Below are positions 1 to 64,000 of a stretch of DNA of 64,000 nt, piece after piece. Numbering within the stretch: position 1 is the stretch's first letter; each line of letters begins with the position of its first letter. The position numbers were made by a program, and so were the translations under genes. Source of the DNA: Lactobacillus xujianguonis. Its GTDB lineage: Bacteria; Bacillota; Bacilli; Lactobacillales; Lactobacillaceae. The notes beneath the pieces were generated by a model, which worked only from the letters and a program-made list of their open reading frames with translations, was not told where the DNA came from and did not search any database. The DNA lies in assembly GCF_004009905.1 (NCBI RefSeq), contig NZ_ML136871.1, positions 62,001 to 126,000 of the forward strand. Reading direction: 5' to 3'.

Positions 1-909
1 TGGAACTACTTGCTTCTTTCTTGAAACAACGCCTGGTAACTTAACTTCTGAATCAGTCAACTTCTTACCAAATGCTTTTTCAAAGGTTGCTTTGTTATCA
101 TCGCTACCAACAACCAAAGCTTCAGAATCTGAATCCAAAATATTGGTAATCAAAAGCATAAACATGTCATAGCCATCATCCTTAGAAGAATTTTCCATTG
201 CCTTTAAGAAAGCATCCTTACGTTCTAAGGCTTCTGGTAAATCAACAACGTTGATTTGAGCAACACGAACATTGTTGCCATTCAAGCTAAAGCTCTTAGC
301 ATCTAAATCAATCAATTCTTCTTCTGACTTAGAAGCAATATTAGTACCCGCCTTAAGCATTGCAAGACCATATTCTTGATAATCAACGCCAGCGATTTTA
401 GCTAAAGCTTCAACAGCCTTCTTATCCTTATCAGTAGTAGTTGGTGACTTCAACAATAAGGTATCTGAAATAATTGCAGAAAGCATTAAACCAGCTAATT
501 TTTCTGGAATTTCAACGTTTAATTCGTTAAACATTTCCCACATTACAGTTGAAGTACAGCCAACTGGTTCTGCACGATAGTAAAGTGGATCTGCAGTATT
601 AAAGTTCATAATTCTGTGGTGGTCCACAACGTGAGTAACTTTAACTTGATCAATGTCTGAAACACTTTGTTGAGGTTCATTATGATCAACCAACATAACA
701 GCCTTTACTTCATTTGCTGCTGTCTTAATAACTCTTGGAGCTTCAAAACCGAACTTCTTTAAAGCATATGCAGTTTCATCATTAGGTTCACCCAAAGCTA
801 CAGCTTCAGTATTATAACCTAACTTATTTTGCAAATATGAATATGCAATAGCTGTTCCGATGGCATCAGTATCAGGATTTTGGTGACCAAAAATTAATTC
901 TTTTTCCAT
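1..909 (-). CDS. ppaC: Manganese-dependent inorganic pyrophosphatase, 3' end beyond the window
   Basis: Family II (DHH-type) pyrophosphatase, which hydrolyses cytosolic pyrophosphate to phosphate and so pulls biosynthetic reactions forward. The N-terminus carries the family metal motif [10 protein letters not shown] and further on VVDHH, the DHH signature. The ATG at 909 is preceded by GTGAGGAAT. About 303 residues are visible of a family usually near 310, so only the last few residues lie outside the left edge. A good promoter sits upstream, so it is probably monocistronic. Identification is confident. Confidence 0.93.
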
Positions 910-972
910 TAAAATTCCTCACTTTTTTATTTAATATAATGTACTTTATATCACGTTTTTTGTACATCTTCG

Positions 973-1001
973 ATTATAGGATATTTTCTATCGGTAGACA
1001 A
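973..1001 (-). promoter_or_regulatory. Sigma-70 type promoter of ppaC
   Basis: Read on the minus strand, TTGTCT (996-1001) and TATAAT (973-978) are separated by 17 bases and point at ppaC. No operator-like repeat is seen. Confidence 0.7.
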
Positions 1002-1023
1002 CTTTTTAAGTTCTCTATCACAC

Positions 1024-1051
1024 TAAAAAAAGGCCGATCAATGATCGGCCT
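1024..1051 (-). terminator. Rho-independent terminator of the LysR gene
   Basis: Perfect 10-bp stem AGGCCGATCA/TGATCGGCCT, followed on the minus strand by a run of seven T. It ends the LysR-family transcript just before the ppaC promoter. Confidence 0.88.
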
Positions 1052-1057
1052 AAAAAG

Positions 1058-2011
1058 TTATCTATCTTGTAATCTACTTGAATAGTCTTTTTGTTTCAAA
1101 AAATCTGCCCAAGCTGTCAGCAAGTTTTCGATTCTTGGAATTTCCATCTTACCTTTTCTGTAAACTAAGGAAATTTCAAAGCTCTTGCTGTTTTTAAGGA
1201 ATACCGGTGTTAATGAGATCTTTTGCTTATGGGCTTCATAATAAGATTTAGTAACAAAGGTATCTAAATCTGAGTTTTCTGCAACTTTAACCAGATCACT
1301 CGTTGAAGAAAATCTCATTGGAATGATTGGTTTATTCTTCTTTCCATAGACATCGTCCATTAATTTAGAAAGGTAGAAGGTCTTAGGATATGCTACCCAC
1401 TTTCTCTTGGTAAAGCGTGAAACTGGATAGGTTTCATTTGCATCTACTGTATCTTTATGGGTTAAGACAACCATTTGGTCTTCATATACTTCAGAGTGAT
1501 CATATTGCTGTTGCAAATTGATGTTGTTACGCTTAGTAGTATCAGGTAAGTACATAATAGCGATATCAATCAAGTTATTATCCAATTGTTGCCACAATTC
1601 ACGCCGATTAAAACTATTTACATCAATCGTAACATCAGGGAATTCTTTATTAAATTCAATCAAGAACTTACGGAAAATATTTAAATCAAGATTTTCAAGG
1701 ATCCCAATTGAAATACTTCCTTTATCGGCCTGTGTAAATTCTTGAATATCATTAACTACAGAATTAATTGTCCCTAATAATTCAACTGCAGCAGTTTCCA
1801 TTTCTTTACCTGCTTCAGTCAAATAGAGCTTCTTGCCCATTTGCCCAAATAATGGGACTCCAATTGCGTGTTCCAACTTCTTGATTTGCTGGGTTAAAGC
1901 TGGTTGCGTAATTCCCAAAATTTGCGCAGCTTGAGTATAGTTCATCGTATCAATCAACTGCAAAAAGTATCTTAATGATTTTGCTGAAAGTATTGTATCT
2001 GTTTTTGGCAT
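1058..2011 (-). CDS. LysR-family transcriptional regulator
   Basis: 317-aa DNA-binding regulator of normal LysR length. Residues of about 13-70 form the winged helix-turn-helix (YTQAAQILGITQPALTQQI), followed by a linker helix and a two-lobed effector-binding domain (about 95-305). It stands alone between two terminators, so its target cannot be read from context; neighbouring ppaC and parC/parE have no obvious link. A lobe at about 180-230 resembles the CysL/CbbR-like group, but no effector can be assigned. Confidence 0.88.
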   Translation of the reverse strand: MPKTDTILSAKSLRYFLQLIDTMNYTQAAQILGITQPALTQQIKKLEHAIGVPLFGQMGKKLYLTEAGKEMETAAVELLGTINSVVNDIQEFTQADKGSISIGILENLDLNIFRKFLIEFNKEFPDVTIDVNSFNRRELWQQLDNNLIDIAIMYLPDTTKRNNINLQQQYDHSEVYEDQMVVLTHKDTVDANETYPVSRFTKRKWVAYPKTFYLSKLMDDVYGKKNKPIIPMRFSSTSDLVKVAENSDLDTFVTKSYYEAHKQKISLTPVFLKNSKSFEISLVYRKGKMEIPRIENLLTAWADFLKQKDYSSRLQDR

Positions 2012-2081
2012 AGCGATTAGCTTCTTTCTAAAAAATTATTCAACAATAAGCCATATCCCATCACACTCTCATTGTCTACCC

Positions 2082-2120
2082 AAAAATAGAGAGTGCAAAA
2101 CATACGCATTAACACTCTCT
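2082..2120 (-). terminator. Terminator of the parE-parC operon
   Basis: AGAGAGTG and CACTCTCT arms separated by 17 bases, followed on the minus strand by ATTTTTGG, directly after the parC stop. Confidence 0.75.
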
Positions 2121-2139
2121 AAGGGTAACCATAAATTAA

Positions 2140-4617
2140 TTAGAATAATTCAGAAACATTTTCGTTTTCATCACTAATTGGTTGTCCTAATTCAATAATA
2201 GTAGGCGTTCCATCAACCGTAGGATCAATTACAAATGATCCATTTGAATACCGGTCAGTTAATGGGAATTCGTTGGTTCTAATTGTCATATGACGATCAC
2301 TAGTGGTAGTCAAAAGCAATTCATGATTTTGACCATATGAAACTAAGCTGGCAATTCGATGTGGCTTAGTTTTCAATTCACGCAGAACTAATACTCCGCG
2401 CTTAGCACGTGAGACTTTATTAACAATTTCTAACTTAAATTGTTTAAAGGCACCACGTTGGGTAATCAATCCCACTTTAATTAAATCTAAGTATTGAGGA
2501 TCAGCAAGTACATATCCGACGACGAAATCATCATCCTTCAAATTAACAGATTTAACCCCAACAGCCTTAGCTCCTGATTCTGGCACTTCGGCAACATCAT
2601 AGCGAATTGCATAAGCACGTTTGGTGAACAAAACAATCTCATCATTTGTGTTTTCGTTAATCAAGTCTACTCGCAAAAGTCGACTCTCATCAGTCTTCAT
2701 CTTCATCGCCGTCATTGCCCGTGAACGGTATGTTCTTGTTGGTTGTAAATTGGCTAATTGTAATTGTTTAATATAGCCATCATTAGTTGCCATCAAAAAG
2801 TTAAGCTTTTGATCTAATTTATCAAATTCGAAGACTCGGATAATTTGTTCATCACTTGCTAAACCAATTTCCTGTGACAAGTGCTGCCCTGTCTCTTTCC
2901 ATTTAGTTTCAACTAATTCATGCACTGGTCTAAAAATGACATTTCCACGATTAGTAAAGAGATATAAATTAGTTAAGGTTGAAACAGTCTTTTCGTAAAC
3001 TACCTTGTCTCCATCTGGTAAGCCATTATCATCGTCATCAGTTGATTGGAATGATCTTAAAGAAGAGCGCTTCAAATATCCGTCACGACTAATCAGAACT
3101 CTAACTTGCTCATCAGCAACCAAGGCCTTCTCATCAATTTCAACTTTCGCACTTTCATGAGAAATTTGGGTCCGTCTTTCACTACCAAATTCTTTCTTCA
3201 CTGCGCGAAGTTCCTTTATGATTTCTTTTTCTAATGTCTTTCGATCCGATAGCAATTGATGATAAACTTCAACTTTCTTATTCAAATCTGTTTGCTCAGC
3301 AACTAAGGCATCAACGTCCGTATTAGTTAAACGATACAATTGCAAAGAAACAATGGCTTCGGCTTGCTTTTCAGTAAAATCAAACTTCTTCACCAAATTA
3401 TTCTTGGCATCGGCTTTATTCTTAGAAGCACGAATAGTCTTAATAACTTGGTCAAGGATATCCATGGCATGGATCAATCCTTGAATAATCTCTAATCGGG
3501 CTTCTGCCTTACTTAAGTCATACTTGGTCCGTTTAATAATGACATCTTCATCATGCTCTAAATAAGCCTCTAAAATACGTTTTAAGCCAACTTGAACAGG
3601 AGTCATGTGATCAATGGCAACCATATTAAAGTTGTAAGAAACTTGCAAATCAGTATTCTTAAATAAGTAATTTAAGATATTTTGGGCATCCGCATTTTTC
3701 TTCAACTCAACTACAATTGACAAACCGTGTCGGTCGGTTTCGTCACGTACTTCAGCAATCCCATCAATTTCCTTATTAAGTCGAATTTCATCAATTTTTT
3801 TAACTAATAAGGCTTTATTAACGTCAAATGGGATTTCAGTAGCGACAATTTCTTGACGATGACCTCTAATTTCTTGAATTGAAGTTTTAGCTCGAACCTG
3901 AATACGACCACGACCAGTCTCATAGGCTTCTTTGATGCCCTTAGTTCCCATGACAATGGCACCAGTTGGAAAATCAGGTCCTTTCACAAACTGCATTAAT
4001 TCTTCCAAACTAGCATCAGGGTGTTTCAATAAATAAATTGTAGCATCAATAACTTCACTTAGATTATGTGGTGGAATTTCAGTCGCATAACCGGCAGAAA
4101 TTCCAGTTGAACCATTAACTAGTAAATTCGGATATTGAGCAGGTAAAACAGTTGGTTCATATTCGGTATCATCGAAGTTCAAAACCATATTGACTGTATT
4201 TTTATCAATATCCTGCAATAAGCGGTTTGAAATTTTGCTTAATCTTGATTCCGTATAACGCATGGCGGCTGGACCGTCGCCATCCATTGAACCATTATTT
4301 CCGTGCATTTCAACGAGTGGTTCACGCATCTTCCAATCTTGCGATAAGTGAACTAACGCACCATAGATAGAACTATCACCGTGTGGGTGGAAATTACCCA
4401 TGATATTACCAACTGCTTTAGCAGCTTTCTTAAATGGCTTGTCATAAGTATTTCCATCTTGATACATTGCGTAAAGGATTCGTCTTTGTACCGGCTTTAA
4501 TCCATCACGAATATCAGGTAAGGCTCTTTCTTGAATAATATATTTTGAATAACGTCCAAAACGTTCCCCCATCACTTGTTCAAGGGGCATTTCACGAATT
4601 CGTTCATTTGTAGCCAT
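2140..4617 (-). CDS. parC: DNA topoisomerase IV subunit A
   Basis: Breakage-reunion subunit of topoisomerase IV, which decatenates daughter chromosomes together with ParE. 825 aa, normal length. The catalytic tyrosine is Y121 in AAMRYTESR. The quinolone-determining stretch is HPHGDSSIYG (about 77-86): the usual serine is present, but the acidic residue four positions on is Gly. The C-terminal beta-pinwheel begins near residue 500. It lies 16 bases downstream of parE, as one operon. ParC rather than GyrA is supported by pairing with a 648-aa ParE-type partner. Confidence 0.95.
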   Translation of the reverse strand: MATNERIREMPLEQVMGERFGRYSKYIIQERALPDIRDGLKPVQRRILYAMYQDGNTYDKPFKKAAKAVGNIMGNFHPHGDSSIYGALVHLSQDWKMREPLVEMHGNNGSMDGDGPAAMRYTESRLSKISNRLLQDIDKNTVNMVLNFDDTEYEPTVLPAQYPNLLVNGSTGISAGYATEIPPHNLSEVIDATIYLLKHPDASLEELMQFVKGPDFPTGAIVMGTKGIKEAYETGRGRIQVRAKTSIQEIRGHRQEIVATEIPFDVNKALLVKKIDEIRLNKEIDGIAEVRDETDRHGLSIVVELKKNADAQNILNYLFKNTDLQVSYNFNMVAIDHMTPVQVGLKRILEAYLEHDEDVIIKRTKYDLSKAEARLEIIQGLIHAMDILDQVIKTIRASKNKADAKNNLVKKFDFTEKQAEAIVSLQLYRLTNTDVDALVAEQTDLNKKVEVYHQLLSDRKTLEKEIIKELRAVKKEFGSERRTQISHESAKVEIDEKALVADEQVRVLISRDGYLKRSSLRSFQSTDDDDNGLPDGDKVVYEKTVSTLTNLYLFTNRGNVIFRPVHELVETKWKETGQHLSQEIGLASDEQIIRVFEFDKLDQKLNFLMATNDGYIKQLQLANLQPTRTYRSRAMTAMKMKTDESRLLRVDLINENTNDEIVLFTKRAYAIRYDVAEVPESGAKAVGVKSVNLKDDDFVVGYVLADPQYLDLIKVGLITQRGAFKQFKLEIVNKVSRAKRGVLVLRELKTKPHRIASLVSYGQNHELLLTTTSDRHMTIRTNEFPLTDRYSNGSFVIDPTVDGTPTIIELGQPISDENENVSELF

Positions 4618-4633
4618 TAACTAAAAAACCTCT

Positions 4634-6580
4634 TTAATCGTTATCTGCGTCTAGTAGGGAGCCTTCTTCGCCCATTCTAAACTTAACGTTTTCTTCAATC
4701 CACTTTCTTCTAGCAGCCACTTTATCACCCATTAAGGTTGTTACTCGTCTTTCAGCTAACGCAGCATCATCAATCCGAACCCGAATTAGCATTCTAGATT
4801 CAGGATTCATTGTCGTTTGCCATAACTGCTCTGCATTCATTTCACCGAGTCCTTTGAACCGTTGCAATGAATAACCACGGCCCATTTTCTTTTCGGCCGC
4901 TGCTAACTCTTCATCAGTCCATTCGTATTCAACTTGAGCTTTTTTGCCACGACCTTTTTGCAGACGATATAGTGGAGGAAGAGCAATATAAACTTTGCCT
5001 TGTTCAATCATCGGTCTCATATACCGGTAGAAGAAAGTTAATAACAAAATCTGAATGTGTGCCCCATCATCATCGGCGTCAGTCATGATAATAACTTTGT
5101 CATAGTTAGAATCATCGACTTTGAATTCCGTTCCTACGCCAGCACCAATCGTATAAATCATGGTGTTGATTTCTTCATTTTTGAAAATATCTTTCAACTT
5201 GGCTTTTTGCGTATTCAAAACTTTACCACGCAATGGCAAAATTGCTTGGAATTTACGGTCACGACCTTGCTTTGCGGAACCACCGGCAGAATCACCTTCG
5301 ACTAGGAAAAGCTCATTTTTCTTAGGATTTCTAGATTGAGCAGGTGTAAGCTTGCCAGAAAGGACTTCCTTTTTTCGCCGTTTCTTACCATTACGGCTTT
5401 CATCTCTAGCCTTTTTAGCAGCTTCACGCGCATCCCTAGCCCGTTGTGCCTTCTTAACCAATTCTTGGGCTAACTCACCATTTTCCATCAAATAGTAAGA
5501 CATTTTTTCATAAACTAAGGCGTCAACTGCTGAACGTGCTTGTGGCGTACCGAGCTTTCCTTTTGTCTGTCCTTCAAATTCAAGTAATTCTTCTGGAATT
5601 TTAACAGATAAAACAGCACTCAGACCTTCACGATAGTCTGAACCATCGATGTTCTTATCCTTTTTACTCAAAAGCCCTTGCTTTTTGGCATAGTCATTAA
5701 AGGCTCTTGTAAAACCACTACGAGCACCAGCTTCGTGGGTACCACCGTCAGCCGTCCGGACATTATTAACAAAGGAAACGAGATTTTCAGAATAACCATC
5801 GCTATATTGACCACTAAATTCAATTTCCATTCCGTCTTGCTTACCATCAAAGTAAAAGACATCACTAATTGTCCCTTTGCCTTCATTTAAGTAAGAAACA
5901 AAAGATTTAATCCCATCATCATACTTAAAAGTATCATGATGTTCAGGATCACGTTCATCAGTTAAATTGAATTCTACCCCTTTTAATAAAAAGGCTGATT
6001 CACGAATCCGTTCTTGGATGGTTTCATACTTATACTTCACGGTTGAAAAGATAGTTGCATCTGGTTTAAAGGTAATGGTTGTTCCAGTTTTATCATTGGT
6101 CTTACCAACACACTTTAATGTACCAATGGGATGACCACCATTTTCAAATTCTTCTTCATAGGCGTTACCACCACGGACAACTCTAACCTTCATATAACTT
6201 GAAAGAGCATTAACTACGGAAGAGCCAACCCCGTGCAGTCCACCAGATGTTTTATAGTTTTGTTCAGTAAACTTACCACCGGCGTGTAAAACCGTCAGAA
6301 TAACTTCAATCGTAGGCTTACCAGACTTATGCATCCCAGTAGGCATCCCTCGACCGAAATCCTGAACAGTAACACTATTATCTTTATGGATGGTTACGTT
6401 AATTTTCTTACCATAGCCAGCCATTGCCTCGTCAACAGAATTATCAACGATTTCATAGACAAGTTGATTCAGACCATGAATATCAGTTGAGCCAATATAC
6501 ATTCCCGGCCGTTTTCTAACAGCTTCTAGGCCATGTAAAATTTGAATTGAAGAATCATCATATGTATTAGCTTTAGCCAC
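4634..6580 (-). CDS. parE: DNA topoisomerase IV subunit B
   Basis: ATPase subunit of topoisomerase IV. The GHKL ATP-binding motifs are visible (EIVDNSVDEAMAGY near residue 43, GLHGVGSSVVNAL near 114). The TOPRIM domain carries EGDSAGGSAKQGRDR (about 430) and DADDDGAHI (about 500), which bind the catalytic Mg2+. 648 aa fits ParE/GyrB. It is first in the parE-parC operon and divergent from plsY. Confidence 0.95.
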   Translation of the reverse strand: MAKANTYDDSSIQILHGLEAVRKRPGMYIGSTDIHGLNQLVYEIVDNSVDEAMAGYGKKINVTIHKDNSVTVQDFGRGMPTGMHKSGKPTIEVILTVLHAGGKFTEQNYKTSGGLHGVGSSVVNALSSYMKVRVVRGGNAYEEEFENGGHPIGTLKCVGKTNDKTGTTITFKPDATIFSTVKYKYETIQERIRESAFLLKGVEFNLTDERDPEHHDTFKYDDGIKSFVSYLNEGKGTISDVFYFDGKQDGMEIEFSGQYSDGYSENLVSFVNNVRTADGGTHEAGARSGFTRAFNDYAKKQGLLSKKDKNIDGSDYREGLSAVLSVKIPEELLEFEGQTKGKLGTPQARSAVDALVYEKMSYYLMENGELAQELVKKAQRARDAREAAKKARDESRNGKKRRKKEVLSGKLTPAQSRNPKKNELFLVEGDSAGGSAKQGRDRKFQAILPLRGKVLNTQKAKLKDIFKNEEINTMIYTIGAGVGTEFKVDDSNYDKVIIMTDADDDGAHIQILLLTFFYRYMRPMIEQGKVYIALPPLYRLQKGRGKKAQVEYEWTDEELAAAEKKMGRGYSLQRFKGLGEMNAEQLWQTTMNPESRMLIRVRIDDAALAERRVTTLMGDKVAARRKWIEENVKFRMGEEGSLLDADND

Positions 6581-6675
6581 TAAAATTCCTCCACCTATTT
6601 TTATTTTGCCAACCCCATATATTTACAAGTTAAATTTTGCTAAAATAGCCATAGTTTTAAATGGAGTGGTTAATT

Positions 6676-7308
6676 ATGTTTGCACTAAAATTTGCATCGT
6701 TATTTATTTTAGCATATTTGATTGGATCCTTCCCAACAGGAGTGATCGTAGGAAAAACCTTCTTTCATAAAGACATCCGGCAGTACGGATCAGGTAATAT
6801 TGGAACTACTAATACCTTCCGGGTTTTAGGACCCAAAGCAGGAATCATTGTCTTTCTGATTGATTTCTTCAAAGGAACATTAGCAACGGTTCTACCTGAA
6901 CTCTTTAACTTTGGTCCGCATTACTACTGCTTGTATTTCGGTCTAGCTGCCATTCTCGGACATGCTTTTTCCGTCTTTCTTAAATTCAAAGGTGGAAAAG
7001 CCGTCGCAACTTCAGCTGGTTTTCTTCTGGGATATAATGTTCACTTCTTCTTGATCTGTGCACTTATCTTCATCCCATTATTACTAATTACAAGCATGGT
7101 TTCCTTAGCGAGTCTTATTTCAATTGTTTTGATCTTTATTGCTTCTCTCTTTTTCCACGATCTTGCCTTAAGCATTATCAGTGGAATCCTAGTGATTCTC
7201 ATTTACTGGAGTCACCGTAGCAATATCGTGCGCCTAGAACATCATCAAGAAAACATGGTTCCCTTCGGTCTCTACTATTGGTATAAGAAATATCATAATA
7301 AAGAATAA
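6676..7308 (+). CDS. plsY: Glycerol-3-phosphate acyltransferase PlsY
   Basis: Integral membrane enzyme that transfers acyl groups from acyl-phosphate to glycerol-3-phosphate, the first step of phospholipid synthesis. 210 aa with about five hydrophobic segments and the family motifs GSFPTGVIVGK, GSGNIGTTNTFRVLG and KFKGGKAVAT. The in-frame ATG at 6661 overlaps the ribosome site; GGAG followed by nine bases and ATG at 6676 is the better start. Divergent from parE, as often seen in lactobacilli. Confidence 0.94.
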   Translation: MFALKFASLFILAYLIGSFPTGVIVGKTFFHKDIRQYGSGNIGTTNTFRVLGPKAGIIVFLIDFFKGTLATVLPELFNFGPHYYCLYFGLAAILGHAFSVFLKFKGGKAVATSAGFLLGYNVHFFLICALIFIPLLLITSMVSLASLISIVLIFIASLFFHDLALSIISGILVILIYWSHRSNIVRLEHHQENMVPFGLYYWYKKYHNKE

Positions 7309-7325
7309 ACTAAAATAAATAATAG

Positions 7326-7353
7326 CCAACAAGGATTAAGCTTGTTGGTTTTT
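7326..7353 (+). terminator. Terminator of plsY
   Basis: CCAACAAG/CTTGTTGG stem followed by TTTTT, about 20 bases after the plsY stop. Confidence 0.85.
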
Positions 7354-7407
7354 ATTTACTTCTCTATTATATGATTACAAACTATTGTTCGCAAGTAACA
7401 TTTTGAA

Positions 7408-8019
7408 TTATTCTTTAAAATAATCCTGAATAATCTGTTCAACTCTTATTAGCTGCCTGCTACTCTCGTTTTTAGCAGTTAGCAAACTATAATCTTCTTT
7501 TAGCTGAACCCCGTTATTTAATAAAAAGAGCTTCTGCAGTTGGTCATTCACTAACAATTTAGCGGTTCTTTCATTCATCAAGAAGTATCCTGAACCTGAG
7601 CTTGCCATTAATGCTGCTTCATTAAAACTTTCAACCGCGATCAGTGGACTAGAAATTGCTAAGAGGTCACGATGATAGTGCAATTCTGCTTGTTCTTCAC
7701 TCACTGTAGCCACTAACATATCTGGAATAGCATGTAATTCAGCTAATTCGACTGTTTGTTCATTTTTATCAAAATTTTCGACTTGCAATACTGCTACTAA
7801 ACTACACCGTTCAAGTTCATTCCTAGAAATTAGCTTTTCATCAATCTTGCTATCCCTTATGCTAGTTACCACTAAATCAGCTTGTCCATCTTGAATTGCC
7901 GTTAAACTTTCTTCTTGCGATAAAGGGACTAATTGCAACTCTATCTGCTCTTGACCGGCTAATTCTTTAATTTTTTCAAAATCAACGCTTCCAAATTTCT
8001 TGAAATATCCTAATCTCAT
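7408..8019 (-). CDS. Stand-alone LysR-type effector-binding domain, no DNA-binding half
   Basis: 203-aa protein that begins MRLGYFKKFG, where a LysR effector domain normally starts. It shows the two-lobed pattern (LQLVPLSQEESLTAIQDGQADLVVTSI, then ALMASSGSGYFLMNE). No winged helix precedes it. AAAGGAAAAG lies just upstream of the ATG, and the galM-like terminator lies upstream of that, so this is a purposeful gene rather than a visibly truncated one. It could bind a small molecule or another LysR subunit without DNA contact. Function unknown. Confidence 0.6.
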   Translation of the reverse strand: MRLGYFKKFGSVDFEKIKELAGQEQIELQLVPLSQEESLTAIQDGQADLVVTSIRDSKIDEKLISRNELERCSLVAVLQVENFDKNEQTVELAELHAIPDMLVATVSEEQAELHYHRDLLAISSPLIAVESFNEAALMASSGSGYFLMNERTAKLLVNDQLQKLFLLNNGVQLKEDYSLLTAKNESSRQLIRVEQIIQDYFKE

Positions 8020-8041
8020 TAATTCTTTTCCTTTAAAAACT

Positions 8042-8072
8042 AAAAAAGTTCTGGCTTCCCAGAGCTTTTTTA
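8042..8072. terminator. Bidirectional-looking terminator between the galM-like and LysR-like genes
   Basis: Stem AAGTTCTGG/CCAGAGCTT with T runs on both strands. On the minus strand it ends the epimerase-like gene. Confidence 0.75.
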
Positions 8073-8963
8073 TTATTCTTCTTCACCGTGAAAAGTCATG
8101 CTAAAGCCAGCATCAAACTTCTCACCTTTAGCTAAATGATTCATGCCATATTTATCTTCTAGTTTACCATCAGTATCTAAGCGATCAGCAATGCCCCACC
8201 AAGGTTCAATGCAAACATAATCAGCCGTCTTAGGGTATTGCGACCAGATTCCTACAAATGGAGCATTTCTAGTCCAGACATTAACATGAAACTTGTTCTT
8301 TTCAGTTCTAAGCGATACCTTGTTATCATGTCCCTTTAATTGAAAAATTAAGGCATCATTCTTAAACAAACCATCACTCAGTTCAATTAAACTGTCGGTA
8401 GAAGCAAGAGAACGAGCATCCCAATCTAGATAAGAGCCTTTTAGCGGAATTTGAACTCTAGTTTCTGAAGGATGAAAGGCAAAATAGTAATCATTTTTAG
8501 TCAAATCATTATCAACTGGTACATTAAAGCCAGGATGTCCACCAATTCCAAAGATCATTTCATCATCTGATTTGTTAATAACGCTGAAGTTTTCTTCAAC
8601 CAGGTTATTCATCAAATTATAATTTACGCGCAATTCAAACTTGAAAGGATACATCTTCCGCGTCTCTTCATTATCCTTAAGCAAAAAAGTAATACTTTCA
8701 TCAAATTGATGTTCAACTTCAAACACTTGATCTCGAGCAAAGCCATGCTGGCCCAGATGGTAAGTTTTGCCTTGATAAGTATATTCATCATCTTTAAGTC
8801 GACCAACAATCGGGAACAAAACTGGTGCATGCCGACCCCAAATTTCTGGATCTGCTTGCCACATATATTCATGACCTGTATGAGCTCCAACTACACTTTG
8901 AATTTCAGCACCTTTATCTGAAATCGTAACCGTCAACATATTATTCTTAATTACGTAATCCAT
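8073..8963 (-). CDS. Aldose 1-epimerase family protein (LacX-like)
   Basis: 296-aa beta-sandwich sugar-binding enzyme of the galactose mutarotase superfamily. HGFARDQVFEVE (about 74) carries the catalytic-type His/Arg and GGHPGFNVP (about 155) the second His; CIEPWWG near 255 supplies a conserved Glu. This branch (LacX-like) is only distantly related to classical GalM, so the substrate may be a sugar phosphate rather than free galactose. Single gene flanked by terminators. Confidence 0.85.
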   Translation of the reverse strand: MDYVIKNNMLTVTISDKGAEIQSVVGAHTGHEYMWQADPEIWGRHAPVLFPIVGRLKDDEYTYQGKTYHLGQHGFARDQVFEVEHQFDESITFLLKDNEETRKMYPFKFELRVNYNLMNNLVEENFSVINKSDDEMIFGIGGHPGFNVPVDNDLTKNDYYFAFHPSETRVQIPLKGSYLDWDARSLASTDSLIELSDGLFKNDALIFQLKGHDNKVSLRTEKNKFHVNVWTRNAPFVGIWSQYPKTADYVCIEPWWGIADRLDTDGKLEDKYGMNHLAKGEKFDAGFSMTFHGEEE

Positions 8964-9063
8964 TGTTATATCCTTAATTCAAAATCATTTTACAACTATC
9001 GCTCTTATTGTTAATTGTATCACAAAGATTTTGCTAGATGTACCGCTTACACCTTTAAAAGAA

Positions 9064-9098
9064 AAAAGCTGATATCTTTTTTGACATCAGCTTTTTTA
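9064..9098. terminator. Terminator of the trmFO-xerC-hslV-hslU operon
   Basis: Stem AAAAGCTGAT/ATCAGCTTTT with T runs on both strands, directly after hslU; it can work in both directions. Confidence 0.82.
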
Positions 9099-9113
9099 AC
9101 AGTATTTCTAATC

Positions 9114-10508
9114 TTACAAAATGAACTTGGTTAAGTCTTTATTAGTAATAATATCACGCAATTTTTCTTCAACATATGCTTCAGTAACCGTGATTTCGCC
9201 CATTTCCATATCTGGACCTTCATAAAGCACATCTTCAAGTAGTTTTTCGAGAATCGTTGATAGACGTCTTGCACCGATATTATCAGTACCTTGGTTAACC
9301 TCATAAGCAATTTCCGCAATCTTCTCAACTGCTTCTTGAGTAAAGATTAACTTAATACCATCAGCCTTCATTAGAGCGATATATTGCTTCAATAATGAAT
9401 TTTCTGGATCCTTCAAAATCTTAACAAAATCATCTTTAGTTAAAGCGTTTAATTCTACTCTGATTGGGAAACGTCCTTGCAATTCAGGGATCAAATCACT
9501 TGGCTTACTTTCAGCAAACGCACCAGCAGCAATAAAGAGAATATGATCAGTTGCTACAGGACCATACTTAGTTTGAACAGTGGAGCCTTCAACAATTGGT
9601 AAGATATCTCTTTGCACACCTTCACGTGAGACTTCACCACTGGTCTTCTTATTACCAGCAGTAATTTTATCAATTTCATCGATAAAGATAATCCCATTAT
9701 TAGTAGTCCGTTCAATTGCTTTTTGGTAGAGAGAATCATAGTCAATTAATTTACGTGATTCTTCTTGAATCAAAATTTCACGGGCTTCTTTAACCGGCAA
9801 AGTGCGCTTAACCTTTTTCTTAGGGATGAGATTATTCATCATTGAGCTCATATCAATGCCCATTTGACCCATCATGTCATTCATTGGGTTAACTTTTGGT
9901 GCTTGCTCAACTTCGATTGTCACTTCACGCTCTTCTAATAATCCTTTTTGTAGTTGTTCAGCTACCGTCAAGCGTTGGTTACGGATATCGTCAGTGACTT
10001 CTTCTTGATCTGAAGAATTATTGCCTTGGTTCATTCCGCCCATTAGCATGTTCATCATTTCTTGCATCTGGTTTTCTCGATTTTCATGCTTAATGCCTGG
10101 AACTAGCAAACGAACTAATTGCTTGTTAGCTTCTTTTTCAGCTCTGGCTCTAACTGCTTCGAATTCGTCCTTTTCTTCCATACGGACTGCTTCAGCGACT
10201 AAATCACGAACCATGGATTCGACATCTCTACCGACATAACCAACTTCTGTAAATTTAGTTGCTTCAACCTTTACAAAAGGTGCTTCAACAATATCTGCTA
10301 AACGACGAGCAATTTCTGTCTTACCGACCCCAGTAGGTCCAGCCATTAACAAGTTCTTAGGGGTAATATCTTTTTGCATTTCTTTGGATAATTGCATCCG
10401 CCGATACCGGTTATATAAAGCAATCGCCACTGACTTCTTTGCTTCATCTTGTCCAATAATGTATTGGTTTAAAAGTTCAACAATCTTTTTAGGTGTTTTA
10501 ATTGCCAT
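9114..10508 (-). CDS. hslU: ATP-dependent protease ATPase subunit HslU (ClpY/CodX)
   Basis: AAA+ unfoldase that feeds substrates to the HslV peptidase in the cytoplasm. 464 aa, typical length. Walker [13 protein letters not shown] lies near residue 55, Walker [12 protein letters not shown] near 260, the sensor-2 region [12 protein letters not shown] near 400, and the I-domain is in between (about 110-230). The extreme C-terminus (TKFIL) matches the tail that docks in HslV. Nine bases downstream of hslV. Confidence 0.95.
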
Positions 10509-10517
10509 TTTTATCTC

Positions 10518-11042
10518 CTAAAGTTCATCTGTTGTAATTTGATCATCAGTAAAGACGTCAATCCCTGATGCAATTTTAACCGCTTCATGTGCAATTTCTT
10601 GCGCTGGCATATCTTTTGCATGACGCGTCATTGCAATAGCAGCAGCTTGGGCGAAATTACCACCTGAGCCAATTGCAACTACATTTTCATCTGGTTCCAG
10701 CACTTCACCGTTACCAGAGATTAACAACAAGTCTTTTTGATCAAAAGCAATTAACATTGCATTTAATTTCTGCAAGGTTGGATCTTTGCGCCACTCTTGG
10801 GCCATTTCAACTGCAGCCCGGCGCAAGTCTCCACTATAGCTTTCAAGCTTTCCTTCTAACATATCTTGTAAACTAACCGCATCAGCTACCCCACCGGCAA
10901 AGCCAATCACTACTCGATCATGGTAAATCCGGCGAATCTTTTTTGCTGAAGCTTTTGCGATTACTTTTTCTCCTAAAGTTACTTGTCCATCCCCTGCAAT
11001 TGCAGTCTTACCATTAAACTTAACAGAACAAATTGTTGTCAT
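10518..11042 (-). CDS. hslV: ATP-dependent protease peptidase subunit HslV (ClpQ/CodW)
   Basis: Threonine peptidase of the HslUV proteasome-like protease. MTTICSVKFNGKTAIAGDGQVTLG gives the N-terminal catalytic Thr once Met is removed. 174 aa is normal. The start overlaps the xerC stop by 4 bases (ATGA), so translation is coupled. Gene order trmFO-xerC-hslV-hslU mirrors the B. subtilis codV-codW-codX locus, without codY here. Confidence 0.95.
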   Translation of the reverse strand: MTTICSVKFNGKTAIAGDGQVTLGEKVIAKASAKKIRRIYHDRVVIGFAGGVADAVSLQDMLEGKLESYSGDLRRAAVEMAQEWRKDPTLQKLNAMLIAFDQKDLLLISGNGEVLEPDENVVAIGSGGNFAQAAAIAMTRHAKDMPAQEIAHEAVKIASGIDVFTDDQITTDEL

Positions 11043-11968
11043 TTTCTATCTTCATCCTTTTCATCATTTCTCACGAAAAACTTATCATATTCGGCTTGCA
11101 AGTGCGCCATGGTTACATGCGTATAGATCTGAGTCGTTGATAAATTACTATGTCCTAATAATTCTTGCACACTTCTTAGATCAGCTCCATTATTAAGCAT
11201 TGCAGTCGCAAATGAATGCCTCAATTCATGGGGATGCGCCTTACCAGCAATCCCTGCTTGATTAAATATCTTTTGAATAATATATTCAAGCCCGCGCTCT
11301 GATAACGCTGCCCCTTGATTATTTAAAAACAAGTTTCCCTGATCATCTTTACTACCCAGAAGCTGCGGACGACCATCATTTAGATAATTCTCTAACGCTT
11401 GCTGCGTTTTTTGATCAAAAGCGACATAGCGATCCTTGTTTCCTTTACCATGAACTAAGATTGTTCGAAGCTTAAAGTCTACTTGTGCAAGCTTTAAATC
11501 ACTAACTTCGCTTACCCGCATCCCTGTTGTATAAAACAACTGCAAAATTGCCAAATTACGCAAATTCAGGGGTTTGTTTCCTTTAAGCGAAGCAATAACT
11601 TGTTTAATTTCAGGCGGATAAAAGAACTGCGGCAAACGTTTATGTTCCTTGCGTAAAGAAATAGTTTGCGTTGGATCAATCTTAATTAACTTCCGCTTAG
11701 TCAAAAAACGGTAAAAAGATCTCAAACTCGACATTTTGCGCATTTGCGTCGTTCGTGCAAGCTTTGCTTCGACTAAAGATTGCAAGTACAATTCAATGTC
11801 ATGACTTTTAATCTCTTTCCAGCTTTTAAACAACTGTTTTTCTTGCCAAAATTTCTTGGCCTCAAGCAAATCAGTCTGATAGGAGCGAATCGTCTTTGAA
11901 CTATAGTGCCGTTCAAACTGTAAATACGAAATAAAAAGCGTTAATTCGTCTTTATCTGCTTGCGTCAT
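11039..11968 (-). CDS. xerC: Tyrosine recombinase XerC (CodV)
   Basis: Chromosome-dimer resolving tyrosine recombinase. The N-terminal SAM-like core-binding domain spans about 5-90 and the catalytic domain about 105-300. The catalytic set is visible: R in TGMRVSEVSD, H-x-x-R in HELRHSFAT, H in LLGHSN and the nucleophile Y in TQIYTHVTM. 309 aa. Position between trmFO and hslV identifies it as the housekeeping enzyme and not a phage integrase. Confidence 0.93.
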   Translation of the reverse strand: MTQADKDELTLFISYLQFERHYSSKTIRSYQTDLLEAKKFWQEKQLFKSWKEIKSHDIELYLQSLVEAKLARTTQMRKMSSLRSFYRFLTKRKLIKIDPTQTISLRKEHKRLPQFFYPPEIKQVIASLKGNKPLNLRNLAILQLFYTTGMRVSEVSDLKLAQVDFKLRTILVHGKGNKDRYVAFDQKTQQALENYLNDGRPQLLGSKDDQGNLFLNNQGAALSERGLEYIIQKIFNQAGIAGKAHPHELRHSFATAMLNNGADLRSVQELLGHSNLSTTQIYTHVTMAHLQAEYDKFFVRNDEKDEDRK

Positions 11969-13284
11969 TACTCTAACACTTCAGCCTTAAAATCAGCCAA
12001 ACTAGCTAACCCGCGTTCACTAATCTTGAGGTGACGGTCACGTTTTTTACGAATCTTCTTACCCTCTAATGCTGGCAATAAAGCAAAACTAGCATTCATT
12101 GGTTGAAAATGTTGTGCATTGGTTGTGGTCACATAATGAGCCATTGAACCTAAAGCGGTATCCACTGGAAAAGCAACAGGTTCTTCTCCTAATGCTTCTC
12201 TAGCAGCATTAATTCCTGCCACTAAACCAGAGCCAGCACTTTCAACATAACCTTCAACACCAGTCATTTGACCAGCAAAGAATAAGCCTTTCTGCTTTTT
12301 GGCCTCATAACTGGCAGTTAGAACTTCAGGAGAAGCCATATAAGTATTGCGGTGCATCTTGCCATACCGTACGAAACGGGCATTTTCTAAGCCAGGAATC
12401 ATTGAAAAAATCCGCTTTTGTTCACCATACTTTAAGTGAGTTTGGAAACCAACAATGTTATACATTGATGCCGCCGCATTATCTTGCCGTAATTGGACAA
12501 CTGCGTATGGCGTTTTTCCTGTATGGGGATCTTCTAATCCAACAGGCTTTAATGGTCCGAAGAGCATAGTTTTAGCACCACGATCAGCCATAACTTCGAT
12601 TGGCATACAGCCTTCAAAAACATCGCTATTTTCAAAGCCGTGCATTTCTGCAGTTTCTGCATTAATTAATTCTTGACTAAATTTCTCATATTGCTCTTTA
12701 GTCATTGGACAATTTAAGTATGCAGCTTCACCCTTGTCATAACGAGACTTTTTATAAACAATATCCATATCAATTGAATCAGCTGCCACAATAGGAGCTG
12801 CCGCATCGAAGAAGTGTAAACTGTCCGTACTTGAAAACTCTTGAATTTGTTTTGCCAAAGCATCACTGGTTAATGGACCGGTTGCAATAACTGTAATACC
12901 TTTTTTAGGAATTTCAGTAATTTCTTCATCATGAACAGTGACGTTGTCCAAACTCCGAATCTTTTCAGTTACATATTTACTAAAACTATCACGATCAACC
13001 GCTAAAGCTCCACCAGCTGGAACTTGGGTTTTATCTGCAGCAGACATAATTAATGAATCCATCCGCCGCATTTCTTCTTTAAGTAGACCAACAGCATTAG
13101 ATAGTTGATTTGAGCGCATGGAGTTTGTACATACTAATTCCGCAAACTCTCCTGTTTCATGAGCTGGTGTCATTTTTTGTGGTCGCATTTCATATAAATC
13201 GACATGAATTCCTCGCTTGGCTAATTGCCAGGTAGCTTCACTACCAGCAAGTCCTCCACCGATAACTGTCACATTTTCAGGCAT
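11968..13284 (-). CDS. trmFO: Methylenetetrahydrofolate-tRNA-(uracil-5-)-methyltransferase TrmFO
   Basis: FAD- and folate-dependent enzyme that makes ribothymidine-54 in tRNA. The FAD-binding motif [13 protein letters not shown] is at the N-terminus, [12 protein letters not shown] near residue 52 holds a functional Cys, and [17 protein letters not shown] near 330 is the second FAD motif. 438 aa, normal. One-base overlap with xerC. Confidence 0.95.
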
Positions 13285-13340
13285 TCAATTCACCCTTTAC
13301 TAAATTTAAATTTCTAATTAATTACTTTATATATTATAAA

Positions 13341-13373
13341 ATATCATCAAACTTAACAAAAGTTTGATGATAT
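13341..13373. terminator. Terminator after topA
   Basis: Perfect 14-bp stem ATATCATCAAACTT/AAGTTTGATGATAT with a 5-base loop, followed on the minus strand by TTTTATAAT. Confidence 0.85.
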
Positions 13374-13390
13374 CTCTTAATCTTTATAAA

Positions 13391-15499
13391 TTATTTATCT
13401 TGATCTTCGCGTGGTTCTTCTTTGTAATCACCATTTGGACACAAAACCACTAAGCCCTTCTTTGTCTTCTTTTGAACTAAGAAGTGACCATCATTTGGAC
13501 AATTACGCCCCATCGGTTGATCCCAAGAAACAAAGTCACATTCAGGGTAACGAGAACAGCCATAGAATTTACGATTTCGCTTTGACTTCTTCTCAACAAC
13601 ATCCCCTTTACCACATTTAGGACAAACCACACCGATTTTCTTAACAATCGGCTTAGTATTACGACAATCTGGGAAACGAGAACATGCGTAAAACTTACCA
13701 TAGCGACCCATTTTGATGACCATTGGTGCGCCACAAATATCACAGTTAAAGCAGGCAGGTTCATCTTTAATCTGAACCTTTTCAATTTCAGTATCGGCCT
13801 TTTCTAATTCCTTCTTAAAAGGATGGTAGTAATCGTCGACGACCTTTACCCAATTCTTATCTCCGTCTTCGACACTATCAAGATCACTTTCTAAACGCGC
13901 GGTGTAGTCAACGTCAGTAATATCTGGGAAAAATTCCTCAATTAAGCCGTCCACAATTTCACCTAATTCAGTTGGCACAATTGACCGCCCTTCCAGCTTA
14001 ACGTAATAACGGCGCTGGATGGTATCAATAGTAGGGGCATAAGTTGAAGGACGACCAACACCATTTTCTTCCAAAGCATGAACTAAACTAGCTTCAGTAT
14101 AGCGAGCTGGTGGTAAAGTAAAGTGCTGCTTGTTATCTGAACGAGCCATCTTCACTTGATCGTTTTCCTCTAGGGCTGGCAATTCCACATTCTTTTCTTG
14201 TTGATTATCATAAACCTTGGTGAAACCGGCAAATTTCATTTTAGAACCGGTTGTTCTAAAGATAACCCCATTTTGGGTAATGTCAGCTCTAATTGTGTCA
14301 TAGACTGCTGGCGTCATTTCACTAGCCAAAAAGCGTGACCAAATCAATTTATATAATCGATATTGTTCAGTCGTTAAAACCTTCTTTAAGGATTCGGGCG
14401 TGCGGTACACGCTGGTTGGACGAATTGCTTCATGGGCATCTTGGGCATCTTCTTGGTTCTTGAAGTGACGCTGACTCTTAGCTGCATATTCAGCACCATA
14501 ATTTTCGTGTAAGAACTTAGAAGCTTCAGCTTGGGCGACAGGAGAAGTCCGCTTGGAGTCAGTTCTCATATAAGTAATCAAACCAACTGTTCCTTGCTTA
14601 CCTAAGCTGATTCCTTCATAAAGCTGTTGCGCAATTCCCATTGTTCTTCTAGTACGGTAACCTAAACGCTTGTTAGCTTCTTGTTGCATGGTTGAAGTAG
14701 TAAATGGAGCTGCAGGTTGCCGACGTCTTTGCCGAGTAACTACATTTTCGACTGTGAACTTTTTCTTTTTATCAATTTTAGCCAAGATTTCTTTCACAGC
14801 ATCATTGTTAGGCAGTTCTTTCTTCTTATCATCAACACCGTAAAAACTCGACTTAAAAGTTTCTTTACCCTTAGTAAATTCGGCATCAATCGTCCAATAT
14901 TCTTTTGGCTTAAAGTTTTTAATTTCCTTTTCGCGATCAATTACCAGCTTTAGAGCCACAGATTGAACACGACCTGCACTTAAGCCCTTCTTAACTTTAG
15001 CCCATAAAATTGGTGATAAAGAATAACCCACAATTCTATCTAACACCCGGCGAGCTTGCTGGGCGTCAACTGTATCCATATCAATTGTACGAGGATGCTT
15101 AAAGCTTTCTTTAACCGCATCCTTAGTAACTTCGTTAAAAGTAACCCGGTTCTTAGCTTTTTCATCAAGATTCAAGGCGTGAGCTACGTGCCAAGCAATG
15201 GCTTCCCCTTCACGATCGGGGTCGGAAGCCAAGTAAACTTCTTTAGCCTTTTTAGCCTCTTTTTTTAGTTCCTTGATAGTGTCACCCTTACCACGGATTG
15301 AAATATACTTTGGCTTGTAATTATCGTCAAAGTCAATTCCCATTTGTGATTTTGGTAAGTCACGAATATGTCCTTTAGAAGCAATTACGTGGTATTTGCT
15401 TCCAAGATATTTTTCAATTGTTTTTGCTTTAGCAGGTGATTCCACGATCACCAAAGTTTTTTTAGTATTTCTTTTCTTCGCTTTTGTTTTAGTAGGCAT
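13391..15499 (-). CDS. topA: DNA topoisomerase I
   Basis: Type IA topoisomerase that relaxes negative supercoils. TOPRIM domain at about 16-130 ([17 protein letters not shown], then [16 protein letters not shown]), active-site Tyr in [10 protein letters not shown] near residue 310, and three Cys4-type zinc ribbons from about 575. The in-frame ATG at 15514 lies inside the ribosome site; GAGGAGG then six bases gives ATG at 15499 (702 aa). Normally dprA lies just upstream; the prophage now separates them, but topA has its own promoter. Confidence 0.94.
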
Positions 15500-15543
15500 C
15501 AAATGCCTCCTCATAAAAATTATTTTTTTGATGTACTATTCAG

Positions 15544-15573
15544 AGAATAAGATATTGAGAGCAAAATTGTCAA
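15544..15573 (-). promoter_or_regulatory. Promoter of topA
   Basis: TTGACA (15568-15573) and TATTCT (15544-15549), 18 bases apart on the minus strand, lie between the stranded dprA fragment and topA. It should keep topA transcribed despite the prophage. Confidence 0.6.
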
Positions 15574-15629
15574 ATCTTTCTATATTGTTTCCTAAAAATT
15601 GTGTTGCAATACTGACAAATTTATCTGCT

Positions 15630-15871
15630 TTTTTCTTCTAAAAAATATTTTCAGTTTCAAGCTTAAAATCAACAATTGGTGTTGCTCCCACTTCAATTAG
15701 CCGGTTAGGACCCTCAGATAATGGACTCGTTATTGGACCAGGAACAGCATAAACATTACGATTTTCCTGTAAAGCTAAATTAGCTGTAATTAGGGAACCT
15801 GATTTTTCTTTAGCTTCCGTCACAATCACACTATCACTAATTCCCGCTAATATACGATTGCGTTGAGGGAA
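15630..15871. repeat. attL: left copy of a perfect 242-bp direct repeat
   Basis: Identical base for base to 60353-60594 (offset 44723). It comprises the last part of dprA plus about eight bases beyond its stop. Host DNA (topA side) lies to its left and phage DNA to its right, so it is the left prophage junction. The crossover point cannot be placed within 242 identical bases. Confidence 0.95.
15638..15871 (-). pseudogene. dprA: 3' fragment of dprA stranded by prophage integration
   Basis: Encodes the last ~77 residues of DprA in the correct frame (from the FPQRNRILAG region to TENIF) with no start and no ribosome site; upstream it runs into phage sequence. It is the original host 3' end, displaced when the phage supplied a new one to the functional gene at the right junction. 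Not expected to make protein. Confidence 0.93.
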
Positions 15872-15943
15872 TAAGAATTAATATAACTAGATACTAATAT
15901 GATAAGATTTTCATTGTAACTGTGTGACTTTTTGTGTGTCAAC

Positions 15944-15973
15944 TAAAAAAGCCGCTCACAAATGAGTGACTTT
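15944..15973 (-). terminator. Terminator of the attL-proximal phage operon
   Basis: Imperfect stem AAAGTCACTCA/TGAGCGGCTTT with a TTTTTT tail on the minus strand. A second inverted repeat (TGAATCAG/CTGATTCA) lies at about 15988-16018 between it and the preceding gene. Together they insulate the host dprA fragment and topA from phage transcription. Confidence 0.7.
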
Positions 15974-16058
15974 AAACATAGGATTCAATGAATCAGTCAA
16001 TCCTAAAAGCTGATTCATCTGCAATAAGTTCACGTAGAATTTCTTACCGCTAATAGAT

Positions 16059-16241
16059 TTATTGTAGCTCTTTTTCTCTTTGTTGAATATATTCTTTGAT
16101 TTGCTTAAGATCTTCCTTAGTAGCTAGTTTAAGAATAAAATTTTTAGCAACTGAACGTTTAGTAATGTAATTCTTTCTAGATCTATTTTTTGCATCCCAT
16201 TTTGCATTTGCTTTTTTACGTGCTTCACTTAACTCAGCCAT
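16059..16241 (-). CDS. Small basic protein, possible ribbon-helix-helix regulator
   Basis: 60 aa, very Lys/Arg-rich N-terminus (SEARKKANAKWDAKNRSRKNYITKR) followed by two likely helices (SVAKNFILKLA, KEDLKQIKEYIQQREKEL). A short strand plus two helices fits a ribbon-helix-helix DNA-binding fold, and similar small proteins occur on lactobacillal and streptococcal mobile elements. AAGGAGAACAGCAT precedes the ATG. Last gene of the attL-proximal mini-operon; it may bind the dyad in that operon's promoter. Fold and role are inference. Confidence 0.5.
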   Translation of the reverse strand: MAELSEARKKANAKWDAKNRSRKNYITKRSVAKNFILKLATKEDLKQIKEYIQQREKELQ

Positions 16242-16253
16242 ATGCTGTTCTCC

Positions 16254-16388
16254 TTAAAATACTTTGATTAATTTCAACAATGAAATAATAAGTACAAGAA
16301 ATATACTAATTAATAATGCTCTTTTTGGATAAAATGCTAAAGAATATTTAACATTTTTACTATTACGTGATATTTTCAAATTTTTCAT
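16254..16388 (-). CDS. 44-aa membrane peptide
   Basis: Basic N-terminus (MKNLKISRNSKNVKYS), one hydrophobic helix at about 24-41 (ALLISIFLVLIISLLKLI), then KVF. GAAAGG lies 9 bases before the ATG, and the stop lies 12 bases before the next gene's ATG. The topology is that of small phage membrane toxins or superinfection-exclusion peptides, but no family is recognised. Confidence 0.55.
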   Translation of the reverse strand: MKNLKISRNSKNVKYSLAFYPKRALLISIFLVLIISLLKLIKVF

Positions 16389-16485
16389 TTGTAAAATGCC
16401 TTTCAATCAATTAAGATTAAATACAGAGAAAAGGAAGGGAGTACCGTTCCCTCCCCTTTCAGGTATTACCAATTAAGGGTAATTT

Positions 16486-16540
16486 CAAAAACTACAAACC
16501 AGAGGTTTATTTTGAAGTGAACTCTGATTTGTGGTTTTTA
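16486..16540 (-). terminator. Attenuator-like hairpin overlapping a leader ORF
   Basis: Arms 16490-16504 and 16522-16536 pair over 15 bp with G-U wobbles. On the minus strand the 5' arm lies inside the 16-aa leader ORF, the stop codon is in the loop, and the 3' arm is followed by TTTTTG. Translation of the leader would therefore open the hairpin. Confidence 0.55.
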
Positions 16541-16557
16541 TTTTGTTCTTTTTTCAT
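16507..16557 (-). CDS. 16-aa leader peptide
   Basis: Encodes MKKEQNKNHKSEFTSK behind a near-perfect AGGAGGTGATGAA ribosome site. Five of 16 residues are Lys, all AAA codons. Its 3' half forms one arm of the attenuator-like hairpin. Just upstream a 5-codon ORF (16562-16579, MEVRR) has its own AAAGGAGG site, and its codons contain the ribosome site of this leader. Confidence 0.45.
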   Translation of the reverse strand: MKKEQNKNHKSEFTSK

Positions 16558-16603
16558 TTCATCACCTCCTAACTTCCATATTTCTTTCCTCCTTTCACTT
16601 ATT

Positions 16604-16632
16604 ATAATACACGCTATAACGTGTAATGTCAA
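16604..16632 (-). promoter_or_regulatory. Strong promoter with operator dyad for the attL-proximal operon
   Basis: TTGACA (16627-16632) and TATTAT (16604-16609) are spaced 17 bases on the minus strand. The spacer is filled by an 18-bp dyad (16608-16625, TACACGCTATAACGTGTA; two mismatched positions), the classical place for a repressor that blocks RNA polymerase. The ribbon-helix-helix-like gene downstream is a candidate autoregulator. Confidence 0.65.
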
Positions 16633-16663
16633 TAGAATTTATAATAAAAATACAAAAGAGCCA

Positions 16664-16695
16664 CCCCAGAGCGTAAGCTCTAGAGTGGTCTTGAA
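16664..16695 (-). terminator. Terminator of the gene after the lysin
   Basis: Wobble-containing stem CCACTCTAGAGC/GCTCTGGGGTGG followed on the minus strand by TCTTTTGTATTTTT. Closely similar in sequence to the terminator after the lysin at 17119-17162, so one was probably copied from the other. Confidence 0.75.
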
Positions 16696-16698
16696 TCA

Positions 16699-17088
16699 TT
16701 AATAGAAATACCACCTGCAATTATGGTCAACTGAATATTTCAAAAAATTATAAAAAGTATTAATTGCTTTGGTATGTGAACTTTTATCATAATCACTAGT
16801 GTCAATATAATTAAAGATAGTTCTTAATGTATGGCTTGTTAAAGTTTGACCGATATAAAATGGTTGAGTTAATAAAACAAAAGCTTCTTGATATTCATTT
16901 TTTAAGGCACCTTTGTCAAAGCAAAGAACTATCAAATTCATAGTGGGCTGATATTTGTAAATTTGAAAGGGAATATTGAGTGCTTTCAGTAAATTAATTC
17001 TCAAATTTTCGTAAGATATATAGTCATATTCTAATTCTTTTAATACTTCTTCTTTACTTGGATCTAAAGCTTGAATTACTAATCCCAT
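16699..17088 (-). CDS. Unknown 129-aa protein after the lysin (moron candidate)
   Basis: No family recognised. Soluble, rich in aromatic residues, ending SVDHNCRWYFY. GAGGTGAAACT precedes the ATG. It is bracketed by its own terminator and the lysin terminator, an isolated transcription unit between lysis genes and attL, where lysogenic-conversion or anti-phage genes commonly sit. Function not inferable from sequence. Confidence 0.7.
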   Translation of the reverse strand: MGLVIQALDPSKEEVLKELEYDYISYENLRINLLKALNIPFQIYKYQPTMNLIVLCFDKGALKNEYQEAFVLLTQPFYIGQTLTSHTLRTIFNYIDTSDYDKSSHTKAINTFYNFLKYSVDHNCRWYFY

Positions 17089-17118
17089 AGTTTCACCTCA
17101 TTTATAAAATTATAACGC

Positions 17119-17162
17119 AAAAAAAGCCACCCCAGGAACTTAATCCTAGAGTGGCTCTTTTT
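17119..17162 (-). terminator. Terminator of the late/lysis operon
   Basis: Stem GCCACCCCAGGA/TCCTAGAGTGGC followed on the minus strand by TTTTTTT, right after the lysin stop. Confidence 0.85.
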
Positions 17163-17164
17163 AA

Positions 17165-18067
17165 TTATTTAACTTTACAAAATTTAGCTGGAATCCATTG
17201 CTGATCAGTTCCAATCTTATAACATTTCATACCTTTAATAGTCTTTTCAGCCCATACTTTCCAACTAGTATTAGTCTTAATGTATTTTTGATAATGACCT
17301 TTGCTGTCTAATAATCTTACTTTCCAGTTAGGATCATTATTGATTACCGGCACATAAATAATTCCAGTTAATGCAGATTTTTCATGATTAACTGACTTTT
17401 TAGGTTCTGATTTAGTACTTTTTGACGTTTTAACACTGGTTTTAGCTGCATGAAGATCAATTAAACTAATATTACCGTCCACACCTAATCCATGCCAATT
17501 GTCTGTAAATTGCCAGATAGCAATGCCATCCATTGATGGGAAATTATTAAAATTAGGCTCATCAATTCGACCCATTGTGGCATATGAGGCAATCCATAAG
17601 CATGTACCATATTTATCAGTAATTTGCTTACTGTGAATGTTGTTCCGCATTAAAGAAGCTCCTGAATAAAGCCCGACATGATAGCCTGCTTGATCACACA
17701 CTTTCATGAAGGCTAAAATAGCCCGTGTACTTGGTCCTTTACCTGCAACTACAGAATTACCGTCACCAGTTTCCCAATCAAGCCATAGGTATCTCTTTTT
17801 ACTAATATTGACCGCTTTAGCCCGACTAACAAACCATTTAGCTTCTGCTTTAGCTTGTTTTACTGAAGCTCCAAAGTTAGCAAAGTGATAAGCATGTACA
17901 AACATATGATGAGCATGAGCACTCTTAATTTGCATTGTTGCCTTAGGGTTAAAATAGCCCGTTCCTTCAGTTAGCTTAACAATTACAAATTTAGCACCTG
18001 CAACATGATAACTACTTAAACTTGTTGGATTAAAACTGGCAACATCCACACCGTACTGTCTAGGCAT
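17165..18067 (-). CDS. Endolysin: GH25 muramidase with C-terminal wall-binding domain
   Basis: 300 aa. Residues about 1-195 are a glycoside hydrolase 25 (Lyc) muramidase: YGVDVASFN at the N-terminus, KLTEGTGYFNP, and the catalytic WLDWETGDG near residue 96. A Ser/Lys linker follows, then a C-terminal domain (about 232-300, YVPVINNDPNWKVRLLD to WIPAKFCKVK) of the lactobacillal SH3-like/SLAP-like wall-binding type. It cleaves peptidoglycan at the end of the lytic cycle. No signal peptide, so it needs the holin; it overlaps the holin gene by 8 bases. Confidence 0.92.
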   Translation of the reverse strand: MPRQYGVDVASFNPTSLSSYHVAGAKFVIVKLTEGTGYFNPKATMQIKSAHAHHMFVHAYHFANFGASVKQAKAEAKWFVSRAKAVNISKKRYLWLDWETGDGNSVVAGKGPSTRAILAFMKVCDQAGYHVGLYSGASLMRNNIHSKQITDKYGTCLWIASYATMGRIDEPNFNNFPSMDGIAIWQFTDNWHGLGVDGNISLIDLHAAKTSVKTSKSTKSEPKKSVNHEKSALTGIIYVPVINNDPNWKVRLLDSKGHYQKYIKTNTSWKVWAEKTIKGMKCYKIGTDQQWIPAKFCKVK

Positions 18068-18488
18068 TGCTGGTCACGTCCTTAATTGGTTCAGTTGGTT
18101 GCACAATTTCACTATTAGGAACATCTTTAGCAATTTCAGGTGTACTAGTATCAGTTACGGTATCATTAGCAATATTCATTGCGTTTACTGCCTTTTCAAT
18201 CGCACCGTTAACAGCATTTGGTGTCACGTTCTTAATGCCAAACCAAGCAAGTCCTTGAGTAATAATCTCACTCGCAAATTCTCTCTTCTCTTTGCCAGAA
18301 CCACCGATATATTCAGCTTCATGCACTGCATTAGTAGCAAGCTTGCCTAAAACATCTAAGGCTTGGCCAGCACGAGTAGCACGGTTAATCTTTGCCTTAT
18401 CTTTAGCATAAACGCCAGCAATAATAGCAATCAAGTAGCTTGCTACAGTAATACCTAAATAAATCCAATCTTTAATTGTCACGATCAT
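18060..18488 (-). CDS. Holin, LL-H family
   Basis: 142 aa. One N-terminal membrane helix (WIYLGITVASYLIAIIAGVYA, about 8-28), then a charged helix and a long soluble tail ending in a Pro/Thr-rich stretch, as in the lactobacillal phage LL-H holin family. GAAAGGAATTGA precedes the ATG. Expected to form the membrane lesions that release the lysin. Confidence 0.85.
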   Translation of the reverse strand: MIVTIKDWIYLGITVASYLIAIIAGVYAKDKAKINRATRAGQALDVLGKLATNAVHEAEYIGGSGKEKREFASEIITQGLAWFGIKNVTPNAVNGAIEKAVNAMNIANDTVTDTSTPEIAKDVPNSEIVQPTEPIKDVTSNA

Positions 18489-18705
18489 TCAATTCCTTTC
18501 TTAATTTGTCATTTTCAGCTTCTGCTTTAAGCCATCTTTTACGATATAACTCAGCGTCTTGGGACTTTCTCTTTAAATCCTCGTCTTTTTCTTCAATAAT
18601 CTTAGCAAATGAATTTTGCTTTGAGCTGTTAAAAGCTTTATAGAACAGGGTTACTGCTGTAATTAAACTACCAATGGCAGTGAGGATATATCCAATTCCA
18701 TTCAC
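18472..18705 (-). CDS. Small membrane protein with coiled coil, lysis module
   Basis: About 77 aa. N-terminal membrane helix (GIGYILTAIGSLITAVTLFYKAF), then a strongly charged coiled coil (SFAKIIEEKDEDLKRK to KLRKELNDRDN). The longer open frame from 18849 would overlap the upstream gene by over 120 bases, so a GTG at 18705 (or 18720) is preferred; no strong ribosome site is seen. It may be a second holin/antiholin subunit. Overlaps the holin start by 17 bases. Confidence 0.6.
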   Translation of the reverse strand: MNGIGYILTAIGSLITAVTLFYKAFNSSKQNSFAKIIEEKDEDLKRKSQDAELYRKRWLKAEAENDKLRKELNDRDN

Positions 18706-18722
18706 ACTTACAACACCCACTT

Positions 18723-19142
18723 TCAGGCATCGCAAGCGGTCAAATAGATAAAACCAAAAATGATTAAATCTCCCCATGCTGAGTGTCCCATACGATAGTA
18801 TGGCGTAAATGCACCGTGAGTCAGTTGTATCAAAGCTAAAGCCATACATACAACGCCAGCCATCACTAGCAGTATTTTAGTGATAATAATTATTTGTATT
18901 TTCGTTTTGGTTTTATGGACGTAAGGTGTAACAAAAGCAAATGCCATAAGTAACACACCTAATGCAATTAAGCCAATCGCTACATACTTGCTGTTCTCAT
19001 ACTGCTTCCACTGTGGAGGATAGATAAAGTACTTAGTATCCTTTGTTAGCAGCAAACCTTTACCCAAAATAAAAAGTCCGATTAGAATTTCAGAATATCT
19101 CACATTAAGCTTGGCTTTGATCTTCTCCAGATCTTGTTGCAT
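18723..19142 (-). CDS. Four-helix membrane protein, lysis/tail boundary
   Basis: 139 aa from ATG at 19142 (MQQDLEKIKAKLNVRYSE); the frame is open further upstream but that part overlaps the XkdX-like gene. Four hydrophobic segments (EILIGLFILGKGLLL, VAIGLIALGVLLMAFAFV, IIIITKILLVMAGVVCMALALI, WGDLIIFGFIYLTAC). No family recognised; found next to holin and likely involved in lysis or lysogen surface change. Confidence 0.6.
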   Translation of the reverse strand: MQQDLEKIKAKLNVRYSEILIGLFILGKGLLLTKDTKYFIYPPQWKQYENSKYVAIGLIALGVLLMAFAFVTPYVHKTKTKIQIIIITKILLVMAGVVCMALALIQLTHGAFTPYYRMGHSAWGDLIIFGFIYLTACDA

Positions 19143-19263
19143 CGTTATCGCCCACAATCTTCTTAAAATCATCTTCAGATAGAGAGCCATCTTGCACTTG
19201 GCTTTCTAAAAACATACGGTCAAAAAAGCCAGCTTGATAGCCAAATTGATAAATTTCAAACAT
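19105..19263 (-). CDS. XkdX-like small phage protein
   Basis: 52 aa: MFEIYQFGYQAGFFDRMF, then DGSLSEDDFKKIVGD. The pattern (short N-terminal aromatic helix, G-x-I/L-T/S-x-E-D/E-F-K-x-I-x-G) is that of the XkdX family found at the tail-fibre/lysis boundary of Gram-positive siphophages. GGGAGAGTAATT precedes the ATG. Overlaps the next gene. Confidence 0.7.
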   Translation of the reverse strand: MFEIYQFGYQAGFFDRMFLESQVQDGSLSEDDFKKIVGDNDATRSGEDQSQA

Positions 19264-19265
19264 AA

Positions 19266-19757
19266 TTACTCTCCCTCCTTAGGTGTAGCAGTGGTTGCTG
19301 GTGTTGGCGTTGCCTTAAGTGATTTAATGTCTGCACTTAAAGTACCTAGTTGACCTGCAATCATCGTAACCATTTTAGTTAACTGATCATTCTTAACACT
19401 CTCTGCAGTCTTAGCCTTAGCACTCTCATCTTGTTGCTGCTGAATTGCTTCAACCCTGTCTTTAATCTTGGCTAATTGGTTAGCTACCCCACTTGTGGAG
19501 TTTTCCAGCCACTTGCCGGTTGACCAGTTAAATTTAGGACTAGTTAAACCAGTTGGAACATCAACAACAATTGGATAGCGATTGAAATCTTGTTTTTCTG
19601 AAAGTAAGACTGGTTCACAGTCATGTTTTTCATCTGATCTGTATGCCAATTGTACAAACAGGCCGTTACCAACTTGTTTCTTCATTTCATTTGCTTTGTC
19701 TTGCCAATTCTTGTTTTCTTCCACAGTAGGTGTGGAGGTTTGTGTTTCTTCTACCAT
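19266..19757 (-). CDS. Baseplate/tail-fibre accessory protein
   Basis: 163 aa. Acidic Thr-rich start, a compact middle with VVDVPTGLTSPKFNWSTGKWLE, a coiled coil (VANQLAKIKDRVEAIQQQQDES), then helix and Ala/Thr/Pro-rich tail. The middle segment resembles short phage proteins that pair with an XkdX gene. Role in the baseplate is inferred from position. Confidence 0.6.
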   Translation of the reverse strand: MVEETQTSTPTVEENKNWQDKANEMKKQVGNGLFVQLAYRSDEKHDCEPVLLSEKQDFNRYPIVVDVPTGLTSPKFNWSTGKWLENSTSGVANQLAKIKDRVEAIQQQQDESAKAKTAESVKNDQLTKMVTMIAGQLGTLSADIKSLKATPTPATTATPKEGE

Positions 19758-19786
19758 AATTAATTTTCCTTTCTTAAATAATTCAA

Positions 19787-19858
19787 TGTATTTTTCTCAG
19801 AAAAAACAGACCCCTTGAGCGACAAGGGATTCCGCTGTTTTGTATTTTTCTCAGAAAA
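19787..19858 (-). terminator. Hairpin flanked by 18-bp direct repeats (tandem terminators)
   Basis: The stem AAAACAG..CCCTTG/CAAGGG..CTGTTTT (about 19802-19840) is followed on the minus strand by TTTTTT. It lies between two identical 18-base copies of TGTATTTTTCTCAGAAAA (19787-19804 and 19841-19858). A second hairpin GCCCCA/TGGGGC plus TTTT lies just upstream at about 19858-19877. Expected to lower transcription into the lysis genes. Confidence 0.6.
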
Positions 19859-19898
19859 TAAAAGCCCCAGGTGGGGCGTTCTCGTTAACGTTTGTCAT
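19851..19898 (-). CDS. 15-aa peptide ORF running into a terminator
   Basis: Encodes MTNVNENAPPGAFIF behind AAGGAG with a 10-base spacer. Its codons form the GCCCCACCTGGGGC stem of a terminator, and its stop lies in the T-rich tail. A translated leader of this kind could open the terminator; coding status is uncertain. Confidence 0.35.
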   Translation of the reverse strand: MTNVNENAPPGAFIF

Positions 19899-19916
19899 AA
19901 ACGATAGTCTCCTTAC

Positions 19917-20351
19917 TTATCCCTCAATTACTAAATTAACAGTGTGCTTAAATTTTAGTTCCCAGGTATTGACACCAGTAAATCCATCATTATTACCCAC
20001 AAGGAAAATGATATATTTTGCATTACCAGTATTAAAAGTTGCACTTGAGCCATTCTCCCAATTGGCGCTTGGATTATAAACTTTAGACCCTGCTTGAGGA
20101 GAGTCCACCAAGTAATACATCCATAGAAAATTTTTATTTGTTAATGGATTAACTTCTACAGAAACTGTCTCGTTCGGATACACTTTAATGAATTTAGATA
20201 CAAATCTTGTACCGCTTGCTGTTGGATCATTAATTATTAAAGTGTTTTTATATCCTGGTACAAACATAGTCTTAGGCACCCAAGACATTACATTTTCAGT
20301 AATATTGTTACGTATAGTTTCAAAGCTCTTCCCTTCTATTGATATAAACAT
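19917..20351 (-). CDS. Putative receptor-binding/tail-tip protein
   Basis: 144 aa, beta-rich, begins MFISIEGKSFETI; no recognised domain. Aromatic-rich strands (NKNFLWMYYLVD, ANWENGSSATF, NTWELKFKHTVNL) suggest a jelly-roll or carbohydrate-binding fold. Starts one base after the previous gene's stop, so translation is probably coupled. Function inferred from position in the baseplate cluster. Confidence 0.6.
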   Translation of the reverse strand: MFISIEGKSFETIRNNITENVMSWVPKTMFVPGYKNTLIINDPTASGTRFVSKFIKVYPNETVSVEVNPLTNKNFLWMYYLVDSPQAGSKVYNPSANWENGSSATFNTGNAKYIIFLVGNNDGFTGVNTWELKFKHTVNLVIEG

Positions 20352-20352
20352 C

Positions 20353-21075
20353 TTAAACCGCCACCTCCTTCACGAAAGTGGTGTAATCATTGATGTAAAG
20401 CCTATAGCGGAGCTTTACCCCCCCCATTTTGGATTCCAAGGCAGATAAACGGTTACTTAATGCATCATAGTCTGACCTCATTACATAATCTTTAATCGAT
20501 GGGATCCATTTAGGGCAATGCGTTCCTTTGACCATCGTCATTGATCCTATATAGAACGTTCTGTTATTTGCGCTTTCAATTCTCAATCCAAAAGGATTTT
20601 TAACATTATGATCCGAGTTTGCTACTGCTGTGATTGTTATCCAAGACCAAGGAAGTTCAGATTGTGAGCTTTTTATAATGTCGTGCCCAGAAAGAGTCAC
20701 AACTTGGCCATTAATTGTTTTATGTAAGATACTTCCATCGCCGCCATTTGAATCTAATGTATATGCTTGAAAATAAACGTCATTTTTATTTGTAGGTGAA
20801 AAGACATATGCGCCCAAAGTAAAAATATCACCAGCTTTAACAAACAACTGCTTTTGGAATGTTCCTGCCCATGGTGCAAAATTGTGAAAAGCAATATTGC
20901 CATTAGGATCTAATTTTGTATCAGTTAAATTTTTATTTAGGTAATTATAACCAGCGCTCTCCCAATTAGTGCCTGAAAAATCAGATGTTCCAACATATAG
21001 ATTAGTTTGTGGAATATCCTTCTTTTCTGCCAACTGAATTGGGTTCTTAGCTCCTTTTAGAAAAATGCTTGCCAT
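20353..21075 (-). CDS. Carbohydrate-binding-like baseplate protein with 3' G8 tract
   Basis: 240 aa. N-terminal adaptor (MASIFLKGAKNPIQLAEK), then a CBM-like beta-sandwich (TNWESAGYNYLN to FYIGSMTMVKGTHCPKWIPS, about 35-195), a short coiled coil (DALSNRLSALESK) and a 23-residue tail starting GGVKLRYRLY. The Gly-Gly-Val is written ATG-GGG-GGG-GTA, a run of eight G (20418-20425). Gain or loss of one G gives a stop within about six codons. Likely binds host wall sugars. Confidence 0.68.
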   Translation of the reverse strand: MASIFLKGAKNPIQLAEKKDIPQTNLYVGTSDFSGTNWESAGYNYLNKNLTDTKLDPNGNIAFHNFAPWAGTFQKQLFVKAGDIFTLGAYVFSPTNKNDVYFQAYTLDSNGGDGSILHKTINGQVVTLSGHDIIKSSQSELPWSWITITAVANSDHNVKNPFGLRIESANNRTFYIGSMTMVKGTHCPKWIPSIKDYVMRSDYDALSNRLSALESKMGGVKLRYRLYINDYTTFVKEVAV

Positions 21076-21470
21076 TATGCTACCTCCAATCTTGTGGAAG
21101 TAGCTAAAGCCTTGCGCCAGTAAGAATGTAGGCTATGCGTTACCCCCCCGATTTCAAGTGCGTGCCAGGTATTCCATTGAATCGGATCTCCGCCTTTAGT
21201 TCTTACAAACAATTTAGAATTTGTATCAATTACTAATTGGAACATAGCAGGAGCACTTGGTATAAATTTTGCAGTAATATATTTTGCCCATGGAGCGGTA
21301 GCATTAGGAGAATTAATTGGCTTTTCACCCCATGAAGCATAAATTCCAGGTTCAAGAGAGTTTAAATCAACATGACTATCAATCTTAACAATTTGATTGC
21401 TATTAACGAGAGCTGATAGCAGACTGTGAGCATTTAAAAGCTCTTCACCTTTAGCAAAAAATCTAGCCAT
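21075..21470 (-). CDS. Pyocin-knob-like receptor-binding protein with 3' G7 tract
   Basis: 131 aa. Adaptor MARFFAKGEELLNAH, then a knob-like domain (LNSLEPGIYASWG, MFQLVIDTNSKLFVRTKGG, IQWNTWHALEIGG), the pattern of pyocin/tail-fibre knob domains. The last 24 residues follow the Gly-Gly-Val motif encoded ATC-GGG-GGG-GTA (G7 at 21143-21149); slippage truncates them immediately. The start overlaps the previous stop by 8 bases. Confidence 0.7.
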   Translation of the reverse strand: MARFFAKGEELLNAHSLLSALVNSNQIVKIDSHVDLNSLEPGIYASWGEKPINSPNATAPWAKYITAKFIPSAPAMFQLVIDTNSKLFVRTKGGDPIQWNTWHALEIGGVTHSLHSYWRKALATSTRLEVA

Positions 21471-21951
21471 TGTAAAGCACCGCCTTTCCGCGGTACCAGT
21501 GGGTTAGGAGACTACTGAGTACCCCCCCGATTTGCTTTTTTAGGTCTGAAATTTCTTGTTCTAATCGTTGGATGTCAGACTTCCACGCAATGTAATCTTC
21601 CCAGCCACCTAATGCCGTATTATTAATGCCGTTTAAAGATGTAATTTTAGCTTTATGGGCAAAAGAATTAATACTAAAGATCTTAATTGTATCCTTTCCA
21701 CCAAAAGCTATTGCATCAGAATAATTATCAGCAAAAGCACCATTTACATTGCTAGGAAATTCGTCTCTAATAACCATCAAATGTCCATCAGAGTCATTAA
21801 CTCCAAGCTGCTTAACCAAGTCTTTATAATCTGCTGGATTTTGTGAACCTAAATGCTTATACAAAGGTGTATCCACATTTACTTTCTTATCAAAATCCTT
21901 CTGGCTGACATCATTTAAAATCTGCTTGCCATTTTCATAGATTTGAGTCAT
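21463..21951 (-). CDS. Baseplate protein with coiled coil and 3' G7 tract
   Basis: 162 aa. Adaptor MTQIYENGKQILND, a central beta-rich domain (about 55-120), a coiled coil (DIQRLEQEISDLKKQ) and a tail GGVLSSLLTHWYRGKAVLYNG. Gly-Gly-Val is written ATC-GGG-GGG-GTA (21522-21528). A GAAAGGAGAAAAC ribosome site precedes the ATG. Shares adaptor and tail layout with the next two genes, consistent with modular duplication and swapping of receptor-binding units. Confidence 0.65.
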   Translation of the reverse strand: MTQIYENGKQILNDVSQKDFDKKVNVDTPLYKHLGSQNPADYKDLVKQLGVNDSDGHLMVIRDEFPSNVNGAFADNYSDAIAFGGKDTIKIFSINSFAHKAKITSLNGINNTALGGWEDYIAWKSDIQRLEQEISDLKKQIGGVLSSLLTHWYRGKAVLYNG

Positions 21952-22049
21952 ATGTTTTCTCCTTTCAAAAATAAAAACGGCAGCTATTCACTGTCGTTGC
22001 ATAAAATCGTTATCGTTAGTGTTATCAATTCTTCTTATAAGCATAAGAA

Positions 22050-22565
22050 TTATCCTAACCTCTTTGTTTCTATGGCTCCATCCTTAATAATGTATTTCTT
22101 TACATCGTCATATTTAACCCAAACCATATATAGGAAGGGTGCCTTTACTTCAGCCGAATCCATTGTCCAACTATTATCATCTGTGGCGTTGTAAAAGACC
22201 CCTAAAAATAAGGTATCTTTAGCACGATAATTAACATTATCAGGTGTAATAGCTAAATTATTAGCAGGGATAATTGCTTCACTTAAAATAGTAGAATTAT
22301 TATAATTATCCCCCCAGTTTCTGGGGTCGTTATCTTTCATTGCCAAAAAAGCGTTAAAAATTTCATCTTTTTTTATTGTGTCATATGCAAGCCAATCAAA
22401 AGTCGTGATTTTTTCATTGGTCTTTCTGTATTTAGACCAGTCAATTGCTTGTCCAATTAAGTTAGGCATACATTCCGTATTACTTAATTGATAAATTCCA
22501 TCTTTTGACGTTGTTATTGGATAATAATCGGTGTTCTTATATCCAAGCATCTTTGTTTCAGCCAT
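22050..22565 (-). CDS. Tail/baseplate protein, unknown
   Basis: 171 aa soluble protein; begins MAETKMLGYKNTDYYPITTSKDGIYQLS. No family recognised. Contains a G6 run (22310-22315) that is one arm of a CCCCAG/CTGGGG inverted repeat. An imperfect hairpin before a T run (about 21975-21995) separates it from the three G-tract genes. Confidence 0.6.
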   Translation of the reverse strand: MAETKMLGYKNTDYYPITTSKDGIYQLSNTECMPNLIGQAIDWSKYRKTNEKITTFDWLAYDTIKKDEIFNAFLAMKDNDPRNWGDNYNNSTILSEAIIPANNLAITPDNVNYRAKDTLFLGVFYNATDDNSWTMDSAEVKAPFLYMVWVKYDDVKKYIIKDGAIETKRLG

Positions 22566-22580
22566 TACGCAACCACCTTT

Positions 22581-24002
22581 CTAGTGCACTATATATACGA
22601 TATGTTCCTTGTTTTTCTGCTCTGCCGGCAGTTTATTGTAGTCAGCTTCTGAGATTTCTACACCATGTGTTGCAGCGTCTAAGTCTGTCTTAGTAGCATA
22701 ATTGTTTTGCATTTGAGCAATCGTGTTTTTGATATTTTGCAAATCGCTTGAATTGTCCTGTTGATTAACCTTATCTTGCAGAGCAACAATTGCGTCATGA
22801 TTACTGGTAACTGTGATAACAGTGTTATCAGGTAAAGTTGCCGAAGTTGGTCCATCATCTGCATCGTAGATATAAACCCCATCACCTGTCTTAGACGCTT
22901 CAAATGCTGCTTGAGGGCTGTCGTAACCTGTGTGATTAACTTTGAAGTTAATGTCACCTTTTTGTCCATTAAAGCTAGTAACACCACCTGCAGGCAAGCT
23001 AATGTTGCCGTTGCTATCTGGCTGAACGTTATTAACTGTTTTGACCTTACCTGCATCGTTCAGCTTTTCATTAACTTGATCTTGAGTGTAATAATTGGCT
23101 AAATCATCAGTAATTTTTTCATTTGTTTCCCTTTTGGTGTAGTAATTTTGTAAATCTGATGGTTTAACGAATCGAGTAAAGTCTATGGCACTAAACTGCT
23201 TTGCAAGCTGTTGCATCTTGGATACGGCATCATTAATTTGCTTCTGAATATTAGTAACATCAGTGCCATTCTGTTGTACTTGAGCAAGTATGCCATTAAC
23301 CTGTTTTTGATAGCTATCAATTGTGGAAGTTTCCCAAGACTCAAAATTAGTTCTTAATTTGGAAAAATCATCATTATACTTCTGATTGATCGTATTAGTA
23401 TATCCTTCCACATTAGAGAGAGCAGCAGTAGTTTTATCTGTTAAATCTTTTAAAGCGTTAGTAATCGCTTGTTGATTAGCAGCTTTGGTATTAGTAATCT
23501 GCTCAGTAAGTTGCGCTTGCATATCATTTAGATCACTTGTTAATTTTGTTTGGACGCCTGCCATTGCAGTTTCCAAAGCTTTAAGTGATCCTACATAATC
23601 ATTATTGGTAACACTAATCTGAGCGTCTTTTTCAACATCAAAATAAAAATTTTTAGTGGAGTCTACTGTAGTGCCATCAGTAATCTCAAACCAAGCTTTA
23701 CCACTTGCTGTATAAATATCAGGTTGTAAACAGTATGTAAAAATGCCTTTACTGTCGTTATCTGAACTACGAGTAAATTTACCAGAATTGTCTCCTTGCC
23801 CATTATCAATAATGATTTTATTACCATTTTTGTTCTCACAAAAAACTAGATTTTTACCAGTCAAGTTATAGGCAGAATTATCTGCATTTAAAACCGTGAC
23901 AGTAATTGATAAGCCATTTTCATCTTGTCGAAGTTTACGATGTGCATTATCAATTACTGCTGTGCTCTTGTCTGTTGTTAGAGTTATTGGCGCTAGACTC
24001 AT
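22581..24002 (-). CDS. Baseplate upper protein (BppU-like) with coiled-coil stalk
   Basis: 473 aa. Residues about 1-140 match the BppU N-terminal beta domain that docks on Dit/Tal (LRQDENGLSITVTVLNADNSAYNLTGKNLVF, then a phage-typical F-x-V sheet). Long coiled coils follow (about 150-330), then a small distal domain (GGVTSFNGQKGDINFK onwards) ending KEHIVYIVH. Probably a trimeric stalk that carries receptor-binding tips. AGAAAGGAGAAGGCTC precedes the ATG. Confidence 0.8.
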   Translation of the reverse strand: MSLAPITLTTDKSTAVIDNAHRKLRQDENGLSITVTVLNADNSAYNLTGKNLVFCENKNGNKIIIDNGQGDNSGKFTRSSDNDSKGIFTYCLQPDIYTASGKAWFEITDGTTVDSTKNFYFDVEKDAQISVTNNDYVGSLKALETAMAGVQTKLTSDLNDMQAQLTEQITNTKAANQQAITNALKDLTDKTTAALSNVEGYTNTINQKYNDDFSKLRTNFESWETSTIDSYQKQVNGILAQVQQNGTDVTNIQKQINDAVSKMQQLAKQFSAIDFTRFVKPSDLQNYYTKRETNEKITDDLANYYTQDQVNEKLNDAGKVKTVNNVQPDSNGNISLPAGGVTSFNGQKGDINFKVNHTGYDSPQAAFEASKTGDGVYIYDADDGPTSATLPDNTVITVTSNHDAIVALQDKVNQQDNSSDLQNIKNTIAQMQNNYATKTDLDAATHGVEISEADYNKLPAEQKNKEHIVYIVH

Positions 24003-24162
24003 GAGCCTTCTCCTTTCTATATTTATCTACAATTTTCTGTAACTCAGCATTTCTAATTTCTAACTGGTTCTTTTCATCAGTTACTTTGGCCAATTCCATG
24101 TTTAGTTGTGTAATTTGAGTTCCCATGTTATTAGCTAAAGTTGTAATCATTGTATTTTGCAT
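23950..24162 (-). CDS. Small coiled-coil baseplate protein
   Basis: 70 aa: TQLNMELAKVTDEKNQLEIRNAELQKIVDKYRKEK is one continuous coiled coil, with a polar Ser/Asn tail. It overlaps the BppU start by 53 bases in another frame, so the two are translationally coupled. Probably a structural partner of the stalk. Confidence 0.6.
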   Translation of the reverse strand: MQNTMITTLANNMGTQITQLNMELAKVTDEKNQLEIRNAELQKIVDKYRKEKAHESSANNSNNRQEHSSN

Positions 24163-24175
24163 AACGACTTACCTC

Positions 24176-27100
24176 TTATAAATCCCAATACTTTGCAGGT
24201 CCTCTCCAATAGCCTTTAATCCAATTTCCTAAAACATTGTTAGCGGCAGAAGTCCATAAAACCTGTTCACTTCTTCCATTGCGATTCCTAGTGATTATGC
24301 CATCTCTAATTAGTACATCACCTAAACTAGCTTGCGAAGTAGTAATCCAATTTTGGCCACCACCAATATTGATATAACCCGATCCAATAAACGTATTGTA
24401 ATTAGTAGTAGAAATACCAATACCTCCTTGAACATCTCCACTGTCTCCATAGTGAGGCACAGTGTTAGTGACATTACCAATCTGTACAGTTACGTACGGA
24501 TTGCCATTAGAAACTTGCAAGTTTCCTTGAATGGTTCCCAATGATGTAATCGTATCAGTTTGGATATGTGATGCATCCAGTACTGGAATATGTGCCTGAT
24601 CAACGAAAAAATTACCTGTAATTTCACCATTGTATGGATTAACTCCAAACAAAGCATGATCATTCCCGTTTTGGTCTTTAAATGAAATACCATTGTTATT
24701 TAGAGAAAAATAGGTTGACCCATTGTAAGCTCTAATTTCAGTTGGATTCTGCATATTTTCATTTCCAGAATCATCCACAAATTTCAAAATACCTTTAGGT
24801 CCGGTAGCTATATAGCTACCAAGATTATCAATACTTGTTTTCATATCTGACATATGTTTAGCGAAGGCAGCTACGGATTCATCAAATTGCAGCACTTGTT
24901 TACCATTTTTATCAGCAGTGTAGTGAGCATCACCTAACTTGACCATTAAGTTTTCCCAAGCTTGGGTTTGTGCACTGCCTTGAAGCTTAAGAGCTTGGTT
25001 AACAGCCCCGACAAAACCACCAACTTGGTTAACTTGACCAGTAACACGACTAATGCGCTCATTAGATTTCTGATCAATTTTTTTCTGCAGCAGGTGTACC
25101 CAACTAATAGGTAAATTACCCAACGTTAAACTAATATATCGATGTGCTAAGCAGTCCCAAACATAGCCATTAACTTGCACTCTCTCCGACAAATTGTATT
25201 TGTCATACTTAACATACAAATAGTCATACAGCGATAATTGTTGAAAATCAGCATTAATGCCTGACATCTCTTGATAACCAATTGTTGTGCTGATCTGTGG
25301 ATGACCAAAACGGTGTTCAATTAAATACTGTCTACCAATTTCAGTGACTTGATCAATATCTTTTTGAGTAGGAACAAAAGACCCATCCGGTTGCTGACCG
25401 GACAGATCTTGATCATCGTGTGTAAATAGATCTGATACATCCACATATGTGACTTTATCGATATTAGGATTAATGCCAAAGCCATCAGCATATATAGGAC
25501 CAACTTTAACTTTGACAGTTTTTTGAGATTGATCAATGTTAGCCACCATATTGCTACTGGTATCAGTATCAGCCCCAGCATCAGGAGCATTTAACTGAGA
25601 ATTCTTATCATCAATGGAATCTTCAGGTAGCCACCCAGTTTTGCCAGCATAAGTTACTTGCACATAGGTTTTACCATCTCCACCTTTAGCTTCATAACCA
25701 GTTACATCTAAGCTTGTACCGCTTGGAATTGACCAGTTAAGAGCATCATGGGTACTTGGTGTGGAATAAATTTCAACTTTTGAGTGATCAGTAACTCTTT
25801 GCTTTAAGTAGCTGCTAGAAGTCTGAGGCTTAACGGAACCATCTTGTGTATAAGATATACCGGAACTTTTAACCCAACCATACTTAGTATGCTGGTAAGT
25901 TACGCCACCTTGAGTAATTGTACGGTCAATTGTAGTCATACCCTTTTTAGCTTTAACTTTTACTTTTTTCTTCTTAGTTTTCCAGTAATTCTTACTCCGT
26001 TTGCTTTTACTACCAGCTTTATCAACCGTTTTAGTGGTAGCAACCATTTGATGATTTTTATTTAAGTGATACTTAACAGCGCCATCTTTAACGTAACCGT
26101 AACCATAGTTACTAAAACTTTGGTAGGAGCCATCTTGTGAGAGTGACAAGTGAGGACCATATAACCAATTGTGATCACTTACTCTGTACCACAAATCTCC
26201 CTTAGTATTCCGCTCTACCATATCGTAATGGATTCTTTTACCGTTCTTGTACGTCTTACCATTACGGTAATGCTGAGGGCCAATATCAGGTGCATAGTAA
26301 CCGTAAATACTGCCACCTTTTTTGTAAGCCACGACAGCATAGCCAGAAATACTTACACGACTTCCCAAACCTGACTCATCGTGTGGATCAGAAGCTTGTA
26401 CAGTAATATGTCCAGTTACCGGATTAACGATATAAGCACCAGTTTGATCAAAAGTTAACCAATCAGATTCAATCCATCCTCCACCATCTGCCGGATCAAT
26501 TGGATACCAGCCAGTAGAATTAACAGTATTAATTTGATATTTGCCATCAGGAGTAAAGTCACCATCATTAACAATGGTTCCAAGCTTTAACTTTTGACCA
26601 TTAGTAATGGTTCTGATAATTTTCTGACCCTCAACTGGTGAGTCATAAATATTAATCGAACCACCAGCCATGTAAGTAATACCGATACTGCTGTAATTGC
26701 TTTGCCAGCTTGACCAACCGGACCAATCTTCTTTAGCGATAGCTTGACCTGGTTCATAACTTGCAACAAAAACAGCACCGGTAAACATCGACTCGGTGCT
26801 TTTATCATGGTTTAAGGATGTAATGTTTTTGCTATTTACTTCAATACCGGAATCTTTACCAGCATGTAATGTGTGATGAATTCTGAAATTGTCAAATTCC
26901 AACTCACCACCAAATAAACCAAGTAAAGATTGAGTTGCCTCGTCTCCCTCTTGATCTGGATCAGTAAGGATTGAACCAACTGTCTTACCATCCTCAAGAT
27001 TTACGCTGCTTTGACGCATCACATCACTATCAAAAGTAAACTCTTTTTGCGGCTCCATGATGTTAAAAACTTGGTTCATAAAGTCCTGAGCACTTACATT

Positions 27101-27481
27101 TTTAAGCTGAATCTCATCAGGAATGATTGCATCATTAAGCGTTGCAGAAATATGCTCTGCATCCACAACAATGTTATCTAACTCTTGCTGAATATGAGTA
27201 ATCTTGAAAAGCTGATGCAAGAATTTAGCATTAGCATCTTCCATGATCCACTTGTTTTCAGCTAATTTATCAGCATTGATACCATCTGCAGGATAAGTCA
27301 TTTGCAAAGTTGGATACTGACTAGCGTTGCCTGAAACTTGGCAAGTAATCGAATCTGGCAAAGGATAGCCAGCTGTTGTTAAATCAGCAGTTAAACTGTC
27401 GTATAAATGAGGCATCTTTTCATAGCCCTCATACTCACCATAGTTAATTTCTGGAATTGTACCAACTGTCACCTTAGCCAT
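24176..27481 (-). CDS. Tail-associated protein Tal (gp37-like) with inserted SH3/SLAP-like wall-binding block
   Basis: About 1101 aa from ATG at 27481 (GGAGG 11 bases upstream); an ATG 18 bases earlier is less likely. The N-terminal 250 residues and about 640-850 are the prophage endopeptidase-tail (gp37/Tal) scaffold that closes the tail tube. Residues about 265-630 are an insertion of several SH3/SLAP-like modules (INIYDSPVEGQKI, AYKKGGSIYGYYA, VEIYSTPSTHDALNW, YAGKTGWLPEDSI) plus a Lys-rich spacer. The C-terminus is beta-helical. The insert probably clamps the tail tip to the wall. Confidence 0.82.
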   Translation of the reverse strand: MAKVTVGTIPEINYGEYEGYEKMPHLYDSLTADLTTAGYPLPDSITCQVSGNASQYPTLQMTYPADGINADKLAENKWIMEDANAKFLHQLFKITHIQQELDNIVVDAEHISATLNDAIIPDEIQLKNVSAQDFMNQVFNIMEPQKEFTFDSDVMRQSSVNLEDGKTVGSILTDPDQEGDEATQSLLGLFGGELEFDNFRIHHTLHAGKDSGIEVNSKNITSLNHDKSTESMFTGAVFVASYEPGQAIAKEDWSGWSSWQSNYSSIGITYMAGGSINIYDSPVEGQKIIRTITNGQKLKLGTIVNDGDFTPDGKYQINTVNSTGWYPIDPADGGGWIESDWLTFDQTGAYIVNPVTGHITVQASDPHDESGLGSRVSISGYAVVAYKKGGSIYGYYAPDIGPQHYRNGKTYKNGKRIHYDMVERNTKGDLWYRVSDHNWLYGPHLSLSQDGSYQSFSNYGYGYVKDGAVKYHLNKNHQMVATTKTVDKAGSKSKRSKNYWKTKKKKVKVKAKKGMTTIDRTITQGGVTYQHTKYGWVKSSGISYTQDGSVKPQTSSSYLKQRVTDHSKVEIYSTPSTHDALNWSIPSGTSLDVTGYEAKGGDGKTYVQVTYAGKTGWLPEDSIDDKNSQLNAPDAGADTDTSSNMVANIDQSQKTVKVKVGPIYADGFGINPNIDKVTYVDVSDLFTHDDQDLSGQQPDGSFVPTQKDIDQVTEIGRQYLIEHRFGHPQISTTIGYQEMSGINADFQQLSLYDYLYVKYDKYNLSERVQVNGYVWDCLAHRYISLTLGNLPISWVHLLQKKIDQKSNERISRVTGQVNQVGGFVGAVNQALKLQGSAQTQAWENLMVKLGDAHYTADKNGKQVLQFDESVAAFAKHMSDMKTSIDNLGSYIATGPKGILKFVDDSGNENMQNPTEIRAYNGSTYFSLNNNGISFKDQNGNDHALFGVNPYNGEITGNFFVDQAHIPVLDASHIQTDTITSLGTIQGNLQVSNGNPYVTVQIGNVTNTVPHYGDSGDVQGGIGISTTNYNTFIGSGYINIGGGQNWITTSQASLGDVLIRDGIITRNRNGRSEQVLWTSAANNVLGNWIKGYWRGPAKYWDL

Positions 27482-28257
27482 TAGATTAGTCGCCTCCATT
27501 TCGGCTTATATTCAGCCAATTGAATGGTATTGGAACTATCAGCAGTAATTTCAATCGTGTTCTTACCATATGAGAGAGTTGGTGGCTCTAAGTTAGGAAA
27601 ATGGCACTGATTGTTGTAAAGATTATTTGAAGCATCATATACATCACCAGTTTCACCACTTACCCAAAATTCACCTTCCATATTGTCAAACTCATAAGGT
27701 AAGCCATTGACATAAAGGATAAAAGTACCATTAGCGATAAAATGCCAGTCTGGACTAGTCTCACGACTATCCAGATTATTTACATAACCCGCTTTTGGCA
27801 GATCAGTAAATTTAATCCCATCTAGTCGGTAATAAAACGGATCAGTATAGATTGAGATGGTGCCAGTACCTAAATTAGTAGAATTTTCATCCCATTCAAT
27901 TGTTGGTACATCTTTAACAATTCCGTAAAAAGCATAGTTTTCATCTTCATCAAAATAAAAGTAACTGTATTGTCTTTTACCGTCCATCTGTGGAGGCATT
28001 AGCCAGTTAATCAACTGACGATTAAATTCAGCTCTAGTCCATTCAGAAGGAAGTTTAACAATAATGTTAAAAGTCTGAGTAGTATTTTGATAAGATCCAT
28101 AATCAACTAAATAATCACCGCTTCTGGAATTAACATGCGATGTATCAATATCCGGTACTGGATGCACTGGATTAAAAGGATACTTTACAAGAATTCCAAA
28201 ATCAGTAGATTTACGATTGTTGAAAACAATGCCTTTATAATTATCTAAATCTTCCAC
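27481..28257 (-). CDS. Distal tail protein Dit
   Basis: 258 aa of the siphovirus distal-tail (PF05709-type) family: N-terminal belt domain with YKGIVFNNRKSTDFGILVK and RSGDYLVDYGSYQNTTQTFNI, C-terminal galectin-like part. Forms the hexamer ring between tail tube and baseplate. The start is GTG with an excellent AAAGGAGGGG site; it overlaps the tape measure stop by 17 bases. Confidence 0.88.
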   Translation of the reverse strand: MEDLDNYKGIVFNNRKSTDFGILVKYPFNPVHPVPDIDTSHVNSRSGDYLVDYGSYQNTTQTFNIIVKLPSEWTRAEFNRQLINWLMPPQMDGKRQYSYFYFDEDENYAFYGIVKDVPTIEWDENSTNLGTGTISIYTDPFYYRLDGIKFTDLPKAGYVNNLDSRETSPDWHFIANGTFILYVNGLPYEFDNMEGEFWVSGETGDVYDASNNLYNNQCHFPNLEPPTLSYGKNTIEITADSSNTIQLAEYKPKWRRLI

Positions 28258-31200
28258 TTAATCCCCTCCTTTGTCTAATTTGTTCGGCACGTTGCTCTTG
28301 CTTTGAGTAGGGTTCAACAACTTCCCATAACGCACGACCGGCAGGAGTAGTTAACTTAACATCTACACTGCCATCTTTTGCAACTAATTGTTGCAATAAC
28401 AAAAGCACGGCTTTTCTAAAGTCGTGCTCTTCTTTTTGCTCTTGTGTATCAATTTGTTGAGTTGTAGCTCCGGAATTATTTGATAAAATTCCGACTGCTT
28501 TACCAATTAATTCCCAAGCACGTGTTGACTTACTTGGGATTAAAGGTATTGCCATTTCAGGACCAGCTTCACCAAAAATGCTTGGCTTATTGGCAATGCC
28601 ACCATTGGCAAATCTGCGGTGTCCTTGTGGTCCAGAATGCAACCAGTCAAACTTTCTATGACCCCAAATAGTCGTCCAACCAATGGAGTTTTTCCAATCT
28701 GAGTTATTGAAAAATGCCAGCAATTCATCATAAGGGTTATGAATGTTAGTGTGCCCTGGCATTGCATAAGCTTTAAAGGTTTGTCGAGTAAATTGCAATG
28801 GACCTTGAGCTTCATTACCGCCAGAGTTAACATCATGAATTTGCTGTTGAATGTTTCTGTTACCAGTTTCGCTCATTGCAACTCGTAACACATCCTTGAC
28901 AAATCCATCAGGTAAATTGACGTGCATCTTCTTAGCAGCTGCTTCAATCATGCTACCTGAAATAGCATTAGCACCATTGAATTGTTCACCGTATTTATCA
29001 GCGATCTTCTGAATTGTCTTCCAGAAGCCTTGACCTACTTGATTCTTAATTTGCTTTTGTAATTTTGTATTAGCTTTAATCTTAGGGGTAACTGACCTAC
29101 TACCTTCAGTATTAATGCCCTTAAAACGTCCAAAAGTAGCACCAGAGCCAACAGATTGCATCCCAATCGGACCACCATCATTTGGACCATAGGCGGAGTA
29201 ATATCTACCGTGTCCGGCATAGATACCAACGTGTTCATCTGGAAGCCAAAATACTGGATCACCAGGCTTAGCTTCAGCACGTGAGATTTTAGTTGCATGC
29301 CGCCACAAGCCAGCTACATCTAAGTGACCCCAGCCTGAATGGAAGTAATGCTCCAAAGCCGTTGAAACTAAACCTGAACAGTCTAATCCTTTAGAGTCAA
29401 TGCCATATCCACCCCAAAGATAACGTTTGCCATGTCCTAATTCCTCAACGGCTTTTAGTAAACCAGAAGCAGGGCCTAAATCATCATCATTAACCTTATC
29501 CTCAACCATCTTCCACAGTTGAGACCACCAGTTAACGCCTGACTTTTCAGACTTAATACGCATTCCTGAAGCTAAATCTTTCACAGCACCAGTTAAACCA
29601 GTGACTGCACCAAACATTGATTTACCAGTTTTATCAGGATGACCCCAGTATTTTTTGGCTAAATCATAAAGGCCCTTAAGACCAGTACCATTAGCAAAAT
29701 GTGGAAGTCCTAAACTTTGAGTTTGAGTGCCATTTAAAACACCCCAACCTTTACGTAACATTACTGGAACATTGTTGCCACGAGGTAAAAGCACATCATT
29801 AGTATCAGTAACAATTGCTTCCTGTCGTGGGCCGGATTGAGCATCATTAACGATAGCTAAAGTATCATGAGTTAAGCGGCCATTTGCATCAGTACCACCG
29901 GCATAGTGAACCAAACCGGACTTATGAACTGCAGATTTAGAACCACCAAACTCTGAAATTACAGAATCAATCTTGCCAATGGCTGAGTTAAGAACTCTAA
30001 TTACAGCATTTACGCCCTTACCAGCTGCATTCTTCATACTAGTCCAGAAATGACTAAAGGTATGAGATACCGCATTTTCGAGCGACTTCCAATCACTCTT
30101 AAATTTCTTTGCAAAGCTGCTTAATTCATGAGTTATCTTATTTTCTCCAGACTTAGAAGACTTTTCGATTTGAGACCACATGGACTTAAATTCGCTCTTA
30201 GAATTCTTAGCCATTGATTTCAATTCTTTATCAAACTTCTTAGTCATGGAAGTAAACTGCTTGGTAAAATTACCTTTACCCTTGAGGGATTTAACTGCTT
30301 CCACAGCTTGCTTAGAAATAACTGATCCAAATTTGTTTTTCTTAGCTGCTTTAGTAAGAGAATTAATACGGCTATGTACACTGGTAATGTTTTTAGCTAA
30401 TGACTTCAAAGACTTTGATCCAGAAGTCTTAACCTTAACGTGACTAGTATGACCTTTAATTCTCTTGACTTGCTTAGCTAAAGATTTAACAGATTTAAGA
30501 CCTTTAGTTTTAACGGAAACTGTATGTTTGCCACCCTTAATTGACTTAAGAGCTTTAGCTAAAGCCTTAACAGATTTAGTGCCTTTAGCAGAAACACTAA
30601 TGGACTTAGAAGAAATTGATGGTACACGATAAGAATATGAACGACTTCTCGTGGAGGTTGTTCTACGTCTATGAGTTTTTGTAGTTCTGCTCTTACGAGT
30701 AGACTTCTTTTCTTTACGCTTACGTTCTCGTTTCTTACGAGCTTTTTCTTGATCCTTAAACTGTTTGATCAGCTTATTAAATAAACGCTTAGAGATGTAA
30801 ACTGAGTGGCCAATGCGAGTCTTTGAGCCAATAAGTAAACCTTGATCAACAAGTACTTGACCAGCATGTGGTTTAAAGCTGTTGACTTTCTTTTTATCAG
30901 CAGAAACTTTGGCACTTAGTTTGTTAAACTTACCAGTTAGCTCATGAACACGGGTGCCATTCTTAGCCTTCAAAGCTCTACTAATTTCATCACCAAGCTT
31001 CTTAAGTTGAGCTTGATCATGCTTTTGACGAGTTTTGGCTAGTTGTTCTTCACTGTGTCTGTGGTCACGCTTATCAGCTTCCTTTTTAGCAAGCTTTAAG
31101 TGCTTCTTAGTAGTGGTAGTAAGTTCTTTAGCAATCTTACTAAATTCCTTGCTACCTGGCATAGCAATATCTAATGTGCCTTTAGCAAAATGCTTACCAT

Positions 31201-34200
31201 AAAGTTTAGCCATATCATGACCATTGATAATATCTTGATCAGGCATTAACCAGAATGGCATATTACGCTTTTTAGGAAATGGAATAACCTTTCCATTGAC
31301 TAATAAGCCTTCACGATATTCACTACCGGCAGCATCGTTAACGATAGCAGGCACGCCATACTTTTTACGCCAATCAGTACCGTTTGCAAAGTGGATATGA
31401 GAGAGTTTGCTTAGCGGACCAGAAACATGACCCCAAAAGCTGTCCCAAGTAGATTTAATTCCATCAATGATACCTGAGAACCAGTCTTTAATTGACTTCC
31501 ACGGATGTTTGAAGAATTCAGCGGTATTTTTACCAAGATTCTTAAAGAAACCGGTCATGCTTGACCAAGTATGCTTAACAGCTTTACCAATGCCTGAGAA
31601 CCATTTAGGCATGCTCTTCCAAGCAAGCTTTAAGCCCTTGACCATACTCTTTCCAAGTTTGGCATACCAGTTAACTAAAGTCTTCCAATATTTCTTAATA
31701 CCTTTACCGATATTAGAGAACCATTTGGTCATGCCTTTCCAAGATGATTTAAGACCATTGGCCATATTTTTACCAAGTTTCTTAAACCAACTGGTCATGC
31801 CCTTCCAAGATTTTTGGATATTCTTACCAAGCTTGCCAAACCATTTACCGGTATTTTTCCAAGCCTTCTTAAAGCCTTTAACTAGTCCCTTAACCCACTT
31901 ACGGAATTTAGGATTGTGTTTGTAAAGGGAATTAATCGCACCAGCTAATGGGCTAATGAAATAAATTCCGACTTCTTTCCAATTCTTTTTGAACCATTTA
32001 ATAGTTTTACCAACTGATTTGGTAAAGCCATTCCACATACTGTGAGCTGACCAACCTAAGTTTTCTAAGCTCCAGAACTTCTTTGGTGGCTTTTTAGATT
32101 GCCAACCTTTGGTAAATTTATTAACTGCTTGGCCGCCCCAACGTCCAGCGTATTTACCAATGATTGCCCCAATTGGAGCTAACATCGGCCCGACAACTGG
32201 AATCATTGAAGTTAAAGCACCACCAGCAACGGCACCAACTGCGCCACCAATATCTTGACTACGCTTAGTAGCTGAATGTCGGTCCTTTACAGCATTAACC
32301 ACTTCAGGAACTGCTACAGTTCCACCAGCTAAAGCACCAGTAGCAAGACGCTTACCCATGCTAAACTTCATGGTTGCCTTAATCCCTTGAGTAATCTTAG
32401 AACCCAAGAACTTACCAGCAGATAAAGCTTTATCGCCAATACTCTTAAGTCCGTTGCCTAAAGCAGTTCCGAGCTTTTTACCAACGTTTAAGAATTTGCC
32501 ATTTAGCTTACCAATTACAGAAGCAACTTTACCGATTCTAGTTTTAGCATTGGATAAATGGATTAATGATTTATCCCATCCGCTTAATAACTTGGAGCCA
32601 ATGCTTAAGCCTTTGAAAGCTAAGCGTGTCTTATTAAGCCACTGAACAAAACTTGCTAATTTGACCACACCATAAGCAGCACCCAAACCAGTTGCAATCA
32701 TCTTGGTTTCATTTGGGTGTTTAGCAATCCACTTAATGGTATTAGCTAAGCCAGTTGCTAAGCCTTCCACAGCTTTAGCAAAATCATTAGTAAGACGCTT
32801 ACCATCTTTAGATTTAGTTAAAAATACAACTAAAGAATCGCCAGCTTCATTGATAGCTGGAAGCATCTTGGCACCAAGAGTCATAGCAAATGCATTACCA
32901 GCTTGCTTTAATCTAGCCATTTGCATTTTTGCAGTTTGACTATTTTTAGCAGCTAAGTCAGAAACATATTTACCATTCTTACCAGCTTTAAGTACTTTGC
33001 CGCTTAAAGTATCAAGTTGCTTGTTGTACTTAGCCAAGATCAAACCAGCTTGTTCACCGTTAACACCAAACAAGCTCTTCATGATGTTGATCTTTTGAAC
33101 CTTGGTCATGCCTTTCATGTGCTTTTGTAAAACACCAAAGACAGTACCTAAGCTCTTAAGTTGACCTTTAGAATTAGTGATTTCCTTAGGAGTAATGCCC
33201 AGTTTGGCAAGGACGTTCTTCTTATCACCTTTAACTAATTTTCCTGTAGCATCGGACAGCCGGTTAATTACTTGGTTTAACCCAGTACCAGCTTTAGAAG
33301 CTTCCAAACCGTTGTTGGATAAAATACCCATGGCAGAAGCAGTTTCTGACAAACTAAAGCCAGCTTGGTGTGCTGATGAACCGACATAGGACATTCCATA
33401 TCCTAAGTCTTTAAAACCGGTTGAAGTCATGTCGGCAGCATAAGCTAACTCATTAACAGCACGTTTGGTATTGCTGGTCATCTTAGTGGTGCTCTTAGCA
33501 CGCATCCCGAAACTTTCCAGCACTGTGGATGATACTGAAACAACATCTTTAAAGTCATCACCTGAAGCAACTGAGCCTTGAAGTTCGGTTTTCATCGCAC
33601 CTAAAGCTTGTTTGGTAGTGTAACCACGCTTGATTAGTTCTTCATACGCTTCCGCAATGCTTTGTTGTGATTTGCCATACTTAATTGACATATCACGGCC
33701 ATCACGTTGCATTTGAGTAACTGCTTTAAGCACTTCTTTTTGCTTTTCACCACCGGTAACCGCTAAGTTAGTAATTTCTTTATAACTTTGTTGTAAGTTT
33801 CCGGCCTTTTTAGCTCCAGAAATTGCAGCTGCACCCACAGCTCCAATGCCAGTAGCAGCAACTGTAGCTCCAGATTTAATGTGAGACCAGGTTTTAGAGA
33901 AACCAGATTTCATCTTTTCGGTAGCAGAAGTTACATGCTTAGCACCATTAGCTAGCTTATTAAAGCCACCTGGATTTAAACGATTTACTTCAGCTTGACT
34001 AGACTTAATCTTGCTATTTAAGTGAGCAATACTAGTAGCAGTTTCATTAACCCGAACTTGTTGACGCTTATATGCATCACTGGTTTTGCCAGTTTCTTTA
34101 GCAATGCGAGAGAGTTCGCTGTTTTGAATAGTTTGCTGCTTTCGTAAATTAGCTAAAGAATCTTTGTAAGAATTTAATTTTGCTTTAGCTGATTCATAGC

Positions 34201-34708
34201 CCTTACCTTCAGCATTAAGCCGGACAACATAAGATTTTGCAACTGCTTCATTTGTTTTAAGCTGCTTTTGAACATCAGCTAAACCAGACTTGTAATAATT
34301 AAGTGATGATTTAGCTTTAGTTTGTTGCTGAGTTAAAGCTTGAAGCTTTTGCTGAGCGGAATGCAAACGTGTTTCATTCTTTTGAAGGGCTTCATTATAC
34401 TTACCGTATTCTTGACGACCTTCTTTAGTAGAGCGATCAACTGTCTTTTGAGCTTCTGCTAAGTGCTTTTGACTAGCTTCAAAACCAGAAATCAATTCCT
34501 TTTGTTTCTGAATAGATTCACTTAACCCTTTGTATTTAGCTTCAGCTGCTTCGGTAGATTTACCAACTGATGCAAGTTCTGCACGTTGAGCTTTCCAAGC
34601 ACTAGTAGCTTGAGTTACAGCTTGTTTTAATTCACGTAAAGTCTTAACTGATTGAGATCCATCAAGCTTAACTTCCGTACTCATGGACCCCAATGGAATA
34701 TTTGCCAT
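28241..34708 (-). CDS. Tape measure protein with NlpC/P60-type and transglycosylase-like domains
   Basis: 2155 aa, predicting a long tail. Coiled coil at about 20-245; TP901-type tape-measure core with the SETASAMGILSNNGLEAS segment near 470; hydrophobic helices at about 280-300 and 770-860. A Trp-dense repeat block (about 880-1095, some 20 Trp in ~215 aa, units like SWKGMTKWFSNIGK) and a Ser/Lys repeat block (about 1365-1450) follow. A CHAP/NlpC-like peptidase near 1755-1860 (GLDCSGLVSTAL, EHVGIYAGHG) and a lysozyme-like transglycosylase fold near 1915-2060 complete it. Wall degradation during DNA entry is inferred. Confidence 0.9.
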   Translation of the reverse strand: MANIPLGSMSTEVKLDGSQSVKTLRELKQAVTQATSAWKAQRAELASVGKSTEAAEAKYKGLSESIQKQKELISGFEASQKHLAEAQKTVDRSTKEGRQEYGKYNEALQKNETRLHSAQQKLQALTQQQTKAKSSLNYYKSGLADVQKQLKTNEAVAKSYVVRLNAEGKGYESAKAKLNSYKDSLANLRKQQTIQNSELSRIAKETGKTSDAYKRQQVRVNETATSIAHLNSKIKSSQAEVNRLNPGGFNKLANGAKHVTSATEKMKSGFSKTWSHIKSGATVAATGIGAVGAAAISGAKKAGNLQQSYKEITNLAVTGGEKQKEVLKAVTQMQRDGRDMSIKYGKSQQSIAEAYEELIKRGYTTKQALGAMKTELQGSVASGDDFKDVVSVSSTVLESFGMRAKSTTKMTSNTKRAVNELAYAADMTSTGFKDLGYGMSYVGSSAHQAGFSLSETASAMGILSNNGLEASKAGTGLNQVINRLSDATGKLVKGDKKNVLAKLGITPKEITNSKGQLKSLGTVFGVLQKHMKGMTKVQKINIMKSLFGVNGEQAGLILAKYNKQLDTLSGKVLKAGKNGKYVSDLAAKNSQTAKMQMARLKQAGNAFAMTLGAKMLPAINEAGDSLVVFLTKSKDGKRLTNDFAKAVEGLATGLANTIKWIAKHPNETKMIATGLGAAYGVVKLASFVQWLNKTRLAFKGLSIGSKLLSGWDKSLIHLSNAKTRIGKVASVIGKLNGKFLNVGKKLGTALGNGLKSIGDKALSAGKFLGSKITQGIKATMKFSMGKRLATGALAGGTVAVPEVVNAVKDRHSATKRSQDIGGAVGAVAGGALTSMIPVVGPMLAPIGAIIGKYAGRWGGQAVNKFTKGWQSKKPPKKFWSLENLGWSAHSMWNGFTKSVGKTIKWFKKNWKEVGIYFISPLAGAINSLYKHNPKFRKWVKGLVKGFKKAWKNTGKWFGKLGKNIQKSWKGMTSWFKKLGKNMANGLKSSWKGMTKWFSNIGKGIKKYWKTLVNWYAKLGKSMVKGLKLAWKSMPKWFSGIGKAVKHTWSSMTGFFKNLGKNTAEFFKHPWKSIKDWFSGIIDGIKSTWDSFWGHVSGPLSKLSHIHFANGTDWRKKYGVPAIVNDAAGSEYREGLLVNGKVIPFPKKRNMPFWLMPDQDIINGHDMAKLYGKHFAKGTLDIAMPGSKEFSKIAKELTTTTKKHLKLAKKEADKRDHRHSEEQLAKTRQKHDQAQLKKLGDEISRALKAKNGTRVHELTGKFNKLSAKVSADKKKVNSFKPHAGQVLVDQGLLIGSKTRIGHSVYISKRLFNKLIKQFKDQEKARKKRERKRKEKKSTRKSRTTKTHRRRTTSTRSRSYSYRVPSISSKSISVSAKGTKSVKALAKALKSIKGGKHTVSVKTKGLKSVKSLAKQVKRIKGHTSHVKVKTSGSKSLKSLAKNITSVHSRINSLTKAAKKNKFGSVISKQAVEAVKSLKGKGNFTKQFTSMTKKFDKELKSMAKNSKSEFKSMWSQIEKSSKSGENKITHELSSFAKKFKSDWKSLENAVSHTFSHFWTSMKNAAGKGVNAVIRVLNSAIGKIDSVISEFGGSKSAVHKSGLVHYAGGTDANGRLTHDTLAIVNDAQSGPRQEAIVTDTNDVLLPRGNNVPVMLRKGWGVLNGTQTQSLGLPHFANGTGLKGLYDLAKKYWGHPDKTGKSMFGAVTGLTGAVKDLASGMRIKSEKSGVNWWSQLWKMVEDKVNDDDLGPASGLLKAVEELGHGKRYLWGGYGIDSKGLDCSGLVSTALEHYFHSGWGHLDVAGLWRHATKISRAEAKPGDPVFWLPDEHVGIYAGHGRYYSAYGPNDGGPIGMQSVGSGATFGRFKGINTEGSRSVTPKIKANTKLQKQIKNQVGQGFWKTIQKIADKYGEQFNGANAISGSMIEAAAKKMHVNLPDGFVKDVLRVAMSETGNRNIQQQIHDVNSGGNEAQGPLQFTRQTFKAYAMPGHTNIHNPYDELLAFFNNSDWKNSIGWTTIWGHRKFDWLHSGPQGHRRFANGGIANKPSIFGEAGPEMAIPLIPSKSTRAWELIGKAVGILSNNSGATTQQIDTQEQKEEHDFRKAVLLLLQQLVAKDGSVDVKLTTPAGRALWEVVEPYSKQEQRAEQIRQRRGLSGRFR

Positions 34709-34712
34709 TTAT

Positions 34713-34976
34713 TTACCTCCTTTCTTCTCCATCTAAGCTGCTTGCAAATTCCCACAACGTCTTAGGACGCTTATCACGTGGTTTTGCACTCATGATTTCA
34801 ACTAATCTGTAGTAATCGGTATTTTCAAAATCCTCCACAGACATGTGAGCATTAATGATCATTTGCTGTTCCGAATAGTTAAAATCTTCAATCATTTGCT
34901 CATACGCCCGAACCGGATCATCATCACTTGTCTGACTCGTCGCTTTTGTCAGAGTTATAACCAAGAACCTTGGCAA
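34713..34976 (-). CDS. Tail assembly chaperone, frameshift extension (gpT-like)
   Basis: Open frame overlapping the end of the gpG-like gene in the +1 frame; its only start would be a TTG without ribosome site. It continues DDDPVRAYEQMIEDFNYSEQQM to FASSLDGEERR, the typical acidic gpT-like domain next to the tape measure. Most likely made as a fusion by +1 slippage on AAAA (34944-34947), joining 110 residues of gpG to 76 residues here. Confidence 0.75.
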   Translation of the reverse strand: MPRFLVITLTKATSQTSDDDPVRAYEQMIEDFNYSEQQMIINAHMSVEDFENTDYYRLVEIMSAKPRDKRPKTLWEFASSLDGEERR

Positions 34977-35274
34977 TTACCTCATTAGCGAGATCAACAA
35001 CATCGTCAAAATCTGATTCTTCAACTTTTTGTTCTTGAGCATCAGACAAATGTAAAATTGGCTTTAAAAACTTCACATACAGATCAATCATTTTAATTTG
35101 AGCTTCTAAGCCCTTAATAACTGAATCGTCATTATCTGAATCCATGTTTTTAACGATTTCATTTTCTTTTGCAAAATCTCTTTGAGCGGTTAAGCATCTA
35201 ATGATGTTTTTACCTGAAGTTGGGACTTCAAAAGTCGTCAAATGCAATTTCTTTCCATTGATTTTTACTGACAT
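34924..35274 (-). CDS. Tail assembly chaperone (gpG-like, TAC)
   Basis: 116 aa; MSVKINGKKLHLTTFEVPTSGKNIIRCL and later MIDLYVKFLKPILHLSD match Gram-positive phage tail-chaperone proteins that coat the tape measure before tube assembly. A terminator-like hairpin upstream lowers its expression relative to the major tail protein. Ends ..SDKSDESDK*, where the frameshift to gpT occurs. Confidence 0.83.
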   Translation of the reverse strand: MSVKINGKKLHLTTFEVPTSGKNIIRCLTAQRDFAKENEIVKNMDSDNDDSVIKGLEAQIKMIDLYVKFLKPILHLSDAQEQKVEESDFDDVVDLANEVIAKVLGYNSDKSDESDK

Positions 35275-35297
35275 ATTTACATTTCCTTTCGAAAGAA

Positions 35298-35322
35298 AAG
35301 GAACAGTTTAAAACTGCTCCTT
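35298..35322 (-). terminator. Attenuator/terminator between major tail protein and chaperone genes
   Basis: AAGGAACAGTTT/AAAACTGCTCCTT stem with TTTTCTTTC behind it on the minus strand. Allows much more tail-tube protein than chaperone to be made. Confidence 0.7.
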
Positions 35323-35374
35323 AAAAAATAGCTATTAAGATTTTTGAACCACCGCTACCCACCCATCAAATTAA

Positions 35375-36034
35375 TTAATGTGAAGTCGGACTACCAGAAG
35401 GACGTGATGAAGCGCCACTGACTGTGCCTTTAGTGATAAAATCAATCATCTTGTTAAAGTCGAAGCCTGATTCGTCAGAATAGAACTTTTCATAAACAAG
35501 ACCATCTGATGGACGTGCTAAAGCCGTTAACGTAAAGGCATCATGTACCACATTTTCGTTTTCAGTGTTAGTGCCTAGATTCAAGTCACCACCTGAAGCT
35601 AACGTCCCATATGGTAAGGCAAAGTATAAGTCCACTCCAACATTAGGATTAAAAGAGTGAGCAATGACACCACCATAAGTATCAGATGTCTTAGATGTAA
35701 CTTTACTACCAAAGCCTAAATCCTTATCTTTTTCCAAGCCGAGCAATGAATCAAAAATATCATGTGGGATATCATTTGCACCAAAAGTACCACTTACTTG
35801 ATATACACCTGTGGATGTTTCAGCAGCAGCATTTGAACCATAGATACGAGTAGTTGTCCGATTTAAACCAGTAAAATTGGCTTGAGTAGCACCTTTACTT
35901 GATTGTAAATCAATTCTGAAAAGACCATCTTTCCCAAAATTAGTTGGTAAAGCGCCCTTATCATTATCAGTTAAAAGAACGCCCTTATTGTCATATTTAA
36001 AAACGATTAAATCGTTTAAACCTCTAACTTCCAT
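35375..36034 (-). CDS. Major tail tube protein
   Basis: 219 aa; begins MEVRGLNDLIVFKYDNKGVLL and has VYQVSGTFGANDIPHDIFDSLLGLEKD, as in phi13/TP901-1-type tail tube subunits. C-terminal Ser/Gly-rich tail (SGASSRPSGSPTSH). GGAGAAAATAA precedes the ATG. Polymerises into the tail tube. Confidence 0.87.
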   Translation of the reverse strand: MEVRGLNDLIVFKYDNKGVLLTDNDKGALPTNFGKDGLFRIDLQSSKGATQANFTGLNRTTTRIYGSNAAAETSTGVYQVSGTFGANDIPHDIFDSLLGLEKDKDLGFGSKVTSKTSDTYGGVIAHSFNPNVGVDLYFALPYGTLASGGDLNLGTNTENENVVHDAFTLTALARPSDGLVYEKFYSDESGFDFNKMIDFITKGTVSGASSRPSGSPTSH

Positions 36035-36403
36035 TTATTTTCTCCTTCTAAAATTAAAATCAACTTCCACATGGTGAGCAGGATCAATATAATGACCCAT
36101 ATTTTGTAACAAGTTGAATTGTTTTTTATACAAAAAGGACACAATCGAATTCTCGAAAGTGTCCATATTTACTTGATTAGTAGTTGGATAACAAATTTTT
36201 ATTTGAATTTCTTGATCAAATTCTGTATTTCTATCGCTCCCGTAAGTTATAGGAGAAGTGCGTATTTCAGATACCGACAATAGCACTTCATCAGGTTTAA
36301 TTTTGATTAATGAACTGTTAGGGATACTAAAAGGATATGCACGTTTTAAATACTTAATGCCAGAAGCATTAAGTAATTGTGCTACTTCAAATACAACACT
36401 CAT
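36035..36403 (-). CDS. Tail terminator/completion protein (DUF806-like)
   Basis: 122 aa, in the usual slot between the HK97-gp10-like gene and the major tail protein. Pattern VLLSVSEIRTSPITYGSD..FDQEIQIKICYP is that of DUF806 proteins, thought to cap the tail tube and join it to the head. Confidence 0.78.
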   Translation of the reverse strand: MSVVFEVAQLLNASGIKYLKRAYPFSIPNSSLIKIKPDEVLLSVSEIRTSPITYGSDRNTEFDQEIQIKICYPTTNQVNMDTFENSIVSFLYKKQFNLLQNMGHYIDPAHHVEVDFNFRRRK

Positions 36404-36864
36404 AAGCCCATACCTCTTAATTCTCTAGCTTCTGCTTCAAGCATTGCATTTTTAGCTTCAGTTTGAGCTTTTTCAATAAAATGCATGTTCTTGACTTCCT
36501 TTTGACTCATCCCTGCCGTCCCATTATTAACAAAACGGGCAACCATCGCTTGATATTTACTATCAAAACCGACAGAAGTGTTACCAGATTTCAATTTATC
36601 AGCAGTAAAGCCTGGCACATAAGTAATTGATTCTCGTAAGTGTTTAGTTTTACGAGTTTTTTTGCCATGCAATTGGTTATTATGTCCAACCGATCTACCA
36701 CCGTTATCATAGTTTTCACTACTCATTGGAGTGGTTTGCTTTAGCTTTTCAGCAAAAACTTTAGCACCAGCACCAGTAACTCTTGCTTTTTGATCTGGAG
36801 TTAACTCCACAGACTTAGCGATTTTCTGATACCAGTCCATCAATTGCTCATCTAAATCAGGCAT
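36400..36864 (-). CDS. HK97 gp10-like head-tail joining protein
   Basis: 154 aa from MPDLDEQLMDWYQK; an earlier in-frame ATG would overlap the upstream gene by 77 bases. LTPDQKARVTGAGAKVFAEKLKQTTP and later HLRESITYVPG..VGFDSKYQAMVARFVNNGT are typical of gp10-family neck proteins. Overlaps the head-closure gene by 8 bases. Confidence 0.82.
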   Translation of the reverse strand: MPDLDEQLMDWYQKIAKSVELTPDQKARVTGAGAKVFAEKLKQTTPMSSENYDNGGRSVGHNNQLHGKKTRKTKHLRESITYVPGFTADKLKSGNTSVGFDSKYQAMVARFVNNGTAGMSQKEVKNMHFIEKAQTEAKNAMLEAEARELRGMGL

Positions 36865-37210
36865 TTTGGTCACCAACTTTAGAGAGAGTGATCTGGTCAT
36901 AAGCAGTCTGGTTTCTAAAAGAATCAAGCTCAATATGAGTAACCTTATAAATTTGGTTACCTAATTGAGCATGAGTAATTCCTTCATAACTACTGCGATG
37001 ATGGCAAATAACAATGAAATTGTCACTACCAATTCCTGCCATTTGAAGCACTTGGCCAGTGGATAAATGCCAACGTCCACAGAGTGTTACGTGACCAATC
37101 GGCACAAAAGTATTATTTAACGCACCATTAATGTCATAATCTTGATCATTGATAGTACCAAATTGGATCTTTTGTGTTAATCGATCAGGATTCTGCAGTT
37201 GTACCATCAT
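36857..37210 (-). CDS. Head closure protein (SPP1 gp16-like)
   Basis: About 117 aa; QNPDRLTQKIQFGT..WHLSTGQVLQMAGIGSDNFIVICHHRSSYEGITH is the head-closure pattern that plugs the portal after packaging. GAGGTGAGTG before tandem ATGs decides the start only to within one codon. Confidence 0.8.
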   Translation of the reverse strand: MMVQLQNPDRLTQKIQFGTINDQDYDINGALNNTFVPIGHVTLCGRWHLSTGQVLQMAGIGSDNFIVICHHRSSYEGITHAQLGNQIYKVTHIELDSFRNQTAYDQITLSKVGDQNA

Positions 37211-37526
37211 CACTCACCTCGCTTTCATCATATGATCCGCGTAACTGGCCAATAATTGATTTAGCTGTAGTGCTAGCTGTGGCAGTTGAAGGGTGATTAA
37301 ACCAGTTTGCTGCAATTGCAAAGCAGGCTAACTTATAAAGCGGTAAAATATCATCCCGTTTGTAAAAATCAATATTATCTTGACCAATTGCGCCTTGAAC
37401 ATAATTTTCTGCTCCAATCAAAGCAGATTTCATACGCAACAAAATTTGATCATCAAGTAAATCATCATCGGGCAAGTAGCCTAATGTTCTTTTAAATTCG
37501 TCATCGACTTTTAAAAAAGTGGTCAT
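37185..37526 (-). CDS. Head-tail connector (gp6/gp15-like)
   Basis: 113 aa helical protein (VDDEFKRTLGYLPDDDLLDDQILLRMKSALIGAENYVQGAIG) of the phage gp6-like connector family, with an acidic tail. Sits right after the capsid gene, as expected for the adaptor ring below the portal. Confidence 0.82.
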   Translation of the reverse strand: MTTFLKVDDEFKRTLGYLPDDDLLDDQILLRMKSALIGAENYVQGAIGQDNIDFYKRDDILPLYKLACFAIAANWFNHPSTATASTTAKSIIGQLRGSYDESEVSDDGTTAES

Positions 37527-37546
37527 AATTGATCACTTCCTATCTA

Positions 37547-38797
37547 TTACTTACCTAATGCAGCGGTACCAGTAGATTTATTATCAGTATCAGCGGTACC
37601 CTTGGTTTGATCAGCCACAGTCTTAAATGAACCAACAACGTAAGCACCATCATCAATAAGTTCAACATCAAAACGGTCAATGAAGCGGATCTTAGTTAAA
37701 TCATGTTCGAATGCTCCGGCACCAATATTAGTTGATACAACTGACATCTTTTGACGGTCATATAAAGTAATAGCTTGCTTAAAGTCACCAAAGTAAAGTG
37801 GGTGATTACCTGAAACATCTGGTAACCACTTATCAGCAATAACTTGAACTGGCTTACCATCAATCAACTTTCTATCAGCTTGAGTAACATCAGGTTGAAG
37901 CAAGTAATCACCATTAGCATCCTTAATCTTGGAAAGTACATTGTAACCAGATTGGTTAGTTAACCAAGTTGAGCTATTTTCAATCATTGGATCAAGAGTG
38001 TTGTTAGAAATATCCTTGATGTCATCAAACTTAGTAATAGAAGCCTTCTTTGGTACCTTCTTATCCTTACCATTGTTCAATACTTCAAGAATCTTGGTGT
38101 TACGAGTAATAACATCCTTCTTAGCTGCCCAATCCATTAACCAACCCAAGATATTTTCTGCGGTATCTTGCAATAAGGTGTTAGTTACAGTAGTAATACC
38201 TGCATAACGGTGAACTGCATACTTGATAAGAGTTAATTCTGGATCATCGTTGTCACCAATTGCTGCAGTTTCATCATCTAAATCAGCTAATGGCTTGATG
38301 TCTTTAATCTTTTCATAAACACGTGAGCCAGTTGGTACTGTAACATTGTCAACGTTAACAATACTTTCTAATGAGTTAAATGAACGAACAAGTTTATGAA
38401 TGGCAGTTTGAACATCCACAGGAATAGTTAAGCCTGCATTAGAACCAGTAGTTTCTGAACCTTCAGGAACAATGCCGGAAGTAACCATATTAGTAAAGTC
38501 CTTAACAAAAGCATCTCTAATTTCTGTAGCCTTCTTTTTTGCCACCTTTTGTTCAGTTGGTAAGACGGGCTTCTTAGGTGTCTTTTGATTTGCTCTAGCA
38601 TCATCTAAAGTTCGTTTAGCAATATCGCGAATTTTCTTTGCCTTTTCTAAATCGTTGTATAACTTAGTAGTTTCTTCATCTGAATAGGCTTTAGGGTCGT
38701 TAACAAGCTTAACTGACATTTCTTGTTGCTTGTTTTGCAATTCTTCGACCTTAGCGCCTGCCTTTTCAAAATTATCTTGTAAAGCGTTAATATCCAT
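37547..38797 (-). CDS. Major capsid protein, HK97 fold
   Basis: 416 aa. Residues about 1-100 are a Lys/Glu-rich coiled-coil delta (scaffolding) domain that the adjacent protease would remove. The mature HK97-fold part begins near 110 (SETTGSNAGLTIPVDVQTAIHKLV) and contains the E-loop/P-domain segments (VPTGSRVYEKIKDI, TLLQDTAENILGWLMDW). GGAGGAAAATA precedes the ATG. Confidence 0.92.
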   Translation of the reverse strand: MDINALQDNFEKAGAKVEELQNKQQEMSVKLVNDPKAYSDEETTKLYNDLEKAKKIRDIAKRTLDDARANQKTPKKPVLPTEQKVAKKKATEIRDAFVKDFTNMVTSGIVPEGSETTGSNAGLTIPVDVQTAIHKLVRSFNSLESIVNVDNVTVPTGSRVYEKIKDIKPLADLDDETAAIGDNDDPELTLIKYAVHRYAGITTVTNTLLQDTAENILGWLMDWAAKKDVITRNTKILEVLNNGKDKKVPKKASITKFDDIKDISNNTLDPMIENSSTWLTNQSGYNVLSKIKDANGDYLLQPDVTQADRKLIDGKPVQVIADKWLPDVSGNHPLYFGDFKQAITLYDRQKMSVVSTNIGAGAFEHDLTKIRFIDRFDVELIDDGAYVVGSFKTVADQTKGTADTDNKSTGTAALGK

Positions 38798-39540
38798 TAT
38801 TTTCCTCCAAACAAAAGACCGAGCTTGTGATTTACAAGTTCGGTCTTAGTAATTTTCTTATTTGTATTTTCCTGGGTGGGTTTATCGACATCATTGGTCT
38901 TTTGACTTTCAATAAATGCTTTAAGCTTTTCGATCATATCATCTTTAAGATGTGGAATTGGAATAGCTGCATTAACAAAAGCAGGCTCTTGGACTTGATC
39001 AGATCTAGTATCATCAAATTCCATTAATCCATCAGCAAAGCCATTCTTAACAGCTGTTTCAGCATTCATCCAAGTCGTTTTTTGCATTAGTTGATAAATG
39101 TCTTCTTTAGATTTACCAGTTTTAGCAACATAGGCATTAACAATATTTTGATCTAGTTCATCAAGAGCTTGAGCAGTACTCTGCATATCTGTGGAAGTTC
39201 CTTGATTACCACCACTAGCCCTATGAATCATCATCATAGCCATTGGTGACATCAAAACCTTATCAGCACTCATTGCTACAAAAGAACCGGCAGAATCAGC
39301 TTCACCAACAATGTGAGCTTCAATTTTACCTGAATATTCCTTCAAAGCCGTGTACATTTCAGCACCAGATGATGTGTAACCACCTGGACTATTAATTTCA
39401 AGTACTACATCATCACCGCCAGCATCCTTCAAATCCTTAGCAAGCTTGCTTGGATAAGCATAAGAATCAGCACCAAACATAGTCATAAATTCACCAGTTT
39501 GATCATCGATAATTGGACCTTTAATTGCGATTTTCTTCAT
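38797..39540 (-). CDS. ClpP-like prohead protease
   Basis: 247 aa serine peptidase of the S14 type used by phages to mature the prohead. VVLEINSPGGYTSSGAEMY, EADSAGSFVAM (catalytic Ser) and MMMIHRASGG (catalytic His) are present. The C-terminal helical tail likely binds the capsid delta domain. Overlaps the portal gene by 20 bases. Confidence 0.92.
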   Translation of the reverse strand: MKKIAIKGPIIDDQTGEFMTMFGADSYAYPSKLAKDLKDAGGDDVVLEINSPGGYTSSGAEMYTALKEYSGKIEAHIVGEADSAGSFVAMSADKVLMSPMAMMMIHRASGGNQGTSTDMQSTAQALDELDQNIVNAYVAKTGKSKEDIYQLMQKTTWMNAETAVKNGFADGLMEFDDTRSDQVQEPAFVNAAIPIPHLKDDMIEKLKAFIESQKTNDVDKPTQENTNKKITKTELVNHKLGLLFGGK

Positions 39541-40663
39541 TTACTTCACCTCCTTCAATTTGAGCTTTTGGCAAATTCTTTGGTAAATAACCTATTTGCT
39601 GTAAAACATACGTTGCTTGATTCATAGCAATTGCATTATTTTTAGCAAGAGTTCCAATCGTATCAGCAAAAGCATCACCAGTAGCATCAATCACTGGTCT
39701 AATATCTGCTTTAACTTCAACATGCAATTTAGTATTTAACTCACTAGTAATTGCATTAACATAGCGTTTTAATGCCTTAGCATATTGACCACCCATCATG
39801 GCAATTGATGATTGTTGGTCACCTTGACCGTTAATAATTGAGTCAGGAACACCAAAGACTTTAGCAATTTGTTTCCCTGTCCAATCAGCTTGAGAGAGTA
39901 GTTTGGCAACATCACTTTTAACTTCAAGGGGTTGATAAGTCTCCAAATCATCTAAAACAATTGGACCATTATCAGAGCTATTAACTTGACGCGTAAATTC
40001 ACGTGATCTAGCTGATTTTTTCTTCCAGTTAAGCAATCCACCACCTTGAACAGTCAAAATGCCTGGTGCTTCCACAGACTTGTTAAGAGAGTTGAGAGTT
40101 AAACGATTGCTTGCATTCTTAATTTCAAACTCATCTTTGAGTGCTGTCAGTGGAGAAAAACCAGTCTTACCACCTGTTTTAGACAGCAACTTAAAATGTA
40201 AAACATTGGCTTGTGGCACGTTATACATTGGTCCAATATCCGGTTCATCAAAATCGATATCGTAAACCAAACCGGAACCATCATCTAAAAGCTGAGGTTG
40301 TACTTGTGACGGTCTTAAATATTCCCATTTCAAGTCCACACCATTTACATTTTTCCAGCGGAAGACATAAGCATTACCGGTTAAAAGTAATTGCGCTGCT
40401 TCTGCTAACCAAAACGCATAACCATTAGTTGTTGAATCCGGCTGATTGATCAAATTCTGCATACGATTAGTAGCAGCTTGATATTTTGTACCTGCAATAT
40501 CACTAGCTAATTGCCAAACAATTGAGTAAAGGTCAGAATTCTGCAATGCCTTATCTGCAGAAACATAGCCGTCTTTTTTACCAGTTAGAAAATTAACAAT
40601 ATCTGTATCTTCACTAATGGAATAAGCCATGGGAGTTTGCGAATGTATTTTAAATAGGGGCAA
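39521..40663 (-). CDS. Portal protein, HK97 family
   Basis: 380 aa of the HK97-type portal family (LWQLASDIAGTKYQA-like start, LLTGNAYVFRWKN, IAKVFGVPDSIINGQGDQQSSIAMM). Forms the 12-mer DNA gate. The start is TTG with a GGAGGTGATTAATA ribosome site. Confidence 0.9.
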   Translation of the reverse strand: MPLFKIHSQTPMAYSISEDTDIVNFLTGKKDGYVSADKALQNSDLYSIVWQLASDIAGTKYQAATNRMQNLINQPDSTTNGYAFWLAEAAQLLLTGNAYVFRWKNVNGVDLKWEYLRPSQVQPQLLDDGSGLVYDIDFDEPDIGPMYNVPQANVLHFKLLSKTGGKTGFSPLTALKDEFEIKNASNRLTLNSLNKSVEAPGILTVQGGGLLNWKKKSARSREFTRQVNSSDNGPIVLDDLETYQPLEVKSDVAKLLSQADWTGKQIAKVFGVPDSIINGQGDQQSSIAMMGGQYAKALKRYVNAITSELNTKLHVEVKADIRPVIDATGDAFADTIGTLAKNNAIAMNQATYVLQQIGYLPKNLPKAQIEGGEVNEENRN

Positions 40664-40665
40664 TA

Positions 40666-40860
40666 TTAATCACCTCCCCTCTTACTTGATGCGGAAGGTA
40701 AATCAATTAACAAACCGGAAAGGATTAATACAATTCCTAAACCAACTAATCCTGCAATTAAATTCCATAAAAATAAGGCTCCGACAATACAGCCGAAACC
40801 TAAAATATAAAGTAATAAATCCAAGATTTGCCAAATGTATTTAATTAGTTTCATTGTCAT
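40666..40860 (-). CDS. Small membrane protein (DUF1056-like)
   Basis: 64 aa from MTMKLIKYIWQILD (GGAGG eight bases upstream); two hydrophobic helices (LLLYILGFGCIVGALFLW, LVGLGIVLILSGLLI). Proteins of this kind occur between terminase and portal in lactococcal and lactobacillal siphophages; role unknown. Confidence 0.7.
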   Translation of the reverse strand: MTMKLIKYIWQILDLLLYILGFGCIVGALFLWNLIAGLVGLGIVLILSGLLIDLPSASSKRGGD

Positions 40861-42745
40861 CATTTTCACCTCCCAAAAGCCCTGAATCAGGATTGTTAAA
40901 CCAATCAAGGACCTGTTGTTGTGTCATTCTTTCAACTTCTGTAGATTTATCATTGATAATTCCATAGTCTTCAAAGTGATACATCCCTTGATAAAAGGCA
41001 TCGATCAAAGCATCCACAGCATCAATCTTCAAAGTAGCTTTATCCTTATCTACTTGAATACCAATTTTGTCCTCTTTAATCACTGCATTTAAAAGAGCCT
41101 TTTCTAGGATTGGATCCTTAAAGCGTGTGATCTTGCTAGTGGCAAAGCTTTCTTGTAAAAACTTCGTTGGATTAGCAAGTTCACTCGTTCTTTGTGCAAT
41201 ATCTTGAATTAACCAACCTGTATTAGCATTAAGCGATTCAGTAATGTTCTTAACTTGATAAGATCCAAAACGATCATATCCAAAAAAGACGACTTTCAAA
41301 TTATGTTTTTGAACATAATCTAAGAGCCATCTATATACTTGTTCTGGATTAATAATCCCTTGTGGGTGTGCTGTAATCGTGCAATATTCCGGATAAGTTC
41401 GATAAGCAATACCATCTTGCTTTTCTTTAGCTTCAATTGATCCAGCTTGTTGCCATGGGATAAAACTATGCTGTGCAATATGCCAACGAGGTTCACCCGT
41501 TTTTTCATCTTGATAAGGATAGACAAAACCAATTGAAGTATTATCACTGAACATCGAATAGTCAAAACCAATGTAAACCTGTCTGCCATCAATCTTGAAA
41601 TCATCATCAATGGCATTTTCAACATCTTTCAAGTTCAAATAACTAGCGGTTGATTGTTTCAACCATAAATTTAAATTCTTATTTTGAAATTTGTGAAGCG
41701 TATTAGTAAGCATAGCTTGATCACGCTGTTTAACTAAATTTTCAGTTCTCCGTTTATGTTCTTCATCAGATAAACCAATTAAAGGATTAGATTTTTCCCA
41801 TGTTTCAGGCTTAAAAGTTTCATCTAAATCATCCTGTGCCCACACCAAGCAGAGAGAGTTATCACCTTCACGGTCATAATCTTTTTCCATGATGTGTTGT
41901 AAAGTGATTTGCTCTTGGTGAAATGGACTAGTTGGATCAGGATAAGCCGAACTAATTTTGATAAATTGGTGGTATGGAATAACCTGTGCTTGACCGTCTG
42001 TAATGTCTGACATTCGATCATAAGTATCTAAGGCACCAGTTTCATCATAAATAGCCAAAACGTTGTGAGTTGAATCGTACCTATCAGCTTCATAACTGAT
42101 CTTCCACACCTTGTTGTTAGTTTTCTTTCCAATCAATTGATTAGTTTGTAAATCTAATCTGGCATCCTCAGCTAAAGATTTAAATGGCTCAATCTTAATT
42201 ACTGCTTCAAGCATTTTCCTTACATAACCAAATAATTTAGTAGACTGGTCACTTGTATTAGCAGTAACTAAAAAGTCTTTGTTAGTATAGTTAAGCGTAT
42301 CAATTAATACAGCCTTACACATTTGTATCCCAGCAATTTGAGTCTTACCTTGAGCACGACCAACTGAAATGTGGATGTCAGTAAATCTGCGTTCACCATT
42401 AGCATCTTTCCAGCCGTTAATCATAGCAAGAACAAATTTCTGCCAGCCCATGAGTGGAAGTGGTTTATGTAAGTCAACATCAGGAACAATGGAAGCAAAC
42501 TTAAAAGTCATTTGAACTTCTTTTACATCGTAATGATATGGAAAATCAGATGTATTTTGTCGTCTTAAATCGCAAAGATTTCTAAAACAAGCTAATTTTG
42601 TTAAATAGCCTGCCATTTTTCTACCATCTAAAACATCAAAGCAATACTTAGTTGCATCATCGTTGTATTTTAATCGGATCTCATTCCAGTTAATTGACTG
42701 ATACGCACCTTCAACATCATGTGTTTGAGTTAAGTCAATTTTCAT
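40841..42745 (-). CDS. Terminase large subunit
   Basis: 634 aa packaging motor. N-terminal ATPase: Walker A ISVGRAQGKTQIAG near residue 110, Walker B NVLAIYDETGA near 230. C-terminal RNase H-like nuclease: YIGFDYSMFSD near 390 and downstream Asp residues. GGAGG 11 bases before ATG at 42745 supports that start over the in-frame GTG upstream. Separated from the small subunit by two small genes and a structured untranslated stretch. Confidence 0.93.
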   Translation of the reverse strand: MKIDLTQTHDVEGAYQSINWNEIRLKYNDDATKYCFDVLDGRKMAGYLTKLACFRNLCDLRRQNTSDFPYHYDVKEVQMTFKFASIVPDVDLHKPLPLMGWQKFVLAMINGWKDANGERRFTDIHISVGRAQGKTQIAGIQMCKAVLIDTLNYTNKDFLVTANTSDQSTKLFGYVRKMLEAVIKIEPFKSLAEDARLDLQTNQLIGKKTNNKVWKISYEADRYDSTHNVLAIYDETGALDTYDRMSDITDGQAQVIPYHQFIKISSAYPDPTSPFHQEQITLQHIMEKDYDREGDNSLCLVWAQDDLDETFKPETWEKSNPLIGLSDEEHKRRTENLVKQRDQAMLTNTLHKFQNKNLNLWLKQSTASYLNLKDVENAIDDDFKIDGRQVYIGFDYSMFSDNTSIGFVYPYQDEKTGEPRWHIAQHSFIPWQQAGSIEAKEKQDGIAYRTYPEYCTITAHPQGIINPEQVYRWLLDYVQKHNLKVVFFGYDRFGSYQVKNITESLNANTGWLIQDIAQRTSELANPTKFLQESFATSKITRFKDPILEKALLNAVIKEDKIGIQVDKDKATLKIDAVDALIDAFYQGMYHFEDYGIINDKSTEVERMTQQQVLDWFNNPDSGLLGGENDDNETN

Positions 42746-42785
42746 TGCATTTACCACCTCCTAGAAAATATAAATTAACAAAATA

Positions 42786-42932
42786 AGGGATTTGATCACA
42801 TTTTTCCGTGATCAAGTCCCTCTTTATTAACAAAAGTGGGGGTTTGTTAATAATCAAATTACAAAAATAGCCGTTTTTTTATAAATTGAAGTCATTTGTT
42901 AGCTTCAAAATATAAAAAATCGGCTATTTTTG
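42786..42932 (-). ncRNA. Structured untranslated region with three stacked hairpins between terminase genes
   Basis: H1 (42862-42932): 12-bp perfect CAAAAATAGCCG/CGGCTATTTTTG arms enclosing a longer AT stem. H2 (42826-42851): ATTAACAAA/TTTGTTAAT around a G5 loop. H3 (42786-42821): 14-bp AGGGATTTGATCAC/GTGATCAAGTCCCT. On the minus strand H3 is followed by TTATTTTG, so it can act as a terminator or attenuator for terL. It could also be a stable small RNA; not resolvable here. Confidence 0.45.
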
Positions 42933-42933
42933 A

Positions 42934-43089
42934 TTATTTGTTTTCCATTAAAAATTTAAGTGCCATTGCAGTTTGAGTTTTTGTAAATCCTTTCCAGATT
43001 GGAAAGTTCTTTGACATATATGACATAAAATTCCAAGTTAAATCTTCTTTTCTAACCCATTTTCCATGACCAAATTTGTAATACATCAT
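42934..43089 (-). CDS. 51-aa protein in the terminase gap
   Basis: MMYYKFGHGKWVRKEDLTW start, then SKNFPIWKGFTKTQTAMALKFLMENK. AAGGGAAAAG precedes the tandem ATG. The Trp/Lys-rich compact layout suggests a small nucleic-acid or protein binder; family not recognised. Its stop lies two bases before hairpin H1. Confidence 0.5.
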   Translation of the reverse strand: MMYYKFGHGKWVRKEDLTWNFMSYMSKNFPIWKGFTKTQTAMALKFLMENK

Positions 43090-43162
43090 AAATCTTTTCC
43101 CTTTTGAATTAATACAAACAAAATAATAAGGAGAAAAATTGAACCTATTAATTGACCCATTG

Positions 43163-43345
43163 CTACATACCTAAAGTGTTTAATGCCCAATAAATTAAAC
43201 ATAATGAAATAGTTCTACCAACTAAACCCAGAATTATATGACCAGCTATTTCATATCCATCTCTAGTATTTGCACGTTCAATTGCTGCAGCAACATTCCA
43301 CAAATAAAGCCATACCAAAAATACTATTGCCAATAATCTAATCAT
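43163..43345 (-). CDS. 60-aa two-helix membrane protein in the terminase gap
   Basis: Hydrophobic N-terminus (MIRLLAIVFLVWLYLWNVAAAI), short polar loop (ERANTRDGYE), second helix (AGHIILGLVGRTISLCLIYWAL). Overlaps the terS stop by 4 bases, so it is co-translated with packaging genes. An unrecognised membrane moron at an unusual position. Confidence 0.55.
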   Translation of the reverse strand: MIRLLAIVFLVWLYLWNVAAAIERANTRDGYEIAGHIILGLVGRTISLCLIYWALNTLGM

Positions 43346-43791
43346 CCGAAAAACTCCTTTAAACTTTCTTTAGCTGACTTCTTTTTGCCTGCTGGTGCCT
43401 TCAAATCGAGCATCTCCGAACGTGCTTTAGGACTTAAGCCTAATTCCCTTCCAATTGCATTAAGTTTTGAGAGAGAGTCTGACATCATCTGATAAGCAGG
43501 ATTCTTTTTATAGCCCTGAAAGTCCTTGCTGACTACTTTCCCATCCACAGGTGAGAGAGACGTTTTGTAAATTACTTGTTGAATTCCGTGTTCCTGAAGG
43601 TCTTGAAATGCTATTCGATAAACATCATAAGCCGAACAATATTGCTGCAATAAATACTCGTCTGCCCTTAAAATCTTGTCATTTTTATTAAGGTAAGTAG
43701 CAAGCTTTGGATACAATCTTTTGCCGTATTCTCCAAGCCATTTCGGTGCTTGATTAGGTACGTTCGGCTTTGATAGATCAACTTTCGTCAT
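43342..43791 (-). CDS. Terminase small subunit (P27 family)
   Basis: 149 aa from MTKVDLSKPNVPNQAPKWLGE; GGGGG ribosome site six to ten bases upstream favours this ATG over one 18 bases earlier. The P27-type pattern is LYPKLATYLNKNDKILRADEYLLQQYCSAYDVY and LGLSPKARSEM. It recognises cos DNA for packaging. Confidence 0.88.
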   Translation of the reverse strand: MTKVDLSKPNVPNQAPKWLGEYGKRLYPKLATYLNKNDKILRADEYLLQQYCSAYDVYRIAFQDLQEHGIQQVIYKTSLSPVDGKVVSKDFQGYKKNPAYQMMSDSLSKLNAIGRELGLSPKARSEMLDLKAPAGKKKSAKESLKEFFG

Positions 43792-43834
43792 TTTTCGACC
43801 CCCTTTCAAAAATTCTCAAAAAATGTCTTTTGAC

Positions 43835-43890
43835 ACGAGCAAACGGCACTGATGCGGCTCCCTAGTGCCCAAAACGAGGGCGGGGCCAAT
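43835..43890. other. Candidate cos packaging site
   Basis: A short GC-rich island (GCACTGATGCGGCTCCC, then GAGGGCGGGGCC) in AT-rich DNA, between the HNH nuclease and terS where cos sites of HK97-like Gram-positive phages lie. The exact staggered cut cannot be deduced from sequence. Confidence 0.5.
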
Positions 43891-43947
43891 TTTATTTATA
43901 GTCATGTGTAATCATACGTGACTAATTTAAAATCGCTTAGAAGCCAA

Positions 43948-44493
43948 TTATGGGTGCTTAAACTCATGATTATTTTTTAATTTAGCCGCCAAGTTAGCAA
44001 TCAGTTTTACATCAGTTATTGGCGGATTATCTGTTGGTTTGCCATGTAATCCTGTGCCATAGTATTGCTCTTCAAATCTTGTCTTCCAGTAGTGACAAGT
44101 TTGACAACAAGTCACAAGATTATTCAGTTCCTTCATATGATCAGGGAGCCTTTCAACTGGTAGCACGTGATCAATAATGTTACCTTCACTAACTCGTCCT
44201 AATGCCTTGCAATATTGGCACAAATGATAGTCACGTTTTAAGATGATATTCCGCATCGTTTTCCACTGACGAGAGTGATAGAACTTGTTCTGTTTCTGCT
44301 TAACAGGATTACGATAGCGAGTGATGTGATTGTACTTCCATTGTGATTGTTTGTTTTGCTTATGATGCAATCGATAAAATTCATTACGTTCTTGCAATTT
44401 CTTTTCATGTTCAATGTGCTTTTGGCAATAATGGTTTGGCATCATGGCAAACGCATGGCAGTTTGGATAACGACATCTGCGAACTCGTGGCAT
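43948..44493 (-). CDS. HNH endonuclease
   Basis: 181 aa. Cys/His-rich N-terminus (CRYPNCHAFAMMPNHYCQKH), then the HNH core CQYCKALGRVSEGNIIDHVLPVE..LNNLVTCCQTCH with the catalytic DH and N. HNH proteins next to terS stimulate cos cleavage in HK97-like phages. AAAGGAG precedes the ATG. Confidence 0.92.
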   Translation of the reverse strand: MPRVRRCRYPNCHAFAMMPNHYCQKHIEHEKKLQERNEFYRLHHKQNKQSQWKYNHITRYRNPVKQKQNKFYHSRQWKTMRNIILKRDYHLCQYCKALGRVSEGNIIDHVLPVERLPDHMKELNNLVTCCQTCHYWKTRFEEQYYGTGLHGKPTDNPPITDVKLIANLAAKLKNNHEFKHP

Positions 44494-44517
44494 TGGCTAA
44501 CTCCTTTCATTAATTTA

Positions 44518-44588
44518 CATAGACACTAAGATTCGAACTTAGATCAACAGTTTTGGAGACTGCTATGCTACCGTTGCACCATGTCTAT
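44518..44588 (-). tRNA. tRNA-Trp (anticodon CCA)
   Basis: 71-nt cloverleaf, CCA end not encoded: acceptor ATAGACA/TGTCTAT, D-arm GTGC/GCAT with GG in the loop, anticodon arm GCAGT-CTCCAAA-ACTGT, 4-base variable loop, T-arm CTAAG-TTCGAAT-CTTAG, discriminator G. All stems pair (two G-U). Phage-encoded, at the head of the late operon. Confidence 0.88.
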
Positions 44589-44590
44589 AA

Positions 44591-44625
44591 AAAAGCAGAT
44601 TGTGTTTCCATAACAATCTGCTTTT
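44591..44625. terminator. Hairpin with T tail beside the tRNA
   Basis: Perfect 13-bp AAAAGCAGATTGT/ACAATCTGCTTTT arms. On the minus strand it is followed by TTTTTT, three bases before the tRNA 5' end; it could end early transcription or define a processed tRNA precursor. Confidence 0.6.
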
Positions 44626-44758
44626 ATTCTTGCCAGTATCAATTGATGTCTTTGACGAAATGGATAATTCCAATTCCAAACCTGACAAGTTTCATCAATC
44701 GCAAGTTGACCACAACAAATGAGAAAAAAGATTTTAAATTATACTCTTGCGATTGCCT

Positions 44759-44780
44759 ATCACACCATGTGGAATCGAAC
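44759..44780 (-). other. tRNA 3'-half-like fragment (T-arm plus acceptor strand)
   Basis: TGTGG-TTCGATT-CCACA (T-arm) followed by TGGTGTG on the minus strand has the form of a tRNA 3' end, but no matching 5' acceptor, D-arm or anticodon arm is found upstream. Read as a relic or mimic, not a gene. The rest of the ~400-bp span between the HNH gene and arpU shows only the tRNA and its hairpin. Confidence 0.4.
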
Positions 44781-44897
44781 CACATGATGCGTGTTTAATT
44801 TTTAAGAGAGGATTAGGTTTTCCCTTATTTCCCGACAATATATATTATGCACTGATCTAGTTCTATTGGAGTTCAGTGATTGTTCACTAATCTTCCG

Positions 44898-45353
44898 CTA
44901 ATTGTCCACATAAACATGTAAGTCAATCTTATCTTCTAGCTCTACATCACACTGATCTTGCCAGTAGTCATAACTATCAGCAAACTCATTAAGAGCAATT
45001 GGTTTAAGTTGACTGTAGTAATAAGTCTTTTCATAAGGCAGCATCATGATGAGTTGTTCTTGAGGGATGTACTTAATATAGTTACCTATTAATACAATTC
45101 GACTTGTGTCTGAGCAGTGATAAATCGTTTGGCATATAGCGTCAACAACTTTACCAATACTGAAAGAATTAACCATCATTCTTTCTTGTCCATCAGTACG
45201 ATTACTATGACTAGAAGCACTTGATAACTGCGGACTTGATAAATCAGTTAAACTACGTCCACATCGTCTAGCTAATCTAGGCAATTTGGACTTTAGCAAT
45301 TTATCAACTCTATTAGCAGTCTTGTCAAAATCTACATCAGCAAAAAGGTCCAC
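44898..45353 (-). CDS. ArpU-family late transcription regulator
   Basis: About 151 aa. DKTANRVDKLLKSKLPRLARRCG and LSSPQLSSASSHSNRTDGQE..GKVVDAICQTIYHCSDTSRIVL are the ArpU hallmark; the C-terminus (IALNEFADSYDYWQ) is a sigma-region-4-like helix-turn-helix. GGAG eight bases before GTG at 45353 favours that start. Switches on the late (packaging to lysis) genes. Confidence 0.9.
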   Translation of the reverse strand: MDLFADVDFDKTANRVDKLLKSKLPRLARRCGRSLTDLSSPQLSSASSHSNRTDGQERMMVNSFSIGKVVDAICQTIYHCSDTSRIVLIGNYIKYIPQEQLIMMLPYEKTYYYSQLKPIALNEFADSYDYWQDQCDVELEDKIDLHVYVDN

Positions 45354-45390
45354 AGCTATCACTCCATATATAACTAAATCTGATAGTACT

Positions 45391-45396
45391 ATTATA
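45391..45396 (-). promoter_or_regulatory. -10 element upstream of arpU
   Basis: Minus-strand TATAAT in GGCTTATAATAGT, about 40 bases before the arpU start; no good -35, so it may need an activator. Confidence 0.4.
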
Positions 45397-45476
45397 AGCC
45401 ATGCGGGTTAGTTATACATTAGGGTAAATGTAAGAATCTAGACCGTTTTTAACTTGTAGTTCTTGGCTTCCGCGAA

Positions 45477-45812
45477 CTAAGTAATAGCAGCCATCTGCAA
45501 TATTGCTCCAAATGTAATTGCCATACTTGACAGAATATCTTGTTTTTTCCTTAAATGATTTCTTTGTAGAATCGTTCCAATTGTAGCCTTATTCAGTCCG
45601 GTTGCACGTGCAATATAAGCATTTGAGTGTCCCAAATAATTAAGCCTAATTATTTGATCAACATCCATTTTTGATTTCTTATGTGGCATTGACAGCAACT
45701 CATGAATTTGCTTTAATTTAGTGTTTGATTTAGGAGCCTTAGCAACTGAACCATATTGATCTTCTAAGTCATGAATTAAAAGCAAAGCTTTTTGATAATT
45801 AGTCATTTCCAT
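45477..45812 (-). CDS. Helix-turn-helix protein of unknown role
   Basis: About 111 aa from MEMTNYQKALLLIHDLEDQYG. VDQIIRLNYLGHSNAYIARATGLNKATIGTILQRNHL is a clear helix-turn-helix of the resolvase/sigma type. Overlaps its upstream neighbour by 14 bases. A DNA-binding partner for ArpU or a terminase-like factor are both possible. Confidence 0.65.
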   Translation of the reverse strand: MEMTNYQKALLLIHDLEDQYGSVAKAPKSNTKLKQIHELLSMPHKKSKMDVDQIIRLNYLGHSNAYIARATGLNKATIGTILQRNHLRKKQDILSSMAITFGAILQMAAIT

Positions 45813-46032
45813 CGTTCTCACTCATATCAATGTATTTTATAATCGCACGAGTGGCAACCATCGACATTGGTTCATTCACTCGATTAGCATAATCTTTCAA
45901 CACATCATAAGTTGATGCATCAATTAAAATATCCACTCCATTACCTCCATGTAATACTGCATTCCAGTCAAGTGATTTTATGGCACGAGCGAATTTTAAG
46001 TTACCCTCTGCAATTTCAGTATTAATAGCCAT
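45799..46032 (-). CDS. Small phage protein, unknown
   Basis: 77 aa from MAINTEIAEGNLKFARA (GGAGG 11 bases upstream). VDILIDASTYDVLKDYANRVNEPMSMVATRAIIKYID looks like a ribbon-helix-helix repressor C-terminal half. Overlaps both neighbours. Confidence 0.55.
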   Translation of the reverse strand: MAINTEIAEGNLKFARAIKSLDWNAVLHGGNGVDILIDASTYDVLKDYANRVNEPMSMVATRAIIKYIDMSENDGND

Positions 46033-46465
46033 ATCCAACTAAGCCTCCATCGATAATCATCAAAGCATCATTAACAGTGCGAGCAATGCCGTGAATGATG
46101 TTATGAGATTGAAGCATTTTATGAAAAGTCGTTTGTTCTGCGCGTGCCTTACCATCAGCTCTTTTAACTTCAATAAAAAATACTTTCCCATCAGTCCAGC
46201 GAAAGCCAAATAGATCAGAGAAACCTTTTGGAAGTCCTGTAGAAAAGAATCTACCATCAGGAAGCCTAATCTTACCAACATTTGCACGAAAAACTGTGCA
46301 TTGATGTTTTGATAATGCCAATTGGATTTTCTTTTGAATAGCATGTTCAGAATCATCATCTTGACCGGTAGTTACAGTGCTTGGTGCATAGAATTCAAAA
46401 GAAACAGAAATCTTTCCATCTATCTTATGAATGTTTAAATCAGTAACTTCAGGAAAGAATGGCAT
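46022..46465 (-). CDS. VRR-NUC domain nuclease
   Basis: 147 aa from MPFFPEVTDLNIHKIDG. The VRR-NUC pattern is complete: SEHAIQKKIQLALSKHQ, VFRANVGKIRLPDGRFFSTGLPKGFSDLFGFR, KVFFIEVKRADGKARAEQ, HGIARTVNDALMII, with the nuclease D...E-x-K. Stand-alone VRR-NUC proteins are frequent in phage replication modules and are thought to cut branched DNA. Confidence 0.88.
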   Translation of the reverse strand: MPFFPEVTDLNIHKIDGKISVSFEFYAPSTVTTGQDDDSEHAIQKKIQLALSKHQCTVFRANVGKIRLPDGRFFSTGLPKGFSDLFGFRWTDGKVFFIEVKRADGKARAEQTTFHKMLQSHNIIHGIARTVNDALMIIDGGLVGYGY

Positions 46466-46481
46466 ATCAAACAATCCTAAA

Positions 46482-46757
46482 TTATCCAAGAGAATCACCA
46501 CTCGTATTAAAAATGTAACCACTGTATTTGTCAGAACGCATAAGCTTCTGTAAATCTTTCATAGTTGCATGTGGTTTGATTACTTCGATCGATGCTGGAT
46601 CCAATGGATAGAAGTCACTCATAAATTCATCGCCCCATAAACCTCCACATTTTACAGGGATGTAAATTTCTGTAGCTGTTTTATCCAAAACAATGGAATC
46701 AGCAAAAACCTTACGTCCATTTTTGTCATGACTAATCGGATTAGCCTTACTTGACAT
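46482..46757 (-). CDS. Small phage protein, unknown
   Basis: 91 aa from MSSKANPISHDKNGRKVFADSIV. Compact beta-rich start then helices; no family recognised. Overlaps the previous gene by 11 bases. Confidence 0.55.
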   Translation of the reverse strand: MSSKANPISHDKNGRKVFADSIVLDKTATEIYIPVKCGGLWGDEFMSDFYPLDPASIEVIKPHATMKDLQKLMRSDKYSGYIFNTSGDSLG

Positions 46758-46965
46758 AATTGTTGTCCTCCAAATCATGTATTTTTCTAGCAAGAATCAT
46801 GATTGATTCCCACAACAGATTATCTTGAGCTGTAGACTTATGATCACTAGCTTCATAACATTTTTTGATTGTTTCCAAGATTTGATCATTAAGTTCATTT
46901 GAATCGTGAATTGTTTTCATCATTTTTTCGTTTGATTTACTGTTTCGATGATTAGAAATCATCAT
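46747..46965 (-). CDS. Small helical phage protein, unknown
   Basis: About 72 aa; the start is unsure (tandem ATG at 46965 or 46923, no clear ribosome site). HDSNELNDQILETIKKCYEASDHKS..WESIMILARKIHDLED is mostly helical. Confidence 0.45.
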   Translation of the reverse strand: MMISNHRNSKSNEKMMKTIHDSNELNDQILETIKKCYEASDHKSTAQDNLLWESIMILARKIHDLEDNNYVK

Positions 46966-46994
46966 TAAAATGATAAAAAACAATCAGAATGAGA

Positions 46995-47207
46995 TTAATG
47001 ATTGTCTGTATCATTTTTCTCTTCAATCATTTCAGTCTGCATACTCATTAAGCTAGCAACAATACCGGTTTTCTGCATTTGGGCTAATTCGTTTAAGTTA
47101 ACCTTATCAATGCTGGCAGTTAACTTAATAACCACTGCATCATCTTTAAAGTTCACGGCGTTAACGGCTGCAGGAAATTTAATTTTCTTGCCTTCTAAAT
47201 CTTTCAT
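46995..47207 (-). CDS. Small phage protein, unknown
   Basis: 70 aa, MKDLEGKKIKFPAAVNAVNFKDDAVVIKLTA: short beta sheet then helix (LNELAQMQKTGIVASLMSMQTEMIEE). No family recognised; the gene starts two bases after the preceding stop. Confidence 0.5.
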   Translation of the reverse strand: MKDLEGKKIKFPAAVNAVNFKDDAVVIKLTASIDKVNLNELAQMQKTGIVASLMSMQTEMIEEKNDTDNH

Positions 47208-47209
47208 GT

Positions 47210-47473
47210 TTATTCCACGCTTTCATAAATTTGCACATTGTTTTTTTTGCATGCTTCAAATAGCTCATAACGATCATTAAAAATACGTGTTAAATTAAGA
47301 AAACATGCTAACGGTTGTGTATCTGGCACAAAAACATTAGCTCCTTCATATGTTTTCTTTGGAGGCTTAGTTTCACAAAATTTACCATAGCCAACAAAAT
47401 CACCTTGTTCAAGAAAATAAGTTTTTCTTGGTATTAACTGATCTGCTGACGTAATCTCTCTGGTATCATGCAT
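47210..47473 (-). CDS. Small phage protein, unknown
   Basis: 87 aa from MHDTREITSADQLIPRKTYFLEQGDF. AAGGAG seven bases upstream selects this ATG rather than one two codons earlier. A compact beta-barrel-like pattern (TYFLEQGDFVGYGKF); not recognised. Confidence 0.5.
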   Translation of the reverse strand: MHDTREITSADQLIPRKTYFLEQGDFVGYGKFCETKPPKKTYEGANVFVPDTQPLACFLNLTRIFNDRYELFEACKKNNVQIYESVE

Positions 47474-47475
47474 CT

Positions 47476-47550
47476 TCATGCTCCTTTAACCATTTCAAAC
47501 CAAGTGCATCCCTGCCAGTCACCATCGTCATCGTACACTGTGACTTTCAT
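47476..47550 (-). CDS. 24-aa peptide
   Basis: MKVTVYDDDGDWQGCTW start, ending EMVKGA, behind AAGGAGCAAC. Its last codons contain the ribosome site of the next gene. Short, but the signal is strong and the layout is that of a real, coupled micro-gene. Confidence 0.5.
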   Translation of the reverse strand: MKVTVYDDDGDWQGCTWFEMVKGA

Positions 47551-47558
47551 GTTGCTCC

Positions 47559-47972
47559 TTAATAATCATATGCATCGTTAAGCATTTCTTCTAAGTCGTT
47601 TTGCCAATCATCTGTATCAAAACCATAAATCCACTGTAATTTATTTAACATTGCAGTAAGTAATTCATTTGCCTCATCTTGACGTTCAAATTTGTTTGAG
47701 TAAGATTCAATTTCATTAAGTATTGAATCAATTGCCTTTCTACGTTTATTTGCTCTCACTGTATTTTTAGGCACATCTTTAAATACCAGCGTTCCACGTT
47801 TTAAACCTATTGCTTTTTCAATATTCCTTAAATTTAATTCATCTGAATCAACAACTTGTGCATATTCCTCATTTTCAGATGTTAAATAGTTAATCATTCC
47901 TGAAACTAGTCTTCTGTTAACTGCTGTAACGTATTCTTGTTTGTCAGTGTCATAAATAATTGCTTTAGTCAT
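47559..47972 (-). CDS. Small phage protein, unknown
   Basis: 137 aa from MTKAIIYDTDKQEYVTAV (ribosome site GGAGC). Acidic helical protein ending in WQNDLEEMLNDAYDY. No family recognised. Confidence 0.5.
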   Translation of the reverse strand: MTKAIIYDTDKQEYVTAVNRRLVSGMINYLTSENEEYAQVVDSDELNLRNIEKAIGLKRGTLVFKDVPKNTVRANKRRKAIDSILNEIESYSNKFERQDEANELLTAMLNKLQWIYGFDTDDWQNDLEEMLNDAYDY

Positions 47973-48171
47973 TTTCGTGCTCCTTTTCAAACTCTTCTTT
48001 GGCTTTTTCTGTTAGGAACTTAAGCGTCAGCATCGTAGCATTAAAGCCTAAATAAAGTTTTCTTGTGTTAACTTTATGACCTTTATTCCAATGCCATTGT
48101 TGTCTTTTGACATCACTTAACTCAGACTCAACAGTTTTAATTCCATCATTAAACAGTTTTTTATCAATCAT
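47965..48171 (-). CDS. Small basic helical phage protein, unknown
   Basis: 68 aa; KRQQWHWNKGHKVNTRKLYLGF followed by a helix (MLTLKFLTEKAKEEFEKEHEND). Overlaps both neighbours by 8 bases. Confidence 0.5.
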   Translation of the reverse strand: MIDKKLFNDGIKTVESELSDVKRQQWHWNKGHKVNTRKLYLGFNATMLTLKFLTEKAKEEFEKEHEND

Positions 48172-48739
48172 TTTCCTTCTCCTTTAGCCATTTCAACCCC
48201 AAAATGGAGTAGCCGGCTAAATCTAATAACGTATCTTCAAGTGATTCATCATTTTCCTTTAGCTCACCCTTTTTAATCAACGAACTAATTCGATTAAATT
48301 TATCGCCCAAACGAATTTTCAAAACTAGCAAGCCATCCTCATCCAGTGATTTACCAAATGAATCGCCATAAGCATCATTCTTTTCCTGTAATGTTTCAGC
48401 CAAATGATCCGTGTACTTGATGAAAGGGTTAGATTTATTCATCGGAATAATTAATTCATGATTAGAATTTCTAACTGCTTCAATCTGATTAATGAAATCA
48501 TTTAATAAAGATTCTTGATGAGAATTAAGAAATTTTAATCCATTATTCAACCATTTTTTCTTAGTGAAATCATAAATATCTGTTGGATGAAGTGGATGAC
48601 TAATTATGCCAATTTTTTCCACATTCATAGCATTTTGTTGTTTTAGCAATGGTAACCACGCTAGATCAAGTCTGTCGTCAATTTTACGTACTGCTGCAAT
48701 TAATTCTTCTGGTCTAGTGTCTTTAGTAATCTCAGTCAT
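48164..48739 (-). CDS. Nucleotide-modification-associated (DUF1599-like) protein
   Basis: 191 aa. Residues about 105-185 (LAETLQEKNDAYGDSFGKSLDEDGLLVLKIRLGDKFNRI..DTLLDLAGYSILGLKWL) match the DUF1599/MazG-like domain linked to nucleotide metabolism or base modification in phages. The N-terminal 100 residues are unassigned. Preceded by a 13-codon ORF (48754-48795) with its own GAAAGGA site. Confidence 0.75.
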   Translation of the reverse strand: MTEITKDTRPEELIAAVRKIDDRLDLAWLPLLKQQNAMNVEKIGIISHPLHPTDIYDFTKKKWLNNGLKFLNSHQESLLNDFINQIEAVRNSNHELIIPMNKSNPFIKYTDHLAETLQEKNDAYGDSFGKSLDEDGLLVLKIRLGDKFNRISSLIKKGELKENDESLEDTLLDLAGYSILGLKWLKEKEND

Positions 48740-48787
48740 TGCTAGGCTCCTTTCTAACGTCCCGCATGTAGTCCTATTGATAAAGGT

Positions 48788-48967
48788 TCAATCATATAAA
48801 ATCCTTTCTAATTTGATGATTAATTGATTAGTATCGCTTTTATCGTCATAATCAATTAATCTGATAATTCCGTCATGTGACTTCCACACCGGCTGCGCGA
48901 TGTGGTAAGCGAACTTAATCGTGGTACCGTCACTGTAATACCAATTTCCGTTTTTGAAGTTAATCAT
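48788..48967 (-). CDS. 59-aa phage protein, unknown
   Basis: MINFKNGNWYYSDGTTIKFAY, then IIRLIDYDDKSDTNQLII. Beta-rich, Trp/Tyr-rich; overlaps the upstream stop by 8 bases (AAGAGATGATTAA). No family recognised. Confidence 0.5.
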   Translation of the reverse strand: MINFKNGNWYYSDGTTIKFAYHIAQPVWKSHDGIIRLIDYDDKSDTNQLIIKLERILYD

Positions 48968-49166
48968 CTCTTATGTTTAAAAACAAAACTTGATCACGAT
49001 CAATTATCGTAAATTCCTTATCATTATTGTTAAAGTAAAGAAAATGGTTACTTGATTGATCCAATCGAATACTGTCTTTCAATTCTTTTGCATCTGAATA
49101 TGAATCACACAATTCAACAGGAAAGGTAAACTCTTTTCCGTTTTTTAAGGCAACTTTAACTTTCAT
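48960..49166 (-). CDS. Small phage protein, unknown
   Basis: 68 aa: MKVKVALKNGKEFTFPVE, FLYFNNNDKEFTIIDRDQVLFLNIRDD; an all-beta ferredoxin/SH3-like pattern. First gene downstream of the AT-rich spacer after the primase. Confidence 0.5.
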   Translation of the reverse strand: MKVKVALKNGKEFTFPVELCDSYSDAKELKDSIRLDQSSNHFLYFNNNDKEFTIIDRDQVLFLNIRDD

Positions 49167-49453
49167 TTTTCCTCCACATCAACTGAGTACAAACATGAGT
49201 TGGTCTTGTGACTAGTTTTCAAAAAAAGTGACACGTTTATGTTTAGTTCGTGACGGCTACAAGTCCTACAGCCAGTAGTATTGTGTTAAGTATTACTACT
49301 TTTTTTCTTTTAAATATATTTATAAAAAAGAAAAATAATATAAAAAGATATGTTTTTAAACTAATCATTTCAAAAAAAGCAATCACAGCCATACGGACGC
49401 AAGACTTGCCGCGATTTGTTAACTAGTCATATCACATCACAGCTAGTCACAGA
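49167..49453. other. AT-rich spacer with inverted repeats: candidate replication origin
   Basis: 287 bp without a gene. GTGACTAG (49208-49215) and its reverse complement CTAGTCAC (49443-49450), plus ACTAGTCA (49422-49429), flank an almost pure A/T stretch (about 49290-49360). AGTAGTA/TACTACT followed by T7 (about 49273-49307) is also present. Directly downstream of the primase-helicase gene. No initiator gene is seen, so the origin call is tentative. Confidence 0.4.
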
Positions 49454-51781
49454 TTAATTCCAGTCAAAATGAAGTGGTTCTTTTTTTAATTTAATACCGA
49501 TATAGTATCGTCCATCGCTTCTATGTTCTTTTGGAAGTTTCTTAGTCATTTCTTTGCCAAACTTAGTCATTGACATTAAGTGTTCATTGGAATTTTTAGC
49601 CCAATCACGGTAGCAATCGTATAACGGTCTAGCTTGAATGCTATAACCGCCACCTGCAACACAGCACTCATCAAGGAATGCTTCAAGCGGATCCATACTT
49701 TGTCTGTATGTTCGCGATGCATCCCTGACTTTATCAGGATCTTTAAGACCCTCTCTCTGCCACATGATTGCACCCTGAACGATCCAATTTAAAATTCCAG
49801 TCCATTCAGATCTCAACTTGTTTTCCAAATTTTTATCAACTTTGTTTTCTGGAATCTGGACATTGAATGGAATAACTTTTAGTCTGCGCCAGATACCCTC
49901 ATCAGTACCTCTGATAAATGGTAAGTGGTTAGTTGCCATCCAGATTTTAAATTTAGGATCATATTCGAATTCTTTACCGTAAAGAAACCGTGCTAGAATT
50001 TTATCTCCACCGGTCAATTGCTTAACTAGTGATTCGTCTAAGCGACTACCCTCATTAGCTTCAGAACTGGTTACTAACCTGGTATTTTCCAATCGGGCAA
50101 TGTCAGAATTAGCACTCCCTCCCGAATTGTGGACGACAATGGATTCAACTGACATTTGTTTAGCATAAGAACCAAGAATGTTTCTCAAAGTATTAATAAA
50201 TACTGATTTACCATTACGACCAGTACCAAGTAGTAAAAACATTACTTGTTCTGCAGTGGAACCAGTAGCAGAATAACCAACAGCTTTTTGAATGTAATGA
50301 ATTAATTCTGGATCATGATTAAAGATTTGATCTAAGAAGGTTTCCCACATTGGAGCATCAACATTGTCTGAGTACTCTGCTGTAGTTTGCTCACTAAACA
50401 TCATCTTGATGTTGTGATCTTTTAACTCACCATTAGTTAAATCAACATATCCGGATTCAGTGTTTAGAATCATATTGTCATGATCAAACAAACCGTGATT
50501 AATCGTGACGTATTTTTTAAATTCATCGATCATATGAACTTTGGCCATATGAGAGCGAGAGTCTTTGATAAATTTTCGCCACTCATTCATGATCTTGCTG
50601 CTATCCGTTTTAGTTGAAAAACTATTATCTGGTTTTTCAGTTTTGATTGAATTAACAACTTTTTCTGCGGCTAGCTCAATGTGTCTGCCGTTATCTGGTT
50701 CCCAATATGATCCATTATAGAAATACCACTGCTTGTCATCAGCTAAATACCGGAACACTTCACCGAATTGGTCATTAAGTCTCTGTCCTCTCCCCGTATC
50801 ATCCCAGGAACGAGCAGGCTTTTTCTTTTTTGGCTGATTCCATGCAAAAGTTAATTTAGGTTTCTTACCATTCTGCTTAGGATCATAAATGTTTTGTGTG
50901 TCATTGATAGCCCTATTTAACAGGGATGTTCCATAAGTAGTGGCACCGCGTTTTTCATCGTATTTTTCTCGCATCAAAGTACTGTTTCGAAAAATAGTAT
51001 CCATCTTGTGAAAGTCACGTCCACACCAGAAGGCAAGATCATTAGCAAATGCAAGATCAGCTTCAGATTGAGAGCCGTAAAATTGTTCCCAACCGCCCTC
51101 CATGAACATCTTGAATCGTGTACCAATACTTGAAGCCTCAGCTTTTTTAATAATTTCAGGAATTGAAAGATCAATTGCAGAAATCTCAGTATCACTGACT
51201 GTGTTTGGAATTTTCTTTTCCTTGCCAAATAGAAAATCGTAAAGCGTCTGCATTTCAGAATCATTGAGCGATTGAACTCCAGGTGGGCTAATTGAATTAC
51301 CAGTTAGTGCAAAGAAACGTCCTTTTTGATACATTTCAAAATTTCCTTTTCTTCTGCGTCTGCCTGGAATCTTGCCTTTAAAGATTGCATGGATCCCGGT
51401 ACCACTTTGTGATATTTCCATGTAAGTCCCTTTAGTTAATTGTTTGAATTTATTAACTAAGTTGTCTGGAGTATTGTCACCTTGATGCCAATCGGATATA
51501 TCATCTTGAATGTGATCAATATCCAAGCCTACATAGCCATTAGCAAAGTAAAACGCTAAGCCGTCTGCATGTGCATTTTCTTGCAATGCTTGGTAAGCAG
51601 TATCAAAATCAGACCATGTATTAGGGTCATTTGACTTACCGGTTCTACCAGTATGCGGATCAAGTGGAATTTTAGTGTTTTTCTTTCGCTCCGGCACCCA
51701 TTTCAAATGAAACAAGCCCCATTGTTTCAATTCTTTTAACTCATTAGGAATCGTTTTTTCGTAATGTGTGAATTTTGCCAC
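49454..51781 (-). CDS. PrimPol plus D5/SF3 helicase replication protein
   Basis: 775 aa, GTG start with GGAGG ten bases upstream. Residues about 1-170 form a primase-polymerase domain (GYVGLDIDHI with the metal-binding DxD, SGTGIHAIF, RFFALTGNS). The D5_N region spans about 370-480, and the SF3 helicase about 500-700 with Walker A LLLGTGRNGKSVF. Primes and unwinds phage DNA. Confidence 0.92.
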   Translation of the reverse strand: MAKFTHYEKTIPNELKELKQWGLFHLKWVPERKKNTKIPLDPHTGRTGKSNDPNTWSDFDTAYQALQENAHADGLAFYFANGYVGLDIDHIQDDISDWHQGDNTPDNLVNKFKQLTKGTYMEISQSGTGIHAIFKGKIPGRRRRKGNFEMYQKGRFFALTGNSISPPGVQSLNDSEMQTLYDFLFGKEKKIPNTVSDTEISAIDLSIPEIIKKAEASSIGTRFKMFMEGGWEQFYGSQSEADLAFANDLAFWCGRDFHKMDTIFRNSTLMREKYDEKRGATTYGTSLLNRAINDTQNIYDPKQNGKKPKLTFAWNQPKKKKPARSWDDTGRGQRLNDQFGEVFRYLADDKQWYFYNGSYWEPDNGRHIELAAEKVVNSIKTEKPDNSFSTKTDSSKIMNEWRKFIKDSRSHMAKVHMIDEFKKYVTINHGLFDHDNMILNTESGYVDLTNGELKDHNIKMMFSEQTTAEYSDNVDAPMWETFLDQIFNHDPELIHYIQKAVGYSATGSTAEQVMFLLLGTGRNGKSVFINTLRNILGSYAKQMSVESIVVHNSGGSANSDIARLENTRLVTSSEANEGSRLDESLVKQLTGGDKILARFLYGKEFEYDPKFKIWMATNHLPFIRGTDEGIWRRLKVIPFNVQIPENKVDKNLENKLRSEWTGILNWIVQGAIMWQREGLKDPDKVRDASRTYRQSMDPLEAFLDECCVAGGGYSIQARPLYDCYRDWAKNSNEHLMSMTKFGKEMTKKLPKEHRSDGRYYIGIKLKKEPLHFDWN

Positions 51782-51788
51782 CTATTAA

Positions 51789-51872
51789 TCACCTCCACAT
51801 TACATAAATGATGTAAGCAATCACGAGTAACAAACATAATCCACTAAGGATAATTTCTATTTGCATATTCAT
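51789..51872 (-). CDS. 27-aa membrane peptide
   Basis: Begins MNMQIEIILSG, then an uninterrupted hydrophobic helix ending YVMWR. The stop overlaps the ribosome site of the primase gene (GTGGAGGTGA). Weak ribosome site of its own; probably read by ribosomes ending the SSB-like gene two bases upstream. Confidence 0.4.
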   Translation of the reverse strand: MNMQIEIILSGLCLLLVIAYIIYVMWR

Positions 51873-51874
51873 GA

Positions 51875-52444
51875 TTAGAATGGAATATCCGCATCACTTA
51901 ACTCAGTGGCATTTGCATCACCGCGCGTACCTTGGAATGGATCATCTGCTGCAGGCTTAGCACCTTGCTTTGGATACTTGGTTGGATGCCATGAGTTAGT
52001 GAAAGTACTGTTTTGTTTACGTTTTTCACCTTGATATTCGTTCTCACCAAGTGAAACGTAAATTCTAACAAACTTGCCTTCACAAGCTTTCATCAAGTCA
52101 TCTTTACCTTTGATGTACTTGTCAATTTGTGCTTGAGTTAAGCCAATTGCATCAGCGATATTTGCTAAATCCTCTTGGCTGTACTCACCTGAATCTTGAC
52201 CGGTGTTAGGATCTTTAGCAGTCCATACATTAGCAAAGTAGTGTCTGCCATGTTCCTTAGCATTGGTGTCTTTAAGTTCAGGTACTTTATCCAAATCATC
52301 ACGAATTAAGAAATCGAATTTCATGTATTCGTGACCACCCTTACTTGCATCACCAGTAACTTTACTGATTTGCATTTCGTAAATTCCTTTTGGAATCAAA
52401 TTTGATTTGTCGTTTGTTTTTTCTTTTAAGTCAATAAAACCCAT
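51875..52444 (-). CDS. DUF669 protein with an SSB-type tail
   Basis: 189 aa. GFIDLKEKTNDKSNLIPKGIYEMQISKVTG and YMKFDFLIRDD match DUF669. A disordered Lys/Pro-rich linker is followed by the C-terminus ATELSDADIPF, almost the D-D-D-I-P-F tip of bacterial SSB that recruits host repair proteins. Located between helicase and primase genes, it is most likely the phage's single-strand DNA-binding protein. Confidence 0.82.
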   Translation of the reverse strand: MGFIDLKEKTNDKSNLIPKGIYEMQISKVTGDASKGGHEYMKFDFLIRDDLDKVPELKDTNAKEHGRHYFANVWTAKDPNTGQDSGEYSQEDLANIADAIGLTQAQIDKYIKGKDDLMKACEGKFVRIYVSLGENEYQGEKRKQNSTFTNSWHPTKYPKQGAKPAADDPFQGTRGDANATELSDADIPF

Positions 52445-52446
52445 TG

Positions 52447-53790
52447 TTAAATAAATCCTTTCTGTTTAGCTACATGCCATGCCCATCCTGGTTTAAAGTG
52501 ATGTGCCTTTCCGTACATAGCTAATTCTTTAAAACTGGTTAGTTCGCTAACCTTTTTCTTTGCAATCAAATCAATATGAAATTTTTGTGCTTTGATTGCT
52601 CTTAATTCTTGATCTTTCTTCTGTTTCAACTTTCTGATCTCAACTGAGAAATCATGACCACATAACGGGCAAGTAACATCACTTGCTTCAATTACCGCAA
52701 AACATTCAGGACAAGTTTTAATTGCTGGCCCATCTGCAGTAGTTCCTTCTTTGCGTGGATGTTTCTCCCAATCTTCTAGCGACCAGTGAAAGTCACTATC
52801 AGGCAAACCGAATCTCTCAAAATTGCCGACTTGATCAATGATTACAGCATGTTTATTAGGTTGATATCGCATGGCTCTCATGGCTTGCTGTAAGTAAACT
52901 ACTAAGCTTTGCGTTGGCCTTAGTAAAACAACGCATGAACAGTCCGGCACATTGAAGCCCTCAGAGACCAAATCAACGTTACAGAGCACTTTTATTTTGC
53001 CTTGCTTAAAACTATCCATGATCTCCTCTCTCTTCTGTGTGGGCGTGTGAGAGTCAGCATGGACGGCATTTATTCCAGCATCTCTAAATTCTTGAGCGAC
53101 AATTTTGCTAAAACTAGTTGAGTGACAATAGACAATCGTTTTACGATTCTTGGCAAATTTAAGCCAAGATTTAACAATATCACCATGAATAATAGAGTGC
53201 GTAAAATCGTCCATAGATTGTTTTGTGTAGTCACCAGTAGAACTATGCTTAAGAACATTTTTATCGCCTAGCTGGTAGCCGTAGACGGTAAATGGAGCAA
53301 GTTTATGATGCTCAATTAACCACTTAGTAGTTGGTCCTTGAACCATAGCGGAATAAATGTCTTTGAAGCCTTTACCGGATAGCCGCCACGGGCTTCCAGT
53401 AAAACCAAGTCTTGGAACATCAGAGTAGTAATCAAAAATCTTACGATAAGTTTTGGCCCGTGAGTGTTGAGATTCGTCCACAATTAATAGATTTGGTTTA
53501 GGAAGTATTCTTAATCTATTTGCGACTTTACCAACGGTCATAACTGTACAACGACTCATATCAACATTTTGTTGAACAAAAGATTCTTGAATTTGTTTAA
53601 CTAATTCTTGTCTATGGACGAAAAATAAAACTCTGCCATTTTTACGTGTGGTTAAACGGGCTATTTCACTGATTACAACTGACTTTCCAGAACCAGGTGG
53701 ACTTACAATGAGTACTCCTTTATGTCCCTTAGCCAGCTCAATTCTTGCCTGATTGACTAACTTTTGTTGATAATCAAATAGTTGAAGCAT
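52447..53790 (-). CDS. SF2 DNA helicase with zinc finger
   Basis: 447 aa. Walker A IVSPPGSGKSVVIS near residue 33, DEAH-variant IVDESQHSRA near 105, motif III FTGSPWR, motif VI QAMRAMR near 285. CPECFAV..CPLCGHDF (about 360-385) is a Cys4 zinc ribbon. Resembles the phage/Type III restriction-like helicases that drive replication or recombination. Two bases upstream of the DUF669 gene. Confidence 0.9.
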   Translation of the reverse strand: MLQLFDYQQKLVNQARIELAKGHKGVLIVSPPGSGKSVVISEIARLTTRKNGRVLFFVHRQELVKQIQESFVQQNVDMSRCTVMTVGKVANRLRILPKPNLLIVDESQHSRAKTYRKIFDYYSDVPRLGFTGSPWRLSGKGFKDIYSAMVQGPTTKWLIEHHKLAPFTVYGYQLGDKNVLKHSSTGDYTKQSMDDFTHSIIHGDIVKSWLKFAKNRKTIVYCHSTSFSKIVAQEFRDAGINAVHADSHTPTQKREEIMDSFKQGKIKVLCNVDLVSEGFNVPDCSCVVLLRPTQSLVVYLQQAMRAMRYQPNKHAVIIDQVGNFERFGLPDSDFHWSLEDWEKHPRKEGTTADGPAIKTCPECFAVIEASDVTCPLCGHDFSVEIRKLKQKKDQELRAIKAQKFHIDLIAKKKVSELTSFKELAMYGKAHHFKPGWAWHVAKQKGFI

Positions 53791-54066
53791 TTAATCCTCA
53801 TCTGAATCATCAAGAGAATCCTGTGAATCGTTAAAAAGATCATGAAACATTTGACTCATCTCATTGCCTTTCATGAGATCTTGATAGGTGTTCTTAGTCT
53901 TCATTTTGGCTACATCAGCCAATCCTAATGCAATAAGAGGATCAGCAGCGCAGTAGAATCTAGCTCCATCTGGCGCTTTGGTAATAATCAAAATGTCCGT
54001 TGCACCATTTTCTTCAATATCCTTTTTGGCAGCTTCAATCTTGTCTAGCATTTGTTTCTTTTCCAT
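53791..54066 (-). CDS. Small acidic phage protein, unknown
   Basis: 91 aa; acidic C-terminal tail DLFNDSQDSLDDSDED. IEENGATDILIITKAPDGARFYCAADPLIALGLADVAK is a compact alpha/beta unit. Abuts the helicase gene. Confidence 0.5.
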   Translation of the reverse strand: MEKKQMLDKIEAAKKDIEENGATDILIITKAPDGARFYCAADPLIALGLADVAKMKTKNTYQDLMKGNEMSQMFHDLFNDSQDSLDDSDED

Positions 54067-54078
54067 TTTTTTAGCCTC

Positions 54079-54402
54079 TTAATCTATCCTGATAATTCCT
54101 TCAGGACACTTACTAAAACCGTCAAAGCACTCTTTCAAAATTGAGTTGCATACCTCAACGGTGCCTAATCCTTTTTCATGATCTACTTCAAACTTCCTGA
54201 AGTCTTTTGGATCAGAAGTAAGGAAAGCCATACTTGCCCAAATAGGTTTGATCATGTCACGCGCTTGCTTGCCTTGCCAATCTCTAGCCCAACCACATGG
54301 AAGATGATCCATTATGTTTGAATAATTCCAGGAACAATGAACGCCTTCCCAAATTTCATCATGTGGCGGTTCAGCATCAACTAAGCTAATCCAGTAACTC
54401 AT
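54079..54402 (-). CDS. Small phage protein, unknown
   Basis: 107 aa, Trp/His/Cys-rich (WEGVHCSWNYSNIMDHLPCGWARDWQGKQARDM). No family recognised. Overlaps the ATPase gene by 4 bases. Confidence 0.5.
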   Translation of the reverse strand: MSYWISLVDAEPPHDEIWEGVHCSWNYSNIMDHLPCGWARDWQGKQARDMIKPIWASMAFLTSDPKDFRKFEVDHEKGLGTVEVCNSILKECFDGFSKCPEGIIRID

Positions 54403-55112
54403 GATTTACCTCTTTTAATCGAATCAACTGCTTTGTCTAAGTCGGACTTCTCTATCTTGAATAAGTCCTTAGCTTTGCATCCTCTTCTATCATCTAGACG
54501 ATTCTTAGCATAAATATCTATAGAACCTTGTAAGATAATTCCACGTTCTCCAGATTGTGTTTTTTGAATCATCCTTCCAACTAAATCGCAGTTACCCATT
54601 AAGTAATCTCTTGGATTAGGTCTAATATCTGGACCGTACTGCATAAACTCTTGACCACTTGGATCAGTGATCTTGTTTTGTGTTTCCCAAGCTGTTACTA
54701 GAATATTGACATCCCACTTAAACGCATAAGCAATGAACCGTGTGATATAAGTACTCCATTCACCGTAATCGGAAATCTTGTTGTCTAATCCGGTCTTAGT
54801 TTCTCTAGCTTTTTCAACAAAGAACAATTTCTGTAAATTGCTGATGTTATCAATCACTAAGTTGTCGTACTGATCTGGATCAAATACTTCACTAAATTTG
54901 TTTACATCCTCAATTGGCTTATTTGGATCAATCACCCAAATATCGTTGTTACCTTGCCAAAATGGAATTCTTCTAAAAGAATTGTCCAAACTCAAGAGGT
55001 AAGTTTTACCTTTCAAGTACTTACTAAGTGTGGTCTTACCTACACCCGGCACACCGTAAACAAGCCAGCGGTAGTTTTCCTTAGGTGCATTATCCCAACT
55101 GAAAGCAGGCAT
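54399..55112 (-). CDS. Sak4-like single-strand annealing ATPase
   Basis: 237 aa RecA-like ATPase of the AAA_24/Sak4 phage family: Walker A VYGVPGVGKTTLSKYL near residue 20, a Walker B-like LVIDNISN near 85. Sak4 proteins anneal single-strand DNA together with the phage SSB, which fits the DUF669 gene three genes downstream. Confidence 0.82.
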   Translation of the reverse strand: MPAFSWDNAPKENYRWLVYGVPGVGKTTLSKYLKGKTYLLSLDNSFRRIPFWQGNNDIWVIDPNKPIEDVNKFSEVFDPDQYDNLVIDNISNLQKLFFVEKARETKTGLDNKISDYGEWSTYITRFIAYAFKWDVNILVTAWETQNKITDPSGQEFMQYGPDIRPNPRDYLMGNCDLVGRMIQKTQSGERGIILQGSIDIYAKNRLDDRRGCKAKDLFKIEKSDLDKAVDSIKRGKS

Positions 55113-55357
55113 TATTCCTCACCTGCTCTCTTAATGATCTGTCTCACTCCCTCAAGACTGTGGAGGACGTTGCGAGTAATGACTTTTTCATTTTCTTCAA
55201 TCATTAATTCTTTGAAATGCTTGAATTCTGATGTGTTCATGACCGCTTGATAAGCTTGTCTAATGTCTCCGTCTGAAGGAAGCATTTCCCACTTACTGGA
55301 AAACTTTTCTGCAGCCTCGTCATGAATCATTGCTTTAAAATCATCTTCATTAATCAT
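55112..55357 (-). CDS. Small helical phage protein, unknown
   Basis: 81 aa, helical (MINEDDFKAMIHDEAAEKF; EHFKELMIEENEKVITRNVL-like segment; RQIIKRAGEE). One-base overlap with the Sak4-like gene; this is a frequent partner position, but no family is recognised. Confidence 0.5.
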   Translation of the reverse strand: MINEDDFKAMIHDEAAEKFSSKWEMLPSDGDIRQAYQAVMNTSEFKHFKELMIEENEKVITRNVLHSLEGVRQIIKRAGEE

Positions 55358-55613
55358 CGATATCAGCCTTCTTTCTTAATGCTTTTTGATAGATATCGTT
55401 TTGAGCATCAGTAAACATTGCTTGTAACACTGCAGTAAAAGTTTCAGAACCTGATGCATGGAAATTGGTTGGGTTATCTGGCTTATTTTTCTTAAGCCAT
55501 CTCACTGCTCCATCCCAGGTCTTACCTTTAACTCGTGAATGGTAGCTAAGCCAATTTGTCCAGTCTTGGATATCTTTTTGAGTTTCAGTAATCCAAACTT
55601 GGAAGTTTGTCAT
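55350..55613 (-). CDS. Small phage protein, unknown
   Basis: 87 aa from MTNFQVWITETQKDI (GGAAG seven bases upstream). TNWLSYHSRVKGKTWDGAVRWLKKNKP and a C-terminal helix. Earlier in-frame ATGs overlap the preceding gene. Confidence 0.5.
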   Translation of the reverse strand: MTNFQVWITETQKDIQDWTNWLSYHSRVKGKTWDGAVRWLKKNKPDNPTNFHASGSETFTAVLQAMFTDAQNDIYQKALRKKADIDD

Positions 55614-55617
55614 ATCT

Positions 55618-55950
55618 TTATCTTCCATAGCGCATATCCTCACCATCGTAATAATCAATTAAGAAATCTTTTAATTCCTCATCGTCATCGCAATTACTCA
55701 AGAAATAGTGATAAGCGTCAACAATGTTTGTAAAATCTCCACGCTTTACAACATCATCTGGAGCATCTTCTAACTTCCTAAGGATGAATTCCAAGTAAGT
55801 GTCATACTCCTGTTGATAACCAATACCGCAAACGTGGTTAGTTTCATCAATGACAGTTAAGCAATCTTCACCTTCAAACTCTTCACGTTCTTTTTGAAGT
55901 CTGATGTATTGACGCTCTCTCATCATTTCTTTAGCTGATTTTGTTTCCAA
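55618..55950 (-). CDS. Small acidic phage protein, unknown
   Basis: 110 aa, TTG start with AAGGA seven bases upstream. Charged helix (RERQYIRLQKEREEFEGEDC) then an acidic tail. No family recognised. Confidence 0.5.
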   Translation of the reverse strand: METKSAKEMMRERQYIRLQKEREEFEGEDCLTVIDETNHVCGIGYQQEYDTYLEFILRKLEDAPDDVVKRGDFTNIVDAYHYFLSNCDDDEELKDFLIDYYDGEDMRYGR

Positions 55951-55962
55951 TTTTTGTCCTTC

Positions 55963-56040
55963 CTAGCAAGTTCTGCTGAGTAAGTGACGACTGGAGTTGT
56001 TGCCCATAACTTGTCTCTTGTCTTTTTTACTGAGCTTCAT
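55963..56040 (-). CDS. 25-aa basic peptide
   Basis: MKLSKKDKRQVMGNN start, ending LLSRTC, with an ideal GGAGGAAAA site. Its stop overlaps the ribosome site of the next gene, so it is probably translated. Confidence 0.45.
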   Translation of the reverse strand: MKLSKKDKRQVMGNNSSRHLLSRTC

Positions 56041-56048
56041 TTTTCCTC

Positions 56049-56204
56049 CTATAACAACTCTGCTACCGCTGACCAGAAGTCATAGCAAATTAGGCTAAAA
56101 CCTAAAAGCATAATTACTGCTAACAGTGTTAAACCGATTTTTTCTGAGCGGCTTTCTTGATCCGTTACCGGCTTACGATTCCACTCAATATCTCGTCCTG
56201 TCAT
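56049..56204 (-). CDS. 51-aa single-pass membrane protein
   Basis: Polar N-terminus (MTGRDIEWNRKPVTDQESRSEK) then a helix (IGLTLLAVIMLLGFSLICY) and a short tail. AGGAGGCAACAC precedes the ATG. Sits between the antirepressor and early genes. Confidence 0.55.
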   Translation of the reverse strand: MTGRDIEWNRKPVTDQESRSEKIGLTLLAVIMLLGFSLICYDFWSAVAELL

Positions 56205-56214
56205 GTGTTGCCTC

Positions 56215-56973
56215 CTACTTAACTAAGAAGTTATCTCGCTTAATTCGTTCAATAGCTTTATTTGTATAAAGCCATTGCGGAACTTCTTTATCCGAACTAG
56301 CTGATTTACTGTTAACCCATTTGCCATATTCATTTTGGCCAGGTTGTTCAGCCTTCAGCCCCAATGCTTTAGCAACATGTCCTACTCTCCAGCCGGTTAT
56401 GTTTAAGCTTTCACCAACCTCATTTGCTGTGTAGTATTTTTCTTGCATTACAGGTAAGGTCATTTCACCAGTAATAGTTGTTGCGGCTTTAGCTAACAGA
56501 TTTTGCTTTAAATCACTTTCATCAGATGCCATTGCGATTTTGTAAAGCAGAGTAGCTTTCTTTACTTTTGAATTTTCTTCCATAATTGAAAGACGTTTTT
56601 TCTTTTCATCGGGGATGTAAGAACCTGTCTTTCTGATTTGTGGAAGTACTCTAGAAGTTACCCAATGTTTAAATTTCTTAGCATTTGGCATCTTGCTGTC
56701 AAAAATCAATGAGTACACGCCAGATTCATTGATGACCATTTTGTTACTGAAGTCATTTTTATCCGTCCAAAGGCTTATGCATGAATCGCGGTAAGCCTTG
56801 TAGCTCAAGGCTTTTTGATCTTCTTTATCAACATGCTGGCTCAAAGTTGCTGATAAATTCTTATAGCCCAAAATTTCAGCGACATCTTTACCAACAAACC
56901 ATGGTTCATTTTCAATTTCCAAAGCTCTTACATTGCTTTGCTCAAATTGAAAAAGTTGAATTGCGTTTGTCAT
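56215..56973 (-). CDS. Phage antirepressor (BRO-N type)
   Basis: 252 aa. BRO-N domain at about 5-115 (EPWFVGKDVAEILGYKNLSATLSQHVDKEDQ, NESGVYSLIFDSKMPNAKKFKHWVTSRVLPQIRKTGSY). C-terminal half (about 165-250, YYTANEVGESLNITGWRVGHVAKALGLK) is a helix-turn-helix-like antirepressor module. Expected to counter the CI-like repressor and promote the lytic path. Follows the Cro-like gene on the early rightward-equivalent transcript. Confidence 0.87.
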   Translation of the reverse strand: MTNAIQLFQFEQSNVRALEIENEPWFVGKDVAEILGYKNLSATLSQHVDKEDQKALSYKAYRDSCISLWTDKNDFSNKMVINESGVYSLIFDSKMPNAKKFKHWVTSRVLPQIRKTGSYIPDEKKKRLSIMEENSKVKKATLLYKIAMASDESDLKQNLLAKAATTITGEMTLPVMQEKYYTANEVGESLNITGWRVGHVAKALGLKAEQPGQNEYGKWVNSKSASSDKEVPQWLYTNKAIERIKRDNFLVK

Positions 56974-56988
56974 GGTTACTTCTCCTTT

Positions 56989-57180
56989 CTATGGAAGCAA
57001 GATTTTGTAGTCTACTCCCAAGTAATCGGCAACTTTCTTTAAAGTTGAGATCTTTGGTTCATGCTTTTCCCAACGATAAATGGCATTTTCGCCAACACCT
57101 GATTTTCTTCCAATTTCTTTCAAGTCCTCATTCCGCATTTTCCCTAAGGTCTTGATTGTTTGAATTGTTTTTTCAGACAT
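56989..57180 (-). CDS. Cro-like XRE repressor
   Basis: 63-aa helix-turn-helix: DLKEIGRKSGVGENAIYRWEKHEP. The recognition-helix region GVGENAIYRW is almost the same as in the divergent CI-like protein (GIGENSIYRW), so both should read the same operators. First early gene. Confidence 0.85.
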   Translation of the reverse strand: MSEKTIQTIKTLGKMRNEDLKEIGRKSGVGENAIYRWEKHEPKISTLKKVADYLGVDYKILLP

Positions 57181-57215
57181 GATTTCACCTCTATTGATAA
57201 AATAAGTTGCACGTA

Positions 57216-57399
57216 ACTATCAAAAGTGATACTATCTAGGTATAAGAAATAAGGCTAAGCGAATAAAGTTATTATTTCTTAACTAGGCAGTTTATTATTG
57301 TTTTAATAGTATTTATGCTGTCCTGTTCCTTCAGGACAATTTAAATAATACTACCATTTTTGATAGTTGTAAAGCACAAATGCTATCGTTTTTGATATT
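57216..57399. promoter_or_regulatory. Divergent cI/cro control region with three operator-like sites
   Basis: Three 18-bp sites share the dyad ACTATCA..TGATAGT: 57216-57233, 57350-57367 and 57382-57399, one near cro and two near cI. Between them lies a hairpin TGTCCTG/CAGGACA (about 57319-57337). Layout is the classical lysis-lysogeny switch. Confidence 0.72.
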
Positions 57400-57439
57400 T
57401 ATTTTATTTTTTACTTCAAAGCATTGGTAGGACGGTATT

Positions 57440-57757
57440 ATGAGTGTTTATGAAAATATAAAAGAAATAGCCCAAGAACATGGACTAAGCATAAAAGAAG
57501 TAGCAACTAAAGCTGGTATTGGTGAAAATAGCATTTACAGATGGAGAACTAGCAATCTATCTACTGGCTCATTACAAAAAGTTGCAGATGCTCTCCATGT
57601 GGACGTGAATGATTTAACGGTAAAGGATGATGAAACACCGGAGTTTAGAACTATTCAAAGAAATGCTAAGAAATTGAATCGGAGTAATCAAAAGAAGTTG
57701 TTAGATATTATGAAAGCAGCATTTGGAGACGCCTATGGAAATGATACAAATAAATAA
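57440..57757 (+). CDS. CI-like XRE repressor (ImmR type)
   Basis: 105 aa. N-terminal helix-turn-helix (LSIKEVATKAGIGENSIYRWRTSNLSTGSLQKVADALHVD), then a helical tail (QRNAKKLNRSNQKKLLDIMKAAFG). No peptidase domain, so it cannot self-cleave; the next gene is a metallopeptidase, as in the ICEBs1 ImmR/ImmA switch. Maintains lysogeny. Confidence 0.86.
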   Translation: MSVYENIKEIAQEHGLSIKEVATKAGIGENSIYRWRTSNLSTGSLQKVADALHVDVNDLTVKDDETPEFRTIQRNAKKLNRSNQKKLLDIMKAAFGDAYGNDTNK

Positions 57758-58388
57758 GCCCAATTATAAAAAAGTTCAACAAACTGCATATTCTATTTTG
57801 GAAACACATCCCTATTTTTTTAATATGAGTTTTCCAATAAGTCCAATAGATATAATTCAAAACGTCCCAAACATTAAATTAGAAACGTATTCTAATTTAG
57901 CAGTATTAACTGAAAGTTCTAATGATGAAATTGCAGAGATGCTAGATAGTGAAGAAGGATCTACTTTCTTTGATCCTACTCAGAATAGATATGTAATTGC
58001 ATTTAATGAAAATCGTAACGAACATAGGATTAGATTTACGCTTGCACATGAACTAGGGCATATTTATTTGGGTCATTTATTAGAAAATGCGCCAGATGAT
58101 TTATACAAAATACAAGAAACTGAAGCAAATTATTTTGCAAAAAGATTATTAGTACCTCAACCATTTATTTGTAAAGCACTAGAAATTACAGATTTACAAA
58201 CTTTGAATACGAGTGATATTTCAATTCTCTTTAACGTAAGTATGGAAGTGGCTGGATATTCAATAAATAATTACAATTGTCTTCCCTTTACTCCTAGAAA
58301 TGATGAAATGTGTAAGCCTTTTATTAAAGGAATTAATAGACAAATGACAATTTTACAGATGGCACATCGTATTAGTCCATCTGCTTAA
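57735..58388 (+). CDS. ImmA/IrrE-type metallopeptidase (repressor protease)
   Basis: 217 aa from ATG at 57735 (GGAGA upstream), overlapping the repressor gene. The zinc motif RFTLAHELGHIYLGH near residue 105 and a downstream Glu in ETEANYFAKRLLVP define the M78/ImmA fold. Expected to cleave the CI-like repressor on induction. Confidence 0.87.
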   Translation: MEMIQINKPNYKKVQQTAYSILETHPYFFNMSFPISPIDIIQNVPNIKLETYSNLAVLTESSNDEIAEMLDSEEGSTFFDPTQNRYVIAFNENRNEHRIRFTLAHELGHIYLGHLLENAPDDLYKIQETEANYFAKRLLVPQPFICKALEITDLQTLNTSDISILFNVSMEVAGYSINNYNCLPFTPRNDEMCKPFIKGINRQMTILQMAHRISPSA

Positions 58389-58438
58389 TCGTCCACAGAG
58401 CCGTTAAACCTGATATAGATGTGGAGGAACAAAGAAAA

Positions 58439-59053
58439 TTGAAGAAAAAAGTTTTAACCTTGTTTTTAACTTTGTTTGCTGTTACAGCATTGGGAATGTC
58501 ATCTAATGTTCAAATGGCACAAGCTAAAGTTAAAACAACCAAATATACATATGTAGATAAGCATTCCATTATTTATGGAAATAAAAAAGGCCATATGTGG
58601 ATTCGTAAAGTCTATGGTTATCGTATGTTAGACATCGATGGTAATTATGAGTATTCAAGAATTATTGTTACTGGTATTTTTACTAACAGAAGTAAACATA
58701 ATGTTTCACCTTTAGACTTTTTTAATCAGCATTTCAAAATGTTTCAAGTAACTAAAAATGCATGGCACGATCTAGATCCTGAAGGTCCTATTCCTGATGC
58801 GCCCACTGATTATTTTGATGAATTAGGTAATGATGGTATTAGTCATGTGAGACCACATAAATATGTTGAATTTGCTTTTTCTGATGATGACGTCCCTGTA
58901 AAGCTACATAAACATCAAAAAATAGTAGTAAGAGCATATCATGATGCATATCTTCCATCTAAAAAGTTAGCAACTAAGACATTCAAATTAGGTGGTATCG
59001 AAAGCACTATGAGTGCTGATGATTCTGAAATTTTAGCTGAAGAAGACGACTAA
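58439..59053 (+). CDS. Secreted protein, lysogenic cargo (DUF5067-like)
   Basis: 204 aa from TTG at 58439 (GGAGGAA eight to nine bases upstream). Signal peptide: MKKKVLTLFLTLFAVTALG, cleavage near MAQA-KV; no lipobox Cys. The mature part has YEYSRIIVTGIFTNRSKHNVSPLDFF..QHFKMFQV, an Ig-like beta fold as in DUF5067. Acidic tail. Placed between immunity and integrase genes, so likely expressed in the lysogen and displayed or released by the host. Confidence 0.7.
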   Translation: MKKKVLTLFLTLFAVTALGMSSNVQMAQAKVKTTKYTYVDKHSIIYGNKKGHMWIRKVYGYRMLDIDGNYEYSRIIVTGIFTNRSKHNVSPLDFFNQHFKMFQVTKNAWHDLDPEGPIPDAPTDYFDELGNDGISHVRPHKYVEFAFSDDDVPVKLHKHQKIVVRAYHDAYLPSKKLATKTFKLGGIESTMSADDSEILAEEDD

Positions 59054-59068
59054 CTTAAACACAAAAAA

Positions 59069-59098
59069 TCCCACCTACCGCTGGCACGGTAAGTGGGA
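59069..59098 (-). terminator. Terminator acting against the integrase direction
   Basis: TCCCACTTACCG/CGGTAGGTGGGA stem followed on the minus strand by TTTTTTG. All nearby genes are on the plus strand, so it stops antisense transcripts coming from the dprA side through int. Confidence 0.6.
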
Positions 59099-59134
59099 CA
59101 ACACTAATTAATATTGAAATGTAATTAAATAGTA

Positions 59135-59174
59135 TAGACGAAAGGCACCGACTGGCATCGGTGCCTTTCGTCTA
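59135..59174. repeat. Perfect 17-bp inverted repeat before int
   Basis: TAGACGAAAGGCACCGA and its exact complement with a 6-base loop CTGGCA, ending 33 bases before the int start. No T tail on either strand; possibly a regulatory RNA hairpin or protein-binding dyad. Confidence 0.7.
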
Positions 59175-59207
59175 CCCTATTTTAGCAAAAATATGGGGTA
59201 AATTAAA

Positions 59208-60319
59208 ATGGCAATTTATAAACGTGGTAAAGTTTGGTATGCACGTCTGTATTGGCGCGATAAAACTCAAAAACGACACTCTAAATCCAAAGGCGGTTTT
59301 AAAACTAAATCGGAAGCAAGTGCTTGGTATGCTGAAACTAAGGCTAAATTAGTTAAAGGCTATGATGTTAAATCTAATCCTGTTTTAGTTGACTACTATT
59401 GGCATTTTTATAAGACGTTTAAAGAACCTAAATTGCGCCCAAGTACTAAGAAAACCTATCATACAGCACTAATGCCTTTGAAAAAATATTGGCATCAAAC
59501 AAAATTGAAAGATATAACTCACGATGATTGGCAGCAGTTTATGAATTGGATGGGTCAACGATATGCTAAATGTTCCGTAAAAAATATCATGCTGCTATCT
59601 ACAATGCAATTGATGATGGTATAATTAATCGTGATTTCACTCAACGAATCACGATCACAGGTACAACTAAACGAACTCGTTTAGATAAAGTCCGTATGCT
59701 CTCTGTGGATGATATTGAGCGACTAATTAAATTAGCAAAATCAAGACGCAGAATTACTCAAAAAGCAGATGCAACTAATCTCAAAGGAAATATATCGGAT
59801 TATGTAATTTTAACTATGATCTTAACGGGTATGCGTATTGGAGAATGCCTGGCTCTGAAATGGCATAACTTACATTATGATACTTCCACAATCGATATAC
59901 ATCATGAATATGAAAGTGATTCACATCATCTAGGTCCTACTAAAACTCCTTCTTCATATCGTACTATTACTGTAAATTCTCAACTTCTAGACATTTTAAA
60001 AGAGCTTAAGGTCAATCATACTGATTATGTATTTGGCGTCTCTCAACGTAAATTACCACCTGCTAGGAACAGCGTTGATCATGAACTTATTCGCATGATG
60101 AAAATGTTAAATATTCCTACTGATGCTTTTTCCAATCATATGCTAAGACATGCTCATGTAGCATTATTACTTCATTGGGGTGCTAGTATTTATGAAATTA
60201 GAGACCGTATGGGTCACTCAAATATCACAACCACTCTTAATACTTATGGTTATTTAATTAGTGAGTCAAAGCATGAAAACACTAAGTTAATTACAGATAA
60301 TTTTTCAAAATTTATATAA
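59208..60319 (+). pseudogene. int: Tyrosine integrase interrupted by a -1 frameshift
   Basis: Frame 1 (59208-59624) holds the AP2-like arm-binding domain and core-binding domain (GKVWYARLYWRDKTQKRHSK; RPSTKKTYHTALMPLKKYW). The catalytic half continues in the -1 frame to 60319 with R in TGMRIGECLAL, H-x-x-R in HMLRHAHVALL, H in MGHSN and the Tyr in TLNTYGYLI. The shift lies in GT-A6-TAT (59579-59584); one more A would restore a 370-aa protein of normal length. It is either a homopolymer deletion, a sequencing error, or slippage on A-AAA-AAT. Confidence 0.85.
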
Positions 60320-60320
60320 T

Positions 60321-60351
60321 AAGTGTGTGTCACATTGTGTGCCACACACTT
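60321..60351. terminator. Terminator between int and dprA
   Basis: AAGTGTGTG/CACACACTT stem with inner GTGTG/CACAC pairing, then ATTTTTCTTCT on the plus strand; weaker in the dprA direction. Confidence 0.72.
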
Positions 60352-60352
60352 A

Positions 60353-60594
60353 TTTTTCTTCTAAAAAATATTTTCAGTTTCAAGCTTAAAATCAACAATT
60401 GGTGTTGCTCCCACTTCAATTAGCCGGTTAGGACCCTCAGATAATGGACTCGTTATTGGACCAGGAACAGCATAAACATTACGATTTTCCTGTAAAGCTA
60501 AATTAGCTGTAATTAGGGAACCTGATTTTTCTTTAGCTTCCGTCACAATCACACTATCACTAATTCCCGCTAATATACGATTGCGTTGAGGGAA
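60353..60594. repeat. attR: right copy of the 242-bp repeat
   Basis: Identical to attL. It includes the dprA stop codon and last ~77 codons, which join in frame to the host 5' part of dprA at 60594. Confidence 0.95.
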
Positions 60595-61209
60595 ACGAAA
60601 TGGACGTGGCGGAGTATCAGGTAAGTATTCACTAATAATGAGTCCTTTGTCAACTATTTGATCTTGCAGTCCATGGTTTTGACTTGGATAATAGTGATTT
60701 AAACCGTTACCGACAACTGCAATTGTCTGCCCATTATTTTTTAAACACGCACGATGAGCAAAACCATCGACTCCTTTAGCTAAGCCGCTGGCGATGGTTA
60801 AGTTACTTGCCACCAAATTTGGCATTAAGCGGTCAATCACCTCTTGACTATAATGACTAGCTAAGCGTGCACCAACAATCGTTACAATCTTGCTCTTTAA
60901 CAAAGAAACATTGCCTCGTGCAAATAAAATCAGCGGTGGTTGATAAATTTCACGTAATCTATCTGGATATTCCTGATTAAAGAAGCTAATTACCTGACAT
61001 TGCTTTTTAATTCGTGCCACTGTCTGATCAGCTTGCTCATCATTTAATGCCTTAAAGGCGGCGGCCGCTAAATTAAAAGGTAAATCCAACTTTTGTACAG
61101 CAGCACTATCAACCTCTTCTACATCAAGCTGACTTGCAATTTGCAAGAGCTTAACGTAACCAATACCCTTTTGCAATTTTAATTTAAGTAAAAAATCTGT
61201 TTTGTTCAT
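60361..61209 (-). CDS. dprA: DNA processing protein DprA (hybrid host/phage-supplied 3' end)
   Basis: Binds incoming single-strand DNA and loads RecA during transformation. 282 aa: N-terminal SAM-like helices, then the Rossmann-like DprA fold (KIVTIVGARLASHYSQEVI, ASGLAKGVDGFAHRA, VGNGLNHYYP, EAKEKSGSLITANLA, YAVPGP). Full length although the prophage is joined to it; the last ~77 codons come from the att repeat. First downstream gene of rnhB. Confidence 0.94.
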   Translation of the reverse strand: MNKTDFLLKLKLQKGIGYVKLLQIASQLDVEEVDSAAVQKLDLPFNLAAAAFKALNDEQADQTVARIKKQCQVISFFNQEYPDRLREIYQPPLILFARGNVSLLKSKIVTIVGARLASHYSQEVIDRLMPNLVASNLTIASGLAKGVDGFAHRACLKNNGQTIAVVGNGLNHYYPSQNHGLQDQIVDKGLIISEYLPDTPPRPFRFPQRNRILAGISDSVIVTEAKEKSGSLITANLALQENRNVYAVPGPITSPLSEGPNRLIEVGATPIVDFKLETENIF

Positions 61210-61274
61210 TTAAAAACCTCCATTTGTTAAATACGCAAAAAATGGAGATTTCGTAAAAATTTTTTGGATTTTAT

Positions 61275-62027
61275 TTAAAAAAATTCACTCACAGGGGCAA
61301 AAGTCTTGCGATGAATTGGGGTCGGTCCATATTTCTTTAAGGCAGCAATATGTTCTTTAGTACCATATCCGGCGTTTTTAGGAAAATCGTACTGCGGATA
61401 AACTTTAGCATAATCATCCATTAGTTTATCTCGAAATACTTTAGCCACGATTGAAGCCGCAGCAATTGAATTAGACTTGGCATCCCCTTTAATTAACTTA
61501 ACTTGAGGAATCTTGATCGGCACATCCATTGCATCAACTAATAAACAATCTGGCTTACGGTCTAAAGCTTGAACAGCTTGAGCCATTGCTACTCGGTCAG
61601 CCTCATAAATATTGATCTTGTCAATTACAGCTGCGCTTTGTACGCCAACTCCTACACTAACTGCTTGAGCTAAAATTTCCGGATATAGTTCTAACCGACG
61701 CTGCGGTGACAATTTCTTTGAATCATTCACATCAATTAAGTCAAAATTTTCATCAATAATAACTGCTGCCGTAACTACGGGGCCTGCTAATGGGCCTCTA
61801 CCAACTTCATCAACACCAGCTACTAATTCATCCTTAGCCCAAAATTTACGCTCATAAGCAAAGCGATGTTCAAATTCAGCCCGTTTTTTAGCTAACTTTT
61901 CCTGCTTTTTATAATAAGACGCCAGTAATTTTTGGACACCTGTCCGCGGATCTTGTTTCAATAGCTCTAATTGCTCAGCAGAAACAGCACCTTGTTTAAA
62001 TAATTCTTTGATTTCTTTGATTGTCAT
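61275..62027 (-). CDS. rnhB: Ribonuclease HII
   Basis: 250 aa. N-terminal helical region of about 65 residues typical for Firmicutes, then the catalytic domain: [15 protein letters not shown] (D-E), [19 protein letters not shown] (D), [20 protein letters not shown]. Removes RNA from RNA-DNA hybrids and misincorporated ribonucleotides. Overlaps the rbgA stop by 4 bases. Confidence 0.95.
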
Positions 62028-62863
62028 AGTCGATCAAGCGTAATCCTTCCAATTTTACCTTTACGCAAGCGTTGTAGCATGTACAAAGAAAAACGATCAT
62101 AATCGTCGCGCATCCCATAGACATTAGTCATGGCCAATAATAAATCAGTATCAGAAATATTTTCGACTTCTTCTTTTGAAGAACGCGCAAATTTAACAAG
62201 ATTACTCAAATAGTATTTTCGTAAATTCTTTAATACAAATAAAGCCACATCGTCAGCGTGAAAAATTGTATCTTTAATAGCACCAAAAGCAGCTAATTTA
62301 AAGCCAACTTCTTGATCCTCAAATTTTGGCCATAATATTCCTGGAGTATCCAAAATTTGAATATTAGTCTTAGTTTTAAGCCAGGTTTGTCCTTTAGTTA
62401 CACCTGGTTTATTGCCTACTTCAGCAACATTTCTGCCCACTAGTCGATTAATAATTGTCGACTTCCCGCAATTAGGGATGCCAGCAAGAGCAATTCTAAT
62501 TGTCGGATTTGAAGCTCCTTTTGCTTCAAATTTCTTCGTCTTGGCAGAAGCGGCTTTTTTAATCATTCGAATTAACACTTGCATGTTAGTGTTATGCAGA
62601 GAATCTAAAGCCATGACAAACTTACCTGGCTCTTGTAACTTTTTCTGCCACATTTTAGTTAAGACTGGATCAGCCAAATCCGCCTTGTTCAAAATAATTA
62701 AGTGCGGCTTATCACCTACTAATTCTTCAATCATCGGATTTCTTGAAGCTTGTGGAATTCTTGCATCCAAGACTTCAACAATCACATCTAAAAATCCCAT
62801 TTTGTCTTCAAGTTGATTCCGAGCCTTATTCATATGACCTGGATACCATTGAATATTTGCCAT
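62024..62863 (-). CDS. rbgA: Ribosome biogenesis GTPase RbgA (YlqF)
   Basis: 279 aa from [16 protein letters not shown]; a GTG/ATG three codons earlier is inside the AAGGAAGG ribosome region. Circularly permuted GTPase: G4 ILNKADLAD near residue 55 comes before G1 [15 protein letters not shown] near 125 and G3 DTPGILWP near 165. Needed for late 50S assembly. First of rbgA-rnhB-dprA. Confidence 0.94.
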
Positions 62864-62878
62864 AAAAACCATCCTTCC

Positions 62879-64000
62879 TTAATCTCTATTATCTGCATTT
62901 AAGAACAGAATTTCAGCAGTCAAGATTTCACGATATAATTTTCTAAATACGGCGCGATATTCATTTTCTTGCTGCGCAATTTGACCAAGATAATTTCGCT
63001 CTTGTCTGAACGCATAACGATATACTTCATCTCTGAATTCTAACTCATCTGGTGAAAGATTTCTTTGTTTAACGGTATATTTCATTTCCCGCAAAAAATC
63101 TCTCATTGAAGTTTCGTTAATTTGAGCATGTAAGTCAAAATTTAACTGCTTACGCAAACGCTTAGGCAAGTAAATCTGGTCCAATTGTTTTAAAGCATAT
63201 GCCACCATTTCACTGCGAATTCGTTTTATTTCAGTCTCTTGATCTCGATCAGCTTTAGCTGGAGTTAACATAAATTTAAATAAAATGGTTGGCACAATCA
63301 TGCTAAGTAAAATTAAAACTGTTTCGCTCACTAAAATCAAATGAAAATCAGCTGGATTAATGCTTGCCTCAGCCAAAGTATACGCTAAAGCAAAAGTAAC
63401 CGCACCGTGAACTCCGCCAAAAGCAAAGATCCATGCTTCTTTACGATTAATATGGACACGTTTCTTTCCCAAGTATGCTGTATAAACATAGCGCACTAAG
63501 ACGTTAACTAAATACAGAATTACACCCGCAGCCAGCGCTTCTAAGGTTTGAATATTAGGGATATCTTCTTTAACTGTGCGCACAATAATAATGCCTAAAA
63601 TAATGAAGACAATTCCATTTAAAATATCTGTCAACCAGTTAGTAATAATTTTACTATCATAAATAATTTTAGCGTTAATTAGTTGACTCCGTTGTGCTTC
63701 TGCATTATAAATTAAGCCCATAACTACAACAGCGATAATTCCGGAAACTTTTAATTCTTCGGCTAAAAAATAGAAAACAATGGGTGTTAACAAATAAAAA
63801 AGTTGAATAGCGACATTACCGTTACTGGTGTAGTTGAAATTGACCCGAATAATTTTTTGCCTAATAAAAACCGTAATGGTACCACTAATAAAGCCAAAGA
63901 TAATCCCTCCAAGAGCTGAAATTAAGAAACTACTTAAGGTATTACCCAAATTTAAATTCTTCGAAATATACCAGCTTGTAGCCATATTAAGCAAAATAAT
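62879..64000 (-). CDS. Cation/proton antiporter, CPA1 (NhaP-like) type, N-terminus beyond the window
   Basis: C-terminal ~373 residues: seven or more membrane helices (FLISALGGIIFGFISG, IQLFYLLTPIVFYFLAEEL, IIVRTVKED.., EAWIFAFGGVHGAVTFALAYTLAEA, LILVSETVLILLSMIVPTIL) and a charged cytoplasmic tail (about the last 110 residues). The FGGVHGAVTFALA helix is the CPA1 signature. The frame is open to the window edge. Confidence 0.88.
   Translation of the reverse strand: MILLNMATSWYISKNLNLGNTLSSFLISALGGIIFGFISGTITVFIRQKIIRVNFNYTSNGNVAIQLFYLLTPIVFYFLAEELKVSGIIAVVVMGLIYNAEAQRSQLINAKIIYDSKIITNWLTDILNGIVFIILGIIIVRTVKEDIPNIQTLEALAAGVILYLVNVLVRYVYTAYLGKKRVHINRKEAWIFAFGGVHGAVTFALAYTLAEASINPADFHLILVSETVLILLSMIVPTILFKFMLTPAKADRDQETEIKRIRSEMVAYALKQLDQIYLPKRLRKQLNFDLHAQINETSMRDFLREMKYTVKQRNLSPDELEFRDEVYRYAFRQERNYLGQIAQQENEYRAVFRKLYREILTAEILFLNADNRD

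What the first reader, a model, noticed from the sequence alone, without database searches (positions are those of the whole stretch)
20418..21528. Three consecutive baseplate genes carry G7-G8 tracts at the same Gly-Gly-Val motif near their 3' ends
Seen directly: coding-strand runs of 8, 7 and 7 G at 20418-20425, 21143-21149 and 21522-21528, each encoding Gly-Gly-Val as GGG-GGG-GTA, 18-24 codons before the stop. GGG is an uncommon Gly codon in this AT-rich genome. In each gene, a change of one G in either direction meets a stop within about six codons, so only the C-terminal tail is lost. The rest of the window has no run longer than six, and that one is also in a tail gene. Slippage by replication (phase variation) or by ribosome/polymerase could yield mixed long and short receptor-binding proteins; a shared recombination seam for module swapping is an alternative.
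Basis: partly seen in the sequence, partly recalled or inferred. Interest (0 to 1): 0.8.

Follow-up and report, generated by a model that had tools for sequence, protein, structure and literature searches.

The report
Poly-G switches chaining phage tail genes
In Lactobacillus prophages, short runs of G at the ends of tandem tail genes appear to work as random genetic switches: gaining or losing one G decides whether ribosomes read on and unlock the next tail gene or stop short, which could let a phage vary the proteins on its tail tip.

Summary
In detail: three adjacent prophage tail-region genes carry G7/G7/G8 near their 3' ends, against 0.09 such runs expected in the window. It is not a protein motif. 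The tract begins a 60-80 nt element found in 14 of 75 Lactobacillus genomes (lower bound) and in two other genera. Upstream genes enter it in different frames: typically two frames stop soon after the tract and one runs on to end at the next gene's start. That start is locked in RNA structure: opening it costs 16.0 kcal/mol versus 6.4 at control starts.

Of 56 (related) copies, 38 are in the read-through (ON) frame and 18 OFF. Two tandem prophages in one genome differ, over 41,080 aligned bases, by a single G in one tract, which flips ON to OFF. Orthologues show G7 ON and G8 OFF.

Best explanation: slipped-strand phase variation gating translational coupling along tail-gene arrays. PolyG-variable receptor-binding proteins are known in Campylobacter phages; no paper listed in my ten searches describes this 3'-end relay. 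Neither switching nor coupling was measured.

The parts
21522..21528 (-). G7 tract 1, near the 3' end of tail-region gene 21463-21951; read-through (ON) frame
21468..21528 (-). Relay element 1: tract, read-through stretch and start codon of the next gene (ATG at 21470)
   Evidence: profile R1 match E 4.4e-12; this copy was one of the five that built R1
21476..21497 (-). Predicted 8-pair hairpin just before the start of gene 21075-21470
   Evidence: opening energy 13.4 kcal/mol; swap test shows no arm specificity here, z -0.11
21143..21149 (-). G7 tract 2, near the 3' end of gene 21075-21470; ON frame
21073..21149 (-). Relay element 2: tract to start codon of the next gene (ATG at 21075)
   Evidence: profile R2 match E 1.7e-4; this copy was among the 37 that built R2
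21079..21104 (-). Predicted hairpin with the ribosome-binding site GGAGGT in its 3' arm
   Evidence: opening energy 18.0; swap z 2.47
20418..20425 (-). G8 tract 3, near the 3' end of gene 20353-21075; ON frame
20349..20425 (-). Relay element 3: tract to start codon of the next gene (ATG at 20351)
   Evidence: profile R2 match E 1.7e-6; this copy was among the 37 that built R2
20361..20381 (-). Predicted hairpin with the ribosome-binding site GGAGGTGG in its 3' arm
   Evidence: opening energy 14.6; swap z 1.44
21463..21951 (-). Array gene, 162 aa
   Evidence: phrog_12519 E 7.6e-15
21075..21470 (-). Array gene, 131 aa, downstream of relay 1
   Evidence: no PHROG or Pfam match
20353..21075 (-). 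Array gene, 240 aa, downstream of relay 2; tail-like
   Evidence: phrog_1330 E 4.2e-5
19917..20351 (-). Array gene, 144 aa, downstream of relay 3; carries no tract itself
   Evidence: no PHROG match

Best explanation
Each tract is a slipped-strand contingency locus that gates translational coupling between adjacent tail genes. Shown by sequence: the G6-G10 tract lies 51-73 nt before the next gene's start (87 in one copy); in most copies two frames are closed by stops soon after it, while a third runs on to a stop at or a few codons past the next start; the next start region is locked in RNA structure formed with the read-through stretch; one-G differences between otherwise matching copies switch the upstream frame between read-through and stop. 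Inferred: at an ON length the ribosome runs through the element, unwinds the structure and lets the next gene be translated; at an OFF length it stops at the tract, the structure stays shut and the next gene is poorly made. Polymerase slippage changes the length at random, so a lysogen population or burst would carry a mixture of tail-tip compositions. In the window all three switches are ON.
For: Two tandem prophages (repeat unit 41,066 bp) differ over 41,080 aligned bases by one G in a tract, G9 ON versus G10 OFF. Orthologues L164 (G8 OFF), L175 and L083 (G7 ON), 84-92% identical proteins, differ in length from start codon to next start only by that G. 38 ON and 18 OFF of 56 copies, with ORFs of 69-275 codons still open behind 17 of the 18 OFF tracts. 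Double-stop layout 34 of 54 versus 6.7 expected. Opening energy 16.0 (37 copies) versus 6.4 (124 control starts), above shuffled upstream arms; swap test mean z 1.41. Leader-ORF copies in genus g38. Other G tracts in the same genus look like ordinary contingency loci.
Against: No switching rate, read-level mixture or expression was measured. The tandem-prophage difference could be a homopolymer sequencing or assembly error. The window's own prophage shows no length variant (the one viral contig, L007, has the same lengths). Copies are related, so p values are optimistic. Relay 1 of the window shows no arm specificity, and 5 of 37 copies have a negative swap z. In 6 of 37 copies the structure is local and removing upstream RNA beyond -18 does not free the start (13.1-16.2 kcal/mol left). 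Without upstream RNA the element starts still cost more than control starts (6.0 versus 2.8, p 6e-6). A direct test of binding-site pairing with upstream RNA was not significant (p 0.55, partly because the script picked the wrong site). OFF copies lean to -1 (10 versus 5).
Confidence: 0.7

Rival explanations
1. Programmed -1 ribosomal frameshifting on G_GGG_GGG/T: a fixed fraction of ribosomes slips at the tract, giving a set ratio of short and extended products or of downstream expression, without DNA change.
For: The sequence fits the slippery heptamer pattern (recalled); 10 of 18 OFF copies would be mended in frame by a -1 shift; -1 frameshifting is reported for Lactobacillus phage A2 major virion genes (PMC5009743, passages).
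Against: 38 of 56 copies already have the read-through frame in frame, so a -1 shift would lose it; 5 of 18 OFF copies need +1; one-G differences between matching copies; tracts of G8-G10 also occur.
Confidence: 0.12
2. The element is mainly a recombination seam: conserved DNA between variable genes lets tail cassettes be exchanged by homologous recombination, and the G tract is a by-product.
For: Array genes have similar N termini, variable middles and the shared element at their boundaries; elements recur across unrelated cassettes.
Against: Does not explain the stops in two frames, the covarying lock on the next start, one-G differences, or the leader-ORF copies.
Confidence: 0.08
3. The C-terminal tail itself matters: length change yields long and short forms of each tail protein.
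For: ON and OFF proteins of the window genes would differ by about 13-21 residues at the C terminus.
Against: Similar DNA is read in different frames in different phages, giving unrelated peptides (L075 4992 versus L076 4993); in genus g38 the tract is in a short leader ORF.
Confidence: 0.06
4. Chance or artefact: homopolymers at coincidental sites, length differences from sequencing error.
For: Homopolymers are error-prone in sequencing (recalled); some other G7 sites in the genus look like plain coding sequence, for instance a ParB-like gene (L153, L158; label recalled).
Against: 0.09 runs expected versus 3; profile matches in other genomes to E 3.4e-13 in genomes not used to build it (G005; R1 8.4e-13); stop and structure statistics.
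Confidence: 0.03

Closest known systems
PolyG phase-variable receptor-binding proteins of Campylobacter Fletchervirus phages (Sorensen et al. 2021, Cell Rep; not held, seen only as a passage and reference in PMC11959909)
   Same: Phage-encoded polyG tracts said there to diversify receptor-binding proteins.
   Different: In the one record I examined, NCTC12673, the two G tracts of 7 or more (G11, G9) lie 39 and 46 codons into their genes, the usual in-gene switch. Here the tract is at the 3' end of the upstream gene or in a leader and would act on the next gene; arrays are tandem; the phages are temperate prophages of lactobacilli.
Slipped-strand contingency loci of bacteria (surface proteins, type III methyltransferases; described in PMC3711429, passages)
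   Same: Homopolymer whose length sets the reading frame; the same genus has such tracts in surface-protein-like and methyltransferase genes.
   Different: Those switch the gene that holds the tract; here the presumed target is the neighbouring gene.
Translational coupling through a structured ribosome-binding site (general mechanism, recalled; coupling also treated in PMC3711429)
   Same: Upstream stop at or overlapping the downstream start; start locked unless ribosomes pass.
   Different: Ordinary coupling is fixed; here the upstream frame is switchable.
Programmed frameshifting in phage structural genes (Lactobacillus phage A2; PMC5009743, passages)
   Same: Frame change in a Lactobacillus phage virion gene.
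   Different: Fixed ratio without DNA change; direction constant. Here both directions occur among OFF copies.
Diversity-generating retroelements and invertible tail-fibre segments (recalled)
   Same: Presumed purpose: heterogeneous receptor binding.
   Different: Those rewrite or flip coding DNA with an enzyme; here only tract length changes. I did not search the window for a retroelement or invertase.

Membership tests
Slipped-strand contingency locus | Homopolymer or short repeat whose length sets the reading frame | tested here: met
   G6-G10 tracts; frames differ with length
Slipped-strand contingency locus | Length polymorphism between near-identical copies | tested here: met
   G9/G10 as the only difference in 41,080 aligned bases; G7/G8 orthologues; sequencing error not excluded for the first
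Slipped-strand contingency locus | Reversible, high-rate switching in a population | not testable with these tools
   no reads or cultures
Translationally coupled gene pair | Upstream stop close to or overlapping the downstream start | tested here: met
   ON copies: 0-frame stop -1 to +11 nt from the next start in 37 of 38, +22 in one; ON was defined with a -12 to +25 limit
Translationally coupled gene pair | Downstream start locked by structure with the upstream coding stretch | tested here: met
   for the set as a whole; not for every copy (window relay 1, and 6 of 37 copies with local structure)
Translationally coupled gene pair | Downstream expression depends on upstream translation | not testable with these tools
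   needs reporters
Programmed -1 ribosomal frameshifting | Slippery heptamer with the product always in the -1 frame | tested here: not met
   38 of 56 copies read through in the 0 frame; of 18 OFF copies 10 need -1, 5 need +1, 2 either, 1 unassigned
Fletchervirus-type polyG switch | Tract early in the gene that it switches (taken from one genome, NCTC12673) | tested here: not met
   tract 51-73 nt before the next gene's start (87 in one copy) versus 39 and 46 codons into the gene

The most novel reading that the evidence does not exclude
Tandem arrays of small tail-tip genes are run as a serial, phase-variable translational relay. Each junction is a random one-bit switch and, because coupling is polar, the first OFF tract cuts off what follows. 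One prophage lineage thereby produces a ladder of tail-tip compositions. OFF tracts lying last in the array in 8 of the 10 arrays with exactly one OFF (my own tally; binomial about 0.055) would be the footprint of that polarity. The same element also sits in at least one host surface-protein gene (L090).
Probability: 0.45. Interest if true: 0.85.

Novelty: new variant of a known kind. Interest (0 to 1): 0.74.

Why it matters
If true, it gives a compact, testable way by which temperate phages of lactobacilli vary tail-tip proteins by tract length alone, and a new regulatory logic: a mutable tract that controls the neighbouring gene through translational coupling. It predicts from sequence which tail genes are silent in a given prophage, bears on host-range prediction, and warns that annotation will read OFF copies as shortened genes with a gap. 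It also points to broad use of polyG contingency tracts in Lactobacillus itself, which none of the papers listed in my ten searches described.

Tried and rejected
Tried and dropped. (a) Conserved protein motif: rejected, other copies enter the element in other frames. (b) A hairpin pairing the G run with a downstream pyrimidine tract: seen in many folds but no better than shuffles (p 0.14). (c) My first binding-site finder chose GAAAGG over AGGTGG in many copies: paired with upstream RNA p 0.55, paired at all p 0.0058; replaced by opening energy. (d) Transcription terminator at the hairpins: none of the terminator-like minus-strand sites found in 19800-24100 lies at the three relay hairpins. 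(e) Rfam: no match at E<=1 in 19000-23000. (f) Phage records: no match to window 19900-22600, L091, L130 or L128 regions; phiadh (two records) matched only bases 11-250 of the 2,401-base L076 query; one 72-base Vibrio phage match to L145. (g) Relatives of the window gene 21463-21951: one viral contig, L007, 100% identical; none in genome contigs. (h) Structure of gene 20353-21075: mean pLDDT 38.9, not used; best solved-structure match E 0.8. (i) A viral contigs pattern from genus g38 found nothing, nor did the L091 protein. (j) L115 and L116 proved 100% identical to loci already held, so gave no strain comparison.

Rows and sites left out. L090 and L095 (surface-protein genes) dropped from the tail set; L011 dropped as matching L014; L080 6471 dropped for lack of a standard start (36 counted) but kept with a start that I assigned; two L144 rows dropped. 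One search filtered out sites without an upstream ORF of 40 codons. Not every GGGGGGGTA site was inspected: I fetched chosen regions; of the 20 loci one (L096), and of the 20 four (L142-L145), gave copies that I counted. Of the 17 viral contigs, five hold the element; in the other 12 the pattern match had no adjoining G run. R2 was run with stricter filters, and most of its weak hits outside the genus were not inspected.

Full report
OBSERVATION. A second-order Markov model of the window gives a mean of 0.09 and a maximum of 1 in 100 simulations. The genes lie in a prophage tail module, between a tail protein (phrog_12493, E 8.8e-183) and a holin (phrog_4325, E 4.2e-18). The statement that one G more or less meets a stop almost at once is right.

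NOT A PROTEIN MOTIF. The window's own genome (2.2 Mb, 81 contigs) has six GGGGGGGT sites: the three in the window and three on contigs C18 and C34. Those also lie at 3' ends of small genes and share the following DNA with each other, but the upstream genes enter it in different frames. In C34a the frame runs on (IGGVNSLLTHVYQALRSLFRNEVIA, stop overlapping the next ATG). In C18 and in G015/L011 the gene stops at once (GG*), and in C34b after two more codons. The conserved unit is a nucleotide element of about 60-80 nt, from the G run to the next gene's start codon.

DISTRIBUTION. A sequence-only profile of five copies (R1) matched 32 of 75 genomes of the genus at E<=1, many weakly. The genus is Lactobacillus: contigs of the same lengths bear the names L. 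colini and L. hominis. I fetched 40 chosen regions, besides three earlier ones, and found tail-type copies in 14 of the 75 genomes, the window's own included; this is a lower bound. Several genomes carry tandem tracts 315-725 bp apart, for instance G068 with three and four. A 37-copy profile (R2) matched 52 of 397 genomes of the family at E<=0.05, with stricter filters; most hits outside the genus are weak and were not inspected. Of 13 loci from that search that I scanned for G runs, 12 of them outside the genus, two genomes of genus g38 (G422, G381) and one of genus g6 (G175) hold convincing relatives.

ANATOMY. In 37 of 37 Lactobacillus copies at least one frame reads through to within -12 to +30 nt of the next start; in one (L080 6471) I had to assign the start, as there is no standard start codon. 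In 56 copies (those 37, plus 9 from five IMG/VR contigs, 7 from outside the genus, and 3 with G6) 38 are in the read-through frame and 18 are not. Lengths: G6 1 ON/3 OFF, G7 22/7, G8 11/7, G9 2/0, G10 2/1. The copies are not independent, and the tandem prophages count twice. In OFF copies the upstream frame stops 3-28 nt after the tract. The closed frames look selected: 34 of 54 copies have one stop within 10 nt, a second within 20, and the third frame open for at least 50 nt, with 6.7 expected from dinucleotide shuffles and at most 17 in 20,000 simulated totals. In ON copies the stop often overlaps the next start as ATGA (offset +4 in 11 of 38, +7 in 10; my recount of the 0-frame values, whose own tally used the first listed frame and gave 9 for +7). 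ORFs of 69-275 codons lie open behind 17 of the 18 OFF tracts.

THE LOCKED START. Over 37 copies the energy needed to open -18 to +3 of the next start averages 16.0 kcal/mol, against 6.4 at 124 other close-packed gene starts in the same loci (p 1.3e-17). It exceeds that with shuffled upstream arms (mean z 1.68, 24 of 37 above 1; controls -0.02; p 4.2e-9) and falls to 6.0 when RNA upstream of -18 is removed, roughly as under a ribosome; control starts then cost 2.8. Exchanging upstream arms between copies lowers the energy (mean z 1.41, p 1.4e-7; native beats at least 95% of swaps in 11 of 37), so arms and start regions have varied together. Results against: window relay 1 shows no arm specificity (z -0.11), and 5 of 37 copies have z below 0. 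In 6 of 37 copies (L075 5400, L082 5485, L083, L091, L092, L094) the structure is local and 13.1-16.2 kcal/mol remain without the upstream RNA; in L091, L092 and L094 the start codon itself is paired. G-run pairing is not significant. My first test of pairing at the binding site was weak (p 0.55 for pairing with upstream RNA), partly because it picked the wrong site. Related copies make the p values optimistic.

LENGTH VARIATION. In genome G381 two tandem prophages with a 41,066-bp repeat unit align, piece by piece, over 41,080 bases with a single difference: one G in a relay tract. With G9 the leader frame runs on to overlap the next ATG; with G10 it stops. The only runs of nine or more G found in that genome, four of them, are the relay tracts. 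Independently, L164 (G8, OFF), L175 and L083 (G7, ON), with proteins 84-92% identical, differ in length from start codon to next start only by that G. A homopolymer sequencing error could mimic the first case; the second rests on three separate records. For the window's own prophage I have no length variant: the one viral contig that matched has the same lengths.

MECHANISM. The most likely reading (0.7) is phase variation of translational coupling: tract length sets whether ribosomes leaving one tail gene open the start of the next. The g38 copies favour this over a protein-tail function, because there the tract lies in a 10-26 codon leader ORF between two phage genes (tail genes by position; not searched against families). 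Fixed -1 ribosomal frameshifting predicts that the read-through frame always lies at -1; it lies at 0 in 38 of 56, and among OFF copies at -1 in 10 and +1 in 5. A mixture of both processes is possible. That the proteins bind receptors is inference from place, tandem arrays and variable middles; the structure prediction failed.

COMPARISON WITH WHAT IS KNOWN. A review passage (PMC11959909, passages) says that Fletchervirus phages of Campylobacter use polyG tracts to diversify receptor-binding proteins, citing Sorensen et al. 2021, which is not held. In NCTC12673 I find two tracts, G11 and G9, 39 and 46 codons into their genes: the usual in-gene switch, not this 3'-end relay. PMC3711429 (passages) sorts frame transitions into phase variation or translational coupling; I saw no combination in those passages. 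Ten paper searches listed no polyG switch in Lactobacillus phages and no tract-gated coupling, judged from titles and starts of abstracts, plus passages of four papers. The library is open-access only.

HOST GENES. In the same genus, G7-G10 tracts 46-103 codons into large genes that look like surface proteins (L098, L105, L148, L150, L151 ON; L090, L095, L149 OFF), in two methyltransferase-like paralogues (L103: G8 ON, G9 OFF; the type III match is on the G9 copy), and in an HTH regulator (L099) look like ordinary contingency loci, as does a type I specificity-like gene in genus g6 (L146). Only L148 of the surface proteins was checked against Pfam (Rib, FIVAR). L090 carries the phage-type element itself (R1 E 6.5e-8). 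In five other host genes the tract lies between apparent -35 and -10 boxes (read by eye). This makes slippage a plausible normal process in these cells.

VERDICT. Observation confirmed. Interpretation partly supported and extended from truncated proteins to a coupling relay. New variant of a known kind; interest 0.74.

Noticed in passing
L090 (G016:C73), minus strand 4461: The phage-type element (R1 E 6.5e-8) lies 65 codons into a large surface-protein-like gene ending in an LPQTG-type tail; with G7 the gene is OFF, and the -1 frame stays open for about 3.6 kb.
   Followed up: partly
L095, L098, L105, L148, L149, L150, L151: G7-G10 tracts 46-103 codons into large surface-protein-like genes, some ON and some OFF; L148 has Rib and FIVAR domains.
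   Followed up: partly
L097, L100, L152, L154, L156: G8-G9 tract between apparent TTGAC- and TAAACT/TAAAAT boxes (spacing 19-20, read by eye) upstream of genes for secreted or wall-anchored proteins: possible promoter-spacer phase variation.
   Followed up: no
L103 (G036:C3), 5208 and 7216: Two methyltransferase-like paralogues with G8 (ON) and G9 (OFF) tracts 30 codons from the start; the second matches type III methylase domains.
   Followed up: partly
L146 (G350:C35), 4061: G7 tract 191 codons into a gene with a type I restriction specificity domain (Methylase_S, E 3.8e-29), in frame.
   Followed up: no
L099, L101, L114: G7-G10 tracts about 100 codons into genes; L099 has an HTH_3 domain, the other two look similar by eye; L114 (G10) is out of frame.
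   Followed up: no
L080, plus strand 6471 onward: The gene after this OFF tract has no ATG/GTG/TTG at the expected place; the similar N terminus would begin at an ATT codon (read by eye).
   Followed up: no
L117 (Alistipes MAG), plus strand 6025: A G9 run with a CCCTCTA sequence after it, found by pattern only; no tail gene was looked for and it may be chance.
   Followed up: no
window 19864-19877: Terminator-like stem on both strands just downstream of the last array gene.
   Followed up: no
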